Part shown: piece after piece, positions 1-42,204 of the stretch
Position numbering within the stretch: position 1 is the stretch's first letter
How the letters are laid out: each line of letters opens with the position of its first letter
Source: a virus
Length of the DNA stretch: 42,204 bases
Virus record (IMG/VR): IMGVR_UViG_3300048044_000169
Coordinates: 1 to 42,204 of that record
Direction: 5' to 3' (one strand)
Translations under genes and position numbers: made by a program
The notes under the pieces: generated by a model
Database searches by the model: none
Seen by the model: the letters and a program-made list of their open reading frames with translations, nothing else
What the model was told of the DNA's origin: nothing

Positions 1-949
1 ATGCATATTGACGTGCGAATTATTCCCTGGCTTGGATTGATTAAGCTTGCAAGCCTCACTCGAACGGATTTAAATAATTTTTATAATCGTATCATTACAG
101 AAGGCTCTAATCCTAAAGATAAGAACTCTAAAACGGATGAAAAGACTAAAACTGATAACAATACTCCACCTAAACCAATTGGCAAAGAAACTATCCTATA
201 TAATCATCGTATCATCCACCGTATTTTAAATGACGCAGTTTATGTCGATGAAATCCTTCCGCGCAACGTAGCTGATCGGATGATCTTACCTGAGCCGCCA
301 AAGCCAGCCGACTATGATCCTGATGAAGACTTAGTAAAGGTTTTCACTGGTACCGAAATTATTACGCTTGAAACGAATGCAGACAGCACGTCTTACTCCG
401 AACTGCTGACTGTTGCCTTACGCACTGGGATGCGACGCGGTGAGCTACTAGCGCTCTCCTGGGATGCAATAGACTATAACTCGAAAACCATATTCGTCAA
501 ACGGGCTCTTTCCTATACGAAAGAAAAAGGTTATGAATTTAAGCTAACAAAGAACAATACACGGCGAAAAATAGAAGTCACAACGGAAGTCTTAGATGCA
601 CTAAGAATACAAGGCTTAGTACATCAAATATTACAAGAAAAGCTCGGAACTTATTACGAAGATAATAACCTAGTGTTTTGCCGGGAAGATGGTAAACCAA
701 TGTACCCAGGAACGGCCATCATCATGGTTCCCCGCGTTTTGTGAATCAAATGGATTGCCGAAATTAACCTTCCATTGTTTGCGTCATACCCATGCTAGTC
801 AATTATTATCTACTGGCGAAGATATCAGTTATGTATCTAAGCGGCTCGGGCATAGTGATGTGTCAGTTACATACAAACGCTATTTCCATCTCATTCCATT
901 GGAGCAGCGCGATTCATTACGAGCTTTAGAAAAAAAATTCAAAAAATAA
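1..949 (+). pseudogene. Tyrosine recombinase (phage integrase), 5'-truncated by the window and frameshifted
   Basis: C-terminal part of a tyrosine-family site-specific recombinase. The core-binding domain enters from the left edge, and the catalytic domain shows the arginine box (TGMRRGELLALSWD) in the first frame. After about position 716 the homology continues in the +1 frame with the second catalytic box (FHCLRHTHASQLL), the GH motif (KRLGHSDV) and the tyrosine region (TYKRYFH). Removing one C from the CC at 716-717 restores an expected TASSWF segment, so a single-base insertion is the simplest explanation. The first frame stops at 744. A lysine/threonine-rich insertion lies near residues 35-60. 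The gene points at the tRNA fragment at 1088-1132, so it probably belonged to an earlier element to the left. A sequencing error is the alternative. Confidence 0.85.
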
Positions 950-1020
950 ATAACATGATCGTATGTGATGCAATAAGATAACATGTTATAGGCTGTTTTC
1001 TTTTATTTTTACCTCTCCAT

Positions 1021-1042
1021 GGACACAAAAACGGACACAAAA
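1021..1042. repeat. Two direct repeats GGACACAAAA, possible integrase arm sites
   Basis: GGACACAAAA occurs at 1021-1030 and again at 1033-1042, a 12-bp period, between the broken integrase and the attachment site. Closely spaced direct repeats here are often arm-type sites of the neighbouring integrase; that role is inferred. A perfect 12-bp palindrome (ATAACATGTTAT) sits at 978-989. Confidence 0.4.
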
Positions 1043-1043
1043 T

Positions 1044-1085
1044 AAAATCAAGGGCTTGCAGAAAATCCTGCAAACCCTTGATTTT
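1044..1085. terminator. Long inverted repeat, terminator of the interrupted tRNA-Thr
   Basis: An 18-bp stem (1044-1061 pairing with 1068-1085, one mismatch) with a 6-base loop lies directly 3' of the tRNA fragment read on the minus strand. The flanking A and T tracts make it a plausible bidirectional terminator. It may lie within the attachment core, because integrases of this type often recognise a tRNA 3' end plus its terminator. Confidence 0.7.
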
Positions 1086-1087
1086 AC

Positions 1088-1132
1088 TGGAGCCGATGTG
1101 CGGATTCGAACCGCAGACCCCCTCATTACGAA
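1088..1132 (-). other. Attachment site: 3' half of tRNA-Thr(CGT)
   Basis: Read on the minus strand, this is the 3' half of a tRNA: anticodon loop TTCGTAA (anticodon CGT, threonine), 3' anticodon-stem strand TGAGG, variable loop GGGTC, T-arm TGCGG-TTCGAAT-CCGCA, acceptor strand CATCGGC, discriminator T and CCA. The matching 5' acceptor strand (GCCGATG) is absent. Instead, 1133-1167 gives a D-arm-like segment (GCGT/ACGT stem with a TGG loop) and an acceptor strand pairing at only about 4 of 7 positions, so this is not a functional tRNA. It is best read as an att half-site left by integration into tRNA-Thr, with the crossover in or near the anticodon loop. Confidence 0.75.
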
Positions 1133-1217
1133 ATAGAGAGACGTATCCAGTCGAACGCTACAAGCGCCGATTTTGCTGTATTTGCTGGTTCTATAAAGCC
1201 TAAAATAAACCATAGTA

Positions 1218-1260
1218 ATGGTGTGCAACCGTACATAGTTGCACACCGTTTGCACACCAT
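1218..1260. repeat. Inverted and direct repeats, putative integrase arm-binding sites
   Basis: ATGGTGTGCAA (1218-1228) is the exact reverse complement of TTGCACACCAT (1250-1260), and a third copy of TTGCACACC lies at 1239-1247, 11 bp (one helical turn) before the last. The cluster is about 90 bp from the tRNA core on the prophage side, where arm sites for the integrase at the far right end would be expected. The function is inferred. Confidence 0.5.
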
Positions 1261-1269
1261 TATTATAAA

Positions 1270-1313
1270 TAAAAAAAAGGCCCATCCTCCAGCGTCTGCC
1301 GAAGAATGGACCT
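1270..1313 (-). terminator. Rho-independent terminator of the late operon
   Basis: On the minus strand an 11-bp imperfect stem (1303-1313 with 1278-1288, including G-U pairs) is followed by a run of eight T (1270-1277). It lies about 20 bases beyond the stop of the last late gene, so it marks the end of the long leftward transcript. Confidence 0.85.
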
Positions 1314-1334
1314 CTCTTTTATTTGTTGCCTGAT

Positions 1335-1769
1335 TTATTTTGCTTCGGTAGTAACGGGGGTTGCTGTGGTCGTAGCTGCAGCAGTAAGCTGTGCAATAAG
1401 CACTTGCGCTAATGCATCCTCGACGGTTGTCTGAGCCTGCGCACCTGCTGTTTGGCCAATTTGTTCAAATGCTGACTCCAAGCTGTTTCTAAAATTTGTC
1501 CATGCTGACATAGTAACATCTCCTCTTATTTTGTTGTCAGGCGTAGTACTTGCGACAATGGCCCTGACTTTATCATTGTCGGCTGCTTTCTCTGTTACTC
1601 CCCTTAGGGTGTTTATAATAAGCTGCCATAGGCGGCTTAGAATACCTGATCTTTCAATGCTCTCTTGCACAGCAGTAATAATGACCTGAATTTCGGCAGC
1701 TGCAGCAGGGGAGCCTTTGATCTGTTCAATTACCGGGATAATCTTTGCTATTAATAGCGTGTAATTCAC
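1335..1769 (-). CDS. Hypothetical phage protein, last gene of the late operon
   Basis: 144-residue protein that I do not recognise. It is mostly helical by composition, has no signal peptide, and ends in an Ala/Thr-rich tail. The GTG start follows a strong AGGAGGG site. It is the last gene before the terminator, after the lysis cassette, a position where phages often carry dispensable genes. No function is proposed. Confidence 0.75.
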   Translation of the reverse strand: MNYTLLIAKIIPVIEQIKGSPAAAAEIQVIITAVQESIERSGILSRLWQLIINTLRGVTEKAADNDKVRAIVASTTPDNKIRGDVTMSAWTNFRNSLESAFEQIGQTAGAQAQTTVEDALAQVLIAQLTAAATTTATPVTTEAK

Positions 1770-1779
1770 GTTATCCCTC

Positions 1780-1923
1780 CTAAAACTTTTTTGTTAGCTC
1801 AATCGATTTATTGCCTTCGATATCTTCTGACACGGCGATATCAGTATCACTATCGATATGATAGTCAAGAGTTGCCTTCGGATCGCCGTTATCAAATTCA
1901 AGGCTAACTGTTGTATTGGCCAT
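1780..1923 (-). CDS. Small acidic hypothetical protein (47 aa)
   Basis: A 47-codon frame starts at an ATG overlapping the stop of the upstream gene (TAATG) and ends just before the ribosome site of the next. The product is rich in Asp and Glu (for example LEFDNGDPKATLDYHIDSD). Tight coupling on both sides supports a real gene; the function is unknown. Confidence 0.65.
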   Translation of the reverse strand: MANTTVSLEFDNGDPKATLDYHIDSDTDIAVSEDIEGNKSIELTKKF

Positions 1924-2132
1924 TATTCGACCTCGACGGTTACGATCTCGCTTGGATCATTGATATTTGATACAAAAATATCAATTTGTTTGTTATCAGT
2001 TAAAATTTTATACTGGTCAAGCACTAACGGTACAGAATTTACATGGATATCGTGAACCTGGTTGAAAGTGAGATCATCAGGCAGGGCATAGATACCCGTC
2101 TGATCGACTCGAATAAGAGTTACTGTTTTCAT
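1923..2132 (-). CDS. Small hypothetical protein (69 aa)
   Basis: 69-residue protein of unknown function, downstream of the endolysin gene. It looks beta-rich, with no motif that I recognise. It starts two bases after the endolysin stop, following a GGGGGTAT ribosome site, and its stop overlaps the next start, so it is translated as part of the late operon. Confidence 0.7.
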   Translation of the reverse strand: MKTVTLIRVDQTGIYALPDDLTFNQVHDIHVNSVPLVLDQYKILTDNKQIDIFVSNINDPSEIVTVEVE

Positions 2133-2134
2133 GC

Positions 2135-2623
2135 TTATACCCCCTTTATAATTTCAGGCAACATTGCATAAAACGTGTCACCCGGACAAGCTGTAGCATC
2201 GTTTGGATCGCCACTGATGCTCGCAACTTGGCGATGGCCTATCGTCTGCACAGCGGATCCATAGATACTATACAACTCAGTCAAGAGTTCTTTCAGCGAC
2301 GCAAGCTGAGCATCGGTCGGCGTAGTATAATTTGACTGCCCTGGCTGAAAATTACCTTCAAGGGCAATGCCGATGCTTTCGTAATTGACTCCGTGGGCAT
2401 GCGCCCCTACGCTGTCACGAGGCCTACCTCTTACGACTGTGCTGTCACCTTTAATCACGTAATGATACGCAATACCAATATCCCCGGCGGCAATTCCTTC
2501 ATCCCAAATTTCCTGGGTATCCTGCATTTGTGCACCAGTCGTATGATGCAAAACAAAATAAAGTGTTGAGGTTCGCTGTTCTGGAGTACTCGTCCAAGGC
2601 CAGTTCTTTTGTACAATATCCAT
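2135..2623 (-). CDS. N-acetylmuramoyl-L-alanine amidase endolysin (Amidase_2/PGRP fold)
   Basis: 162-residue peptidoglycan amidase that would cut the lactoyl-alanine bond of host murein at the end of infection. The Amidase_2 fold is visible: strand and zinc histidine in YFVLHHTT (H26/H27), AYHYVIKGD, a GIALEGNF strand, H130 in TIGHRQ and C146 in ATACPG. This gives the expected His/His/Cys zinc set. There is no signal peptide and no separate wall-binding domain, so it would depend on a holin for export. The ATG start overlaps the preceding stop (TAATG). It sits directly after the HNH gene and the two membrane proteins. Confidence 0.92.
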   Translation of the reverse strand: MDIVQKNWPWTSTPEQRTSTLYFVLHHTTGAQMQDTQEIWDEGIAAGDIGIAYHYVIKGDSTVVRGRPRDSVGAHAHGVNYESIGIALEGNFQPGQSNYTTPTDAQLASLKELLTELYSIYGSAVQTIGHRQVASISGDPNDATACPGDTFYAMLPEIIKGV

Positions 2624-3105
2624 TATTCCGCCTTCCTTTCATGTTCTTTAACCAACTTCATGACTTCCTCTTCTGTTTCGTTTCCTGAAATAAGCGTGTC
2701 AACTAGACATATCTTTTGGCTAATCCATGCTTCATGTGTCAAAAAGTGTGCCCCTGTGCCTTTGCCTCGATGGTGAGGCATGCACAAGGGCATTTGGTTG
2801 CGAATATCGTCAGTTGTGGTCAGAAGTACATCTTTCATAGCTTTGGAATAGCCTAAAATGTCGTTAGCCATCAATTCAGCTTTGAGTTTGTCATAATCGA
2901 CGATGTTTTCCCGGCTCTTCTCACATTTGTAATGGTGAGATTCAAGATGTTCAGTTGCACCACAAATATAGCACCGCCAATTATTATCTTTTTTAAGTTG
3001 AGCTACAGCGTGGTCAAAAATAATTGATTCGCCTTTTCGGGGATCATGGTCAGGAACTATGCTTTCAACTTCTATGTGAAGTTTTTCTATATGCTCGGCA
3101 ATCAT
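2623..3105 (-). CDS. HNH-type Cys/His protein within the lysis cassette
   Basis: 160-residue protein with an HNH-like zinc fold. C45-x2-C48 (CYICG) and H57/H58 (LESHHYKC) form the first half, and C108 with H111/H112 (LCMPHHRG) the second. The order CxxC, HH, LCxxHH matches HNH endonucleases, although about 50 residues separate the halves, more than usual. It is coupled by ATGA to the membrane protein upstream and by TAATG to the endolysin downstream. Its position between holin-like and endolysin genes is unusual. It could be a DNA nicking enzyme for packaging, a homing-type nuclease or a degenerate relative. Confidence 0.7.
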   Translation of the reverse strand: MIAEHIEKLHIEVESIVPDHDPRKGESIIFDHAVAQLKKDNNWRCYICGATEHLESHHYKCEKSRENIVDYDKLKAELMANDILGYSKAMKDVLLTTTDDIRNQMPLCMPHHRGKGTGAHFLTHEAWISQKICLVDTLISGNETEEEVMKLVKEHERKAE

Positions 3106-3404
3106 ATTTTCAACCGCCCTTCAATCCGTGCAATTCCTGTTTTTATGTGGGTTAGGCACTGAACACCAGACTCCAGATTGTCCGACATATCTTGTGCCTG
3201 CCGGTCGTGAGCCGCTAAAGAGTTGCACATTACATCACTTTTTGCAAACAAGCTATCTAGCGTCAAGGCAATTTTATCCTGTGCCGCGATGATTCGCCAA
3301 ACGAATACGCAAAATGCTATTGCTAATAACAAAATAAGAAAGTCCAATGCACCAAGCTTTTGATATGCACCGACAGCAGTTACGACATTGCTTGCGTCAC
3401 CCAT
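3102..3404 (-). CDS. Small membrane protein, holin or spanin-like candidate
   Basis: 100-residue protein with one clear membrane segment near residues 20-39 (FLILLLAIAFCVFVW), followed by a soluble, probably helical tail. Size, topology and position next to the amidase gene fit a holin or holin partner. Its start overlaps the stop of the preceding membrane protein by 8 bases, and its stop overlaps the HNH gene start (ATGA). The role is inferred from context. Confidence 0.65.
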   Translation of the reverse strand: MGDASNVVTAVGAYQKLGALDFLILLLAIAFCVFVWRIIAAQDKIALTLDSLFAKSDVMCNSLAAHDRQAQDMSDNLESGVQCLTHIKTGIARIEGRLKI

Positions 3405-3840
3405 TTGGCACCCCCATACTAATCAATAAATCAAGTTTGTTTTCTAGTACAGAAAGTTTAGCTTTAAGCATTGCGTTATCTTCTCTAGCTAGATTAAGAT
3501 CCTGTTTCAGCATTTCATACATTTTTTGCATACGCTTTTCAGAAGAACGATTCATGAGGTTTTGTCCTACCATCAGTAGCGGCAACGACCATAGCTGAAC
3601 AGTGTTGCTCCAATATAACAACGTATCCATCCACTTGCTTACAAGAGTGGGCAATAACCCATAAACAAAAAACAAGTAGCACATCCACATAGTTCCAAAA
3701 ACCTTTGTCCCTACTAAAGCCACCGCATCATTAAACTTATTGATTTTTTTGTACGCTTTATTCTCTGTGATCCGTTTTTTTACTGTTTGAAAGCCTTCAC
3801 TAATCCACCTGAACACTATCCAAGTCTGCTTTTTCTTCAT
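3397..3840 (-). CDS. Membrane protein with C-terminal coiled coil, holin candidate
   Basis: 147-residue protein with a basic N-terminus, one or two hydrophobic stretches (around residues 42-67 and 80-92), then a charged coiled-coil tail beginning near residue 98 with heptad-like Leu spacing. It starts after a GGAGGGG ribosome site and opens the lysis cassette. It could act as holin, antiholin or a membrane anchor for the next protein; the sequence does not decide. Confidence 0.6.
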   Translation of the reverse strand: MKKKQTWIVFRWISEGFQTVKKRITENKAYKKINKFNDAVALVGTKVFGTMWMCYLFFVYGLLPTLVSKWMDTLLYWSNTVQLWSLPLLMVGQNLMNRSSEKRMQKMYEMLKQDLNLAREDNAMLKAKLSVLENKLDLLISMGVPNG

Positions 3841-3875
3841 CCTGTCCCCTCCTATTTTTGCTACCTATTGAGCAT

Positions 3876-3896
3876 AAAAAAAGGCGCCCTATGCGC
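3876..3896 (-). terminator. Weak terminator-like hairpin before the lysis cassette
   Basis: On the minus strand a 4-bp GCGC stem with a 5-base loop is followed by seven T (complement of 3876-3882), immediately after the stop of the 41-residue gene. The stem is short, so termination would be partial at best. It may lower lysis gene expression relative to tail genes. Confidence 0.35.
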
Positions 3897-4022
3897 TTAA
3901 CTGCTTGCTGTTGTTGTGCTGGTCGTGGTCGTTGGTGCCACGTACCTCGGGCAAGCACTATTTGTGCATTTGCCAGTCGTAGTATTGTTTTTACTGCCAC
4001 ATATAAAGCAGTAAGTGGTCAT
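3897..4022 (-). CDS. Very small zinc-ribbon protein (41 aa)
   Basis: A 41-residue frame whose ATG overlaps the stop of the fibre-assembly gene (ATGA). The sequence has YCFICG followed by KCTNSACPRY, a compact four-cysteine zinc-ribbon pattern (CxxC ... CxxxxC), then a Thr/Ser-rich tail. Translational coupling and an intact metal site support a real gene that simple callers would miss. The function is unknown; it closes the tail-fibre block. Confidence 0.7.
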   Translation of the reverse strand: MTTYCFICGSKNNTTTGKCTNSACPRYVAPTTTTSTTTASS

Positions 4023-4333
4023 CCAATCGCCTCCAATGCTGCCGCATAAGCCGTTTTTAAGGTGGTATAGTCCGTTTGAACTGATGTGGCTGTCGTAGTA
4101 TCCCCTGCCATAAGAGCAGTGGAATAGGCTTGTGCTAAAGCAGTAAACTGTGGCTGATATGTGGCGTCGAGGGCAGTAATATTAGCTGCATTAACTGCTG
4201 CCGTATAACCAGAGAATGCCGCCGTTAACTCGGCTACTGTAGGTGCGTGGTCAAAATAAACCTCACCGGATGCTATCGTATTTAAGTCATCCCAAGCACG
4301 AAATGATAGTCCATTGTTGCTATAAGCATACAT
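4019..4333 (-). CDS. Putative tail fibre assembly or accessory protein
   Basis: 104-residue protein directly downstream of the tail fibre gene. The N-terminus (YAYSNNGLSFRAWDD) is followed by a helical Ala/Thr-rich region of about 60 residues. Position and size fit small fibre chaperones or accessory proteins, but I do not see a diagnostic motif. A GGGGGGAT ribosome site precedes the ATG. Confidence 0.6.
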   Translation of the reverse strand: MYAYSNNGLSFRAWDDLNTIASGEVYFDHAPTVAELTAAFSGYTAAVNAANITALDATYQPQFTALAQAYSTALMAGDTTTATSVQTDYTTLKTAYAAALEAIG

Positions 4334-4346
4334 TTATATCCCCCCT

Positions 4347-5783
4347 TTACAAATTATCTTCCCAACCTAATGCAAATAAGTACGCTCCACCCGACTCCAT
4401 ATAAAACTTACTCGCTATTATTGGTATCTCGCATGGTACATTAGCAAATCCAGATCCGTTATAAGCAGCCAACATAGAGGGATTAGTTGTAGAGCCGCCC
4501 CCTGTGCTTGCTGTTGGGTCTAAATATATATAATTGCCCGTGCTAGGTAAATCATAAGAAAGTTTTATAAAAGAAGCTGTAGCAGGAGTCCATGTTGCTG
4601 TGCTAATTGCTGTAAAACTACTATAACTACCGGTAGCTAGAGAAGGATATCCAGTTAAAAGTGTACCGTCTACTAGCCAAGCAGCTTTACGACCATACTG
4701 AATCATCCGATATAGATAGCTACTAGCATTGGTTCTCAAAGATCCGACCCTGCAATAATAGGTATATCCTGTTGGCAACGTAGGCGCGCTAGAACTTAGT
4801 GACATTATCGCAGCTACTCCAGCCGTCCCATATATTGTATAAGTGTAATACCACGTGGATGCCGCTATTGTTCCAGTATCGAGCGCATTGGCTCCGGTGG
4901 TGGCTGTGGACAAGGTGAGACTTATGGTAGCTCCGGTATATGGGCAGTAATCTGCTGTGATTGTAGCCGCCGTGTTTGTGGTGACTGTTTGGACGAAGTT
5001 TTTAAAGCCATTTGCAGTCACCGGAATGCCTAAAGCAAGTCGCGCTAATATTGATGTGATTGCTCCGGTGCCACCTTGAGCTACTGACAGGGGTGTAGTC
5101 AATCCCGTTAGCGATGTAATGTTAGAATTAACTCCGCCCTGAGCATACCCCACCATTGGCTGATAGTCGGTGCATACCCAAACTCCACTGCCCCATGATA
5201 TGAATTCCATCACATCGCCTGGCGATGTGGTTATATCCGCGGATCCAGGAAGGAGTAAGTTTGAAGAGTTATAGGCTACAATTAATCCGTTTGTAAACCT
5301 TAGCTTTCTTCTAGTACCAGCCTGTACGGTGTCAAACGCTGTTATTGTAGTTGTTCCTGACACATTGATAAGATTACCAGTTGCTGCTCCGATTGCCATT
5401 GTTGCGGCTGATGTCATGGTTACGGCAGCTTCGTTGATTGCGCCTGATGACATTGCTACAGTACCAGTAAACGTATCGCCTGCCCTATTCGCTGGCGTAT
5501 AGCCTAAGTTGGCTAAAGCTGCCCCAGCAGCCAAATTTGACCATTGAATTGTTCCGTCAGTGCCTAATATGCCTTTTGCTACCCATGCCGTATTGGCTGC
5601 ATTACGTTGATAGATGATATTACTGCTAGAATTAGCCCACCACATTTCAGCTATCGCCTGTCCGGCAGTAGCTGGGTCTGTGGCCCCGTAAAAGCAGCTG
5701 CCTAATGCAGCTAGTGCTGCATTGAAATTTGTTCTAACGTTATACCCTGTGCTATCAGCCACAGTTAATGATGCTTGAGACAT
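4347..5783 (-). CDS. Tail fibre protein
   Basis: 478-residue tail fibre or receptor-binding protein. The N-terminal 120 residues look like fibre-attachment repeats seen in phages (NLGYTPANRAGDTFTG), and a second fibre-like motif (LSVAQGGTGA) lies near residue 230. The rest is Gly/Ser/Thr-rich, beta-structured sequence with no recognised enzyme. It follows the tip protein gene and precedes its probable accessory gene. It would sit outside the virion and contact the host envelope. No reverse transcriptase or template repeat is nearby, so diversity generation is not indicated. Confidence 0.85.
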   Translation of the reverse strand: MSQASLTVADSTGYNVRTNFNAALAALGSCFYGATDPATAGQAIAEMWWANSSSNIIYQRNAANTAWVAKGILGTDGTIQWSNLAAGAALANLGYTPANRAGDTFTGTVAMSSGAINEAAVTMTSAATMAIGAATGNLINVSGTTTITAFDTVQAGTRRKLRFTNGLIVAYNSSNLLLPGSADITTSPGDVMEFISWGSGVWVCTDYQPMVGYAQGGVNSNITSLTGLTTPLSVAQGGTGAITSILARLALGIPVTANGFKNFVQTVTTNTAATITADYCPYTGATISLTLSTATTGANALDTGTIAASTWYYTYTIYGTAGVAAIMSLSSSAPTLPTGYTYYCRVGSLRTNASSYLYRMIQYGRKAAWLVDGTLLTGYPSLATGSYSSFTAISTATWTPATASFIKLSYDLPSTGNYIYLDPTASTGGGSTTNPSMLAAYNGSGFANVPCEIPIIASKFYMESGGAYLFALGWEDNL

Positions 5784-5794
5784 ATTCTACCCCC

Positions 5795-8700
5795 TTAATA
5801 TCCACTTGCGGCATAGTTGATATTTCTTGCTACGCCAACACCGCTATTTTGTATTTGAACTGTAAAACCACTTGAAGTTTGATTACTTAAAATCACTGTA
5901 TCGCCAGCCTGAGCATTGAAAATTGTTATGACAGGTGTAGGCACCATGTTGAATATCGTTGGATACAATACGCTACAGCCAGCCGCCGGAATGGACACAT
6001 TTGCGGATTCAACATTATCCACAACATCAATGGAATAGCTAAAATCAGCTAACGCAGGGGTAAATTGTGCGTTTGACGTTGCTAAAACCACTTGAAAATT
6101 AAATTGTTGACCATAATATTGTCCGGTGCTTAAAGTTTGCCACCCGCTCCACGCCGTTCCGTTATAGACATTTATTTGTGGTGTTGCGGTAATGTATTGA
6201 CTGTTATTTCCATCCCAATCCGCTACTGAATCAGTATCCTGAGTGCTGTCAAAGTCGCTTACAATCGGTATGCCTTCTACCTGCATGGCGTAACTAACAT
6301 TGCATAACTGTGCGGCGCTTAGCACAACAATATGGCTAGACGGAATGGTGTAAGTGCCCGTCGATACCGCATAATCGTACATATCGACGTCCCAAAGACT
6401 ATTATCATTATCAGCAACAGAATCCCAGTCATATTGGCCTATTAGCTGTATTGCATTGTTTTTAATTCCAACACCAGAAAGGGTTCCACTCCAACCTGTA
6501 GCCAGCTCGTCATAGGTAGCTATAGTATTTAGTGGTACTCTTGCTCCACCTTCAATATTTTCTGGTGTTGCTGAATATACATAATATGGTTTACTGTTAT
6601 ACACTGCTGGATAAACTGCAGCCACAAAATAATTACCATAACCAGGAAGCGTGAAACTGGTAGCTGTTACTCTTCCAACCATTTGAGCAGTACTCCAAGT
6701 GGTTCCTTGACGAATTTCATATTGAATCGGTGTCCTAAAGTCAGATATTGCACTCCAACTTAAGACTGCGTAACCGTTTGAGTAGTTTAATTTCAGATTA
6801 GTTACGTTTGGCAATGACGAATATAGTGCCGTTCCCTGTAGTGTATATTGATAAGCTGGCAACGTAGATAAATCCTGATAGCCACCGTTATAGATATTGA
6901 AGGACATGAATTTTAGATAGATGGTCTGTCCTATATTGGTTGGGGCAAAGTCATACGCAAACAGTCTGGATTCGTCAACCCTCATAAATTGAGTATTAGG
7001 ATTATGTGCTGCTATCGGAGTACCATAACAGCCGCGCCGTAAATAAGTTAAATTGTATTCATCGGTTCCGGTCAGAGCTGCCATCTCGTAACTGATTAAT
7101 TCGCCATCGCAGTAGCAAAGCGTGATATCGCTGTCAGCGTCAGCTTGTGTGCCACTATTAAGCTGTGCTGCGCTCATTGCCATATTGACCGAGAGTGTGT
7201 CAGTAGTATCCGGGTCACTACCTACAGGTAGTGCGGCCGAAAGCACCCCCTGTCGCGCTGGTGAATTAATTTCTCCTATTTGCATATAGGAATTGCCATC
7301 GTTGCTAAGATATACATAGCAGCCGCCCCAATTAGAGCCACCGCTCGCACCGATCCACGCCACCAAGCCGCCAGCAAGAGCATCCGGAGGCTCAAATATG
7401 ACAGGCTGATTGACATTACCAGGACTAACTTGATAATTAGTAGTCGACCGAGTAGCAGATTGTCTAGGATAGACGACAGCGTCAGAAGCATTAAGACCGA
7501 CTTCCTCAACAGTGAATGTCAGTTCTTTTTTATCGTCGCCCTCAATGCTGATTATCCTAACCAACGTGTTGCTATATCCTAAGGCTGGATCAGTGATGGC
7601 GACAATATCCATAGGATCCAAGAGGATGAAAGGGAAATAAGGCAGCTTAAAAGTTGCCTGATTAGCATGATAAACCATACGCTGAAGAATGTTCTGAGCT
7701 GCTATAGCTGCCACACCAGCATCACAGATATAGCTGCTCAAGTCCACAGATGGTGCAATAAGCTGGCCTAAATTGTCAATACTACCTTGATCTATCTCAG
7801 TTGCCACATCATTCGCATATTCGTCATTACGGTTGCTGAAAGTGACCTGTAAAAAATTGAAAAGATCCGTGATTTCCACATCATGGACCACTTGCACTGG
7901 ATCTGTTTTATCATTGAACAGAAAGTCATTGTCGTTCAGGTCATAGATCGGCGTGATATTCGGAGTGAACGTTACGCCGTTGCCAGTTGCCGTCTGGGTG
8001 CCATATGGAACGAATGTTAATAGGCCTTGACTAACTACCGGCTGCGAATTCGTACACTGCATGATGTTGTTGACTACTTCACTCGCCTGAGTTTGATTGA
8101 CAATAGTCGGACTTATAAAAATTCCATTAGCTACACAGTAATTGCTGAAATAACTTAGATTACCAAGATAGGCAGACGGAAATCTGCATCCTCCCACAGG
8201 ATTGGTCAAAATATCGGTCAATACCAGTGTCGGATTAGCGTCCAAAATGCCACTGCCAAAAATGTAATTGCCAAATATCTCAAAGCTATAGCTTGTTACA
8301 GATGGAGAATCACCAAGATCGATATAGCCGGAGACATAGGCAATTAGCGGATAGTTGAGAGCATGTGTCGGGTGATTGGATACCATGTATCCCCATGGCG
8401 CTTGTGTCAGCGTGCCAAAGAAAGCAGTGAGGTCGGTTTCGAGGGATACTGCCGAATAGCCAGCAGCCGAAAGAGCCGATTGCAATGCACTGGAAGACGC
8501 GGAAAAATATGCTGGATTTTGTTGGAGCCAAGTGAGGCCATTTAGCCCGGCGCTGTCATTGTACCAGTACAGGGACTGAATCATATTCGCCGTTTCTTGA
8601 TCCGGTGACCAGGTCGGAAGATATTGGGATAACTGAGTGGTGTTCGTTCCTCCCCACACTCTGCCAATTCCATATACCGGCCCTTGTCCAAGCCCAATAG

Positions 8701-8941
8701 AAACAGCAACATGGTAGTCATAGGAGGTTACTGATCCGCCTTTAAGCAAACCACCTTTGCCACCAGTACTAGATTGTTGTGCCGTCGCGGTAAAATCCTG
8801 ATAATCTATGATATTTCCTGGTTGACGGTTAGTCCCATAAAGCAGAGGCACAGCAATACCAAAATCCGATGTTTGCACCTGGAGAGATGTATACAGTTGT
8901 GCAACAGGAGCTGAACTTCCGCCCCCTAATATACCGCTCAA
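5795..8941 (-). CDS. Tail tip attachment / central fibre protein (TipJ, Phage-tail_3 type)
   Basis: 1048-residue tail tip protein. The N-terminal region (VPLLYGTNRQPGNIIDYQDF, a GGKGG loop, YDYHVAVSIGLGQGPV) matches the start of host-specificity/tip proteins of the lambda J and gene transfer agent gp15 group. The middle (residues 200-500) carries the Phage-tail_3-like baseplate domain. The C-terminal half contains fibronectin-like beta segments (NVTNLKLNYSNGYAVLSW). It would cap the tail tube and start DNA ejection. The start is TTG, preceded by GGGAGTGAT. It lies directly after DUF2460, DUF2163 and NlpC/P60 genes. Confidence 0.85.
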   Translation of the reverse strand: MSGILGGGSSAPVAQLYTSLQVQTSDFGIAVPLLYGTNRQPGNIIDYQDFTATAQQSSTGGKGGLLKGGSVTSYDYHVAVSIGLGQGPVYGIGRVWGGTNTTQLSQYLPTWSPDQETANMIQSLYWYNDSAGLNGLTWLQQNPAYFSASSSALQSALSAAGYSAVSLETDLTAFFGTLTQAPWGYMVSNHPTHALNYPLIAYVSGYIDLGDSPSVTSYSFEIFGNYIFGSGILDANPTLVLTDILTNPVGGCRFPSAYLGNLSYFSNYCVANGIFISPTIVNQTQASEVVNNIMQCTNSQPVVSQGLLTFVPYGTQTATGNGVTFTPNITPIYDLNDNDFLFNDKTDPVQVVHDVEITDLFNFLQVTFSNRNDEYANDVATEIDQGSIDNLGQLIAPSVDLSSYICDAGVAAIAAQNILQRMVYHANQATFKLPYFPFILLDPMDIVAITDPALGYSNTLVRIISIEGDDKKELTFTVEEVGLNASDAVVYPRQSATRSTTNYQVSPGNVNQPVIFEPPDALAGGLVAWIGASGGSNWGGCYVYLSNDGNSYMQIGEINSPARQGVLSAALPVGSDPDTTDTLSVNMAMSAAQLNSGTQADADSDITLCYCDGELISYEMAALTGTDEYNLTYLRRGCYGTPIAAHNPNTQFMRVDESRLFAYDFAPTNIGQTIYLKFMSFNIYNGGYQDLSTLPAYQYTLQGTALYSSLPNVTNLKLNYSNGYAVLSWSAISDFRTPIQYEIRQGTTWSTAQMVGRVTATSFTLPGYGNYFVAAVYPAVYNSKPYYVYSATPENIEGGARVPLNTIATYDELATGWSGTLSGVGIKNNAIQLIGQYDWDSVADNDNSLWDVDMYDYAVSTGTYTIPSSHIVVLSAAQLCNVSYAMQVEGIPIVSDFDSTQDTDSVADWDGNNSQYITATPQINVYNGTAWSGWQTLSTGQYYGQQFNFQVVLATSNAQFTPALADFSYSIDVVDNVESANVSIPAAGCSVLYPTIFNMVPTPVITIFNAQAGDTVILSNQTSSGFTVQIQNSGVGVARNINYAASGY

Positions 8942-8947
8942 ATTACA

Positions 8948-9376
8948 TCACTCCCAAAAACTAAAAATTCCTACCTCGAATTTTTGGTAGGATCGGCGAT
9001 TGCTTAAAATGACTCCTTGCTTGATGTACGAATGAATAATATATTCCTCATCTATGACAATCGCCGCGTGATGAGGCACTTTTGCCCCTGGGAATTTATA
9101 TAAAATTACATCCCCTGGCATTGGATCACGGTCAACTTGCTTCGAATATTTCTTTATCCAATCCAGGTAATCCGTTCGTGCGGAGTGGCAGGCAATATCA
9201 AACGGATAAAAGGGTATCTCTTGATGATCAACAAGCCCTACCTTTTCGAATACTTCAAGAATAAGCATACCGCAATCAGTGCCAGCTTTTTTTACTCGCC
9301 CCATGTGCCTATAAGGAGTGCCAAGCCAGGATCGAGTCTCTTCCACGACAGATTGCCTTTCTGCTGCTTCGCTCAT
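8948..9376 (-). CDS. NlpC/P60 cysteine peptidase of the tail tip
   Basis: 142-residue NlpC/P60-family peptidase expected to cut peptide cross-links of the wall during DNA entry. Catalytic Cys35 sits in AGTDCGMLIL, the His in PHHAAIVI (H102/H103), and a third polar residue is H115 in YIIHS. The opening WLGTPYRHMGR is typical of tail-associated members, which are short because the enzyme domain is nearly the whole protein. Its place between the DUF2163 and tip genes matches gp14 of the Rhodobacter gene transfer agent. The ATG follows GGGAGCGTG. Confidence 0.92.
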   Translation of the reverse strand: MSEAAERQSVVEETRSWLGTPYRHMGRVKKAGTDCGMLILEVFEKVGLVDHQEIPFYPFDIACHSARTDYLDWIKKYSKQVDRDPMPGDVILYKFPGAKVPHHAAIVIDEEYIIHSYIKQGVILSNRRSYQKFEVGIFSFWE

Positions 9377-9380
9377 ATTA

Positions 9381-10247
9381 TCACGCTCCCATGGTTATCG
9401 ACGGTGTTGGGATGAATGGTGTGCCACGATATTTAGGTAAATTATTAAATACATATTGGCAGGTCGTAGTCGTACGATTGCAACTCGGAACAACCGTAAA
9501 AGTATCGCCAGTAGTAGGCTGAAATGGCAATGGCCACATCAAGGTTAACTGTCCATTGCTGTGCGTCTGGATCGTTGAAATGACGCCAATGTTTAGGCCG
9601 CTGGTGAATACCATGCTGCCCCTACTGTAATAGCCTGCTGGTTGAGTTAAGCCGCTTACTTGCAGAGTGGATTGATTGCTTCCGGCCGCTAGATTTCCGC
9701 CTGCCGTAAAGGCTGCCCGATTGACGCCACAGGTGTTCAGATCATACAAATTGTTCATGCATCCAGGCTGATAGATCAATGACGGTACTTGATTGTTCAG
9801 TAGATCCGTCATTGCCTTGATCCGGAGCTCAGCTTTCGACCGACCGATCGTGTCCATTTGCAGCAGACCTGTAAACAACGGTAAAACATAGTTGGCATTG
9901 GCTGTTAAGGACCACGATGTCATGAATAAGTTGCTATGCTGCACGATAGCGTAGTTAAAAGCGCCTGATCGAAGAGATGCCGGAATTTGGACGCCACTTA
10001 TTGTATCCGAAGTCGTGTAATACCAATTTACTGCCAGATCGTCCACATTCGTACCCAGCGCTTGTTTAAAGTTGCCTACCTCCAAAGCTGCCGGAACATA
10101 ATTAAAGCCGCCCACGTTAATCGTGTAGCAGCCTGAATTATATCTCAAAACTGTTCCGTTAGTTTCAGTAAAGGTCACCAGGTCAAGCATGCATAGGCTG
10201 ACGGCTGAATTCAGCAAGGATAAGAGGGCCGCACTGCAGGTTTTCAT
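9381..10247 (-). CDS. DUF2163/BR0599-type tail hub protein
   Basis: 288-residue baseplate hub protein. The N-terminal DUF2163 region covers about 1-170 and the BR0599-like C-terminus ends with PLPFQPTTGDTFTVVPSC and KYRGTPFIP. Four cysteines are placed as in family hub proteins: PGCMNNL and NTCGVNR in the middle, then PSCNR and TTCQYVFNN. In the Rhodobacter agent gp13 and lambda gpL such cysteines hold an iron-sulfur cluster; that this one does is inferred. It would connect the distal tail protein to the tip. Confidence 0.85.
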   Translation of the reverse strand: MKTCSAALLSLLNSAVSLCMLDLVTFTETNGTVLRYNSGCYTINVGGFNYVPAALEVGNFKQALGTNVDDLAVNWYYTTSDTISGVQIPASLRSGAFNYAIVQHSNLFMTSWSLTANANYVLPLFTGLLQMDTIGRSKAELRIKAMTDLLNNQVPSLIYQPGCMNNLYDLNTCGVNRAAFTAGGNLAAGSNQSTLQVSGLTQPAGYYSRGSMVFTSGLNIGVISTIQTHSNGQLTLMWPLPFQPTTGDTFTVVPSCNRTTTTCQYVFNNLPKYRGTPFIPTPSITMGA

Positions 10248-10258
10248 ATCATCGCCCC

Positions 10259-10873
10259 CTAATCCGTACTCATAGCATTAAGGACTGATTCAAAAGTTAG
10301 TTTCTTATTTTCCCACCAGCCCTTTACTACATTCGAAGATTGATTTGCATCATCGGTAAAATGCACCCGATAATAGAATTCGCCTGTCCACGATATTATC
10401 GCGGTTGCCGCCGGTGCCGTGGTGAACGTAACCATGCCAGTAGTGCTGATGCTGTACTTTGATGAGCTTTGCGCTACGCCGTTTATGTAAATAGTCGGAG
10501 CTCCTTGCACCCCAAGCATAGGTTCCACGAATCCACCATAGCTTCTGACAAGTTGATACTGTGTCGTTATGCCGTCACCTATACCAAAAGCTTCATTGGC
10601 CACGGTATTGTCCGTCACATCGTTGAAAAGGAAGTCATCCCATTTGCCATACCTTGCAAGGAAAAATCCCTGTAAAATATGAATATCATCGGTAGGGATC
10701 CCGGTATCGGACAAATACGAATAAGATAGCTCGAACGTCCATATCGGGTATGACTGCAGACTTAATGCCTTCCGCATACCTGTGACGGTTTTATGTTCGA
10801 GGGTGTTAAAGGCTGGTGTTTTATTTACAGGCCACGACTGCCCTAAAAGGGCAGGAAAGACTGCATTACTCAT
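10259..10873 (-). CDS. DUF2460 distal tail protein
   Basis: 204-residue DUF2460 protein, the distal-tail component of gene transfer agent-like tails. Family features visible include the N-terminal FPALLGQSWPVNKTPAFNT, the central FELSYSYLSD and the loop LQGFFLARYGKWDDFLFND. The C-terminal half is a beta-domain (IYINGVAQSSSKY). It forms the ring between tail tube and hub. It lies directly downstream of the tape measure gene in the usual order. Confidence 0.88.
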   Translation of the reverse strand: MSNAVFPALLGQSWPVNKTPAFNTLEHKTVTGMRKALSLQSYPIWTFELSYSYLSDTGIPTDDIHILQGFFLARYGKWDDFLFNDVTDNTVANEAFGIGDGITTQYQLVRSYGGFVEPMLGVQGAPTIYINGVAQSSSKYSISTTGMVTFTTAPAATAIISWTGEFYYRVHFTDDANQSSNVVKGWWENKKLTFESVLNAMSTD

Positions 10874-10885
10874 AAGCTACCTCCA

Positions 10886-13828
10886 TCAGAGACCCCATCG
10901 ACTCACGTTATTTCTGGTTTGGTTCCGTGAAGCCCTGTAAAGGCCCTGGGTAACATCACGGCTGTTGTCGCGCATAATACGTCCCATGCTTTTTCCATCA
11001 ATAGCCTGAACGTTATAGGTTGGTGCATGAGTAAAGTTTCCCCCACCGCCTGCAGCGCCTCCTGGTCCCGAAGTTTGCCCGGATAAAATTCCGCGTACCG
11101 TATCCGCCATGCCACCTTTGGCCGGAACAATTAACTCGTTTTGGTGTACCCGCGCTACCATGTCACCAGGAACTGACCAGCTGCCAACATCATAACTTGG
11201 AAGGTTTCCAATGGACGAATTTCCATAAAATGAGCCTGTATTACGTCCTTGATTATTGCTGCTTGAACTACCACCTTTCATGATGTCCATCAAACCTGCC
11301 ATAAGAAGCAAGGGCCATAGTGCATTCCAGATACTCACTGCAGCCGTTTGCGATGATTGACCAACCTGAGTAAGTGCTTGACTTGCACCAGACCCCATTT
11401 GGTTTGCTGATGTGGTTGTTTTTTGAAATAGATTGGTGAATTGCTGAGTAAAATTCTGGGCAAATATTTTTACAACGCCATTCAAGATATCATTTGCCAT
11501 CTTTTGAAACGCTTGCTTGATGGTAGACGTTCGTTCGACTACACTTGCAATTATTTCCGAAAAGGTACTTTGCACCTGAGTCGCTAAATCAATCCAGGGC
11601 TTTTTGAGATTTTGTTCTTGCTTATCGTCCTGGGTTTTGAGATCCAGCGTATTTTGTTTTTTGGCAACCAAGATCTGATTCTGTATGGCAATGATTTTAT
11701 CGGCAATTTCTTGGAAAGCTGCCGGATAATCTTTCTGCAATTGCTGTAATAGCGTAATTTCCTCATTGTACTCGTTAAGCCGAGCCTGCCGTTTCTGATT
11801 TTCAAGATTGTTGAGTGCTGCCAACTCACTAGCTGCCGATATTTGCCCCATAGCAGCCTTATGTTTTATGTCTTCTTCTTGACTGGCAACATCCAAATCA
11901 GACAATTGCAAAGATAGTTCCAGATATTTTTGCTTAGTCGCGTATATTTTGTCAGCGGCTTTTTGTTCTTCTTCAGCAACTTTTGCTGCAGCCTCTAATT
12001 CCTTTGTTTTTGCCTCAGCATATTCTTTGCTTTGCTCACCAAATTGGGCTTTAGCAGTGTCCGCTACCTGTTGCAGAAATTTCACATCATCTTGCGCAGC
12101 TTGTAGTGCCGTTATTTTATGTTCGGCAACATATAACTTGTCAAGAGCCTCTTCTTGTTCGATCTCATCCTTTTTAGCCTGCAAAACAGCTTCAGCGGCT
12201 TTTTTCGCATCTTCTGCGGAATGATCTTTTGGTGGTTTTTTTCCTTTAGGGCCTTTCGGTCCTGGCATTGTAGGTGCGTTTTGATCGCCTTCAGGTGTTG
12301 AGGGACCTCCGCCGGCAGCGCCACCTATACCACTCATAACGCCTTTTATTTTGTCTTTTATACCGCCGATTGCTTTAGAAGTGATCGTTGACACTAAGTC
12401 CCATGTATTACTAGCAATATCACCAATATCTTTCATAGCACCAGACCAATCGCCTACCATAGAGCCCCAAGCAGCTTTGACTCCCTCCCAATCTCCTACC
12501 AAAGCAGCATGAATCGCATTAGCAATACTATTACAAATAGATTTTATGTGTTCCGCAAGTCTAGAAAAGACTTGAGCAATAGCATTTACTGTATTATCAG
12601 TAGCAGTTTTAATGCCGTTAAAATTTGTAGTCCATGCTGCGTATAATGCGGCAACTGCCACACCCACGATAACAACTGAGCCAATCAATAGATTCAATCC
12701 TAAGGTCATGGCTGTTTCTGCTGCAGAAGCTAACCAAGCACCACTTGTGAATGCTTCAAATGCTCCAATACAGACTTCTACAACCCCGGTCGTAGTAACT
12801 ATGATAGCATCAAGCGCGATAGTAATTGCTGCCCATACAGTGTGGGCGGCTGCCGCTGCCAGAATACCCAATCGATAGGTAGCCCAAATTCCAGTAGCAA
12901 TTCCTATCGCTTCTATTACAGTTTCAACCGTTCCAACTAACGCTTGGTGAGAGTCAGTCCAATCACTGATCGCACTAATAGCCTCTCTGATCGCCGCTGG
13001 TATCTCTGCTATAAAAGTAGAAAAATCAACTAGAACCGGAATAACTACATTGCCTATTGACATTGCCAATGCCTCACCAGTTATAGAAAGGTCATTTAGT
13101 GACATTTTGTACTGCACTGCCTTATTTAGCCCCTGCTCACTCATAACCAATCCAAGGGATTCGGCTTTTTTAGCTGCCATGTCCATGGTATCGCTCGTAA
13201 GTCGCAAAAGCGCATTAATATCCATGTGTGATCGCTTCATGATTTCGACAGCGGCGACATTCCGGTCAGTGCCTGCTTTCATATCGCCAAGTTTTGCAAT
13301 GACTTCTTGCATAATGCTTTGCGAATTTTTAAAAGTACCGTCACCATTTCTAACGCTAATATCAAGCCCCTGAAATGCTTTAGAGTTATTTGCCAAAGAC
13401 CGGGCAATAGCTTGCGCTCCCTGTGCATATTGCTGTGCGGTAATTCCCACATGCTGTAATGCAACATCTAAGACACTCGCATCTTCGGCCGAAATTCCCA
13501 GCTTTGTACTTAACAGTTCTACACCTTCGGCGAATTCGGTGGTTTTGTTCAGCACTTCTCCAAAAATCGCACCACCTGCCATGACAGCCCCAATACCTAC
13601 AATAGCCTCCTGGAATCCGATTACTGACTCCTTAATTCCAGCCATTGTTTCTTTTATACTTGCACCCATTTCTTTAACCATGGCCTGTATTTCAGGGGCT
13701 GTTGCAGCCCAGTCGGAACGCATAGATTCGGTAGCCGTCTTATTTGCTGTAGTGGCCTCAGCCATGCCCTCTTTTAAATTTGACGCATCGGCTTCTATAC
13801 CGACTGATACTTTGTCATCATCAGCCAT
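10886..13828 (-). CDS. Tail tape measure protein
   Basis: 980-residue tape measure protein that sets tail length and is ejected ahead of DNA. It begins with charged helices, has hydrophobic stretches around residues 290-400 (for example LNLLIGSVVIVGVAVAAL), a proline/lysine-rich linker near 500-530, then long Ala/Glu/Gln coiled coil and a Gly-rich C-terminus. I place the start at the ATG at 13828, which overlaps the end of the chaperone extension by 8 bases and has GGGAGG at good spacing. The TTG at 13852 lacks this. Confidence 0.92.
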   Translation of the reverse strand: MADDDKVSVGIEADASNLKEGMAEATTANKTATESMRSDWAATAPEIQAMVKEMGASIKETMAGIKESVIGFQEAIVGIGAVMAGGAIFGEVLNKTTEFAEGVELLSTKLGISAEDASVLDVALQHVGITAQQYAQGAQAIARSLANNSKAFQGLDISVRNGDGTFKNSQSIMQEVIAKLGDMKAGTDRNVAAVEIMKRSHMDINALLRLTSDTMDMAAKKAESLGLVMSEQGLNKAVQYKMSLNDLSITGEALAMSIGNVVIPVLVDFSTFIAEIPAAIREAISAISDWTDSHQALVGTVETVIEAIGIATGIWATYRLGILAAAAAHTVWAAITIALDAIIVTTTGVVEVCIGAFEAFTSGAWLASAAETAMTLGLNLLIGSVVIVGVAVAALYAAWTTNFNGIKTATDNTVNAIAQVFSRLAEHIKSICNSIANAIHAALVGDWEGVKAAWGSMVGDWSGAMKDIGDIASNTWDLVSTITSKAIGGIKDKIKGVMSGIGGAAGGGPSTPEGDQNAPTMPGPKGPKGKKPPKDHSAEDAKKAAEAVLQAKKDEIEQEEALDKLYVAEHKITALQAAQDDVKFLQQVADTAKAQFGEQSKEYAEAKTKELEAAAKVAEEEQKAADKIYATKQKYLELSLQLSDLDVASQEEDIKHKAAMGQISAASELAALNNLENQKRQARLNEYNEEITLLQQLQKDYPAAFQEIADKIIAIQNQILVAKKQNTLDLKTQDDKQEQNLKKPWIDLATQVQSTFSEIIASVVERTSTIKQAFQKMANDILNGVVKIFAQNFTQQFTNLFQKTTTSANQMGSGASQALTQVGQSSQTAAVSIWNALWPLLLMAGLMDIMKGGSSSSNNQGRNTGSFYGNSSIGNLPSYDVGSWSVPGDMVARVHQNELIVPAKGGMADTVRGILSGQTSGPGGAAGGGGNFTHAPTYNVQAIDGKSMGRIMRDNSRDVTQGLYRASRNQTRNNVSRWGL

Positions 13829-14494
13829 TAACATTTCCTCCCGCTGCCGCAAAGTCCGTTTTCAAATTATCGAATGCCTCATTTGAGTGAGGAGTCTTTT
13901 TCGTGTCCTGATAATACGATTCATCCCAAAACACCTGTGCGCCACTGTCAGCTTGCGTAAATGGCCGTTGTACAGTTTGATAGCCTAAAGCAGAAGAAAT
14001 CCCCCGAATCAGATAATTGACCGGAGGATTATACTTCCACTCAGCGAGAAAATTCCTGTACCGTGGAATTGTCATATTGTGGCGTATGTAGTCCCATGTC
14101 CAGCCTGTAGCCGCGATAATATCCCAATACCATTCACCCCAAGGTATTGAGTCTAGACTACAGGCTGAATTTCCCCCGCACTTGCACTAGTGTTTTCTTC
14201 GTCAGTAGCGAGTCCTGATTCACCTTTGATTGCCGCTAATATTTCACGGAAATTGCGAAGGGTCAAAATACTTTTAATTTCATCACGCGTAACCTCGTAG
14301 TTTCGTGATACAGCAGCATAAACAATATCGATGACATCGCCTATGCTATCAGGCGTCATTTTATCGTCTGATTCAAGTTTTTGCATCTTGGGTGCTAACT
14401 CTTCAATCTGTCCAAATGACAAAGCCGGGATAATGATCGTTTGTCCTTTTATTTTTACAGCTGATCCCTCAAAAGGTAACTGCTTCATTTTCAT
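13821..14494 (-). CDS. Tail assembly chaperone, G-T fusion by -1 frameshift
   Basis: Long form of the tail chaperone, by analogy to lambda gpGT. The G part uses the first frame from 14494. The T part is read in the -1 frame and contributes about 117 residues, giving a product of about 224 residues. The -1 frame is coding-like right through the region beyond the G stop (GEWYWDIIAATGWTWDYI), and no start codon with a ribosome site precedes it; the ATG at 14075 lies inside this conserved-looking stretch. The -1 frame opens only after a TAG at about 14190, so the shift must occur between there and 14153. The product would bind the tape measure during tail assembly. Confidence 0.75.
14153..14494 (-). 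CDS. Tail assembly chaperone, short form (G-like)
   Basis: 113-residue first-frame product, probably the abundant tail chaperone made before frameshifting. It starts at ATG after GAGGGGGAAT and begins MKMKQLPFEGSAVKI, followed by helices typical of G-like proteins between major tail protein and tape measure. Its stop TAG lies inside a 10-bp palindrome (AGTCTAGACT). Confidence 0.8.
   Translation of the reverse strand: MKMKQLPFEGSAVKIKGQTIIIPALSFGQIEELAPKMQKLESDDKMTPDSIGDVIDIVYAAVSRNYEVTRDEIKSILTLRNFREILAAIKGESGLATDEENTSASAGEIQPVV
14170..14177 (-). other. Candidate -1 frameshift site (GGGGGAAA) in the tail chaperone gene
   Basis: On the minus strand the first-frame codons GCG GGG GAA ATT contain GGGGGAAA, the most slippery run in the window where the shift must occur. 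Gly-tRNA on GGG can re-pair perfectly after slipping one base back. The A-site pairing is imperfect, so this is not a textbook heptamer. The site lies about 17 bases before the first-frame stop. Confidence 0.55.
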
Positions 14495-14509
14495 AGTTAA
14501 TTCCCCCTC

Positions 14510-14548
14510 AAAAAAATTAACAGGTCCGAAATAACCCCAGACCTGTTA
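14510..14548 (-). terminator. Intra-operon terminator/attenuator after the major tail gene
   Basis: On the minus strand a perfect 9-bp stem TAACAGGTC/GACCTGTTA (14540-14548 with 14518-14526) is followed by a T run (complement of 14510-14516). It sits between the major tail protein gene and the chaperone gene. Partial termination would give many tail tube subunits and fewer chaperone, tape measure and tip proteins. Confidence 0.75.
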
Positions 14549-14560
14549 TTGATTTATGCG

Positions 14561-15298
14561 TTATGAACTGCAGCTCAGCAATCCAAGCGTATTGGTTTGA
14601 TCGACAGAAGCCACAAAGTCAAATTCTGGAATAGTAAAGTCTTCTAATTTGGTTCCCCAGGCTGTCAACTTGTTAGTTGCCACGCTGTTAAGTACAATAG
14701 TGGTAAACTGTCCGCTGAAAGTCCCGGTAAAGATCGCCATAAACGCAGGTGCTGCTCCCATAAGTTGGTTAGCTAACGTAATGGTATAGCCAGTGGTCAG
14801 CGTGTACATATAGCAGAGCAATACGCCTGCGCCTGCGTCTGCCGTGGAAAAGGTATAAACGCCAGCCGCCACACTGTACTGCCCCACAGTAGGTCCGGAT
14901 GCTACAGGAGTCAGCGGTAGCCCAGTAGCTGCATACCTAACCCCAAGATCTCGCGTCCATGTCAACTTGTTTGCTACATTGACCGTCCAAGGCGTTGCTG
15001 CCGGGACAGTACCAACTTCATCAATCGCCGCCGTAGTCGCTCCCGTTGCCAGAGTTTGATTAAAGAATAGGCTGTTATAAGTCGCAGCCGATATCTGTAG
15101 TTGCTTCGCCTTGCCAGTGACTTTGATCTGACCGCGCCCAATTGCCAGCGCGTACTGATATTGACCGACAGCTTCTTTTAAACTTGCAGAAAAATCAACA
15201 CTTGATTCCTGCAGAGAACCAAACCTAATCGGCGTCGAAGAACCCGCAGGTATAGCAAAGAAGCTTCCTGCGCCAAAATTATATGTGTTGCCCGTCAC
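14561..15298 (-). CDS. Major tail (tube) protein
   Basis: 245-residue beta-rich protein upstream of the chaperones, the standard place of the tail tube subunit. The N-terminus (TYNFGAGSFFAIPAG) and a central immunoglobulin-like segment (YSVAAGVYTFSTADAGAGV) fit tube proteins with an inserted loop domain. The GTG start follows AAGGGGGTG and overlaps the upstream gene by 20 bases. A strong attenuator follows, consistent with high expression of this gene alone. Confidence 0.8.
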   Translation of the reverse strand: MTGNTYNFGAGSFFAIPAGSSTPIRFGSLQESSVDFSASLKEAVGQYQYALAIGRGQIKVTGKAKQLQISAATYNSLFFNQTLATGATTAAIDEVGTVPAATPWTVNVANKLTWTRDLGVRYAATGLPLTPVASGPTVGQYSVAAGVYTFSTADAGAGVLLCYMYTLTTGYTITLANQLMGAAPAFMAIFTGTFSGQFTTIVLNSVATNKLTAWGTKLEDFTIPEFDFVASVDQTNTLGLLSCSS

Positions 15299-15527
15299 TG
15301 TCCAGCACCCCCTTTATCTTTGCTTTAAGCCGTTCTTTTGCATCCATGACGTGGTTAAAAATTTGTGTATCTCGGCTTGCTGGTGAATCGTGAATGCACT
15401 CAATAAACCAGGCATCAATTACGGCCTCGATGGGATGCTGTTTAACTTCGGATTCAGTCTTAACCGCTTCCTTGATTTCTGCCGTTTTGACTTCTTCTTT
15501 GACATCTTCGTCCTGAAATTCTTCCAC
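15279..15527 (-). CDS. Small acidic helical protein of the tail module
   Basis: 82-residue protein with a Glu/Lys-rich N-terminus and a helical C-terminus (IEAVIDAWFIECIHDSPASR). It starts at GTG after AAGGGGGG. Small proteins of this form occur between tail terminator and tail tube genes in other phages, but I know of no assigned function. Confidence 0.65.
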   Translation of the reverse strand: MEEFQDEDVKEEVKTAEIKEAVKTESEVKQHPIEAVIDAWFIECIHDSPASRDTQIFNHVMDAKERLKAKIKGVLDSDGQHI

Positions 15528-15539
15528 AGGTATCCCCCC

Positions 15540-15974
15540 TTAATTAGGATTAATTACAATAATCTTTATCGGCACAATAGCCATACTTTGAGGACCACCG
15601 TTCACACCTTCGTAAATCTCCATTTTGCCACCGAGCTTGCAATCGAAGACCAAACCGCCCAGGGTGTTATACCCCTGCCAGTTAGGGGCTAATGCCGCTT
15701 CTAAGGCATCAAGTATGGGATTTAGTAGGCTACAGGAATCAACACCCGGCTGAGTACCTTCATTTACGTAGATGTACCATTCGGCTGCAAGCTCCCATTT
15801 TGTCGGCGTTCCTGGCTTAACCTGTGCCGTCTGGTCAAGTTGGCGCTGGAATATAGCCGGTTGCTGCGCTTGAGGCACATCATCGTAATGTTTCAACGTC
15901 CGACCGGTTGTCACAATGTCAGGAATATTTTGAGTGAGTGCAAAAAGCGCTGCATAAATAGGCTCGCGTATCAT
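15540..15974 (-). CDS. Tail terminator/completion-type protein
   Basis: 144-residue protein, coupled by ATGA to the gp10-like gene. The opening MIREPIYAALFALTQN and the order connector, gp10-like, this gene, tail tube indicate a tail terminator (gpU-like) that stops tube growth and joins tail to head. The assignment is mainly from gene order and size. Confidence 0.65.
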   Translation of the reverse strand: MIREPIYAALFALTQNIPDIVTTGRTLKHYDDVPQAQQPAIFQRQLDQTAQVKPGTPTKWELAAEWYIYVNEGTQPGVDSCSLLNPILDALEAALAPNWQGYNTLGGLVFDCKLGGKMEIYEGVNGGPQSMAIVPIKIIVINPN

Positions 15975-16459
15975 AGTTTCAACCCCTCTTCGACACCAAG
16001 ATGAATCTGATCGCGAATCATCTGAGCGTCTTCTCGTAATTGCGATCGTAGAAACGAATGTTCTTGATAATCGACTTTCCTGCTAAAAGGTCGCACGTTG
16101 ATGGTAAGTGGCTCGCGGAGTTGCTTTCCCCATGCCTGAGTAATGCGCCTGGTATGCGCCTTAACATCTTCAGTACCCTTAAAACCGTATTCGTGCCTAG
16201 CTGCATATTCAACGTTAGTGCCTACTGTGGTGCTGATCTTGCTATCACTGACCTTAACGTCATTTGCATGAATGCTACGTCTTAGTCGACCACTTCTGAC
16301 ATGTAAAGCCTGGCCACTGAGTTTTTGTGTCTTGACGTCGCTTTCAAGTTGGTAAGCTGCAGCTTGCACCCTAGCCGCTACAGCAGGTATGATCTTGTCC
16401 GGCAGTGCTGTGAGTTTGGCATTGATTTTGTCATCGCCGATAATCGTAGCGCTTACCAT
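15971..16459 (-). CDS. HK97 gp10-like head-tail joining protein
   Basis: 162-residue protein of the HK97 gp10 family. The N-terminal helix (KLTALPDKIIPAVAARVQAA) and the HVRSGRLRRSIHA motif followed by GTNVEYAARHEYGFKG are characteristic. It would act at the head-tail interface or in tail completion. It overlaps the upstream connector gene by 7 bases and the downstream gene by 4. Confidence 0.85.
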   Translation of the reverse strand: MVSATIIGDDKINAKLTALPDKIIPAVAARVQAAAYQLESDVKTQKLSGQALHVRSGRLRRSIHANDVKVSDSKISTTVGTNVEYAARHEYGFKGTEDVKAHTRRITQAWGKQLREPLTINVRPFSRKVDYQEHSFLRSQLREDAQMIRDQIHLGVEEGLKL

Positions 16460-17019
16460 GCCGGTACCACGCAGGTGTATTTTTCAAGCAATTCCGTGTG
16501 GTCGATTGATAGGTCTACCTTACTAAAGCTTACTACCTCACCGCCTACAGATTTGCTATCCTGGCCCATGCGGTCACGACGCAAGTACTTATTCATAACA
16601 AGTTCAATGCAGACTTGTTCAAGATCGAGCGGAATTATCGCATAGCCTGCGGTATAACTCACACTGACATTGCCGAATCCAAGCGGAAAACAATATTCTT
16701 GTAGATAAAGCATATTATTGTCATTCCAATACCCCGGCCGCACTCCTGGTTGCGGACTAGGCGGAATTGTCCTGCCATGTATGGTCAGTGCCGATACTGC
16801 AGTCACTGGATACTGACGCATGAACATCCTATTTGAGCCGTTACCGTTGAGCAGATCAGTATATTCCGCCTGGACAATGTCCCGCTTCAGGAATGAAACG
16901 ATAAACGCGCTCCCCGCCGAGATCATTCTCGACAAGAGCGCGTCATCATTCGTATTCGCTGTGGGTATCGGTAGATACTGTTTGAGATTGGTTAATGTGG
17001 TGAAATCACCAGCAGCCAT
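16453..17019 (-). CDS. Head-tail connector (HK97 gp6-like)
   Basis: 188-residue connector/adaptor expected to bind under the portal. Family features are an early helix pair (TNLKQYLPI, DDALLSRMISAGSAFIVSFL), the RQYPVTAVSALTIHG strand and a later VSVSYTAGYA with LEQVCIELV helix. It starts at ATG after CAAGGGGGAAT. Confidence 0.8.
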   Translation of the reverse strand: MAAGDFTTLTNLKQYLPIPTANTNDDALLSRMISAGSAFIVSFLKRDIVQAEYTDLLNGNGSNRMFMRQYPVTAVSALTIHGRTIPPSPQPGVRPGYWNDNNMLYLQEYCFPLGFGNVSVSYTAGYAIIPLDLEQVCIELVMNKYLRRDRMGQDSKSVGGEVVSFSKVDLSIDHTELLEKYTCVVPAW

Positions 17020-17022
17020 GGA

Positions 17023-17271
17023 TTATTCCCCCTTGGCCTTTTTACCTTTGGCATCATCCGTTTCGGGCGGTGTTTCAGGTCCTTTCGGTGGATCTTCCTT
17101 AAGCACATCTTCTTTAGGCGGTTCCGGTATCGGTGCATCCGTAATAATAAAGCCATGGGGAAGCAGCAAATGATGCAACTCATTTGCCACCTCAACCACG
17201 CCATTTAAAATCTGATACTCTTTTCCTGCTACCGAGCAAGATTCACAACCTTTTGGAGCTTTTAAAAACAT
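17023..17271 (-). CDS. Small hypothetical protein with Pro/Glu/Lys tail
   Basis: 82-residue protein between capsid and connector genes. It starts MFLKAPKGCESCSVAGKEY, with two cysteines as CESC, and the last 30 residues are a low-complexity Pro/Glu/Asp/Lys tail. A GGAAGTGA ribosome site precedes the ATG. The function is unknown; a minor head protein is possible. Confidence 0.65.
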   Translation of the reverse strand: MFLKAPKGCESCSVAGKEYQILNGVVEVANELHHLLLPHGFIITDAPIPEPPKEDVLKEDPPKGPETPPETDDAKGKKAKGE

Positions 17272-17287
17272 GTTGTCACTTCCTTCC

Positions 17288-17353
17288 CTATCTCGGATGC
17301 TGCTTAATCCGTTTAATCCGTTTGGGTCGCAACTTCTTCGCCGATTTAGCCAT
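17288..17353 (-). CDS. Possible 21-residue basic peptide after the capsid gene
   Basis: An ATG overlapping the end of the capsid gene by 8 bases opens a 21-codon frame (MAKSAKKLRPKRIKRIK...) with eleven Lys or Arg. It fills most of the otherwise empty space before the next gene. There is no clear ribosome site, so only reinitiation could express it. It may be chance. Confidence 0.25.
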   Translation of the reverse strand: MAKSAKKLRPKRIKRIKQHPR

Positions 17354-18899
17354 TGGCGATATTCGTCCGCATGCCAAAACCGGGCAAGAAGTAAATCGGC
17401 ATTACTTGGCGCGAGTAGATACCATACTCATACTTTCTGGTACGCGGAGGCCAAGCGATTTGATAGTAATCACGGAGGTAACGAATCTCACAAATATTGG
17501 AGACGTTGGATTGGGGGTAAGGATTAGTTTTCTTACGATAAACGATCGTACCTGGCGGGATATTAGGATGCAGGCGCACTGGGATCAACTTGCCACCTTC
17601 AAGGCTAAATTTATTCAAATAAGCTCCAACGATTGCCCCGGCAGTAACAGTTACATCCTCGGGCTGTCCTTTCTGTGCATCAATGTTAAACCTGAATAAA
17701 GGAGTACCGCCAGCAGCAATAACTTTGTCCGTAATATTGACTAGTTCCTGAGAGCTTACACCGATTTCATCAATGCTAATCCGGTAGCTATCCCAAAAAG
17801 CTTTCAAGTCAGCGTTTATTTCCACGATGCCACCAGCACCGTCCGAAGTTAGCGGAGTACCTACACCTGCTGTACCAGTAGCCTGGTAATTAACTAAGGA
17901 GCCACTGTTAGGATAGTTGATTTGAGTCATAACCCCATCGAACAGCAATGCATTCGTAGACCAATCGGCGGTTTGGTCAAGACTAGAAGCTAACTGTGAT
18001 CCAGTGGCTACCGCTGTAATCAGACAGCTATTGATCGTAGTAATAGCTCCCAATTTTTCACTGCCAACTGCTCCCCAGAACCAGGCGTACGCAACCGCAT
18101 TTGCCACGTTGGCTACGGTCGCGCCGATAGAGCCAGTGCTTCCAGTAGTGGTAACAGTGGCATTCGTGGAGTTTGGTGCCGAACCGCCGCCATAGCAATC
18201 AACCGACGAATCTGCATTTGTCCTTGTGATCTTGCTGCGGACACCATTAGCGACAGATCCAGTCCTCCATCCATCATAACTTTGAGCTACGCAAATAACA
18301 GAGTAGGTAGCTGCTGGTAAAGTTCCGCCAGTCGTGCTCCCTGCTAGAACCGGGGTAGGCGTTTTTCCTAACGGAACCGAGGCATTGCCACCAACAATGG
18401 CATATTCTTCCCACTGCATCGTAGCTTGCAGTAAATTTCGAGATCCAAGAGCCTTAGCATCATCAAAGTTTTCGGCCGATTCATCTTCTTCATAGGTAAT
18501 GTTATTTTCAAGACCAATTGTCCCGTATGTCGCCATATATGGCTGAGTAGTAGTACTCATAACAGCATTGCGATTGCCTTCGCTTACGCCGATATCCGTA
18601 TTGGCCGTGTTAACACCAGTGACAGACAACCAGTGAGTTGCAGTGCCGCCCTTTCCTTTGACACGTGGAATTTCATTCCTCCAAGGTGTCAAGATTGGGT
18701 ACAGTAGTTTTGCTCCCGCTTGCAGATCGTAGTAGACCAAGCCTGAACCAGTAGTCAAGCCCTGGGTGGTAACCTTGCGAATTTCATCTTCGCGCCCGCG
18801 GGTATGGTGAAGCAATGTTTTAAATACTGCATGAGCGCGTTTCTCACGACCGCGAGTCATGCCATAAAGCCCGTTGTAATTTTCAATAGTAACGTTCAC
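17346..18899 (-). CDS. Major capsid protein with inserted beta domain
   Basis: 517-residue major head protein, placed by gene order directly after protease/scaffold and before connectors. It is much longer than a simple HK97-fold subunit (about 300-400). The N-terminal 160 residues and the C-terminal 200 (RIPVRLHP-like, IYFLPGFGMRTNIA end) look like capsid. The middle, about residues 170-310, is Thr/Gly/Ala-rich and contains LPAATYSVICVAQSYDGW, typical of an Ig or fibronectin-like insertion that could project from the shell. The GTG start follows AAGGAGG. A hairpin lies just upstream. Confidence 0.82.
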   Translation of the reverse strand: MNVTIENYNGLYGMTRGREKRAHAVFKTLLHHTRGREDEIRKVTTQGLTTGSGLVYYDLQAGAKLLYPILTPWRNEIPRVKGKGGTATHWLSVTGVNTANTDIGVSEGNRNAVMSTTTQPYMATYGTIGLENNITYEEDESAENFDDAKALGSRNLLQATMQWEEYAIVGGNASVPLGKTPTPVLAGSTTGGTLPAATYSVICVAQSYDGWRTGSVANGVRSKITRTNADSSVDCYGGGSAPNSTNATVTTTGSTGSIGATVANVANAVAYAWFWGAVGSEKLGAITTINSCLITAVATGSQLASSLDQTADWSTNALLFDGVMTQINYPNSGSLVNYQATGTAGVGTPLTSDGAGGIVEINADLKAFWDSYRISIDEIGVSSQELVNITDKVIAAGGTPLFRFNIDAQKGQPEDVTVTAGAIVGAYLNKFSLEGGKLIPVRLHPNIPPGTIVYRKKTNPYPQSNVSNICEIRYLRDYYQIAWPPRTRKYEYGIYSRQVMPIYFLPGFGMRTNIANG

Positions 18900-18927
18900 T
18901 TTGTATCCTCCTTATTATCTAAGAATG

Positions 18928-18951
18928 AAGAGCCCCCATTAGTAGGCTCTT
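18928..18951 (-). other. Hairpin between scaffold and capsid genes
   Basis: A 7-bp stem AAGAGCC/GGCTCTT (18945-18951 with 18928-18934) overlaps the end of the protease/scaffold gene and precedes the capsid ribosome site. No T tract follows, so RNA processing or mRNA stabilisation is more likely than termination. Confidence 0.4.
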
Positions 18952-19223
18952 AATCCAGGAACTGCATTTTGAATTTCATCCATCAAATCGTCAACTTTGG
19001 CGATAACATCATCAGTGTCAGTAACAATACCGCTGTCAACTTGTTTACTAATAACCACACTGCTTTTAGTTACAGGCGGCAAAGGCTGCGCTTCAACTTT
19101 AGCAAGGCGTTCTTCTAGTGGCTTTAACGCATCACCTACAGTTTTAGCGATAGTTTCACCCATGATCTTGGCAATGTTCGTGCTAACATCGCCAGTAATT
19201 TTATTGATTTCTACTTCGGTCAT
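18939..19223 (-). CDS. Nested in-frame scaffold protein (internal start)
   Basis: Inside the protease gene, GGAGGTGA (19231-19238) lies 7 bases before an in-frame ATG at 19223. This would give a separate 94-residue product (MTEVEINKITGDVSTNIAKI...) that is helical and acidic, as scaffolds are. The layout matches lambda C/Nu3, where the scaffold is read from the 3' end of the protease gene. The ribosome site is as strong as any in the operon. Expression is inferred. Confidence 0.65.
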   Translation of the reverse strand: MTEVEINKITGDVSTNIAKIMGETIAKTVGDALKPLEERLAKVEAQPLPPVTKSSVVISKQVDSGIVTDTDDVIAKVDDLMDEIQNAVPGLRAY

Positions 19224-20210
19224 TTCTTCTTCACCTCCGGTTTTTTGGATAGTAGCGGCAAGTTCGACTTTGGAAGTCATACTGCCGCATTTTTGACACT
19301 TGCATTCTGCACCAAGATCGACAGCATGATCATGGACAGTCTGGATTTTTGCTTGATCGCTTTTGTTGTTACGTTTTCCAGCTTTAGCGATATCGCCGGT
19401 GGGAGCTACAGCTGCCACAACATTGTCAGGATCAATATTGGGATCAACTCCAACGAGTTCAGCAGTCTCCTCGCCAACCATGGCGATTAGAATATCACCG
19501 CCCTCTTTTAGCCATGCCTTGAGCTTAACCGGTAATGTGCTGCCATCGCCTTCATATTCGGCTTCCCACTCGGTATCCTGCTGCAGATAGTTAATATCAG
19601 ATAACAGTCCAGCAAGAGTTTTCACACCATACATCCCTTTTTTAATCGGGATTCCATTTTTCAAAATTTGTTCACCCCCTTCTTGGACTGACTTGTGCTG
19701 CCTTGTCTCAGTCGTGCCGTCAATCTTCAATACATCATAAAAAATAGCCGACTTCACACAAGGCGAATCAGCCAGGGATAATTCATTAGGATTTAGTGTA
19801 TAGCGCATGCCACCAAGATTCGGGTCAGGAGTTTTCGCTCCTACTGTCTTTCCACCAAAGCTAAACCCGGTATAAACACCGTTAAGAACTTTCTGCCATT
19901 CGCCATCATCCACAACTTTGGCGCATACACTGACGGCTTTATCCTGATCATGAAAAGCAACAGGCTCATTTAGCTTTCCTGCACTAACTGGCCTATGCAT
20001 TGCCCGAAGGTTTCCGTAACTAATATCCTGACCGGCGGCCTTGGTTGTGTTAGCAAAACTGTCTGACCATGCTTTTATATATGGCTTGGATGCTTCATAA
20101 TCAAATATTTCATTTGTTTTATCAAGTTCCTCGCGGGATGCTACACCATACACAAGGCGCTGCTCTTCATCGACCTTACGAATTGGTATAAATATACTAA
20201 CCTTTCCCAT
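18939..20210 (-). CDS. XkdF-like prohead protease with C-terminal scaffold region
   Basis: 423-residue protein. The first 165 residues look like an XkdF/S78-type prohead serine protease: His72 in LRAMHRPVSAGKL and Ser117 in GVYTGFSFGG fit the catalytic His and Ser. Residues 184-265 form a second domain (KKGMYGVKTLAGLLSDINYL). A Cys cluster follows (ECKCQKCG, 302-309), then a helical, acidic C-terminus (330-423) typical of scaffolding. The ATG start follows AAGGAGG. At least one strong in-frame internal start exists at 19223. The protein would shape the procapsid and then be removed by cleavage. Confidence 0.8.
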   Translation of the reverse strand: MGKVSIFIPIRKVDEEQRLVYGVASREELDKTNEIFDYEASKPYIKAWSDSFANTTKAAGQDISYGNLRAMHRPVSAGKLNEPVAFHDQDKAVSVCAKVVDDGEWQKVLNGVYTGFSFGGKTVGAKTPDPNLGGMRYTLNPNELSLADSPCVKSAIFYDVLKIDGTTETRQHKSVQEGGEQILKNGIPIKKGMYGVKTLAGLLSDINYLQQDTEWEAEYEGDGSTLPVKLKAWLKEGGDILIAMVGEETAELVGVDPNIDPDNVVAAVAPTGDIAKAGKRNNKSDQAKIQTVHDHAVDLGAECKCQKCGSMTSKVELAATIQKTGGEEEMTEVEINKITGDVSTNIAKIMGETIAKTVGDALKPLEERLAKVEAQPLPPVTKSSVVISKQVDSGIVTDTDDVIAKVDDLMDEIQNAVPGLRAY

Positions 20211-20220
20211 GATAACCTCC

Positions 20221-20556
20221 TTAAATCGAATAGAACCCCTGAGCGTTTACAAGCAGATTCGCGCCCGTCGTACCCGCCTGTATGTTTATATTGGTATTAG
20301 GAGAGCCACGTAAAGGCGTTGTAAAGGATATTACTGCCGGTTGCGCCATGCTTGCGGGTGCATTTCCTTCCCATATAACACTTGATCCATCAAGGATTTG
20401 CACCAAAGTTGCAGTCGCATTCGTATTCTGATACTGTAGCCCCGTTAAATAATGCCGAAGGCCAAGAAGATTGTCACCGGCTGCTGTTTTCATTTGCGTT
20501 AATGCGGTAGTGGTTATCGGGGTACCATCAGTAGTATATTGCCACGAGTTGCTCAT
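20221..20556 (-). CDS. Small beta-rich phage protein, possible capsid accessory
   Basis: 111-residue protein with alternating strands (ATATLVQILDGSSVIWEGNAP, VISFTTPLRGSPNTNINIQA) and C-terminal VNAQGFYSI. Proteins with this pattern are common in phage head regions but have no assigned role that I know of. A decoration or fibre-like beta sandwich is plausible. It is coupled by ATGA to the upstream gene. Confidence 0.65.
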   Translation of the reverse strand: MSNSWQYTTDGTPITTTALTQMKTAAGDNLLGLRHYLTGLQYQNTNATATLVQILDGSSVIWEGNAPASMAQPAVISFTTPLRGSPNTNINIQAGTTGANLLVNAQGFYSI

Positions 20557-20981
20557 TTTCCATTATCCTCCTCCATCGCTAACTGCTCCTGATCAACTTT
20601 GTAACCGCAATCCGGCGAATATAAAAGCTCAGTAGCATTAGGTGGATGATCGTACCAAGGAAAATGGCTACACATTCTCGGCCTATTGTCATGGTCAGAG
20701 CAAAGATTTGTCGTCTCATTAAATTTGCGGCAACGAAAGAAAAATCTATCGGTATCTTTATCCATCCATTTTTCCAAGTGTGGATTAATTCGAAAAGCTT
20801 CTTTCTGACTTATTTGCACTAAGTTTTTATAACAAAATTCTAAGTCGCCGCCTTTTCCTTTCTCACGCCGTAAATCTTTAGTATAGTGGTTAATTATGTA
20901 TTCCTTGTCGAATTTCAGTGACAAAGCCTTGCAGCACATACCACACATCTTGCATTGTCCGGTTAATTTATGACCATTCAT
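20553..20981 (-). CDS. YkgJ-family cysteine-cluster protein in the head module
   Basis: 142-residue protein of the YkgJ Cys-cluster family (zinc or iron binding). The N-terminus carries CKMCGMCCKAL, and later cysteines occur in FFFRCRKF, TTNLCSDHDNRPRMCSHFPW and SPDCGYKV, the usual spacing for this family. It is coupled by ATGA to the MuF gene before it and to the next gene after it, so it is part of the head operon rather than a stray insertion. The role in phage heads is unknown. Confidence 0.8.
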   Translation of the reverse strand: MNGHKLTGQCKMCGMCCKALSLKFDKEYIINHYTKDLRREKGKGGDLEFCYKNLVQISQKEAFRINPHLEKWMDKDTDRFFFRCRKFNETTNLCSDHDNRPRMCSHFPWYDHPPNATELLYSPDCGYKVDQEQLAMEEDNGK

Positions 20982-21724
20982 TCTTCGTCCTCGCTTTCAT
21001 CGTCATCTTCTGCAACCATCGACACTGTATAGTCGCACAGACACCGCGGATGCCCAGGCGGAACAATATCGCCGCTAGGAAATTCCTCATCAAGATCAAT
21101 GGCACCGGCGTCCACATTATCGTCACATTCGTCGTCATCATCGTGAGTGTCGGCCAAGATCCATTCTTTTTTTAGTGGCAACCCTGATCGCTTATAGCCT
21201 AACAGCCTACCATTACAATCAGCAAAGGCGGTTTCGGTCCGTGCAATCAGCAATGATCGATTTTTGCTAAATGCTGCATTATCGGCAATCTCTTTCGCCA
21301 GCTTGTCGTTTGACCAACCTTCTTCCATTGCATCAGTGACAGCGCTTCTGAGATACGTTCTTGTACTATCAGTAATAGCCCACTCAGCATTAGGATTATC
21401 AACTAGTTCACCGGCAACATATTTCTTACCAACCATCTCAGCGGCTCTAAATTGCGACCAGGCGACAGCATCCTCATTAACCAGTTTGGTAATATCCACA
21501 TCGCTGATTTCAACTTGCGTTAAAGCTCTTGCACCGCTATATTGTGCTATCTGTTCCAATAGTGGCTGCATATCATCAAATAAAATAGCCCAACCGTCAA
21601 AGTTGAGCTTAGCTAGGATTTCGCTTACATCGGCAGTCGCGCCGATTTCTTGTATTGCCGCAATAATCTGTTGCGCTGTATCGAGTGAGAACTGAGCAAA
21701 TATTTCCTCGATGAGTTTTTGCAT
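20978..21724 (-). CDS. MuF-like minor head protein
   Basis: 248-residue protein of the phage Mu F-like minor head family. The diagnostic C-terminal half shows LIARTETAFADCNGRLLGYKRSG, the acidic D/E-rich patch, then PPGHPRCLCDYT. MuF proteins sit at the portal vertex and can be ejected with DNA. The ATG at 21724 has no clear ribosome site. The frame is open and coding-like back through 21778 (VFDPLPRDTTVLNNFQDD) without another usual start codon, which points to production as a portal fusion. Confidence 0.85.
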   Translation of the reverse strand: MQKLIEEIFAQFSLDTAQQIIAAIQEIGATADVSEILAKLNFDGWAILFDDMQPLLEQIAQYSGARALTQVEISDVDITKLVNEDAVAWSQFRAAEMVGKKYVAGELVDNPNAEWAITDSTRTYLRSAVTDAMEEGWSNDKLAKEIADNAAFSKNRSLLIARTETAFADCNGRLLGYKRSGLPLKKEWILADTHDDDDECDDNVDAGAIDLDEEFPSGDIVPPGHPRCLCDYTVSMVAEDDDESEDEE

Positions 21725-21741
21725 ATCATCTTGGAAATTGT

Positions 21742-23256
21742 TTAATACAGTTGTGTCTCTCGGCAGCGGATCAAAGACTTTTTTTTTTGAGTTTTGGTAA
21801 TTCGCTCTGCCATCAGATCAGCGAGTGCTTCTAAATCAATATTTTCAATCTTGGTAATTTTGTCAGTTGGCTTGGCTACCTGTGGTTGCGCTGCTGGTTT
21901 TTGTTGCCCAGGTGCTACAGGTTTACCATTCTCGTCCACTTCACCGCTTTGCATCATAGGCGGTGGAGCAGGATTCATTTTCTCTTGTTGCTCAGGTGTC
22001 AGAGGATCACGGCCCAAGTCTTCACGAATTTCGTCCGGATCCAACACTTTGCAGGTCACATATATCTGGTCAATCTGAGCTTTTTCAAGTGGTGAAACGG
22101 CTGATTCATCAACCCATTGGAATTCAATTTCAGTCCACCCGCAATACACCTGCAGGACTAAATCAAAAAATTCTTTCACATAGGCCATACGCGGCCCGTT
22201 ACCTTCGCGCTGTGCTGACTCCTGCAATGTTTCTGAGGTTGAACGATTCATTTGCTTAACAAATTGAGTTGCAGGCAATGACAGCACGGCCATAACTACG
22301 CGAGCAATCCATTCGTCAATTTCAGCTTTTAACTCTGGACTCTTAAGCTGCACGGGCTTAACGCCTGACGGAATCCATCTGCCTTTACGCTTTAGATTTT
22401 GATCACCCTCGAACATCGCATCCCAGTATGCCTGAAATTGTTGGATCTGATCTTTTCCCCAAGTTTCCGGCGCACAGAACGCGGTTTCCGGAATTGATCC
22501 ATCAGTGAAAAATCCTATGATATATAACTGCCTGCGTATGGCTATGTCAATGGTATCTATGATCTGCTCAACATATCCATAGCCGTACACATGATTGCTG
22601 CGAGGATTACGCGGCAAATATATCAGCTGCTCGGTCGTGAGATTGACAGCTGGCATGCCGTACAAGATTTGCTGATAGGCCGGATCCGGCGGCTGTGGTC
22701 TATCGCCATTAATATCAATCTTCGGCATGATCGTGGCACCATCAATAACCTTAAGCCTACATACCTCGCCACCACGATTCCTGATAACTTCGACAGCCGG
22801 TGCATCAAGTACCATCATATCTTCAAGTAGTTTACGAATTGATCTCTTCCATGACAGACCATTTGCAGGATCCGGATTCATTAATAATTTATATGCTTTT
22901 TCAATGTTTGCCTGATTTTTTGCTGTGGCATCCTTGATATCGACAGGCTTCATGTTCTGCCGCTTAATCGGCCCAACGCACCATTCTAATACCTCAATCT
23001 GATCTTTGCAGGTTTCAAGGCCAATTCTCAGGATATCGCAGTTGTCGGCCAGTGTCCGCAACGTATTAAAGTCTATGTCTTCATAGGCTCTAGGCCAAAC
23101 GTTAAGGTTGTATCCAGGCGGGTATTCCATAGTCCGCGGCTGTGTACCAGGTGGCGCTGTCGGATCGATCGGCTTAGACGGTGAAAACCAATCCATAGCC
23201 GTATCTTTTAGACTGTGATATGCGTTTGTTATTACTGCTGCAAACGGGTTAGACAT
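21742..23256 (-). CDS. Portal protein
   Basis: 504-residue portal protein, the dodecameric DNA channel at the capsid vertex. It follows the large terminase and has the expected helical wing and stem features (LRTLADNCDILRIGLETCKD, RQLYIIGFFTDGSIPETAFC, LPATQFVKQMNRSTSETLQE). The C-terminal 80 residues are Pro/Gln-rich. The last ten or so residues after a lysine triplet (SLIRCRETQLY) are probably not the natural end in every copy, because a canonical slippery sequence precedes them. The ATG follows AGGAGTCAGG. Confidence 0.92.
   Translation of the reverse strand: MSNPFAAVITNAYHSLKDTAMDWFSPSKPIDPTAPPGTQPRTMEYPPGYNLNVWPRAYEDIDFNTLRTLADNCDILRIGLETCKDQIEVLEWCVGPIKRQNMKPVDIKDATAKNQANIEKAYKLLMNPDPANGLSWKRSIRKLLEDMMVLDAPAVEVIRNRGGEVCRLKVIDGATIMPKIDINGDRPQPPDPAYQQILYGMPAVNLTTEQLIYLPRNPRSNHVYGYGYVEQIIDTIDIAIRRQLYIIGFFTDGSIPETAFCAPETWGKDQIQQFQAYWDAMFEGDQNLKRKGRWIPSGVKPVQLKSPELKAEIDEWIARVVMAVLSLPATQFVKQMNRSTSETLQESAQREGNGPRMAYVKEFFDLVLQVYCGWTEIEFQWVDESAVSPLEKAQIDQIYVTCKVLDPDEIREDLGRDPLTPEQQEKMNPAPPPMMQSGEVDENGKPVAPGQQKPAAQPQVAKPTDKITKIENIDLEALADLMAERITKTQKKKSLIRCRETQLY
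21778..21784 (-). other. Canonical -1 slippery heptamer A_AAA_AAG at the portal 3' end
   Basis: A run of ten A on the minus strand (complement of 21779-21788) is read in the portal frame as CAA AAA AAA AAG, which contains the heptamer A AAA AAG. A -1 shift joins the portal frame to the MuF frame without meeting a stop, giving a product of about 759 residues. Polymerase slippage on the same run could do the same. Confidence 0.65.
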
Positions 23257-24552
23257 TTACCTGACTCCTTTCTGCTGTGCGGCCTTTATCTTTTCAAGTT
23301 CTTCGTTAGCGAAGTCAAGCCATCCAGTATCACAGCGTCGATACGGTTCTATGCAATACCTTAAAGCCGCCATAGCATCGTCAAAAAATTCAACTGGTTC
23401 ATCAAGATACAAGCCTGTTTTAGAATCCTTTTTCCACTTCCATTGCTGCGCCTCTTTGATCGTGTTGACGCAACGCGGGTGAATGTGGATCTTATGTTGC
23501 TTCAAGTAGTCAATCTGAGCCTTGACGCTTCCAGGCTCTTTCTTTACCGGGTAAGCGCGATAGCCAGCCTTTGACCACATTTGTATCCTGTCAGGCTCGG
23601 CGGAATCGCAATACATCATCAGTTCTTTACTGAGCTTTTTTGATTCAGCCAATCTGATAATTTCGTTGGAATCCATTTCAAACACATAAATTTCATCGCA
23701 AACAAAAAGCTCACTGTCTTTAAAGCCGACATTGAGAATTGCATTCGCATGATTGAAGCCAAAATCCTGAGATATTACCATGGAATCAAACCGGATGAAA
23801 CTTGTGTCAAACTCATGCACGTAGTAGTTATGCAGAATTAAGCCACCAGTTTCGCCCCAATTTCCAAGTCCATATACAGTGTAGCCTTCCGGATCTCGCT
23901 CTTTACGCATCATCATGCGTCGGTGGTAAGCCTCATCGATAAAGCGGTTGTCCAGGTAGGTTGAGTGATGAGTCATTATGTCCGGGTGTTCTATATCAAA
24001 GTATTTGGCTTTGATATAGTGTGTAGCCGATACAGGGTTAAAGGTAAGCGTCATCTGATAATATAAGTTTGAATTGTCGAGTATACCACGGAGCCGGTCA
24101 TCAAGAATATCAATGTCAGCTTCAGTTAGCTCGGTCGCCTCTTCAATCCAGATCCAAACTAGCTTTCCATGGCTAAAGTTGATTGACTTGACTTTTTCAC
24201 GCTGGCGTTCATCATTCATGCCGCGAAATATTATTTCGTTGCCTGTAATCTTACAAGTCATCCGCAGTGGGCTTAAAGTGGTTTTCCAATACAGTTCAGC
24301 TTTATCACCACATATGCGATGTACGGCCGCTGTTAACTCGGCAAAAGTCGAATCCTTATTACTACCTTCGACTTTCCTTATCGCTAACAGATTCGCACCT
24401 TTGTATTTCGGGTCCATTAGCTTGATAATATAATCCTGAGCAATATCAACGCTCTTTCCAGAACCAGCCGATCCTTTAAGAACCCGGTACCGCTTTCGGC
24501 ATTTATTTACCGCTCGGAATATCGGATTAAATTTGACGACTACCTCAGCCAT
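23257..24552 (-). CDS. Terminase large subunit (PBSX/Terminase_3 type)
   Basis: 431-residue packaging motor. The ATPase has Walker A GSAGSGKS (27-34) and Walker B LVWIWIEEATEL. The nuclease domain shows acidic residues in ISQDFGFNHANA, MYCDSAEPDRI and EFFDDAMAALRY. I use the ATG at 24552 (MAEVVVKFNP), which overlaps the small terminase stop by 8 bases; a start at 24582 is possible but poorly placed. It cleaves concatemeric DNA and translocates it through the portal. Confidence 0.93.
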   Translation of the reverse strand: MAEVVVKFNPIFRAVNKCRKRYRVLKGSAGSGKSVDIAQDYIIKLMDPKYKGANLLAIRKVEGSNKDSTFAELTAAVHRICGDKAELYWKTTLSPLRMTCKITGNEIIFRGMNDERQREKVKSINFSHGKLVWIWIEEATELTEADIDILDDRLRGILDNSNLYYQMTLTFNPVSATHYIKAKYFDIEHPDIMTHHSTYLDNRFIDEAYHRRMMMRKERDPEGYTVYGLGNWGETGGLILHNYYVHEFDTSFIRFDSMVISQDFGFNHANAILNVGFKDSELFVCDEIYVFEMDSNEIIRLAESKKLSKELMMYCDSAEPDRIQMWSKAGYRAYPVKKEPGSVKAQIDYLKQHKIHIHPRCVNTIKEAQQWKWKKDSKTGLYLDEPVEFFDDAMAALRYCIEPYRRCDTGWLDFANEELEKIKAAQQKGVR

Positions 24553-25429
24553 CGTCGCCACTTCCGTTATCACCATAATCAACTATGATTTTAAGTCCCT
24601 CTTCACCGTCGGGTAACATATCGTTGCCATTTTTCTTCTCGACAGCTTCGACTTTTCGTCGTTCAATGTCAAGCCGCTCACCTTCAACCTTGCGCTGCCA
24701 CTGATCCGGAAGCCAATCAAAGTGCTTTCTCAGCTGCTCCCATGCCCATTTCTTATCTGCCAGCTTGATACTAATACCATCTTTACCCTGCTTAACCTCG
24801 GAAATTACTGAAGTATCAAGCATTTCGCTCTCTCCAAGGGAAATACAGTTTACCGGTTCTTTTAAATATTCGCCAGTGTCCGGATCTTTGATAGGACCGT
24901 TGTCATCATAAACTAGCTTATCAACGGCACCAAATCTGAGATAATCGCCGATATCTGCACCAACGACCTTCATACAGAAAGCAAGGAGATCTCGAATATC
25001 GAATTGCACATCTTGCAGAATCAATTCTCTCAAACGTTCAATTTCTTTTTTTATACGTTGGCGACTGTACAAGCGGCTTCCAATCACTTGAGCACTGACC
25101 TTATTTCCTTTTCCATACCCAGCCTTAAGCGCTGCTTGTGTGGCATTATGGCTTTGAACATGATAATGGCAAAACAGAATTTCTTGATCGGACAGCTCCT
25201 CTTCGGGATCCGGCTCCGGTTCAGGTTTGCCTCTATTTTTAGGGATGCATCCTTTTTTGTTTTTAGGGGATGCAAAGGATGCATTCTTTTTAGCGGTTTT
25301 ATCACGCGACCAACCGTATCTTTGCTTCCAAGATTTTGCAGTTGGAACAGCGACTCCATACTTTTTGGCTATGTCTGCAAATGACATTCCAAGAATATAA
25401 TCTTTCTCGGCCAGCTCATGGTTTGACAT
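24545..25429 (-). CDS. Terminase small subunit
   Basis: 294-residue DNA-recognition subunit of the packaging enzyme. The N-terminal HTH (MSFADIAKKYGVAVPTAKSW) is of the PBSX XtmA kind. Next come a Lys/Pro-rich linker and the Terminase_2 domain (SDQEILFCHYHVQSHNATQA, followed by ALKAGYGKG). The C-terminus is acidic and coiled, suited to oligomerisation and binding the large subunit. GGAGGTGGTGA lies about 12-16 bases before the ATG, wider than usual. Confidence 0.9.
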   Translation of the reverse strand: MSNHELAEKDYILGMSFADIAKKYGVAVPTAKSWKQRYGWSRDKTAKKNASFASPKNKKGCIPKNRGKPEPEPDPEEELSDQEILFCHYHVQSHNATQAALKAGYGKGNKVSAQVIGSRLYSRQRIKKEIERLRELILQDVQFDIRDLLAFCMKVVGADIGDYLRFGAVDKLVYDDNGPIKDPDTGEYLKEPVNCISLGESEMLDTSVISEVKQGKDGISIKLADKKWAWEQLRKHFDWLPDQWQRKVEGERLDIERRKVEAVEKKNGNDMLPDGEEGLKIIVDYGDNGSGDDG

Positions 25430-25465
25430 TTACACAAGTCACCACCTCCGAACTTATTTACTAAG

Positions 25466-25606
25466 CTACTTTGACGCCGACTTTCTTCTGCACTTTGCTT
25501 CCTTGATCCGGTCCCTGCATGTTTCGGCCTGTTTGGTATCTTGACGGCCACACCATCGGCCTACATCGTTAACAGCGCAGCCTTTATTTAAGCATTGCAC
25601 AAGCAT
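25466..25606 (-). CDS. Small Cys-rich protein upstream of terminase
   Basis: 46-residue frame starting at ATG 25606, with GAGG eight bases upstream. It carries five cysteines (QCLNKGCAVNDVGRWCG ... ETCRD ... AKCRR), suggesting a small metal-bound fold. A longer version from GTG at 25672 would start about 14 bases from the predicted transcript start with no ribosome site, so I prefer the short form. It is the first gene of the late operon. The function is unknown. Confidence 0.5.
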   Translation of the reverse strand: MLVQCLNKGCAVNDVGRWCGRQDTKQAETCRDRIKEAKCRRKSASK

Positions 25607-25646
25607 ATGCATCACCTCATTTGGTGTATTAAAAAGTGGCATCATC

Positions 25647-25740
25647 CGGACAAGTTCGTCCAGTGATACCACAAAGGCTTGATTTTATTGAGTTTATAGG
25701 TGGACGCGAACTGTATCAATTCGGACAATTTCGTCCACCT
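25647..25740. promoter_or_regulatory. Dyad repeats flanking the late promoter, activator-site candidates
   Basis: Two direct copies of CGGACAA(G/T)TTCGTCCA (25647-25662 and 25722-25737) are each near-palindromic (GGAC-N6-GTCC). A larger perfect 9-bp inverted repeat AGGTGGACG/CGTCCACCT spans 25698-25740. The right-hand copy lies just upstream of the predicted -35 and the left copy downstream of the start site. This suits an activator, possibly the ArpU-like protein; binding is inferred. Confidence 0.55.
25693..25719 (-). promoter_or_regulatory. Predicted late promoter
   Basis: On the minus strand TTGATA (25714-25719) and TATAAA (25693-25698) are separated by 15 bases. The spacer is short, so the promoter should be weak without help, consistent with an activator-dependent late promoter. 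It lies upstream of the whole packaging and structural operon and downstream of the early terminator. Confidence 0.5.
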
Positions 25741-25810
25741 GGTAATACAGGAATAAAATTCGGAATAATTTCAATTGAATTACTGGAATAATTTTTGGCA
25801 TATTTTACAA

Positions 25811-25835
25811 CAAAAAAGCCGCCCTTTCGGCGGCT
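25811..25835 (-). terminator. Strong early-operon terminator
   Basis: On the minus strand a 7-bp GC stem AGCCGCC/GGCGGCT (25829-25835 with 25817-25823) with a 5-base loop is followed by a T run (complement of 25811-25817). It lies about 80 bases after the ArpU-like gene and separates early from late transcription. Confidence 0.85.
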
Positions 25836-25871
25836 CATAATTTTTCTATCGTAATTTGAGTATAACACCTA

Positions 25872-25918
25872 TTTGGACACATTAAAAGGACATCTTTTGG
25901 ACACAGCAAAAGGACATC
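25872..25918. repeat. Tandem 24-bp repeat with four GGACA motifs
   Basis: TTTGGACACA-N2-AAAAGGACATC occurs at 25872-25894 and 25896-25918, giving four GGACA boxes alternating 13 and 11 bp apart. The second copy overlaps the stop codon of the ArpU-like gene. GGACA also occurs in the late-promoter dyads. The repeats could be regulator sites. Confidence 0.5.
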
Positions 25919-26468
25919 AACCGACTGCTTCTGCTCCATATAATTTAACCGCAATCCTATGTACTAAACGACTTTTATTTCTTCTGATTGTCCTTGGATC
26001 GCATCCGACAATGACTGCGATCTCCTCATCACTCTGCTCTTCAAAGTACCGCATTCGGATAATCGAATAATATTCATCGTTCTCCACCGCTTGCAGTGCA
26101 TAGTCAATTTCATCTATTTCCGCTTGGTCGCGATAAATCTTTTTCTGCAGTACCATAACCCTAGCTTCCTGGATCTCATCGTCAGTAAGCCGTATTCCAC
26201 CGCCCTGGGTGCTAAAAAATACCAGGTCTTTAGATTTACCGCTTGATCCTTCACGGTAAAGATCTTGAATATCAAGCTTATACTTTTCAATATTTCGTTT
26301 TAATTCTGGATAGGCGTACAACCTGATCTCGGTCTGTTTGAATACGTCCTTCACTTCGCGCTTAGCCCTTTCAGCACCAAGCATAAAGGTAACATTAACT
26401 GCCTTCTTGACCGCCTGCTCTATTAATTTTTCTACGTTTATTATCTTATCTGCTCTTACTGCTGTCAT
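25917..26468 (-). CDS. ArpU/RinA-like late transcription regulator
   Basis: 183-residue regulator with a sigma-factor-like C-terminal HTH (YYSIIRMRYFEEQSDEEIAV, then GCDPRTIRRNKSRLVHRIAV), as in ArpU-type late activators of Gram-positive phages. A charged helical middle precedes it. The ATG at 26468 follows GGGGAGGGGTTTAGGG; the ATG at 26486 is inside that site. It is the last early gene before the strong terminator and lies next to the predicted late promoter, the usual place for the late switch protein. Confidence 0.75.
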   Translation of the reverse strand: MTAVRADKIINVEKLIEQAVKKAVNVTFMLGAERAKREVKDVFKQTEIRLYAYPELKRNIEKYKLDIQDLYREGSSGKSKDLVFFSTQGGGIRLTDDEIQEARVMVLQKKIYRDQAEIDEIDYALQAVENDEYYSIIRMRYFEEQSDEEIAVIVGCDPRTIRRNKSRLVHRIAVKLYGAEAVG

Positions 26469-26521
26469 CCCTAAACCCCTCCCCATACATGGCGATAGGG
26501 CGGTGTTATCCGCCCTCTATG

Positions 26522-26836
26522 CTAACCCAATATAATAGACTTCTTCGCGCCGCCAACAATCGGAATCCCCTTTTCGTCACGCTCGACAATATAAAATACT
26601 GTATCACCATTCTTGGGGTCACTATCGATCTTTATTTCCCCACTGGGTATCACTTGATTTGGACTTATGCGAAATTTACCGCCAAGCCGTTGAAGCGCAA
26701 ATGTAAATGCGATCCTCAATTCGTAAAGCTGCTTCTGTACTACAATGACATCCTCATTTTGCTTGTTGATTAATTCCTCGGCCTGTTTGAGGCGAAATTG
26801 TGCCGCCTTTAAAGCAAGTGTCTTTGACTGTCCCAT
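26522..26836 (-). CDS. Hypothetical early protein (104 aa)
   Basis: 104-residue protein with an N-terminal coiled coil (LKAAQFRLKQAEELINKQNE) and a beta-rich C-terminus (GDTVFYIVERDEKGIPIVGG). A GAGGGGGATT ribosome site precedes the ATG. I do not recognise a family. Confidence 0.65.
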   Translation of the reverse strand: MGQSKTLALKAAQFRLKQAEELINKQNEDVIVVQKQLYELRIAFTFALQRLGGKFRISPNQVIPSGEIKIDSDPKNGDTVFYIVERDEKGIPIVGGAKKSIILG

Positions 26837-26858
26837 GATAATTAATCCCCCTCATATT

Positions 26859-27020
26859 TTATCTAGATTGCCAGCCGCTTCCGGCTGTCTTCATATGCCC
26901 CTTATTGCCGCGCCTGAATACCTGGCTCCGGTCATAATACGGCTGCTTCTTTGGCTTCGGCAGCTTGTCTGCCTCGGCCAGCTCCTGCGCTGTCGCTTGG
27001 CGTACTGTGCATGGGATCAT
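26859..27020 (-). CDS. Small basic hypothetical protein (53 aa)
   Basis: 53-codon frame starting at an ATG that overlaps the stop of the small membrane protein (ATGA), with GAGGAGG in front. The product is basic with Lys/Pro/Arg stretches (KLPKPKKQPYYDRSQVFRRG). Coupling and the ribosome site make it a likely gene; the function is unknown. Confidence 0.6.
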   Translation of the reverse strand: MIPCTVRQATAQELAEADKLPKPKKQPYYDRSQVFRRGNKGHMKTAGSGWQSR

Positions 27021-27163
27021 GGCTTATCCTCCTCGCCAGCCCATAGTTTATAGAGCAGCGCGTGATTGTCGCAGTTCTTATGTGCTGCAAATATGGCCGT
27101 TACAATGCATCCGACCGTTAATCCTGAAAGTAGGGCTAATATTGCTATCCACCAAGGAATCAT
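27017..27163 (-). CDS. Small membrane protein (48 aa)
   Basis: 48-residue protein with one membrane segment (IPWWIAILALLSGLTVGCIV) and a charged tail ending WAGEEDKP. I start it at ATG 27163, which overlaps the upstream stop (ATGA); a start at 27199 would run across the upstream gene. The function is unknown. Confidence 0.6.
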   Translation of the reverse strand: MIPWWIAILALLSGLTVGCIVTAIFAAHKNCDNHALLYKLWAGEEDKP

Positions 27164-27312
27164 AGCAGCGCCCTTCGATCGGCCAGTTCTTCCAGCCACT
27201 CACGCATCTTCCGGTGTTTGGCTCGGCTGAGCTCAGTCACCGCCGACTGCTCGGCCTGGGCGCATTCGTCTATGGCTTCCGTTAGCATTACAATGTTTTC
27301 CGCTATGGTCAT
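27160..27312 (-). CDS. Small helical hypothetical protein (50 aa)
   Basis: 50-residue, strongly helical and charged protein (MTIAENIVMLTEAIDECAQA). Its ATG overlaps the previous stop and its stop overlaps the next start, both as ATGA, forming a chain of four coupled small genes. No function is assigned. Confidence 0.6.
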   Translation of the reverse strand: MTIAENIVMLTEAIDECAQAEQSAVTELSRAKHRKMREWLEELADRRALL

Positions 27313-27863
27313 GGCTGCTCGATCTCCACAGTAGTAGCAGTATCCGCAAAAGCTACCCGATACCGATTAGTGGCCAGTGTTGCTACCTGGTTATTATCGC
27401 CGGTCCCTTTAGGCGCAAATTTATCAACATAGACGCGCTCGCCACATTCTCGGCACTTGCATCTTTCGGTATCAGCAAACATCTTGGCAAAATAAGTTGC
27501 CCCGCACTTGCATTCGATTTTGTATAGTTCCTTAGGCTTGTCTTGATCATCAAGGCCAGCAGGCGCTGCAGCCGGAAATTCATGTTTGCGTTCAGGTGGC
27601 TGCGGCACAGGTGGGTGAATATATGGTGGTGGACTAACATATGGCTGGCTAGTTGGTCCTGGTACCGTTCTGATTGACGTTGGGAATACTCTAATAGCCA
27701 TCACGCTTTTAAAATCAACTGAGAATGCATTTTTGCCTTCGATGCTAAAGAACACGCCACCGTCTTGATGATGCTCAGCCACCGCCTCCGCTATCTTGGA
27801 ATCAAGCACGAAAGAATACTTCTTCTCATTTCTCATAGTCATTTCCATTGTCGATTGACTCAT
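27309..27863 (-). CDS. Zinc-ribbon protein with proline-rich linker
   Basis: 184-residue protein. Residues 1-60 form a compact domain (KYSFVLDSKIAEAVAEHHQD). Residues 65-95 are proline-rich with PPPY-type repeats. Then a zinc ribbon follows: IECKCGATYFAKMF and CKCRECGERVYV. The C-terminus is beta-rich. The ribbon suggests nucleic-acid or protein binding, but I do not recognise the family. AGGGGAGAGG precedes the start. Confidence 0.65.
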   Translation of the reverse strand: MSQSTMEMTMRNEKKYSFVLDSKIAEAVAEHHQDGGVFFSIEGKNAFSVDFKSVMAIRVFPTSIRTVPGPTSQPYVSPPPYIHPPVPQPPERKHEFPAAAPAGLDDQDKPKELYKIECKCGATYFAKMFADTERCKCRECGERVYVDKFAPKGTGDNNQVATLATNRYRVAFADTATTVEIEQP

Positions 27864-27900
27864 TTTAACCTCTCCCCTTTTGTTTGAGTTGTTTTAGGCT

Positions 27901-28050
27901 TTACTCCCCGCGTTCAGCCTTTAATTCATCGATCAGCGTCGATACCTCGCCAAAGCTCATCCTGTCAAAATCGTAGTCGTCAGCATCATAGCCAAGCTGG
28001 CTAATAAGATTCTGGGCAAATTCAATCTGCTTTTGAGTCGCCTGCCCCAT
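27901..28050 (-). CDS. Small early protein (49 aa)
   Basis: 49-residue protein (MGQATQKQIEFAQNLISQLG) with a helical N-terminus and an acidic centre (DADDYDFDRM). The ATG at 28050 follows GGGAGGATTGAAG; the upstream ATG at 28092 has no ribosome site. Small proteins opening with ATxKQIxFAxxL are common in phages and often accompany DNA functions; the role is unknown. Confidence 0.65.
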   Translation of the reverse strand: MGQATQKQIEFAQNLISQLGYDADDYDFDRMSFGEVSTLIDELKAERGE

Positions 28051-28129
28051 CTTCAATCCTCCCTTATACACGCATGCGCGAAACCATAACAATTCATAAC
28101 CACGCTACGTTAAAATACATTATGTAAAC

Positions 28130-28384
28130 TTACTCACCATCAAGAATAATAATTGTGGCTCTGCCACTACTGTTAAAGGCCGTTTTCCCGCCTATTACAA
28201 TCTCGTAAGCCTCACAAACTCCAATCTCAATCACAGTTGCAATGCTGTTTTCCTTAGCTATTTCGACTAGATCAGCTGAAGAATCAGGATTATTTAATAA
28301 TCCACGCTCTTTAACCTCTGCTAGCAAATCGTCATCGTCAAAATCACCTAAGTCTACATCGACATCAACAGTCACCATTGACAT
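28130..28384 (-). CDS. Small acidic early protein (84 aa)
   Basis: 84-residue acidic protein starting MSMVTVDVDVDLGDFDDDDL, followed by helices and a C-terminal strand. The acidic N-terminus recalls DNA-mimic or inhibitor proteins, but the same start is widespread in phages without known function. GGGAGTGAG precedes the ATG. Confidence 0.65.
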   Translation of the reverse strand: MSMVTVDVDVDLGDFDDDDLLAEVKERGLLNNPDSSADLVEIAKENSIATVIEIGVCEAYEIVIGGKTAFNSSGRATIIILDGE

Positions 28385-28390
28385 TGTTTC

Positions 28391-28780
28391 TCACTCCCTC
28401 CCTACACACTTGCCGCACCATCGAATCCGCAGCAACTCTACATTGTCCTGGCACAAGAACTTCACATCTTCAATGCAACGCCCGATCACATAGGTACCGC
28501 CGTTCGCCGTAATTTCATCACGGAAGCCCTTCTGATCTTCCGACAGCGTCCCCTTACCGGTCTTTGCCTCCACATACACGGTCCAGCCGTCCTTTATGGC
28601 CGTCAGATCACTCAGCCCCTTATGGCAGCCAAGCCCTTGCTGATGCCGGATCACGAACCAACCGAACATGCGAAGATAATCACGCATGGCATTTTGTATG
28701 TCCGTTTCCTTAGGGCCTGCAGGCTTCTTGCTTTTGGTACCGCTGGTCAAATTGGTGTAGTCTCGTTCGCTTAACCGCAT
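28391..28780 (-). CDS. VRR-NUC domain nuclease
   Basis: 129-residue stand-alone VRR-NUC (PD-(D/E)XK superfamily) nuclease. Catalytic-type residues are E25 (PKETDIQNAM), D58 (HKGLSDLTAI), E71 and K73 (VYVEAKTGKG) and Q83. Stand-alone phage members cleave structured DNA such as junctions and usually lie near replication genes. The ATG overlaps the previous stop (TAATG). Confidence 0.88.
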   Translation of the reverse strand: MRLSERDYTNLTSGTKSKKPAGPKETDIQNAMRDYLRMFGWFVIRHQQGLGCHKGLSDLTAIKDGWTVYVEAKTGKGTLSEDQKGFRDEITANGGTYVIGRCIEDVKFLCQDNVELLRIRWCGKCVGRE

Positions 28781-29382
28781 TACATCGCCCCTATCCGATC
28801 AGCCCAAGCTGGCCTTTTCTTTTTGCAATCACAGTCAACCGCCATCGTCTTTGTATCCATGCCGTTGTTGTATGGCACCTCAGCGTAATAGAATCCCTTG
28901 CCTTCACATTTCGGACACACAGCAAAGTTATCCACAGTTTTTTCGTCCTCGCGCACACCCGCGTTGTTTTTTATATTTTTAGGTTTAAGTTCAAGTTCAG
29001 GTTTAGGTTTAAATAATGTGCCCCCTGCGTTATCCGCTGTGTGTGCCTTCCGTTGTACCTCTTGTTGCCCCTGCTGTTGTACCTCCTGTTGTCCTTTTTG
29101 AACAATCGAGATTAACGAGTACTTACCAGCTTGATTTACTCTGTCGGATTTTTTATATCGAATCCGGCCAAAGTTGATCAGAACGCTGCGGGCATGGTCA
29201 AATTCTTTTCGGCTAAGGCTACATTTAGCCTGTAGCAGTCCGTTTGCAACAGTGAATTCCTGTCGCCATCCAGTCTTATTGCAAATGGCCATTAGTTCAT
29301 ACCATAAGGCAATTGCACTGGCAGGTAACGGGTTCACTTCCTTCCATTCGGAGAACACCACTATTTCCGCAAGATAGTTCAC
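28780..29382 (-). CDS. Replication-type winged-helix protein with C-terminal zinc motif
   Basis: 200-residue protein. Residues 1-95 resemble the winged-helix N-terminal domain of phage replisome organisers (ASAIALWYELMAICNKTGWR, then SLSRKEFDHARSVLINFGRI). A Gln/Glu repeat (QQEVQQQGQQEVQRK) and a charged linker follow. The end has CPKCEGKGFYYAEV and DCDCKKKRP, a treble-cysteine zinc site like DnaJ or helicase-loader adaptors. A role in origin binding or helicase loading is inferred. The start is GTG with a weak ribosome site. Confidence 0.65.
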   Translation of the reverse strand: MNYLAEIVVFSEWKEVNPLPASAIALWYELMAICNKTGWRQEFTVANGLLQAKCSLSRKEFDHARSVLINFGRIRYKKSDRVNQAGKYSLISIVQKGQQEVQQQGQQEVQRKAHTADNAGGTLFKPKPELELKPKNIKNNAGVREDEKTVDNFAVCPKCEGKGFYYAEVPYNNGMDTKTMAVDCDCKKKRPAWADRIGAM

Positions 29383-29410
29383 TAAATCAACTCATTTCAG
29401 CATTTAATGT

Positions 29411-29460
29411 AAAAATGTTTGCCGCCCCACGGCTACACTGACAGACCATGCGGGGCAGCA
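29411..29460 (-). terminator. GC-rich hairpin with T tract between early genes
   Basis: A 9-bp stem (29452-29460 with 29420-29428, one G-U pair) is followed on the minus strand by AAACATTTTT. It lies in the gap before the replication-type gene. It could be an attenuator; the imperfect T tract and long loop lower confidence. Confidence 0.45.
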
Positions 29461-29468
29461 TACTTAGT

Positions 29469-29651
29469 TCAACTACACGCATAAGCATGAAACGCTTGGC
29501 TTGGTTCTTTCAACGGCAGAGTCGTTTGTATTTTAAGATACTCACGCCGCTGTATTTCCTTTTTGTAACAGTAATGACCATAACCACGCTTTACACTCTT
29601 TGGATCTGTTAAAACTCGCTTGCACCGGCCACATCGCGTCTCTTCACTCAC
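29469..29651 (-). CDS. DUF6011-like small zinc protein
   Basis: 60-residue protein with CGRCKRVLTDPKSVKRGYGH and a following YCYKKEI, the pattern of small DUF6011 phage proteins with a treble-clef-like zinc site. The GTG start overlaps the upstream stop (GTGA). The function is unknown. Confidence 0.7.
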   Translation of the reverse strand: MSEETRCGRCKRVLTDPKSVKRGYGHYCYKKEIQRREYLKIQTTLPLKEPSQAFHAYACS

Positions 29652-29872
29652 AGCGCTTCACCTACCATTGAGTTACAATATTTGCATTCTCCAAGATAAG
29701 GTGATCCGCTAGGCATCTTGCATTTTTGGCACATGGCTGATATAGTTCGCCACTCTTTACCGCAACCTGGGCATTTCATTGATACCATAGGGGATTTATA
29801 GCCTTTTACTATTCCGTCCATACCACAAACTAAGCAATTGGTTCTCGTTGTAATACAGGGCATGCATTTCAT
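29648..29872 (-). CDS. Small multi-CxxC zinc-ribbon protein
   Basis: 74-residue protein with repeated metal knuckles: CMPC, CLVCG, CPGCGKEW, CQKCK and CKYCN. The coding frame continues upstream of the chosen ATG as CACG without a usual start codon, so translation may begin earlier or the end may have been lost. It follows the HNH gene and is coupled to the next zinc protein. The function is unknown. Confidence 0.65.
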   Translation of the reverse strand: MKCMPCITTRTNCLVCGMDGIVKGYKSPMVSMKCPGCGKEWRTISAMCQKCKMPSGSPYLGECKYCNSMVGEAL

Positions 29873-29898
29873 GCCACAAGCACATCCTTTTTCAAAAT

Positions 29899-30513
29899 TT
29901 AAGATGATTTTCTCTTTCGTTCTCCTATTTTTAAATGAATGTCCGCAATCGAAACACCGATTTTAGTAAATTCCGCATTGCTGGATATAAGACCCCGCTT
30001 ATTCATGACGGCTAACTCCCGCCTAGAGATTAGTAACAAATTTTCTAAAGTGACATTTTGTTGATTCTTATCGGCGAAAAGTAGCACATGCCCCTTAGGT
30101 ATCGCCCCGTTAGCTTCTTCCCAAATAATGATGTGCTTTCCCTTCCACTTGCTAGGGTCGGCAATCTTTATCTCCACATATCCATCAGTATTCGTTCGCT
30201 CGGTTCCTACTGGCTTATAATTCGCCGGTTTATTGCCTTTCTTAAATTGCGTTGGTTCATAGCCACCAGTTCTTTTTTTCCCTTTGTTCCAAGGGGTCAT
30301 GCCTTTTCTAAATTGAGTAGGTTCATAGCCTATATTGAAGCGGCAATCACGTCCGTTATGAAGCCCATGACTATCCGACAATGAAACCATTGCAGATTTG
30401 CTGATGTTAAGTCCAAAACGGTCATTGAACATTGCGGTCAATTCCGTGAATCTTCGGCCGGTTATATTGGCCGCGATATATTGGATTTGTTCCGCCGTAT
30501 ATTTTTTGTTCAT
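29899..30513 (-). CDS. HNH_3-type homing-like endonuclease
   Basis: 204-residue protein. The N-terminal 45 residues form an HTH-like region (RRFTELTAMFNDRFGLNISK). Two copies of a GYEPTQFxKG motif follow (about residues 62 and 85), the first with PWNKGKK. The nuclease-like domain reads HIIIWEEANGAIPKGHVLLF and NVTLENLLLISRRELAVMNK. The usual HxxH pair is partly altered, as in many phage HNH_3 proteins. It may be a free-standing homing endonuclease or a regulator. GAGGAG precedes the ATG. Confidence 0.75.
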   Translation of the reverse strand: MNKKYTAEQIQYIAANITGRRFTELTAMFNDRFGLNISKSAMVSLSDSHGLHNGRDCRFNIGYEPTQFRKGMTPWNKGKKRTGGYEPTQFKKGNKPANYKPVGTERTNTDGYVEIKIADPSKWKGKHIIIWEEANGAIPKGHVLLFADKNQQNVTLENLLLISRRELAVMNKRGLISSNAEFTKIGVSIADIHLKIGERKRKSS

Positions 30514-30515
30514 AG

Positions 30516-30776
30516 TTACTCCTCGAGGAATGACGCCCTCAACATGGGAGGTATTTTTTTACTATCCTCGTTTTTAATATCAATCCCGTACTCATGTCTA
30601 AATGTTTCTGCTTTTAATACCAAGCTTCCGTTTGCTATTATTTGTTGAGCAACATCTGCCACGGATTTCGCTCTGCTAATCTCTTCGACAAGTTTATCAC
30701 CGGTTAACTCCTCATCACCAAGTCTTTCGAGTTGAGCGAAAAGATGATTATTTAGATCGAAAAATTTGTTTTTCAT
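30516..30776 (-). CDS. Hypothetical protein coupled to SbcC
   Basis: 86-residue helical protein (LNNHLFAQLERLGDEELTGD) whose ATG overlaps the SbcC stop (ATGA). The family is unknown. Its place at the end of the recombination block may reflect a linked function, or it may belong with the following HNH gene. Confidence 0.65.
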   Translation of the reverse strand: MKNKFFDLNNHLFAQLERLGDEELTGDKLVEEISRAKSVADVAQQIIANGSLVLKAETFRHEYGIDIKNEDSKKIPPMLRASFLEE

Positions 30777-33337
30777 GCCACAAGCACCTCCACCGGATCA
30801 TCATCAGTTGATGGTTTAAATATAATCTGCTGCTCAAAGGCTTCTTGTACTGCCTTTACATGGCTGATGACCAGGACCATGCCGAACCTACTGGCCACAC
30901 TCTTGACCGCATCGATCACAGCGGGAAGGTACTCTTCTGACTGACTGCCAAAACCTTCATCGATCGTCAGCCAGTCCACCTTTGCACCGGCGCGTCTCGC
31001 CAACAATTCAGCCAGGGCGAAACGAATTGCAAAGTCTATGCGTAGCTGCTCACCACCGCTGAAAGTCTCATAGATCCGCTCCCCGGCCCAATCGCCAACG
31101 ATGATATCTAATGTCTCAGCCATACCAGACCGGCTCTTAAGCTCTTTCTGTGTCTCAAATTTGAGAAAGTTCTTTCCGCCGGTCATCTGGCCAAGAATAT
31201 CATTCGCGATTCTTTCAAGCTCTGGTACCGCATTCTCAATGATCAAAGCCGGAATACCGTTCCTCCCGAATGCTTTCACTAGCTTCTGCCAGCGCGTTAA
31301 TTCTTTGGCCAGCGGATCCATTTCAGCAACTAGAAGCTTGCGCTGCTCTTCATCTTGTGCTAAGCCGTCCAGCTTAGACTGTATGCCGCCCATCTTAGCA
31401 ACCAGGATAGTTTGCTTGTCCCGCGATTGTTTCAGCGCGTCCTGGGCGGTTTTGACTTTAGCTGCAGCTGCTGCTTCGAGGCTCTTGGAGTCACCGATCA
31501 GCGCCGCGTATTCCTTTTCCAGCTCCACCGCCTGGGCAGTTGCCTTCTCAATCTCAGAGGCTAATTTATCGATCGTTTCCTGTGCCGTCTTAGCAATTTC
31601 TTTTGCGGCCGGCAGCCGCTCTTTCTGTTTCAGATATGGTTCAAGCTGCAGCAGTTTTGCTTCGAGTTCCGGAAGAAGCTTAACACCCTCGCTAAGATCT
31701 TTGTACTGATGCCGTATCGACTGCAGTCTGGTATCAATGTCAGCCCGACGTGATAGTAGGTCAGTACGTTGGGCTTTAAGATTTTTAAGGAGCTCTATCA
31801 AACCGGATAACAGAGAAAATTGATCCGCATCGGGTTTAAGTTTTCTACTCAATAATATTTTCTCGGTATGTTCTGCTTGATTGTAGCCGTTTTTATCAAT
31901 CGCCTTCTGAGCTGCAGCAGCAAATTCAGTTAAAATTATGATAGATTGCTCTTGCTCAGCTACCCAGGTACTAAGCGCCTGCGTTAAGCCAGGAATCTTT
32001 CCCTTGGCTGCTTTTGCATCAGCTAAGAATCGGCATTTAGCATTTTCGATATCAACACAATTAGCACTGGCCAACATTGCTGATTTACTTTTCAAAAGAT
32101 CAATTTCTAATATTTTCGCTTCCCTATCATTTTCAAACTGAGATTGAGCATTATGTAGGTCATTTTGTCGTTCCGTTAGGAGCGCCGAAAGCTGAATGTA
32201 TTCTTTATGCTGCAAATCCAGCTTTTCCAGATTGACCAGCGTATTCTTATAATCCAGTGACGCCTTCTCTAATCGTGATCGATCGGCGAGCAGTTTCTCC
32301 TTAGAAGCAATGTCGGGAACAATAAGAACTAGTGAAGCCTCAATTGTATTAAAAGAATCCTTCAATCGCCTACCTTCTTCATAAAGCGAATCCTGCTGAT
32401 CTTTTTTGGTCCTTAGGACAATAACCTGCTCCCTAGCCTGTTCATAGGCAACTGCCTGGTCTATAATGTTTTTCTCCTGGCCAAGCAACTTATTGGCTGC
32501 TAATAGCCGCGCCTGCTGCTGATCACGTTCTAATGCCTTGACACCAACATCAAGCCGTAGGCCTTTAGCACGTTTATCAATTTCATCCGCCTGCTGCAGC
32601 TTGGCCAGCAATACATTATGATCCACCTGGGCACTCTGCAAATCTACTTCTTGGATTTTTATTGATTTATCAATACAAGCCTTTTCTATTTCTACGATAA
32701 ATTTCTCACTCTCGAGGGAGATCTTTGCATCCAGACGCACGTCAATATCGGCAACCTTGGATTTAATCTTTTCCAGAGACAAAATAGTTTCATCAGTTTT
32801 TCCTTTCGCCTTCTCTTGCAGTGTTTCGTACTGTTCAAGCTGTAATATTTGCGCTAATATGGCCTTGCGCTGGCCAGCTGGGCGCGAGGTAAACTCATTG
32901 GCTTTCCCCTGCAAGATCATGCTCGAGGCTGAAAATGTCTCTGCGTCCAGGTTTAGCAGGTCGATGATCTTCTTCTGTGTCTCCGCGATCGAGGCGCCAG
33001 ATTCGCTGGTCCATAGTTCTCCTGATTTAAGCTGCAGCTCCAACGTAGTTTTACCGCTTCCTTTAGTGCTTCGAGTCCGGATCACACGCCAAGTGTCACC
33101 TTGATGGTCAAAATCGAATGTGACGCCTGCTTCCTTTGTTCCGGTGCGAACCATATCGTCTGCCCTGGTACCGGACTTCGTAGTGCCGAACAAGGCGAAC
33201 ATAGGGGCAATGGTAAAGGCTGTACTTTTTCCAGCTCCATTAGGACCACATATGGCCGCTAGGGTAACGTTACTTAGATCGATCACGGTATAGGTGATTG
33301 CGCCGAAGTCGTGAATCTCAATCCGTAGAGGCTTCAT
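30773..33337 (-). CDS. sbcC: SbcC-like exonuclease ATPase subunit
   Basis: 854-residue SMC/Rad50-type ATPase, partner of SbcD. Walker A is GPNGAGKS (31-38), the ABC signature FSGGE is near 759 and Walker B LTIDEG near 790, with long coiled coils between. The hinge has cysteines in SANCVDIENAKCRF, not the usual CxxC zinc hook, a variant found in phage versions. The complex would process DNA ends during phage recombination and replication. It is coupled by ATGA to the genes on both sides. The start MKPLRIEIHDFGAI is typical. Confidence 0.9.
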   Translation of the reverse strand: MKPLRIEIHDFGAITYTVIDLSNVTLAAICGPNGAGKSTAFTIAPMFALFGTTKSGTRADDMVRTGTKEAGVTFDFDHQGDTWRVIRTRSTKGSGKTTLELQLKSGELWTSESGASIAETQKKIIDLLNLDAETFSASSMILQGKANEFTSRPAGQRKAILAQILQLEQYETLQEKAKGKTDETILSLEKIKSKVADIDVRLDAKISLESEKFIVEIEKACIDKSIKIQEVDLQSAQVDHNVLLAKLQQADEIDKRAKGLRLDVGVKALERDQQQARLLAANKLLGQEKNIIDQAVAYEQAREQVIVLRTKKDQQDSLYEEGRRLKDSFNTIEASLVLIVPDIASKEKLLADRSRLEKASLDYKNTLVNLEKLDLQHKEYIQLSALLTERQNDLHNAQSQFENDREAKILEIDLLKSKSAMLASANCVDIENAKCRFLADAKAAKGKIPGLTQALSTWVAEQEQSIIILTEFAAAAQKAIDKNGYNQAEHTEKILLSRKLKPDADQFSLLSGLIELLKNLKAQRTDLLSRRADIDTRLQSIRHQYKDLSEGVKLLPELEAKLLQLEPYLKQKERLPAAKEIAKTAQETIDKLASEIEKATAQAVELEKEYAALIGDSKSLEAAAAAKVKTAQDALKQSRDKQTILVAKMGGIQSKLDGLAQDEEQRKLLVAEMDPLAKELTRWQKLVKAFGRNGIPALIIENAVPELERIANDILGQMTGGKNFLKFETQKELKSRSGMAETLDIIVGDWAGERIYETFSGGEQLRIDFAIRFALAELLARRAGAKVDWLTIDEGFGSQSEEYLPAVIDAVKSVASRFGMVLVISHVKAVQEAFEQQIIFKPSTDDDPVEVLVA

Positions 33338-33864
33338 GCCGACACCTCCACTTGTTCACTTTGAAGGTCTAGCTTGATTGCTTCAGCTAATCTCGGCATT
33401 AGCATTTGTGAAAAAGCCAGCGCATCACAGTCATAAGATTTTTCACAAAATTCGTAAGCTTCTTCAATTTTCGTAGATTGATACCAGTCATAAAAGTTGA
33501 ACTCCGTATTTAAATCCTCGTTTTCGCTTAGCAAATTCCATTCCCTACGAGCAAATTCTTTATCATATCCACCATCCCGGCGATATTCAAGAATATGTCG
33601 TTTAATTCCATGAAGTGTCTTCTCGTCGTCATACTCTTTCCCATTAGGCCGGACTTTTCCGAGTACATAATCCCAACTATGTTGAAGCTGTATTACAAAC
33701 TCCCGAAAATCTCTTTTACCAAATGCGTCCCACCTATAAGCGTAGTTCCCAAAATCGGTAATCGCCGCGAAAAACCCTGTTGAATCAAGGATGAACGTTC
33801 CCCATCCTCCATATCTACCCTCAGAAGGTATCGAATAACGATAAAACTTAATTTCATCCATCAC
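33334..33864 (-). CDS. Hypothetical protein between SbcD and SbcC
   Basis: 176-residue acidic, aromatic-rich protein (FYRYSIPSEGRYGGWGTFIL near the N-terminus, then FAAITDFGNYAYRWDAFG). It is linked by ATGA overlaps to both nuclease subunits. Similar stand-alone proteins occur in phage early regions without a known role. Its location suggests an accessory or a neutral insertion. Confidence 0.65.
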   Translation of the reverse strand: MMDEIKFYRYSIPSEGRYGGWGTFILDSTGFFAAITDFGNYAYRWDAFGKRDFREFVIQLQHSWDYVLGKVRPNGKEYDDEKTLHGIKRHILEYRRDGGYDKEFARREWNLLSENEDLNTEFNFYDWYQSTKIEEAYEFCEKSYDCDALAFSQMLMPRLAEAIKLDLQSEQVEVSA

Positions 33865-35036
33865 GCCACCCCCATCAGCTGCGCCGTCATGGCCGCCAGC
33901 TCGTCTATTTCGTCCTGCTGCATTTCCTGATTAGCCGCCCACCGGCGTACGGCATCTACCGGACCAAGTGACTCCGTAATCTCTTCATCCCTGGCACGAT
34001 CGGTGCGTTCAATGTCGCCCTTAATCTCGGTCACAAAAAAGGCTCCGGCATCGTACAAGGCTTTTTCCAGTTGTCTTCTGTTGAGCCGTTTGTTTAGAGC
34101 TTCGGAGCATTTGTATGTAACCCGGACAATAGCGTCTTTAAAATAGCCATAATCGTACTCGAAATCATTGTTACCGTTCACTAAATCGGCTATATCGTTC
34201 TCAGAAAGCTGTAAAGTGCGATATTTTCTTGCAGGAGTGTCAACAAACTCTGATTCGAATTTATCGTCAATCAATTCATGAATCCAGAACCCGGCACCAA
34301 CCTTTTCATCGCTAAAACTCAACCGCTCAGGGCTGCCAGGATAGAACACCTCGCCGTTTTGCTGGGGCCGGTGAATATGCCCCAGGGCAACCAGATCATA
34401 TCCGGCTATAGCTTCCTGTGTGAGGATGGCCTCGTTCTGCATCAGCACGTCCTCAAATCCGGTGTCAGCTAAATCATAGGTGAAGTGACCAACTAAGATT
34501 GCCGGGCTATAATTGCTTTCAGCCCTAAACGTTTGGCAAGTCTCTTCTAGATGCTGCGTCATCATTTGATGGACCATGTTGGCAGACAGCCCCTTAAACT
34601 CTTCCTTGGCTGCAAAGTTCGACCGGTCCATGCCTGGCATGCAGACTAATGAAAATGCTTCATCCTCCCAATCACAGTCAAACCAATCCGGCTCTGTCAC
34701 GATCGTAACCAGCTTCATTCGGTAGTCTTTAAGTAATTCATAAGCGCTAAGTGGATCATGACTTGGCGTCCCTGAAATAACGAAAGCTTGAATACCTGCT
34801 GCTGTTATCTTCCTGAGCCAGGCAGCTGCAGCTTTGATTTCCTTGCTGGCCTTGTCCAGGCTAATATCTGCCTTCCGGAACATATCCCCGGCCACGATCA
34901 CCAGGTCGCACTGCTCTGCAATAATCCGATCAGCTACCCAATCCATTACCCGGCATATATCCTCGAACCTTGCCTGGGGTGTGGGGCCTGGATAACCAAG
35001 CCCCCAATGAATGTCTGCTATATGTGCTATTTTCAT
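33861..35036 (-). CDS. sbcD: SbcD-like exonuclease (calcineurin-type phosphoesterase)
   Basis: 391-residue metallophosphoesterase, nuclease subunit of an SbcCD pair. Metal-binding motifs in order are HIADIHWG (D8, H10), VIVAGDMF, VISGTPSHD, ILVGHFT and ALGHIHRP. The C-terminal part fits the SbcD capping and SbcC-binding domain. It lies with SbcC and a putative annealing protein, so end resection and annealing could work together. The start overlaps the upstream stop (ATGA). Confidence 0.9.
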   Translation of the reverse strand: MKIAHIADIHWGLGYPGPTPQARFEDICRVMDWVADRIIAEQCDLVIVAGDMFRKADISLDKASKEIKAAAAWLRKITAAGIQAFVISGTPSHDPLSAYELLKDYRMKLVTIVTEPDWFDCDWEDEAFSLVCMPGMDRSNFAAKEEFKGLSANMVHQMMTQHLEETCQTFRAESNYSPAILVGHFTYDLADTGFEDVLMQNEAILTQEAIAGYDLVALGHIHRPQQNGEVFYPGSPERLSFSDEKVGAGFWIHELIDDKFESEFVDTPARKYRTLQLSENDIADLVNGNNDFEYDYGYFKDAIVRVTYKCSEALNKRLNRRQLEKALYDAGAFFVTEIKGDIERTDRARDEEITESLGPVDAVRRWAANQEMQQDEIDELAAMTAQLMGVA

Positions 35037-36001
35037 TGTTGTTCACCGTTAGGACCAGGTCCAAGGTTTGATTCTAAAACAAGGTCTTGAAGGTCAGTAT
35101 CCGCCGTCTTAGCAATGTAGGTCATCATGGCGCTAGCCTCACCCTTGGTCAAATCATTCATATCTTTGTGTTTTACGTACCTAACAATGTCCTTGATGCC
35201 AGCCTCGTCCACGCCCTTGCGCTTAGCATCACCGATGATCTTACCGTACTGTGCCTGGCTGATTTTATTGGCATCACCTGTTGGCGGATCAAAAGTCTCT
35301 TTTCTATCCGAGGCATGAGGATTATCGCGTTTCTTTTGCAGCTTTTTAGGACGATCTCCATTTTCGTCTTCAATCCATGCTTCCATTTCACTTTCAGATT
35401 GGCTGAAGATTCCAGAACTTCGCGTGGCTGAAAGAACTGCATCTACCAAGGCTCGCTTTTTAGCCATTTTCAGCACCGTGTTCCACTGGTCGATCAAATC
35501 AGCGTTATCGATGCGATATTTAACATACTCGCTTTTTTTGTCCTGGGAGGTAAAGGTTTGTTTAACTAGGCTGTCTTTATCTACTTCCTTAGGTACTTTA
35601 CTTTCATACAACCAGCGGTAGCGATATTTGCTTTCGTAAGTGCTGGCTTCTCCGACACCTTCGGCAATAATCATTCCAGTAGTACGGTGAATAATCTGCA
35701 TAGTAACTTCCGCTAGGTAATATCCCGTCTTAGGATCGCGGGTTTCCTTTTTGACTTTCACGATCGGAGAATATCCATATAATTCACAAAGTTTTTCTGC
35801 ACCAGGCTTATACAAAGTTGGCTTATCCGTCCCTGGGATCGTTCCAAAATCAATATCTTTATCCATAACGCTTTGAAAAAAGTTTTTAACCAAAGACAAT
35901 TTATTTTGCATATTCGCCAACCTCATAGCCATTTCGCTGCTATCTCCACTCATATCAAGCAAGGCGTTATCTCTTTGAACCGTTGCTAATGCATTTTCCA
36001 T
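35033..36001 (-). CDS. Putative single-strand annealing-type recombination protein
   Basis: 322-residue protein of a widespread phage family. The N-terminal half has DIDFGTIPGTDKPTLYKPGA followed by EKLCELYGYSP, then a helix/strand core ending near residue 190 with NTVLKMAKKRALVDAVLSAT. A charged linker leads to a small C-terminal helical module (QAQYGKIIGDAKRKGVDE). Being directly upstream of SbcD and SbcC suggests the annealase partner of the nuclease, as in Red-like systems. I cannot assign it to RecT, Erf or Sak from sequence alone. AGAGGGGGATC precedes the ATG. Confidence 0.6.
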   Translation of the reverse strand: MENALATVQRDNALLDMSGDSSEMAMRLANMQNKLSLVKNFFQSVMDKDIDFGTIPGTDKPTLYKPGAEKLCELYGYSPIVKVKKETRDPKTGYYLAEVTMQIIHRTTGMIIAEGVGEASTYESKYRYRWLYESKVPKEVDKDSLVKQTFTSQDKKSEYVKYRIDNADLIDQWNTVLKMAKKRALVDAVLSATRSSGIFSQSESEMEAWIEDENGDRPKKLQKKRDNPHASDRKETFDPPTGDANKISQAQYGKIIGDAKRKGVDEAGIKDIVRYVKHKDMNDLTKGEASAMMTYIAKTADTDLQDLVLESNLGPGPNGEQQ

Positions 36002-36029
36002 TTATTGATCCCCCTCTAATTTTTAAAAC

Positions 36030-36281
36030 TCACGATGCTGCCGACGATGTTTCTTGTAATGGATATTCTCCGCAAGCCTTATCGACTGCATGCTTCAGCG
36101 CATGCAGCTGATCCCGCGTAAGAAAAAGATTCACATCATTGCTTTCTTGGTCACCGAAACTTACCGCAAAGCTTTCTTTTCTACCAAACATGTCATCTTT
36201 TGATGCTGGTAGAGATACGATCTTAGATGCTATTTCAACGCCTGTAGCATCATAGCTGATAGGTGATAAATGACCTTTCAT
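36030..36281 (-). CDS. Hypothetical early protein (83 aa)
   Basis: 83-residue protein with strands (SFAVSFGDQESNDVNLFL) and a helix (RDQLHALKHAVDKACGEY). The ATG overlaps the stop of the 47-residue zinc-ribbon gene (ATGA), after GTAAGGAGG. Unknown function. Confidence 0.65.
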   Translation of the reverse strand: MKGHLSPISYDATGVEIASKIVSLPASKDDMFGRKESFAVSFGDQESNDVNLFLTRDQLHALKHAVDKACGEYPLQETSSAAS

Positions 36282-36421
36282 GCGCTAATCCTCCTTACTT
36301 TCTTTCTCTGCCGTCTAATTCGGCCGGCGCAGCTATGACAAACAACCATCTTACCGACAACTTCTAGTTTATCTCCACGCCGATGGCAGCTACCACATTC
36401 TAATTGCCAGCTGTATTTCAT
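36278..36421 (-). CDS. Very small zinc-ribbon protein (47 aa)
   Basis: 47-codon frame coupled by ATGA at both ends. It has CGSCHRRGDKL and VVCHSCAGRIRR, a clean CxxC ... CxxC zinc ribbon with a basic C-terminus (RRQRKKVRR), suggesting nucleic-acid binding. It fills what would otherwise look like a 130-base gap. Confidence 0.72.
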   Translation of the reverse strand: MKYSWQLECGSCHRRGDKLEVVGKMVVCHSCAGRIRRQRKKVRRISA

Positions 36422-36630
36422 GACGTGCCCTTAACTTTCTTTTTAGAAAAGTAGGCCCCGTTTAAATCCTTGCGATAAATATGCATGAATTTTGAAGCTT
36501 TGACGTTAACCTTGCTCCTATATTTAACAAGTGCTTGAAGAAACGATTTTACGGTCTGGCATTCTTCCGGGCTCAGACTCTCGCTCATGTTGACAGGTGA
36601 ATAATCTGGTCCGGTATAAATCGCGTTCAT
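36418..36630 (-). CDS. Hypothetical early protein (70 aa)
   Basis: 70-residue protein (MNAIYTGPDYSPVNMSES) with a basic C-terminus (YFSKKKVKGTS). I use ATG 36630, which overlaps the upstream stop (ATGA). A start at 36672 would overlap the upstream gene by 46 bases. Function unknown. Confidence 0.6.
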   Translation of the reverse strand: MNAIYTGPDYSPVNMSESLSPEECQTVKSFLQALVKYRSKVNVKASKFMHIYRKDLNGAYFSKKKVKGTS

Positions 36631-36842
36631 GATGCAGCCTGCGCATAATTCTTTTCCAATATCCACTGCCAAAGCTGATCCGCGATTCCAAGACTGATGG
36701 CATCCTTGTATATATAAGCTATAAGTTTATAACTATCGACTAGGTCGACCAAGATCGTTACACTTTTGTATTGATATCTCGTCTTAATAAATTGAGCATA
36801 AGCGCGACCCCATTCATACTTTGCTTTGTCCTCTTTATCCAC
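36627..36842 (-). CDS. Hypothetical early protein (71 aa)
   Basis: 71-residue helical protein (KYEWGRAYAQFIKTRYQYKS). The GTG start follows CGGAGGCGTG. A 32-bp inverted repeat lies just upstream, which may control this gene and those after it. Function unknown. Confidence 0.6.
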   Translation of the reverse strand: MDKEDKAKYEWGRAYAQFIKTRYQYKSVTILVDLVDSYKLIAYIYKDAISLGIADQLWQWILEKNYAQAAS

Positions 36843-36859
36843 TATTCACGCCTCCGTTG

Positions 36860-36891
36860 ACCAAAAGCACAGCGCATGCTATACTTTTGGT
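36860..36891. promoter_or_regulatory. 32-bp inverted repeat between early genes
   Basis: ACCAAAAG (36860-36867) and CTTTTGGT (36884-36891) pair perfectly, and the inner AGCGC.. and GCT.. sequences extend the stem by about five pairs around a 4-base loop. It lies between two early genes. There is no T tract on the minus strand, so an operator or RNA structure is more likely than a terminator. Confidence 0.5.
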
Positions 36892-36904
36892 AGAATATTT
36901 TGTT

Positions 36905-37468
36905 TTACCCTAAAGCTGTCTGTGGACCAACACAGGCGGCTTTTTCTTTGCCTTGCATGTACCCGGTAATTCCTAGCTTGTAGCGAGTTTCTAGCTCCAT
37001 GACTAAATTGATCGTACCGTTCGCCCGATCGACTAACCGGCAGGCAACTAATGTAATTTGTTCTACTTCTTCACTGGTAAGATCCTGATAAGAATTTTTG
37101 TCTAGCAACATTTCTGGCAATTCATTCAGTACCCCGGATATTTCTTTATCCTGGCGTTTCAGCCGAATAATCATTGACTGAACATGCCGGTCCACCTGCT
37201 GATAGCCAAAAAGTCTCTTAAATCCTGTTGCTTCCATTGCCACAGCTGCAGCTGCTATAAAGTTAATCCCCGAAAGCTTTTGCCTTGCCTTCACAGGAAT
37301 ACTGCGCGATCCAGACAGCGCTGAATAAATAGCATCTACCGAGTAGCCTATATCCGCCGCTATTGCCTTTGGTGGCCTGTCGCAACAACCTATTGCAAGT
37401 TGTAACATGTCGCTAACATTCTGAAACATGTCTGGCGTAACCATAGTTGAAATCATTGCAACGTCCAA
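36905..37468 (-). CDS. Early HTH regulatory protein
   Basis: 187-residue protein with an N-terminal helix-turn-helix (RPPKAIAADIGYSVDAIYSA, followed by LSGSRSIPVKARQKL) and a long helical C-terminal part. Size and position near the start of the early operon recall CII-like or phage regulatory proteins, but I cannot name the family. The TTG start follows GGAGGGGTAAAT; the ATG 12 bases further on is the alternative. Confidence 0.65.
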   Translation of the reverse strand: MDVAMISTMVTPDMFQNVSDMLQLAIGCCDRPPKAIAADIGYSVDAIYSALSGSRSIPVKARQKLSGINFIAAAAVAMEATGFKRLFGYQQVDRHVQSMIIRLKRQDKEISGVLNELPEMLLDKNSYQDLTSEEVEQITLVACRLVDRANGTINLVMELETRYKLGITGYMQGKEKAACVGPQTALG

Positions 37469-37554
37469 ATTTACCCCTCCGTTTCTGTCGGAATATTGGT
37501 TGCCAATCTGACAAAAAACTCTGTTACTATAAAATCACTCCCTCCCTTTAATAC

Positions 37555-37665
37555 CTACTTGCTTAATAGCTCGGACACGATTCCGACACATGCAATTAAT
37601 GCGAGTATGATTTCAACCGAATAACAAGTACGCTCTTCTTCATCTGTAAGCTTATGTACCCTCAC
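37555..37665 (-). CDS. Very small membrane peptide (36 aa)
   Basis: 36-codon frame starting at a GTG that overlaps the upstream stop (GTGA). The product has a charged N-terminus (RVHKLTDEEERT) and a hydrophobic segment (VEIILALIACVGIVSELL), so a single-pass membrane peptide is likely. Its role is unknown. Confidence 0.5.
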   Translation of the reverse strand: MRVHKLTDEEERTCYSVEIILALIACVGIVSELLSK

Positions 37666-37766
37666 CACTGCCCTCCCCGGGCGAAATACCCGCGCCAGGC
37701 GTTTATTTTATGATGCTGGCGCTTTCTGTCTAGTAACCAGTACCGAAATTTCCATAACCAATTCAT
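37662..37766 (-). CDS. Very small Trp/Arg-rich peptide (34 aa)
   Basis: 34-codon frame (MNWLWKFRYWLLDRKRQHHK) with a near-ideal GGGAGGTG site inside the end of the upstream gene and an overlap with the next start. The Trp-rich N-terminus and basic end suggest a membrane-associated or nucleic-acid-binding peptide. Function unknown. Confidence 0.5.
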   Translation of the reverse strand: MNWLWKFRYWLLDRKRQHHKINAWRGYFARGGQW

Positions 37767-37770
37767 GACT

Positions 37771-38067
37771 TCACCTCCCTTCGTTGCTGCGCTTATGGCG
37801 ACTAATCCCTGGGGGCCTACCTCTATAGACTTTATTTTCATTAACATAATAACTACTAATTGGCACTGGCATCGTAGCAGCAAGTTCGTTGGCGTGTGCT
37901 TGCGCAATCTGCCGTACTGCTTCTCTTGCGCCATCAATAAGCACTTTGACGTGTTTCTTTCCGACCGGGATAATCGGTAATAATCCTTGCTTGGCGTATT
38001 GTCGAATTAATGTTTCCGACAATCCCATACGCTTTGAAAATTCAAGAATTGTTTCTGTTTCAGGCAT
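37771..38067 (-). CDS. Excisionase/MerR-like small HTH protein
   Basis: 98-residue protein with a MerR/Xis-type winged HTH (TILEFSKRMGLSETLIRQYA, then KQGLLPIIPVGKKHVKVLI). Proteins of this kind act as excisionases or DNA-bending regulators. It is the first gene of the main early block. The C-terminus (RGRPPGISRHKRSNEGR) is basic. The ATG follows AGGTGAT. Confidence 0.7.
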   Translation of the reverse strand: MPETETILEFSKRMGLSETLIRQYAKQGLLPIIPVGKKHVKVLIDGAREAVRQIAQAHANELAATMPVPISSYYVNENKVYRGRPPGISRHKRSNEGR

Positions 38068-38113
38068 TCTATCACCTCAGTTCTATGGATTAAAAAAATA
38101 GTAATAGCAAAGA

Positions 38114-38130
38114 GATGCACTCTGATGCAC
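38114..38130. repeat. Direct repeats GATGCAC, 10-bp period
   Basis: GATGCAC occurs at 38114-38120 and 38124-38130, in the divergent gap between the excisionase-like and the ribbon-helix-helix genes. Direct repeats one helical turn apart suit ribbon-helix-helix dimers, which often repress their own gene. A dyad GTGAT...ATCAC also lies at 38154-38171. Confidence 0.4.
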
Positions 38131-38197
38131 TTCCCTGTATTCGAGTTGTGGCTGTGATATATTAAAATCACTAACTGCATAAGGGGGGTTGATAAAG

Positions 38198-38377
38198 ATG
38201 ACAGCCGAGTTTGCTATCGTTACCGTCCGGCTAGAAAAGATAAATAAATTTAAGCTTAAACATATCGCAGATTGTGAAGGCCGTACTGTTAGTAAACAAG
38301 TGCGGCAAGTCATCCTGCGCCACATAAAAGATTTTGAACAGGAAAACGGCAAAATTGATACTGAAAGAATGGTGTAA
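38198..38377 (+). CDS. Ribbon-helix-helix (Arc-like) protein
   Basis: 59-residue protein with the Arc/MetJ pattern: a strand (FAIVTVRLEK), a first helix (INKFKLKHIADCEG) and a second helix starting RTVSKQVRQVILRHI. It probably binds DNA as a dimer. The ATG at 38198 has AAGGGGGG nine bases upstream; an in-frame TTG at 38189 is too close to that site. It is transcribed opposite to the flanking early genes. Confidence 0.72.
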   Translation: MTAEFAIVTVRLEKINKFKLKHIADCEGRTVSKQVRQVILRHIKDFEQENGKIDTERMV

Positions 38378-38421
38378 CCTTTACTACAAGCATTTTGACA
38401 ATTTAATACAGGTTCTTCCTA

Positions 38422-38449
38422 CCTTTCGTCGAATTTCGTAGACGGAAGG
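38422..38449 (+). promoter_or_regulatory. Hairpin abutting the ribosome site of the zinc-ribbon gene
   Basis: CCTTTCGTC (38422-38430) pairs with GACGGAAGG (38441-38449), eight of nine positions. The right arm runs into the AAGGAGGTG ribosome site (38446-38454). In RNA this could hide the site and control translation. Confidence 0.4.
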
Positions 38450-38460
38450 AGGTGATAATG

Positions 38461-38763
38461 ATGATTACTTACGCAGATATAAAATGTTTTAATTGCGGAA
38501 ATTCCTTTCCTGTTTACTGGCCTAACTGGGAAAAGAATCTTCCTATCGAATGCCCGTTTTGTGGTTCAGAGTTCAATGATGAAATGACTAAACGCCTACG
38601 CAATGCCCTTGGAACAGTTTCAGAATTTAATGCTTATCTAAGAAGTCGCCATGCAGATGGCCGTAGTCACGATCTCTTTCAGGTAGATTTCAAACATGTT
38701 TACGTTTCACTTGAAAAATATCACTTAATTCCCCAAAAAGAAGAGACTCCAAAAGATGATTAA
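38461..38763 (+). CDS. Zinc-ribbon protein (100 aa)
   Basis: 100-residue protein with KCFNCGNSFPVYW and ECPFCGSEF (about residues 8-38), a four-cysteine zinc ribbon, followed by a helical C-terminus. I choose ATG 38461, eight bases after GGAGG; ATG 38458 and GTG 38452 are alternatives. The last 74 bases overlap, tail to tail, the minus-strand gene at 38690-38920. Confidence 0.65.
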   Translation: MITYADIKCFNCGNSFPVYWPNWEKNLPIECPFCGSEFNDEMTKRLRNALGTVSEFNAYLRSRHADGRSHDLFQVDFKHVYVSLEKYHLIPQKEETPKDD

Positions 38764-38920
38764 ATAATCCTTCTAATTCAACAGGGGATAGATCGTTTTG
38801 CTTAATAATTCTTGTTATTTCAGAAACAGCAGAATTAAAACGATCTGTCCCCAATTCTGCTTCCAAGTATCTTTTAAATTTCTTGTGTTTTTCAATGGCC
38901 TTTTCCAACTGAATCTCCAA
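38690..38920 (-). CDS. Small helical protein downstream of the Cro-like gene
   Basis: 76-residue helical protein (LEKAIEKHKKFKRYLEAELG). The TTG start has GAGGAGGTG seven bases upstream, good evidence for translation. It follows the Cro-like gene in the same transcript. Its 3' end overlaps the convergent zinc-ribbon gene. Unknown function; a regulator partner is possible. Confidence 0.6.
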   Translation of the reverse strand: MEIQLEKAIEKHKKFKRYLEAELGTDRFNSAVSEITRIIKQNDLSPVELEGLFNHLLESLLFGELSDIFQVKRKHV

Positions 38921-38951
38921 CTTCTCACCTCCTCAGGCTGCTAAAAATGCT

Positions 38952-39206
38952 TTAGCCAGTTTGTTTCATATTTGAAGGACGATCGTCTTTTAACAACTTT
39001 AAATTGTTAAAAACATCAAAAAAGAGAATTTCCATTGATACTCCAGAATCCATTTCTATCTGTTTCATGGTTCTAGGTTTTGGTGAACCTATTCCCCTTT
39101 CCCAACTACTCCATGCTTGCTGGGTAACTCCATACTTCTCGGCCATTTCACTTTGTTTTCTATTACCACGATAATTAACTAATTCTTTTCTTACATCTTG
39201 TTTCAT
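38952..39206 (-). CDS. Cro-like HTH regulator
   Basis: 84-residue HTH_3 (Xre) protein: SEMAEKYGVTQQAWSSWERG is the recognition region and PKPRTMKQIEMDSGVSME follows. It is divergent from the repressor gene across the operator array, the usual place for a Cro-type protein that favours lytic growth. The start follows GGAGGGGGACTTG. Confidence 0.8.
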   Translation of the reverse strand: MKQDVRKELVNYRGNRKQSEMAEKYGVTQQAWSSWERGIGSPKPRTMKQIEMDSGVSMEILFFDVFNNLKLLKDDRPSNMKQTG

Positions 39207-39242
39207 AACAAGTCCCCCTCCTTTTCCATCAATTCGCTAAAA

Positions 39243-39257
39243 ACAATTAAAAGTTGT
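39243..39257. promoter_or_regulatory. Operator O1
   Basis: First of four copies of a 15-bp dyad, consensus ACAATT-N3-A(A/G)TTGT; here ACAATTAAAAGTTGT. It lies just downstream of the predicted start point of the leftward promoter. Confidence 0.7.
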
Positions 39258-39270
39258 TTTATTTAACTCA

Positions 39271-39299
39271 ATAATAAACAATTGAAGGTTGTTTGTCAA
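39271..39299 (-). promoter_or_regulatory. Leftward lytic promoter
   Basis: On the minus strand TTGACA (39294-39299), a 17-base spacer and TATTAT (39271-39276) form a near-consensus promoter. It drives the Cro-like gene and probably the early operon. Operator O2 fills the spacer, so a bound repressor would block it. Confidence 0.85.
39278..39292. promoter_or_regulatory. Operator O2
   Basis: ACAATTGAAGGTTGT lies exactly between the -35 and -10 of the leftward promoter. Its centre is 35 bp from O1 and 31 bp from O3. Confidence 0.75.
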
Positions 39300-39308
39300 T
39301 GTTTTTAT

Positions 39309-39323
39309 ACAATTTTTAATTGT
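39309..39323. promoter_or_regulatory. Operator O3
   Basis: ACAATTTTTAATTGT, a nearly perfect dyad, lies between the two divergent promoters. It is identical to O4 24 bp away. Binding here could activate or block the rightward promoter. Confidence 0.72.
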
Positions 39324-39332
39324 TTTTATTAT

Positions 39333-39352
39333 ACAATTTTTAATTGTATAAT
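39333..39352 (+). promoter_or_regulatory. Operator O4 and rightward repressor promoter -10
   Basis: O4 (39333-39347, ACAATTTTTAATTGT) abuts a consensus TATAAT (39347-39352) pointing toward the repressor gene. No good -35 is seen 17 bases upstream (TTTTAT), so the promoter may be weak or activator-dependent. The predicted leader is about 14 bases, then GAGGTGG and the ATG. Confidence 0.6.
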
Positions 39353-39372
39353 CACATTAAAGAGGTGGCGCT

Positions 39373-39753
39373 ATGTTTGCTGATATCATAAGAAAAGAAC
39401 GTAAAAACAAGGGACTATCTCAACGTGAACTCGGAGAAATTTTAGGCGTTACTCAACAGGCAGTCGGCCGGTGGGAAAAGAAACTAGCTTTCCCCGATAC
39501 TGCAACATTACCAAAACTAGCAAAATATTTTGGGGTCACCACTGATTACTTACTTAGTAACGATGAAAAATCATCAGTAATGAAAAATCAATCTAAAAAG
39601 CCTAAGGATCTTATGAAGCTTCTTGATCAGGAACAATCGCTAACCATGAATGGAGAAGTACTAGGTGAAGAAGATATGGAAATAATTAAATCTGCTATTG
39701 AGCAGGGGTATCATCTAGCAAAAAAGCTCAACAAACGTAAAAAGAGTGATTAA
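39373..39753 (+). CDS. ImmR/CI-like repressor
   Basis: 126-residue repressor. The N-terminal HTH_3 domain reads RKERKNKGLSQRELGEILGV and TQQAVGRWEKKLAFPD, with DYLLSNDEK closing it near residue 65. A short helical C-terminus (residues 80-126) lacks the LexA-type peptidase, so it cannot cleave itself. The next gene is an ImmA-type protease, so inactivation by that protease, as in ICEBs1, is likely. It should bind the four operators upstream and hold the prophage silent. Confidence 0.88.
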   Translation: MFADIIRKERKNKGLSQRELGEILGVTQQAVGRWEKKLAFPDTATLPKLAKYFGVTTDYLLSNDEKSSVMKNQSKKPKDLMKLLDQEQSLTMNGEVLGEEDMEIIKSAIEQGYHLAKKLNKRKKSD

Positions 39754-39776
39754 TTTTCTGTTTGGAAGTGATTTGC

Positions 39777-40169
39777 TTGTACAACATTCCCATTCGTGTA
39801 AAAAATCTTATTAATAAATCCGGCTATTGTAGTCCTTATAAGATAGCAAAACAATTAAAAATAGAAATAATAGTAACAAAAGTTCCAAGGCGAGCGCACG
39901 GCTTCTGGCGTAGAATCTTAAAAAGAAAAATTATCTTTGTTGACGATCGGCTCAAAAAGGAATGGGAGATTAATGCAGTTATATGTCACGAAATAGCTCA
40001 TATCATTCTTCATCCTGATTATAAAAATTATTGTGTTCCCGGCAGTCAAATTTTTTTTGCTGATAGTCGTAAAGAGAATGAAGCTGATCAATTTGCGGCA
40101 GAACTCCTTACATATTCTGATTTAGACAAAGTATACGTCCTTGACTTTTTACGAAACGGTTGGAAGTAA
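39777..40169 (+). CDS. ImmA/IrrE-type metallopeptidase
   Basis: About 130-residue zinc peptidase with HEIAH (residues 71-75) and the downstream acidic ligand in RKENEADQFAAELL (about 102). It fits the ImmA/IrrE family, whose phage and ICE members cleave the partner repressor on induction. The probable start is TTG 39777, with GGAAGTGA upstream; TTG 39762 is the alternative. It lies 24 bases after the repressor gene, in the same transcript. Confidence 0.85.
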   Translation: MYNIPIRVKNLINKSGYCSPYKIAKQLKIEIIVTKVPRRAHGFWRRILKRKIIFVDDRLKKEWEINAVICHEIAHIILHPDYKNYCVPGSQIFFADSRKENEADQFAAELLTYSDLDKVYVLDFLRNGWK

Positions 40170-40182
40170 AGTAGCCGCAGAA

Positions 40183-40217
40183 AAAGACACAGCACTGATG
40201 GGACAGGCTGTGTCTTT
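40183..40217 (+). terminator. Hairpin after the repressor-protease operon
   Basis: A perfect 11-bp stem AAAGACACAGC/GCTGTGTCTTT with a 13-base loop follows the ImmA-type gene. The T run is short (CTTTA), so termination may be partial, with some reading into the secreted-protein gene. Confidence 0.6.
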
Positions 40218-40239
40218 ACACTATTACGGAGGAGGAATT

Positions 40240-40893
40240 ATGAAAAAAGTAATTTTAGTTCTCTTGATGCTTGTATCCTTTTCTACTATTGCTTTTGCAG
40301 ACCAGTTTGATTTTGATCTAAATAATAAAGAATTAAACAAAGCGCAAATGGAATACGACTTTCTACAAACTCTCGTTGGTAAAGAATTATGGATTATGCA
40401 TGGCGGAATAGGGGTTCATCATCTTGAAGATAATTTCATTATTGAGCGCCTTGATCCATTAACACATGTTATCGTAAAATCAGTTACTCCAATAATAGCT
40501 CATTATTCACTGGATTATCGCAGGGATTGCCCGATAGATAACACCGTTCAAGATGACGGTTTAAAGGACTATTCTGTTTATGCTATTATCCAAACAGATG
40601 ACGGCAGATGTTTTAGCTCGGCTGATGTGTCGAACGCTGGAGTACTATCCTTATTTGTAAGTTTAGCGAATCCTTATGAAGACCATCCCGATTGGTCAGA
40701 CAGAGCATGGCAAGCAATAAAATCAAAACAAGTTTATATAGGAATGAATCAAGAAATGTGCCTAATGAGTAAGGGTGAACCACGACATATCAATGCAACG
40801 ACTACAACGTGGGGAGATCATGATCAATGGGTTTACGGAACGAATGAATATTTATACTTTGATGACGGAATATTATCGGCTATTCAAAACTAA
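40240..40893 (+). CDS. Secreted protein, lysogenic-conversion candidate
   Basis: 217-residue protein with a clear signal peptide (KKVILVLLMLVSFSTIAFA, cleavage before DQ; no lipobox). The C-terminal 60 residues (YIGMNQEMCLMSKGEPRHIN, then TWGDHDQWVYG and YLYFDDGILSAIQ) match the pattern of small SmpA/OmlA (BamE)-like envelope modules. It is expressed in the lysogeny direction between ImmA and integrase genes, so it is probably made in the lysogen. Superinfection exclusion or host fitness is inferred. The ATG at 40240 follows GGAGGAGG. Confidence 0.75.
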   Translation: MKKVILVLLMLVSFSTIAFADQFDFDLNNKELNKAQMEYDFLQTLVGKELWIMHGGIGVHHLEDNFIIERLDPLTHVIVKSVTPIIAHYSLDYRRDCPIDNTVQDDGLKDYSVYAIIQTDDGRCFSSADVSNAGVLSLFVSLANPYEDHPDWSDRAWQAIKSKQVYIGMNQEMCLMSKGEPRHINATTTTWGDHDQWVYGTNEYLYFDDGILSAIQN

Positions 40894-40904
40894 TTGTCTT
40901 TATC

Positions 40905-40925
40905 GCGGCCTAGCCGCTTTTCTTT
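40905..40925 (+). terminator. Terminator before the integrase gene
   Basis: GCGGC (40905-40909), a 3-base loop, GCCGC (40913-40917), then TTTTCTTT. It separates the secreted-protein gene from the integrase gene. Confidence 0.8.
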
Positions 40926-40968
40926 CACCCAGCTAATCGAACATACGTACTGGAAAGGGAGTGGAACA

Positions 40969-42204
40969 ATGTCAAATAAACGGCCTAACGGAGAAGGCTC
41001 CTTCTTCTTCGATGAAAAAAAGCAATTATATCGTGGTATGGTAACCACTCCGGCCGGTCGGCGCCTCACAAAAGCGTCTAAAAGTGAAGAAGTTGTCAAG
41101 GACTGGTTAAACGAACAGCGCCTACTTGTTGGCCGCAATCAGCACATTGAACCAACAGGTATTACCCTGGGACAATGGCTGCAGTTATGGCTTAATAACT
41201 ATAACAAGCAAAGCGTTCGGCAGCGCAGTTACGAAAGCAACGAGTCATCAATTGAACACTTTGACACTATAGGAAATATACAGCTGAGTAAATTAACGCC
41301 TCTTAATATCCAGTCGCTCTACAACGATTTGCGTGAAGAAGGTTATGCAGCATCATCGATCCAAAAATATCACAGCGTCCTTGTCAGTGCTTTGAAACAA
41401 GCCATAATAAATAAGCATCTTAACACAAATGTAGCACAGCTGGTTAAACCTCCTAAAATCGTTAAAGAAGAGATAGAAATTTTTACAGAAAGTGAGATTG
41501 ATCTTTTGCTCACTACAGCAAAAGATAATCGTTACTACCCTGCGCTGTTGTTGGCCATAACTACAGGCATGCGCCGCGGAGAGGTATTAGGCATTCGCTG
41601 GCGTGATATTGATTTAGACAATAAATCTCTTTTTGTACGTCAAAATTTGCAATCAACGCAAAAAAAAGGAATCATCTTTGAGCCGCCTAAAACAGAGGCG
41701 GGAAAAAGAAAGATCCCTTTACCAGAAAAAACAGTGAAAGCTCTCACCGAATATAAAAAAGTATGGAATGAAAGCTATTTAAAGCACAAAAAGAAAGAAG
41801 ACGTAAAAAAGAGAGAAAACAGCGACCTAGTTTTTGTTACCGGGTTGCACACTCCGATCACGCCGCGAAATTTTACAGACCGTTTTTGGGAGCACCTACA
41901 AATGTTTGTTGAATTTGACATTAACAACTTTGTGGCTAAACCGATGAGTGAAAAAAAGAAATATAAAGTAATTTTAGAAGAATGTCGCAAACGCGAAGAT
42001 TGGAAGATTTTTAACTCGAAAAACTTTCACGCCCTCCGGCATACCTATGCCACAACATTGCTGGCCTCCGGTGTACCTGTTACCGACGTGTCAAAGGTTT
42101 TAGGCCATGCAAAGGTGTCAACTACTTACGATATATACAGTCACGCAATGCCAAAGAATTTAAATATGATTGCCGATAAAATTGCTCTTGCATTTCTCAA
42201 ATAA
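40969..42204 (+). CDS. int: Tyrosine recombinase, prophage integrase
   Basis: 411-residue integrase of this prophage. The N-terminal arm-binding domain (GEGSFFFDEKKQLYRGMVTT) and the core-binding domain (about 65-160) are followed by the catalytic domain with Arg202 (TGMRRGEVLGIRW), His354 and Arg357 (FHALRHTYATT), His380 (VLGHAKVSTTYD) and nucleophile Tyr390 (YDIYSHAM). All key residues are present, so it looks active. The ATG at 40969 follows AAAGGGAGTGG. The stop is the last codon of the window. The partner attachment site should lie just to the right. Confidence 0.95.
   Translation: MSNKRPNGEGSFFFDEKKQLYRGMVTTPAGRRLTKASKSEEVVKDWLNEQRLLVGRNQHIEPTGITLGQWLQLWLNNYNKQSVRQRSYESNESSIEHFDTIGNIQLSKLTPLNIQSLYNDLREEGYAASSIQKYHSVLVSALKQAIINKHLNTNVAQLVKPPKIVKEEIEIFTESEIDLLLTTAKDNRYYPALLLAITTGMRRGEVLGIRWRDIDLDNKSLFVRQNLQSTQKKGIIFEPPKTEAGKRKIPLPEKTVKALTEYKKVWNESYLKHKKKEDVKKRENSDLVFVTGLHTPITPRNFTDRFWEHLQMFVEFDINNFVAKPMSEKKKYKVILEECRKREDWKIFNSKNFHALRHTYATTLLASGVPVTDVSKVLGHAKVSTTYDIYSHAMPKNLNMIADKIALAFLK

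Follow-up and report, generated by a model that had tools for sequence, protein, structure and literature searches.

A conserved A-run near the end of a phage portal gene is a candidate slip site joining portal to MuF

The DNA analysed here ("the window") is a 42,204-base IMG/VR virus record, a single metagenome-derived contig in which the length of the A-run described below is read from the assembly alone. Its minus strand exhibits the following features at the locus of interest:

23257-24582, minus strand: terminase large subunit gene (PF04466, E-value = 1.3e-42), directly upstream of the portal gene
23256-21742, minus strand: portal gene, a 504-aa ORF in the 0 frame giving the short product (PF04860, E-value = 4e-15; phrog_2662 positions 31-455, E-value = 3e-61)
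21788-21779, minus strand: A10 run, the putative slip site, also present at the matching junction in relatives
21784-21778, minus strand: heptamer A_AAA_AAG, in the portal frame
21742-21777, minus strand: 0-frame tail of the short portal, 3' of the run, ending in TAA
20978-21817, minus strand: -1 frame ORF with the MuF part, of which 266 codons would be used after a slip (PF04233, E-value = 2.1e-8; phrog_2662 positions 582-714, E-value = 2e-19)
21725-21778, minus strand: MuF-frame segment VFDPLPRDTTVLNNFQDD, 5' of the first possible start, predicted to be read only upon a slip; its motif is common to the fused relatives
21722-21724, minus strand: first MuF-frame ATG, 18 codons in, without a ribosome-binding site

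The portal-frame context of the run on the minus strand is ...ACC AAA ACT CAA AAA AAA AAG TCT TTG..., and the placement of A_AAA_AAG inside an A10 run near the portal gene end, as given by an earlier sequence-only reading of this DNA, is exact. The nearest stops past the run occur after 34 nt in the 0 frame and after 5 nt in the +1 frame, while the -1 frame is open for 798 nt. The claim that this frame continues stop-free into MuF, for a fusion of about 759 residues, is likewise confirmed: its open stretch extends from 21817 down to a stop at 20978, and the predicted slip product has 493 + 266 = 759 aa. The two frames match separate parts of one protein family annotated as "portal protein" (phrog_2662, 717 positions), and a joined product is predicted from these matches. 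Features expected of transcriptional slippage are present, namely a homopolymer of at least 9 A or T within coding sequence (here A10) and a conserved alternative-frame product with nearby stops in the other frames. So is the in-frame X_XXY_YYZ heptamer (A_AAA_AAG) of the -1 frameshifting in Escherichia coli dnaX. Taken alone, the A10 in the window is no more than chance (one seen against 0.83 expected from dinucleotide shuffles of the window), and it is the relatives that make the case. The window portal was modelled poorly (pLDDT 55.7), with a low-confidence stretch at residues 431-474. Within the head gene cluster, the MuF stop has a four-base overlap with a gene for a CxxCxxCC zinc/iron-chelating-domain protein (PF03692; 20553-20981).

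Used as a single query, the window portal matched no viral contig; an alignment-based search succeeded. Alignment scans of IMG/VR, a genome scan and named phages together provided 188 distinct loci, the window included. Portal and MuF are fused in one ORF at 77 loci, MuF lies in the -1 frame at 33 ("split" loci hereafter) and in the +1 frame at four, two have MuF in the same frame past a stop, and 72 lack a detected MuF. The sequence-only reading had proposed to look among relatives for a conserved run or for fused genes, and both are found. Fusion is the usual state among the relatives compared, as in the Brevundimonas phages Polewnik and Strzyga (39% identity) and the Arthrobacter phages Sonali and Mufasa8. 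A run of 8 to 10 A occupies the junction in 26 of the 33 split loci, and in one more (L107) GGAGA precedes A_AAA_AAG. The other six have neither the run nor a heptamer with a Shine-Dalgarno-like (SD) sequence, and several of them show a normal MuF start; a slip is therefore not needed by every member. Where a run is present and MuF is not fused, MuF is in the -1 frame in 26 of 26 loci and in the +1 frame in none, with a 0-frame stop 6-67 nt past the run in all. An A9 or A10 also lies at the same junction in 16 of the 77 fused relatives, where slipping would bring premature termination and hence a short portal. By comparison, then, the run is kept in either arrangement. A slip site is entirely absent from many fused relatives, and not all members therefore require a short portal.

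Several further observations were made on these loci. In the fused proteins of Sonali and Mufasa8 (L005:2144-5131 and L007:2134-5136) an inserted NUDIX hydrolase domain separates portal from MuF. Unusually long MuF or fused ORFs (425-1427 aa; L144, L221, L164, L016, L275, L280) suggest extra C-terminal domains. Eight loci (L048, L051, L054, L062, L065, L081, L082, L038) exhibit at least one more partial portal match downstream in the same orientation, possibly tandem duplications. An A9 also lies in the fused ORF of THSA-485A, a cultured phage, which was not counted since that gene is rich in A, contains numerous A6-A7 runs and gave no clear match to MuF. A Neisseria prophage relative (NZ_CP119142) lacks a run of six or more A in the stretch searched.

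The long runs are specific to this junction. In 1.24 Mb of relatives, coding-strand runs of at least nine A occur 42 times at the junction against once elsewhere, and runs of at least eight A 43 times against 15; the lengths at the junction are A10 (n = 26), A9 (n = 16) and A8 (n = 1). Elsewhere in the same ORFs only 39% of lysine codons are AAA and none of 12 KKK tripeptides is coded as A9, which argues that the nucleotides are kept and not merely the lysines. A scan blind to portal genes, for A9 with (I/L)DRDR codons 3-24 nt downstream, matched 31 among 2.9 million viral contigs. Every match with enough upstream sequence proved to be a portal gene by HMM, with MuF fused or in the -1 frame and never in +1; three matches (L325, L335 and L336) end at contig edges.

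We conclude, at a probability of roughly 85%, that the A10 is a conserved programmed slip site yielding a plain portal and a predicted portal-MuF protein, which would form a mixed ring. Normal reading would give the 504-aa portal, stopping 34 nt past the run. The 759-aa portal-MuF protein could arise if RNA polymerase slipped and put one extra A into the mRNA, or if the ribosome shifted by -1 on A_AAA_AAG; the two routes would give an identical protein sequence. Plain and MuF-bearing subunits would then co-assemble, holding MuF at the portal.

Which route is used was approached through stimulators. At the window, SD pairing about 10-15 nt upstream of the run is only -2.6 kcal/mol against a background of -3.5, and no downstream hairpin was found (z = +1.16). 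Downstream RNA structure is likewise not in excess over the 26 run-bearing split loci (mean z = +0.10), and upstream SD pairing at the A8-A10 loci is not clearly above background (-3.5 kcal/mol in fused and -4.1 in split loci). The relatives with short runs (A6/A7) differ. Their mean upstream SD pairing is -9.45 kcal/mol (z = -1.07 against a synonymous-codon null), which separates them from the long-run loci (p = 3e-7) and from fused controls without a slip site (p = 9e-6) in small samples where kinship was handled only by counting one near-identical group once. In five of them (L309, L098, L100, L107, L109) the heptamer is preceded at about 11-15 nt by an AGGAG-like sequence, and these A6/A7 relatives probably use dnaX-type ribosomal frameshifting. 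L309 is a 43-kb plasmid record of Herbaspirillum seropedicae AU13965 (NZ_CP034394.1) with phage head genes and a fused portal-MuF gene; its AAGGAGG lies 13 nt before an A7 at the junction and offers a handle on the ribosomal version.

A purely ribosomal mechanism, in which tRNA-Lys slips on A_AAA_AAG or A_AAA_AAA and a longer run merely improves the slip, is the alternative that survives best, and we regard it as possible though doubtful. It would account for the exclusive -1 direction of the run-bearing splits, for the dnaX-like SD sequences of the short-run relatives, and for the in-frame heptamer contained in every run (A_AAA_AAA or A_AAA_AAG, except for A_AAA_AAC in L025). It does not explain why the runs exceed the 7 nt that the ribosome requires and are confined to 8-10, nor the lack of an SD sequence above background or of a hairpin in the long-run members. 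Many bacterial genomes begin to show selection against RNA-polymerase slippage at A9 (PMC1088944, PMC5009743), and the A9 of Thermus dnaX gives about half (~50%) short product (PMC1088944). Given the confined lengths and the absence of SD and hairpin stimulators in our comparison, RNA-polymerase slippage appears somewhat likelier than a ribosomal shift for the window and the other long runs. The attribution of the fusion to frameshifting or slippage in the sequence-only reading is thus strongly supported by the comparison, with the qualification that transcriptional slippage accounts for stimulator-free A9-A10 runs no less well than a ribosomal -1 shift does.

Programmed slippage is also to be distinguished from changes in the DNA itself. 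A portal tree with 115 rows requires 14 or more changes of slip state, 10 of which well-supported branches make unavoidable, and no fewer than 10 exchanges between fused and split among the rows that bear a run. The branch of the window portal is long (1.14), and its nearest kin are not close. Such interchange over the tree, and the proneness of poly-A tracts to replication slippage, could suggest phase variation, with changes in DNA run length toggling the MuF fusion among individual phages. Free drift would yield +1 as often as -1, yet no run-bearing locus is in +1, and run length and frame are common to close relatives. A run of A9 in L040 and of A10 in L221 is moreover compensated, the frame being unchanged despite the unequal length. 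Phase variation is accordingly improbable. One group of eight loci (L060, L169, L021, L056, L145, L168, L057, L059) has A9 or A10 throughout, with five members fused and three split.

The MuF frame appears to be coding from the run onwards. Directly after the run, fused and split members alike exhibit KKK-x-(I/L)DR(D/N)R in this frame, ahead of any MuF start codon. In the L061 group (7 members) the first 20 MuF-frame codons past the run differ at codon positions 1/2/3 by 75/65/135, and the first MuF ATG comes 47-124 codons past the run, beyond this constrained stretch. The relatives thus place the MuF frame under codon constraint right from the run. The sequence-only reading had described coding-like sequence without a usual start before the MuF ATG, and both the motif shared with fused relatives and the third-position bias of relatives agree with it; its observation that the ATG lacks a ribosome site also holds, SD pairing at 21724 being only -0.7 kcal/mol. 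These data bear on the proposal that MuF is a separate protein started at ATG 21724, the overlap having no function. Relatives L142, L166 and L015 do have a MuF gene with a start and an SD sequence. At the window, in contrast, there is no ribosome site, and 18 residues of the conserved segment would be lost; in the other run-bearing relatives the first ATG lies up to 124 codons in, inside conserved protein. Over the run-bearing split loci its distance from the run varies between 7 and 124 codons, with no common start. We therefore hold a separately started MuF to be very unlikely in the window. Relatives with their own MuF start and no run had been named beforehand as evidence against a slip; L015, L142 and L166 are of this kind and contrast with the window rather than refute the reading. 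Together with L016 and L275, in which MuF is also a separate gene with its own start, they represent a third solution besides fusion and slippage.

That a continuous portal-MuF ORF with A11 has been broken by a recent mutation, or by an error of assembly or sequencing, could be supposed from the single contig, the existence of fused relatives and the chance-level A10 of the window, but it is the least likely alternative and is largely refuted by comparison, given the 26 split loci from many separate records in one frame and never in +1, the 14 or more changes of slip state, the near-identical sites from separate assemblies (L057 and L059; L146 and L157) and the shared frame of L040 and L221 at different lengths.

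Site, frame, conservation and, in the relatives, MuF-frame coding constraint are thus established at the level of sequence and comparison; that a few MuF copies are built into the ring, as the sequence-only reading proposed, is an inference. Portal rings are treated as uniform 12-mers. If the slippage reading holds across the lineage, the 12-fold portal would combine both kinds of subunit, with a homopolymer determining its asymmetry; such mixed rings could be tested for by mass spectrometry and cryo-EM. A conserved slip site would answer, for this lineage, how few MuF copies reach the portal, a question open in SPP1-like phages: from the established roles of the two proteins, a covalently joined product arising at a defined rate would determine both how many MuF copies are present and where, with no binding step. 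Extending this, we give slightly better than even odds to the proposal that slippage determines the composition of the portal ring in a large phage lineage, with A9-A10 kept in fused or split genomes and lineages swapping RNA-polymerase slippage (long run) and SD-stimulated frameshifting (short run) at one junction. One gene family would then offer a natural comparison of the two mechanisms. Annotation that relies on ORFs breaks these genes in two and overlooks the predicted fusion.

Both fused portal-MuF genes and slippage or frameshift sites are known. Our literature search, with most subscription journals outside its scope, found no earlier report of either kind of site at the portal-MuF junction. 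The PRFect paper lists MuF-like genes among putative false positives (PMC10885494), and the main text of the GeneTack paper does not mention portals (PMC3711429). The closest parallel to the long runs is found in Thermus thermophilus dnaX (A9) and in the split A10 dnaX genes of GeneTack, those of Chlorobi included, where about 9-10 A give a short and a long product from one gene (PMC3711429, PMC5009743, PMC1088944). The genome there may encode the gene in fused or in split form, as at the portal-MuF junction (PMC3711429, PMC5009743). Those genes encode the polymerase clamp loader, whereas here slippage is predicted in a phage structural gene. E. coli dnaX, with A_AAA_AAG and an upstream SD sequence, resembles the short-run relatives (the Herbaspirillum locus and the four others listed with it); the window lacks both its Shine-Dalgarno sequence and its hairpin.

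Among structural genes, lambda G/GT (tail chaperone) and the head protein of Lactobacillus phage A2 similarly gain a C-terminal extension by a -1 shift. The present case differs in genes and position, in its long A-run and in its recurrence in the portal gene: the site lies next to the terminase large subunit gene and not, as for lambda G/GT, between the major tail and tape-measure genes, the tape measure of the window being at 10886-13852, away from the slip site. The Microbacterium and Arthrobacter phages with fused portal-MuF genes (PMC7302621; Sonali, Mufasa8) have the same two domains in one polypeptide, portal first. They have a single ORF and thus MuF on every portal subunit, whereas here MuF is predicted on slipped products only. 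In SPP1, MuF (gp7) is found at the portal (gp6) in few copies inside the head, as proposed here, and of the virions lacking gp7 only about 25% can infect (PMC6316719). There, however, the two proteins come from separate genes and bind non-covalently.
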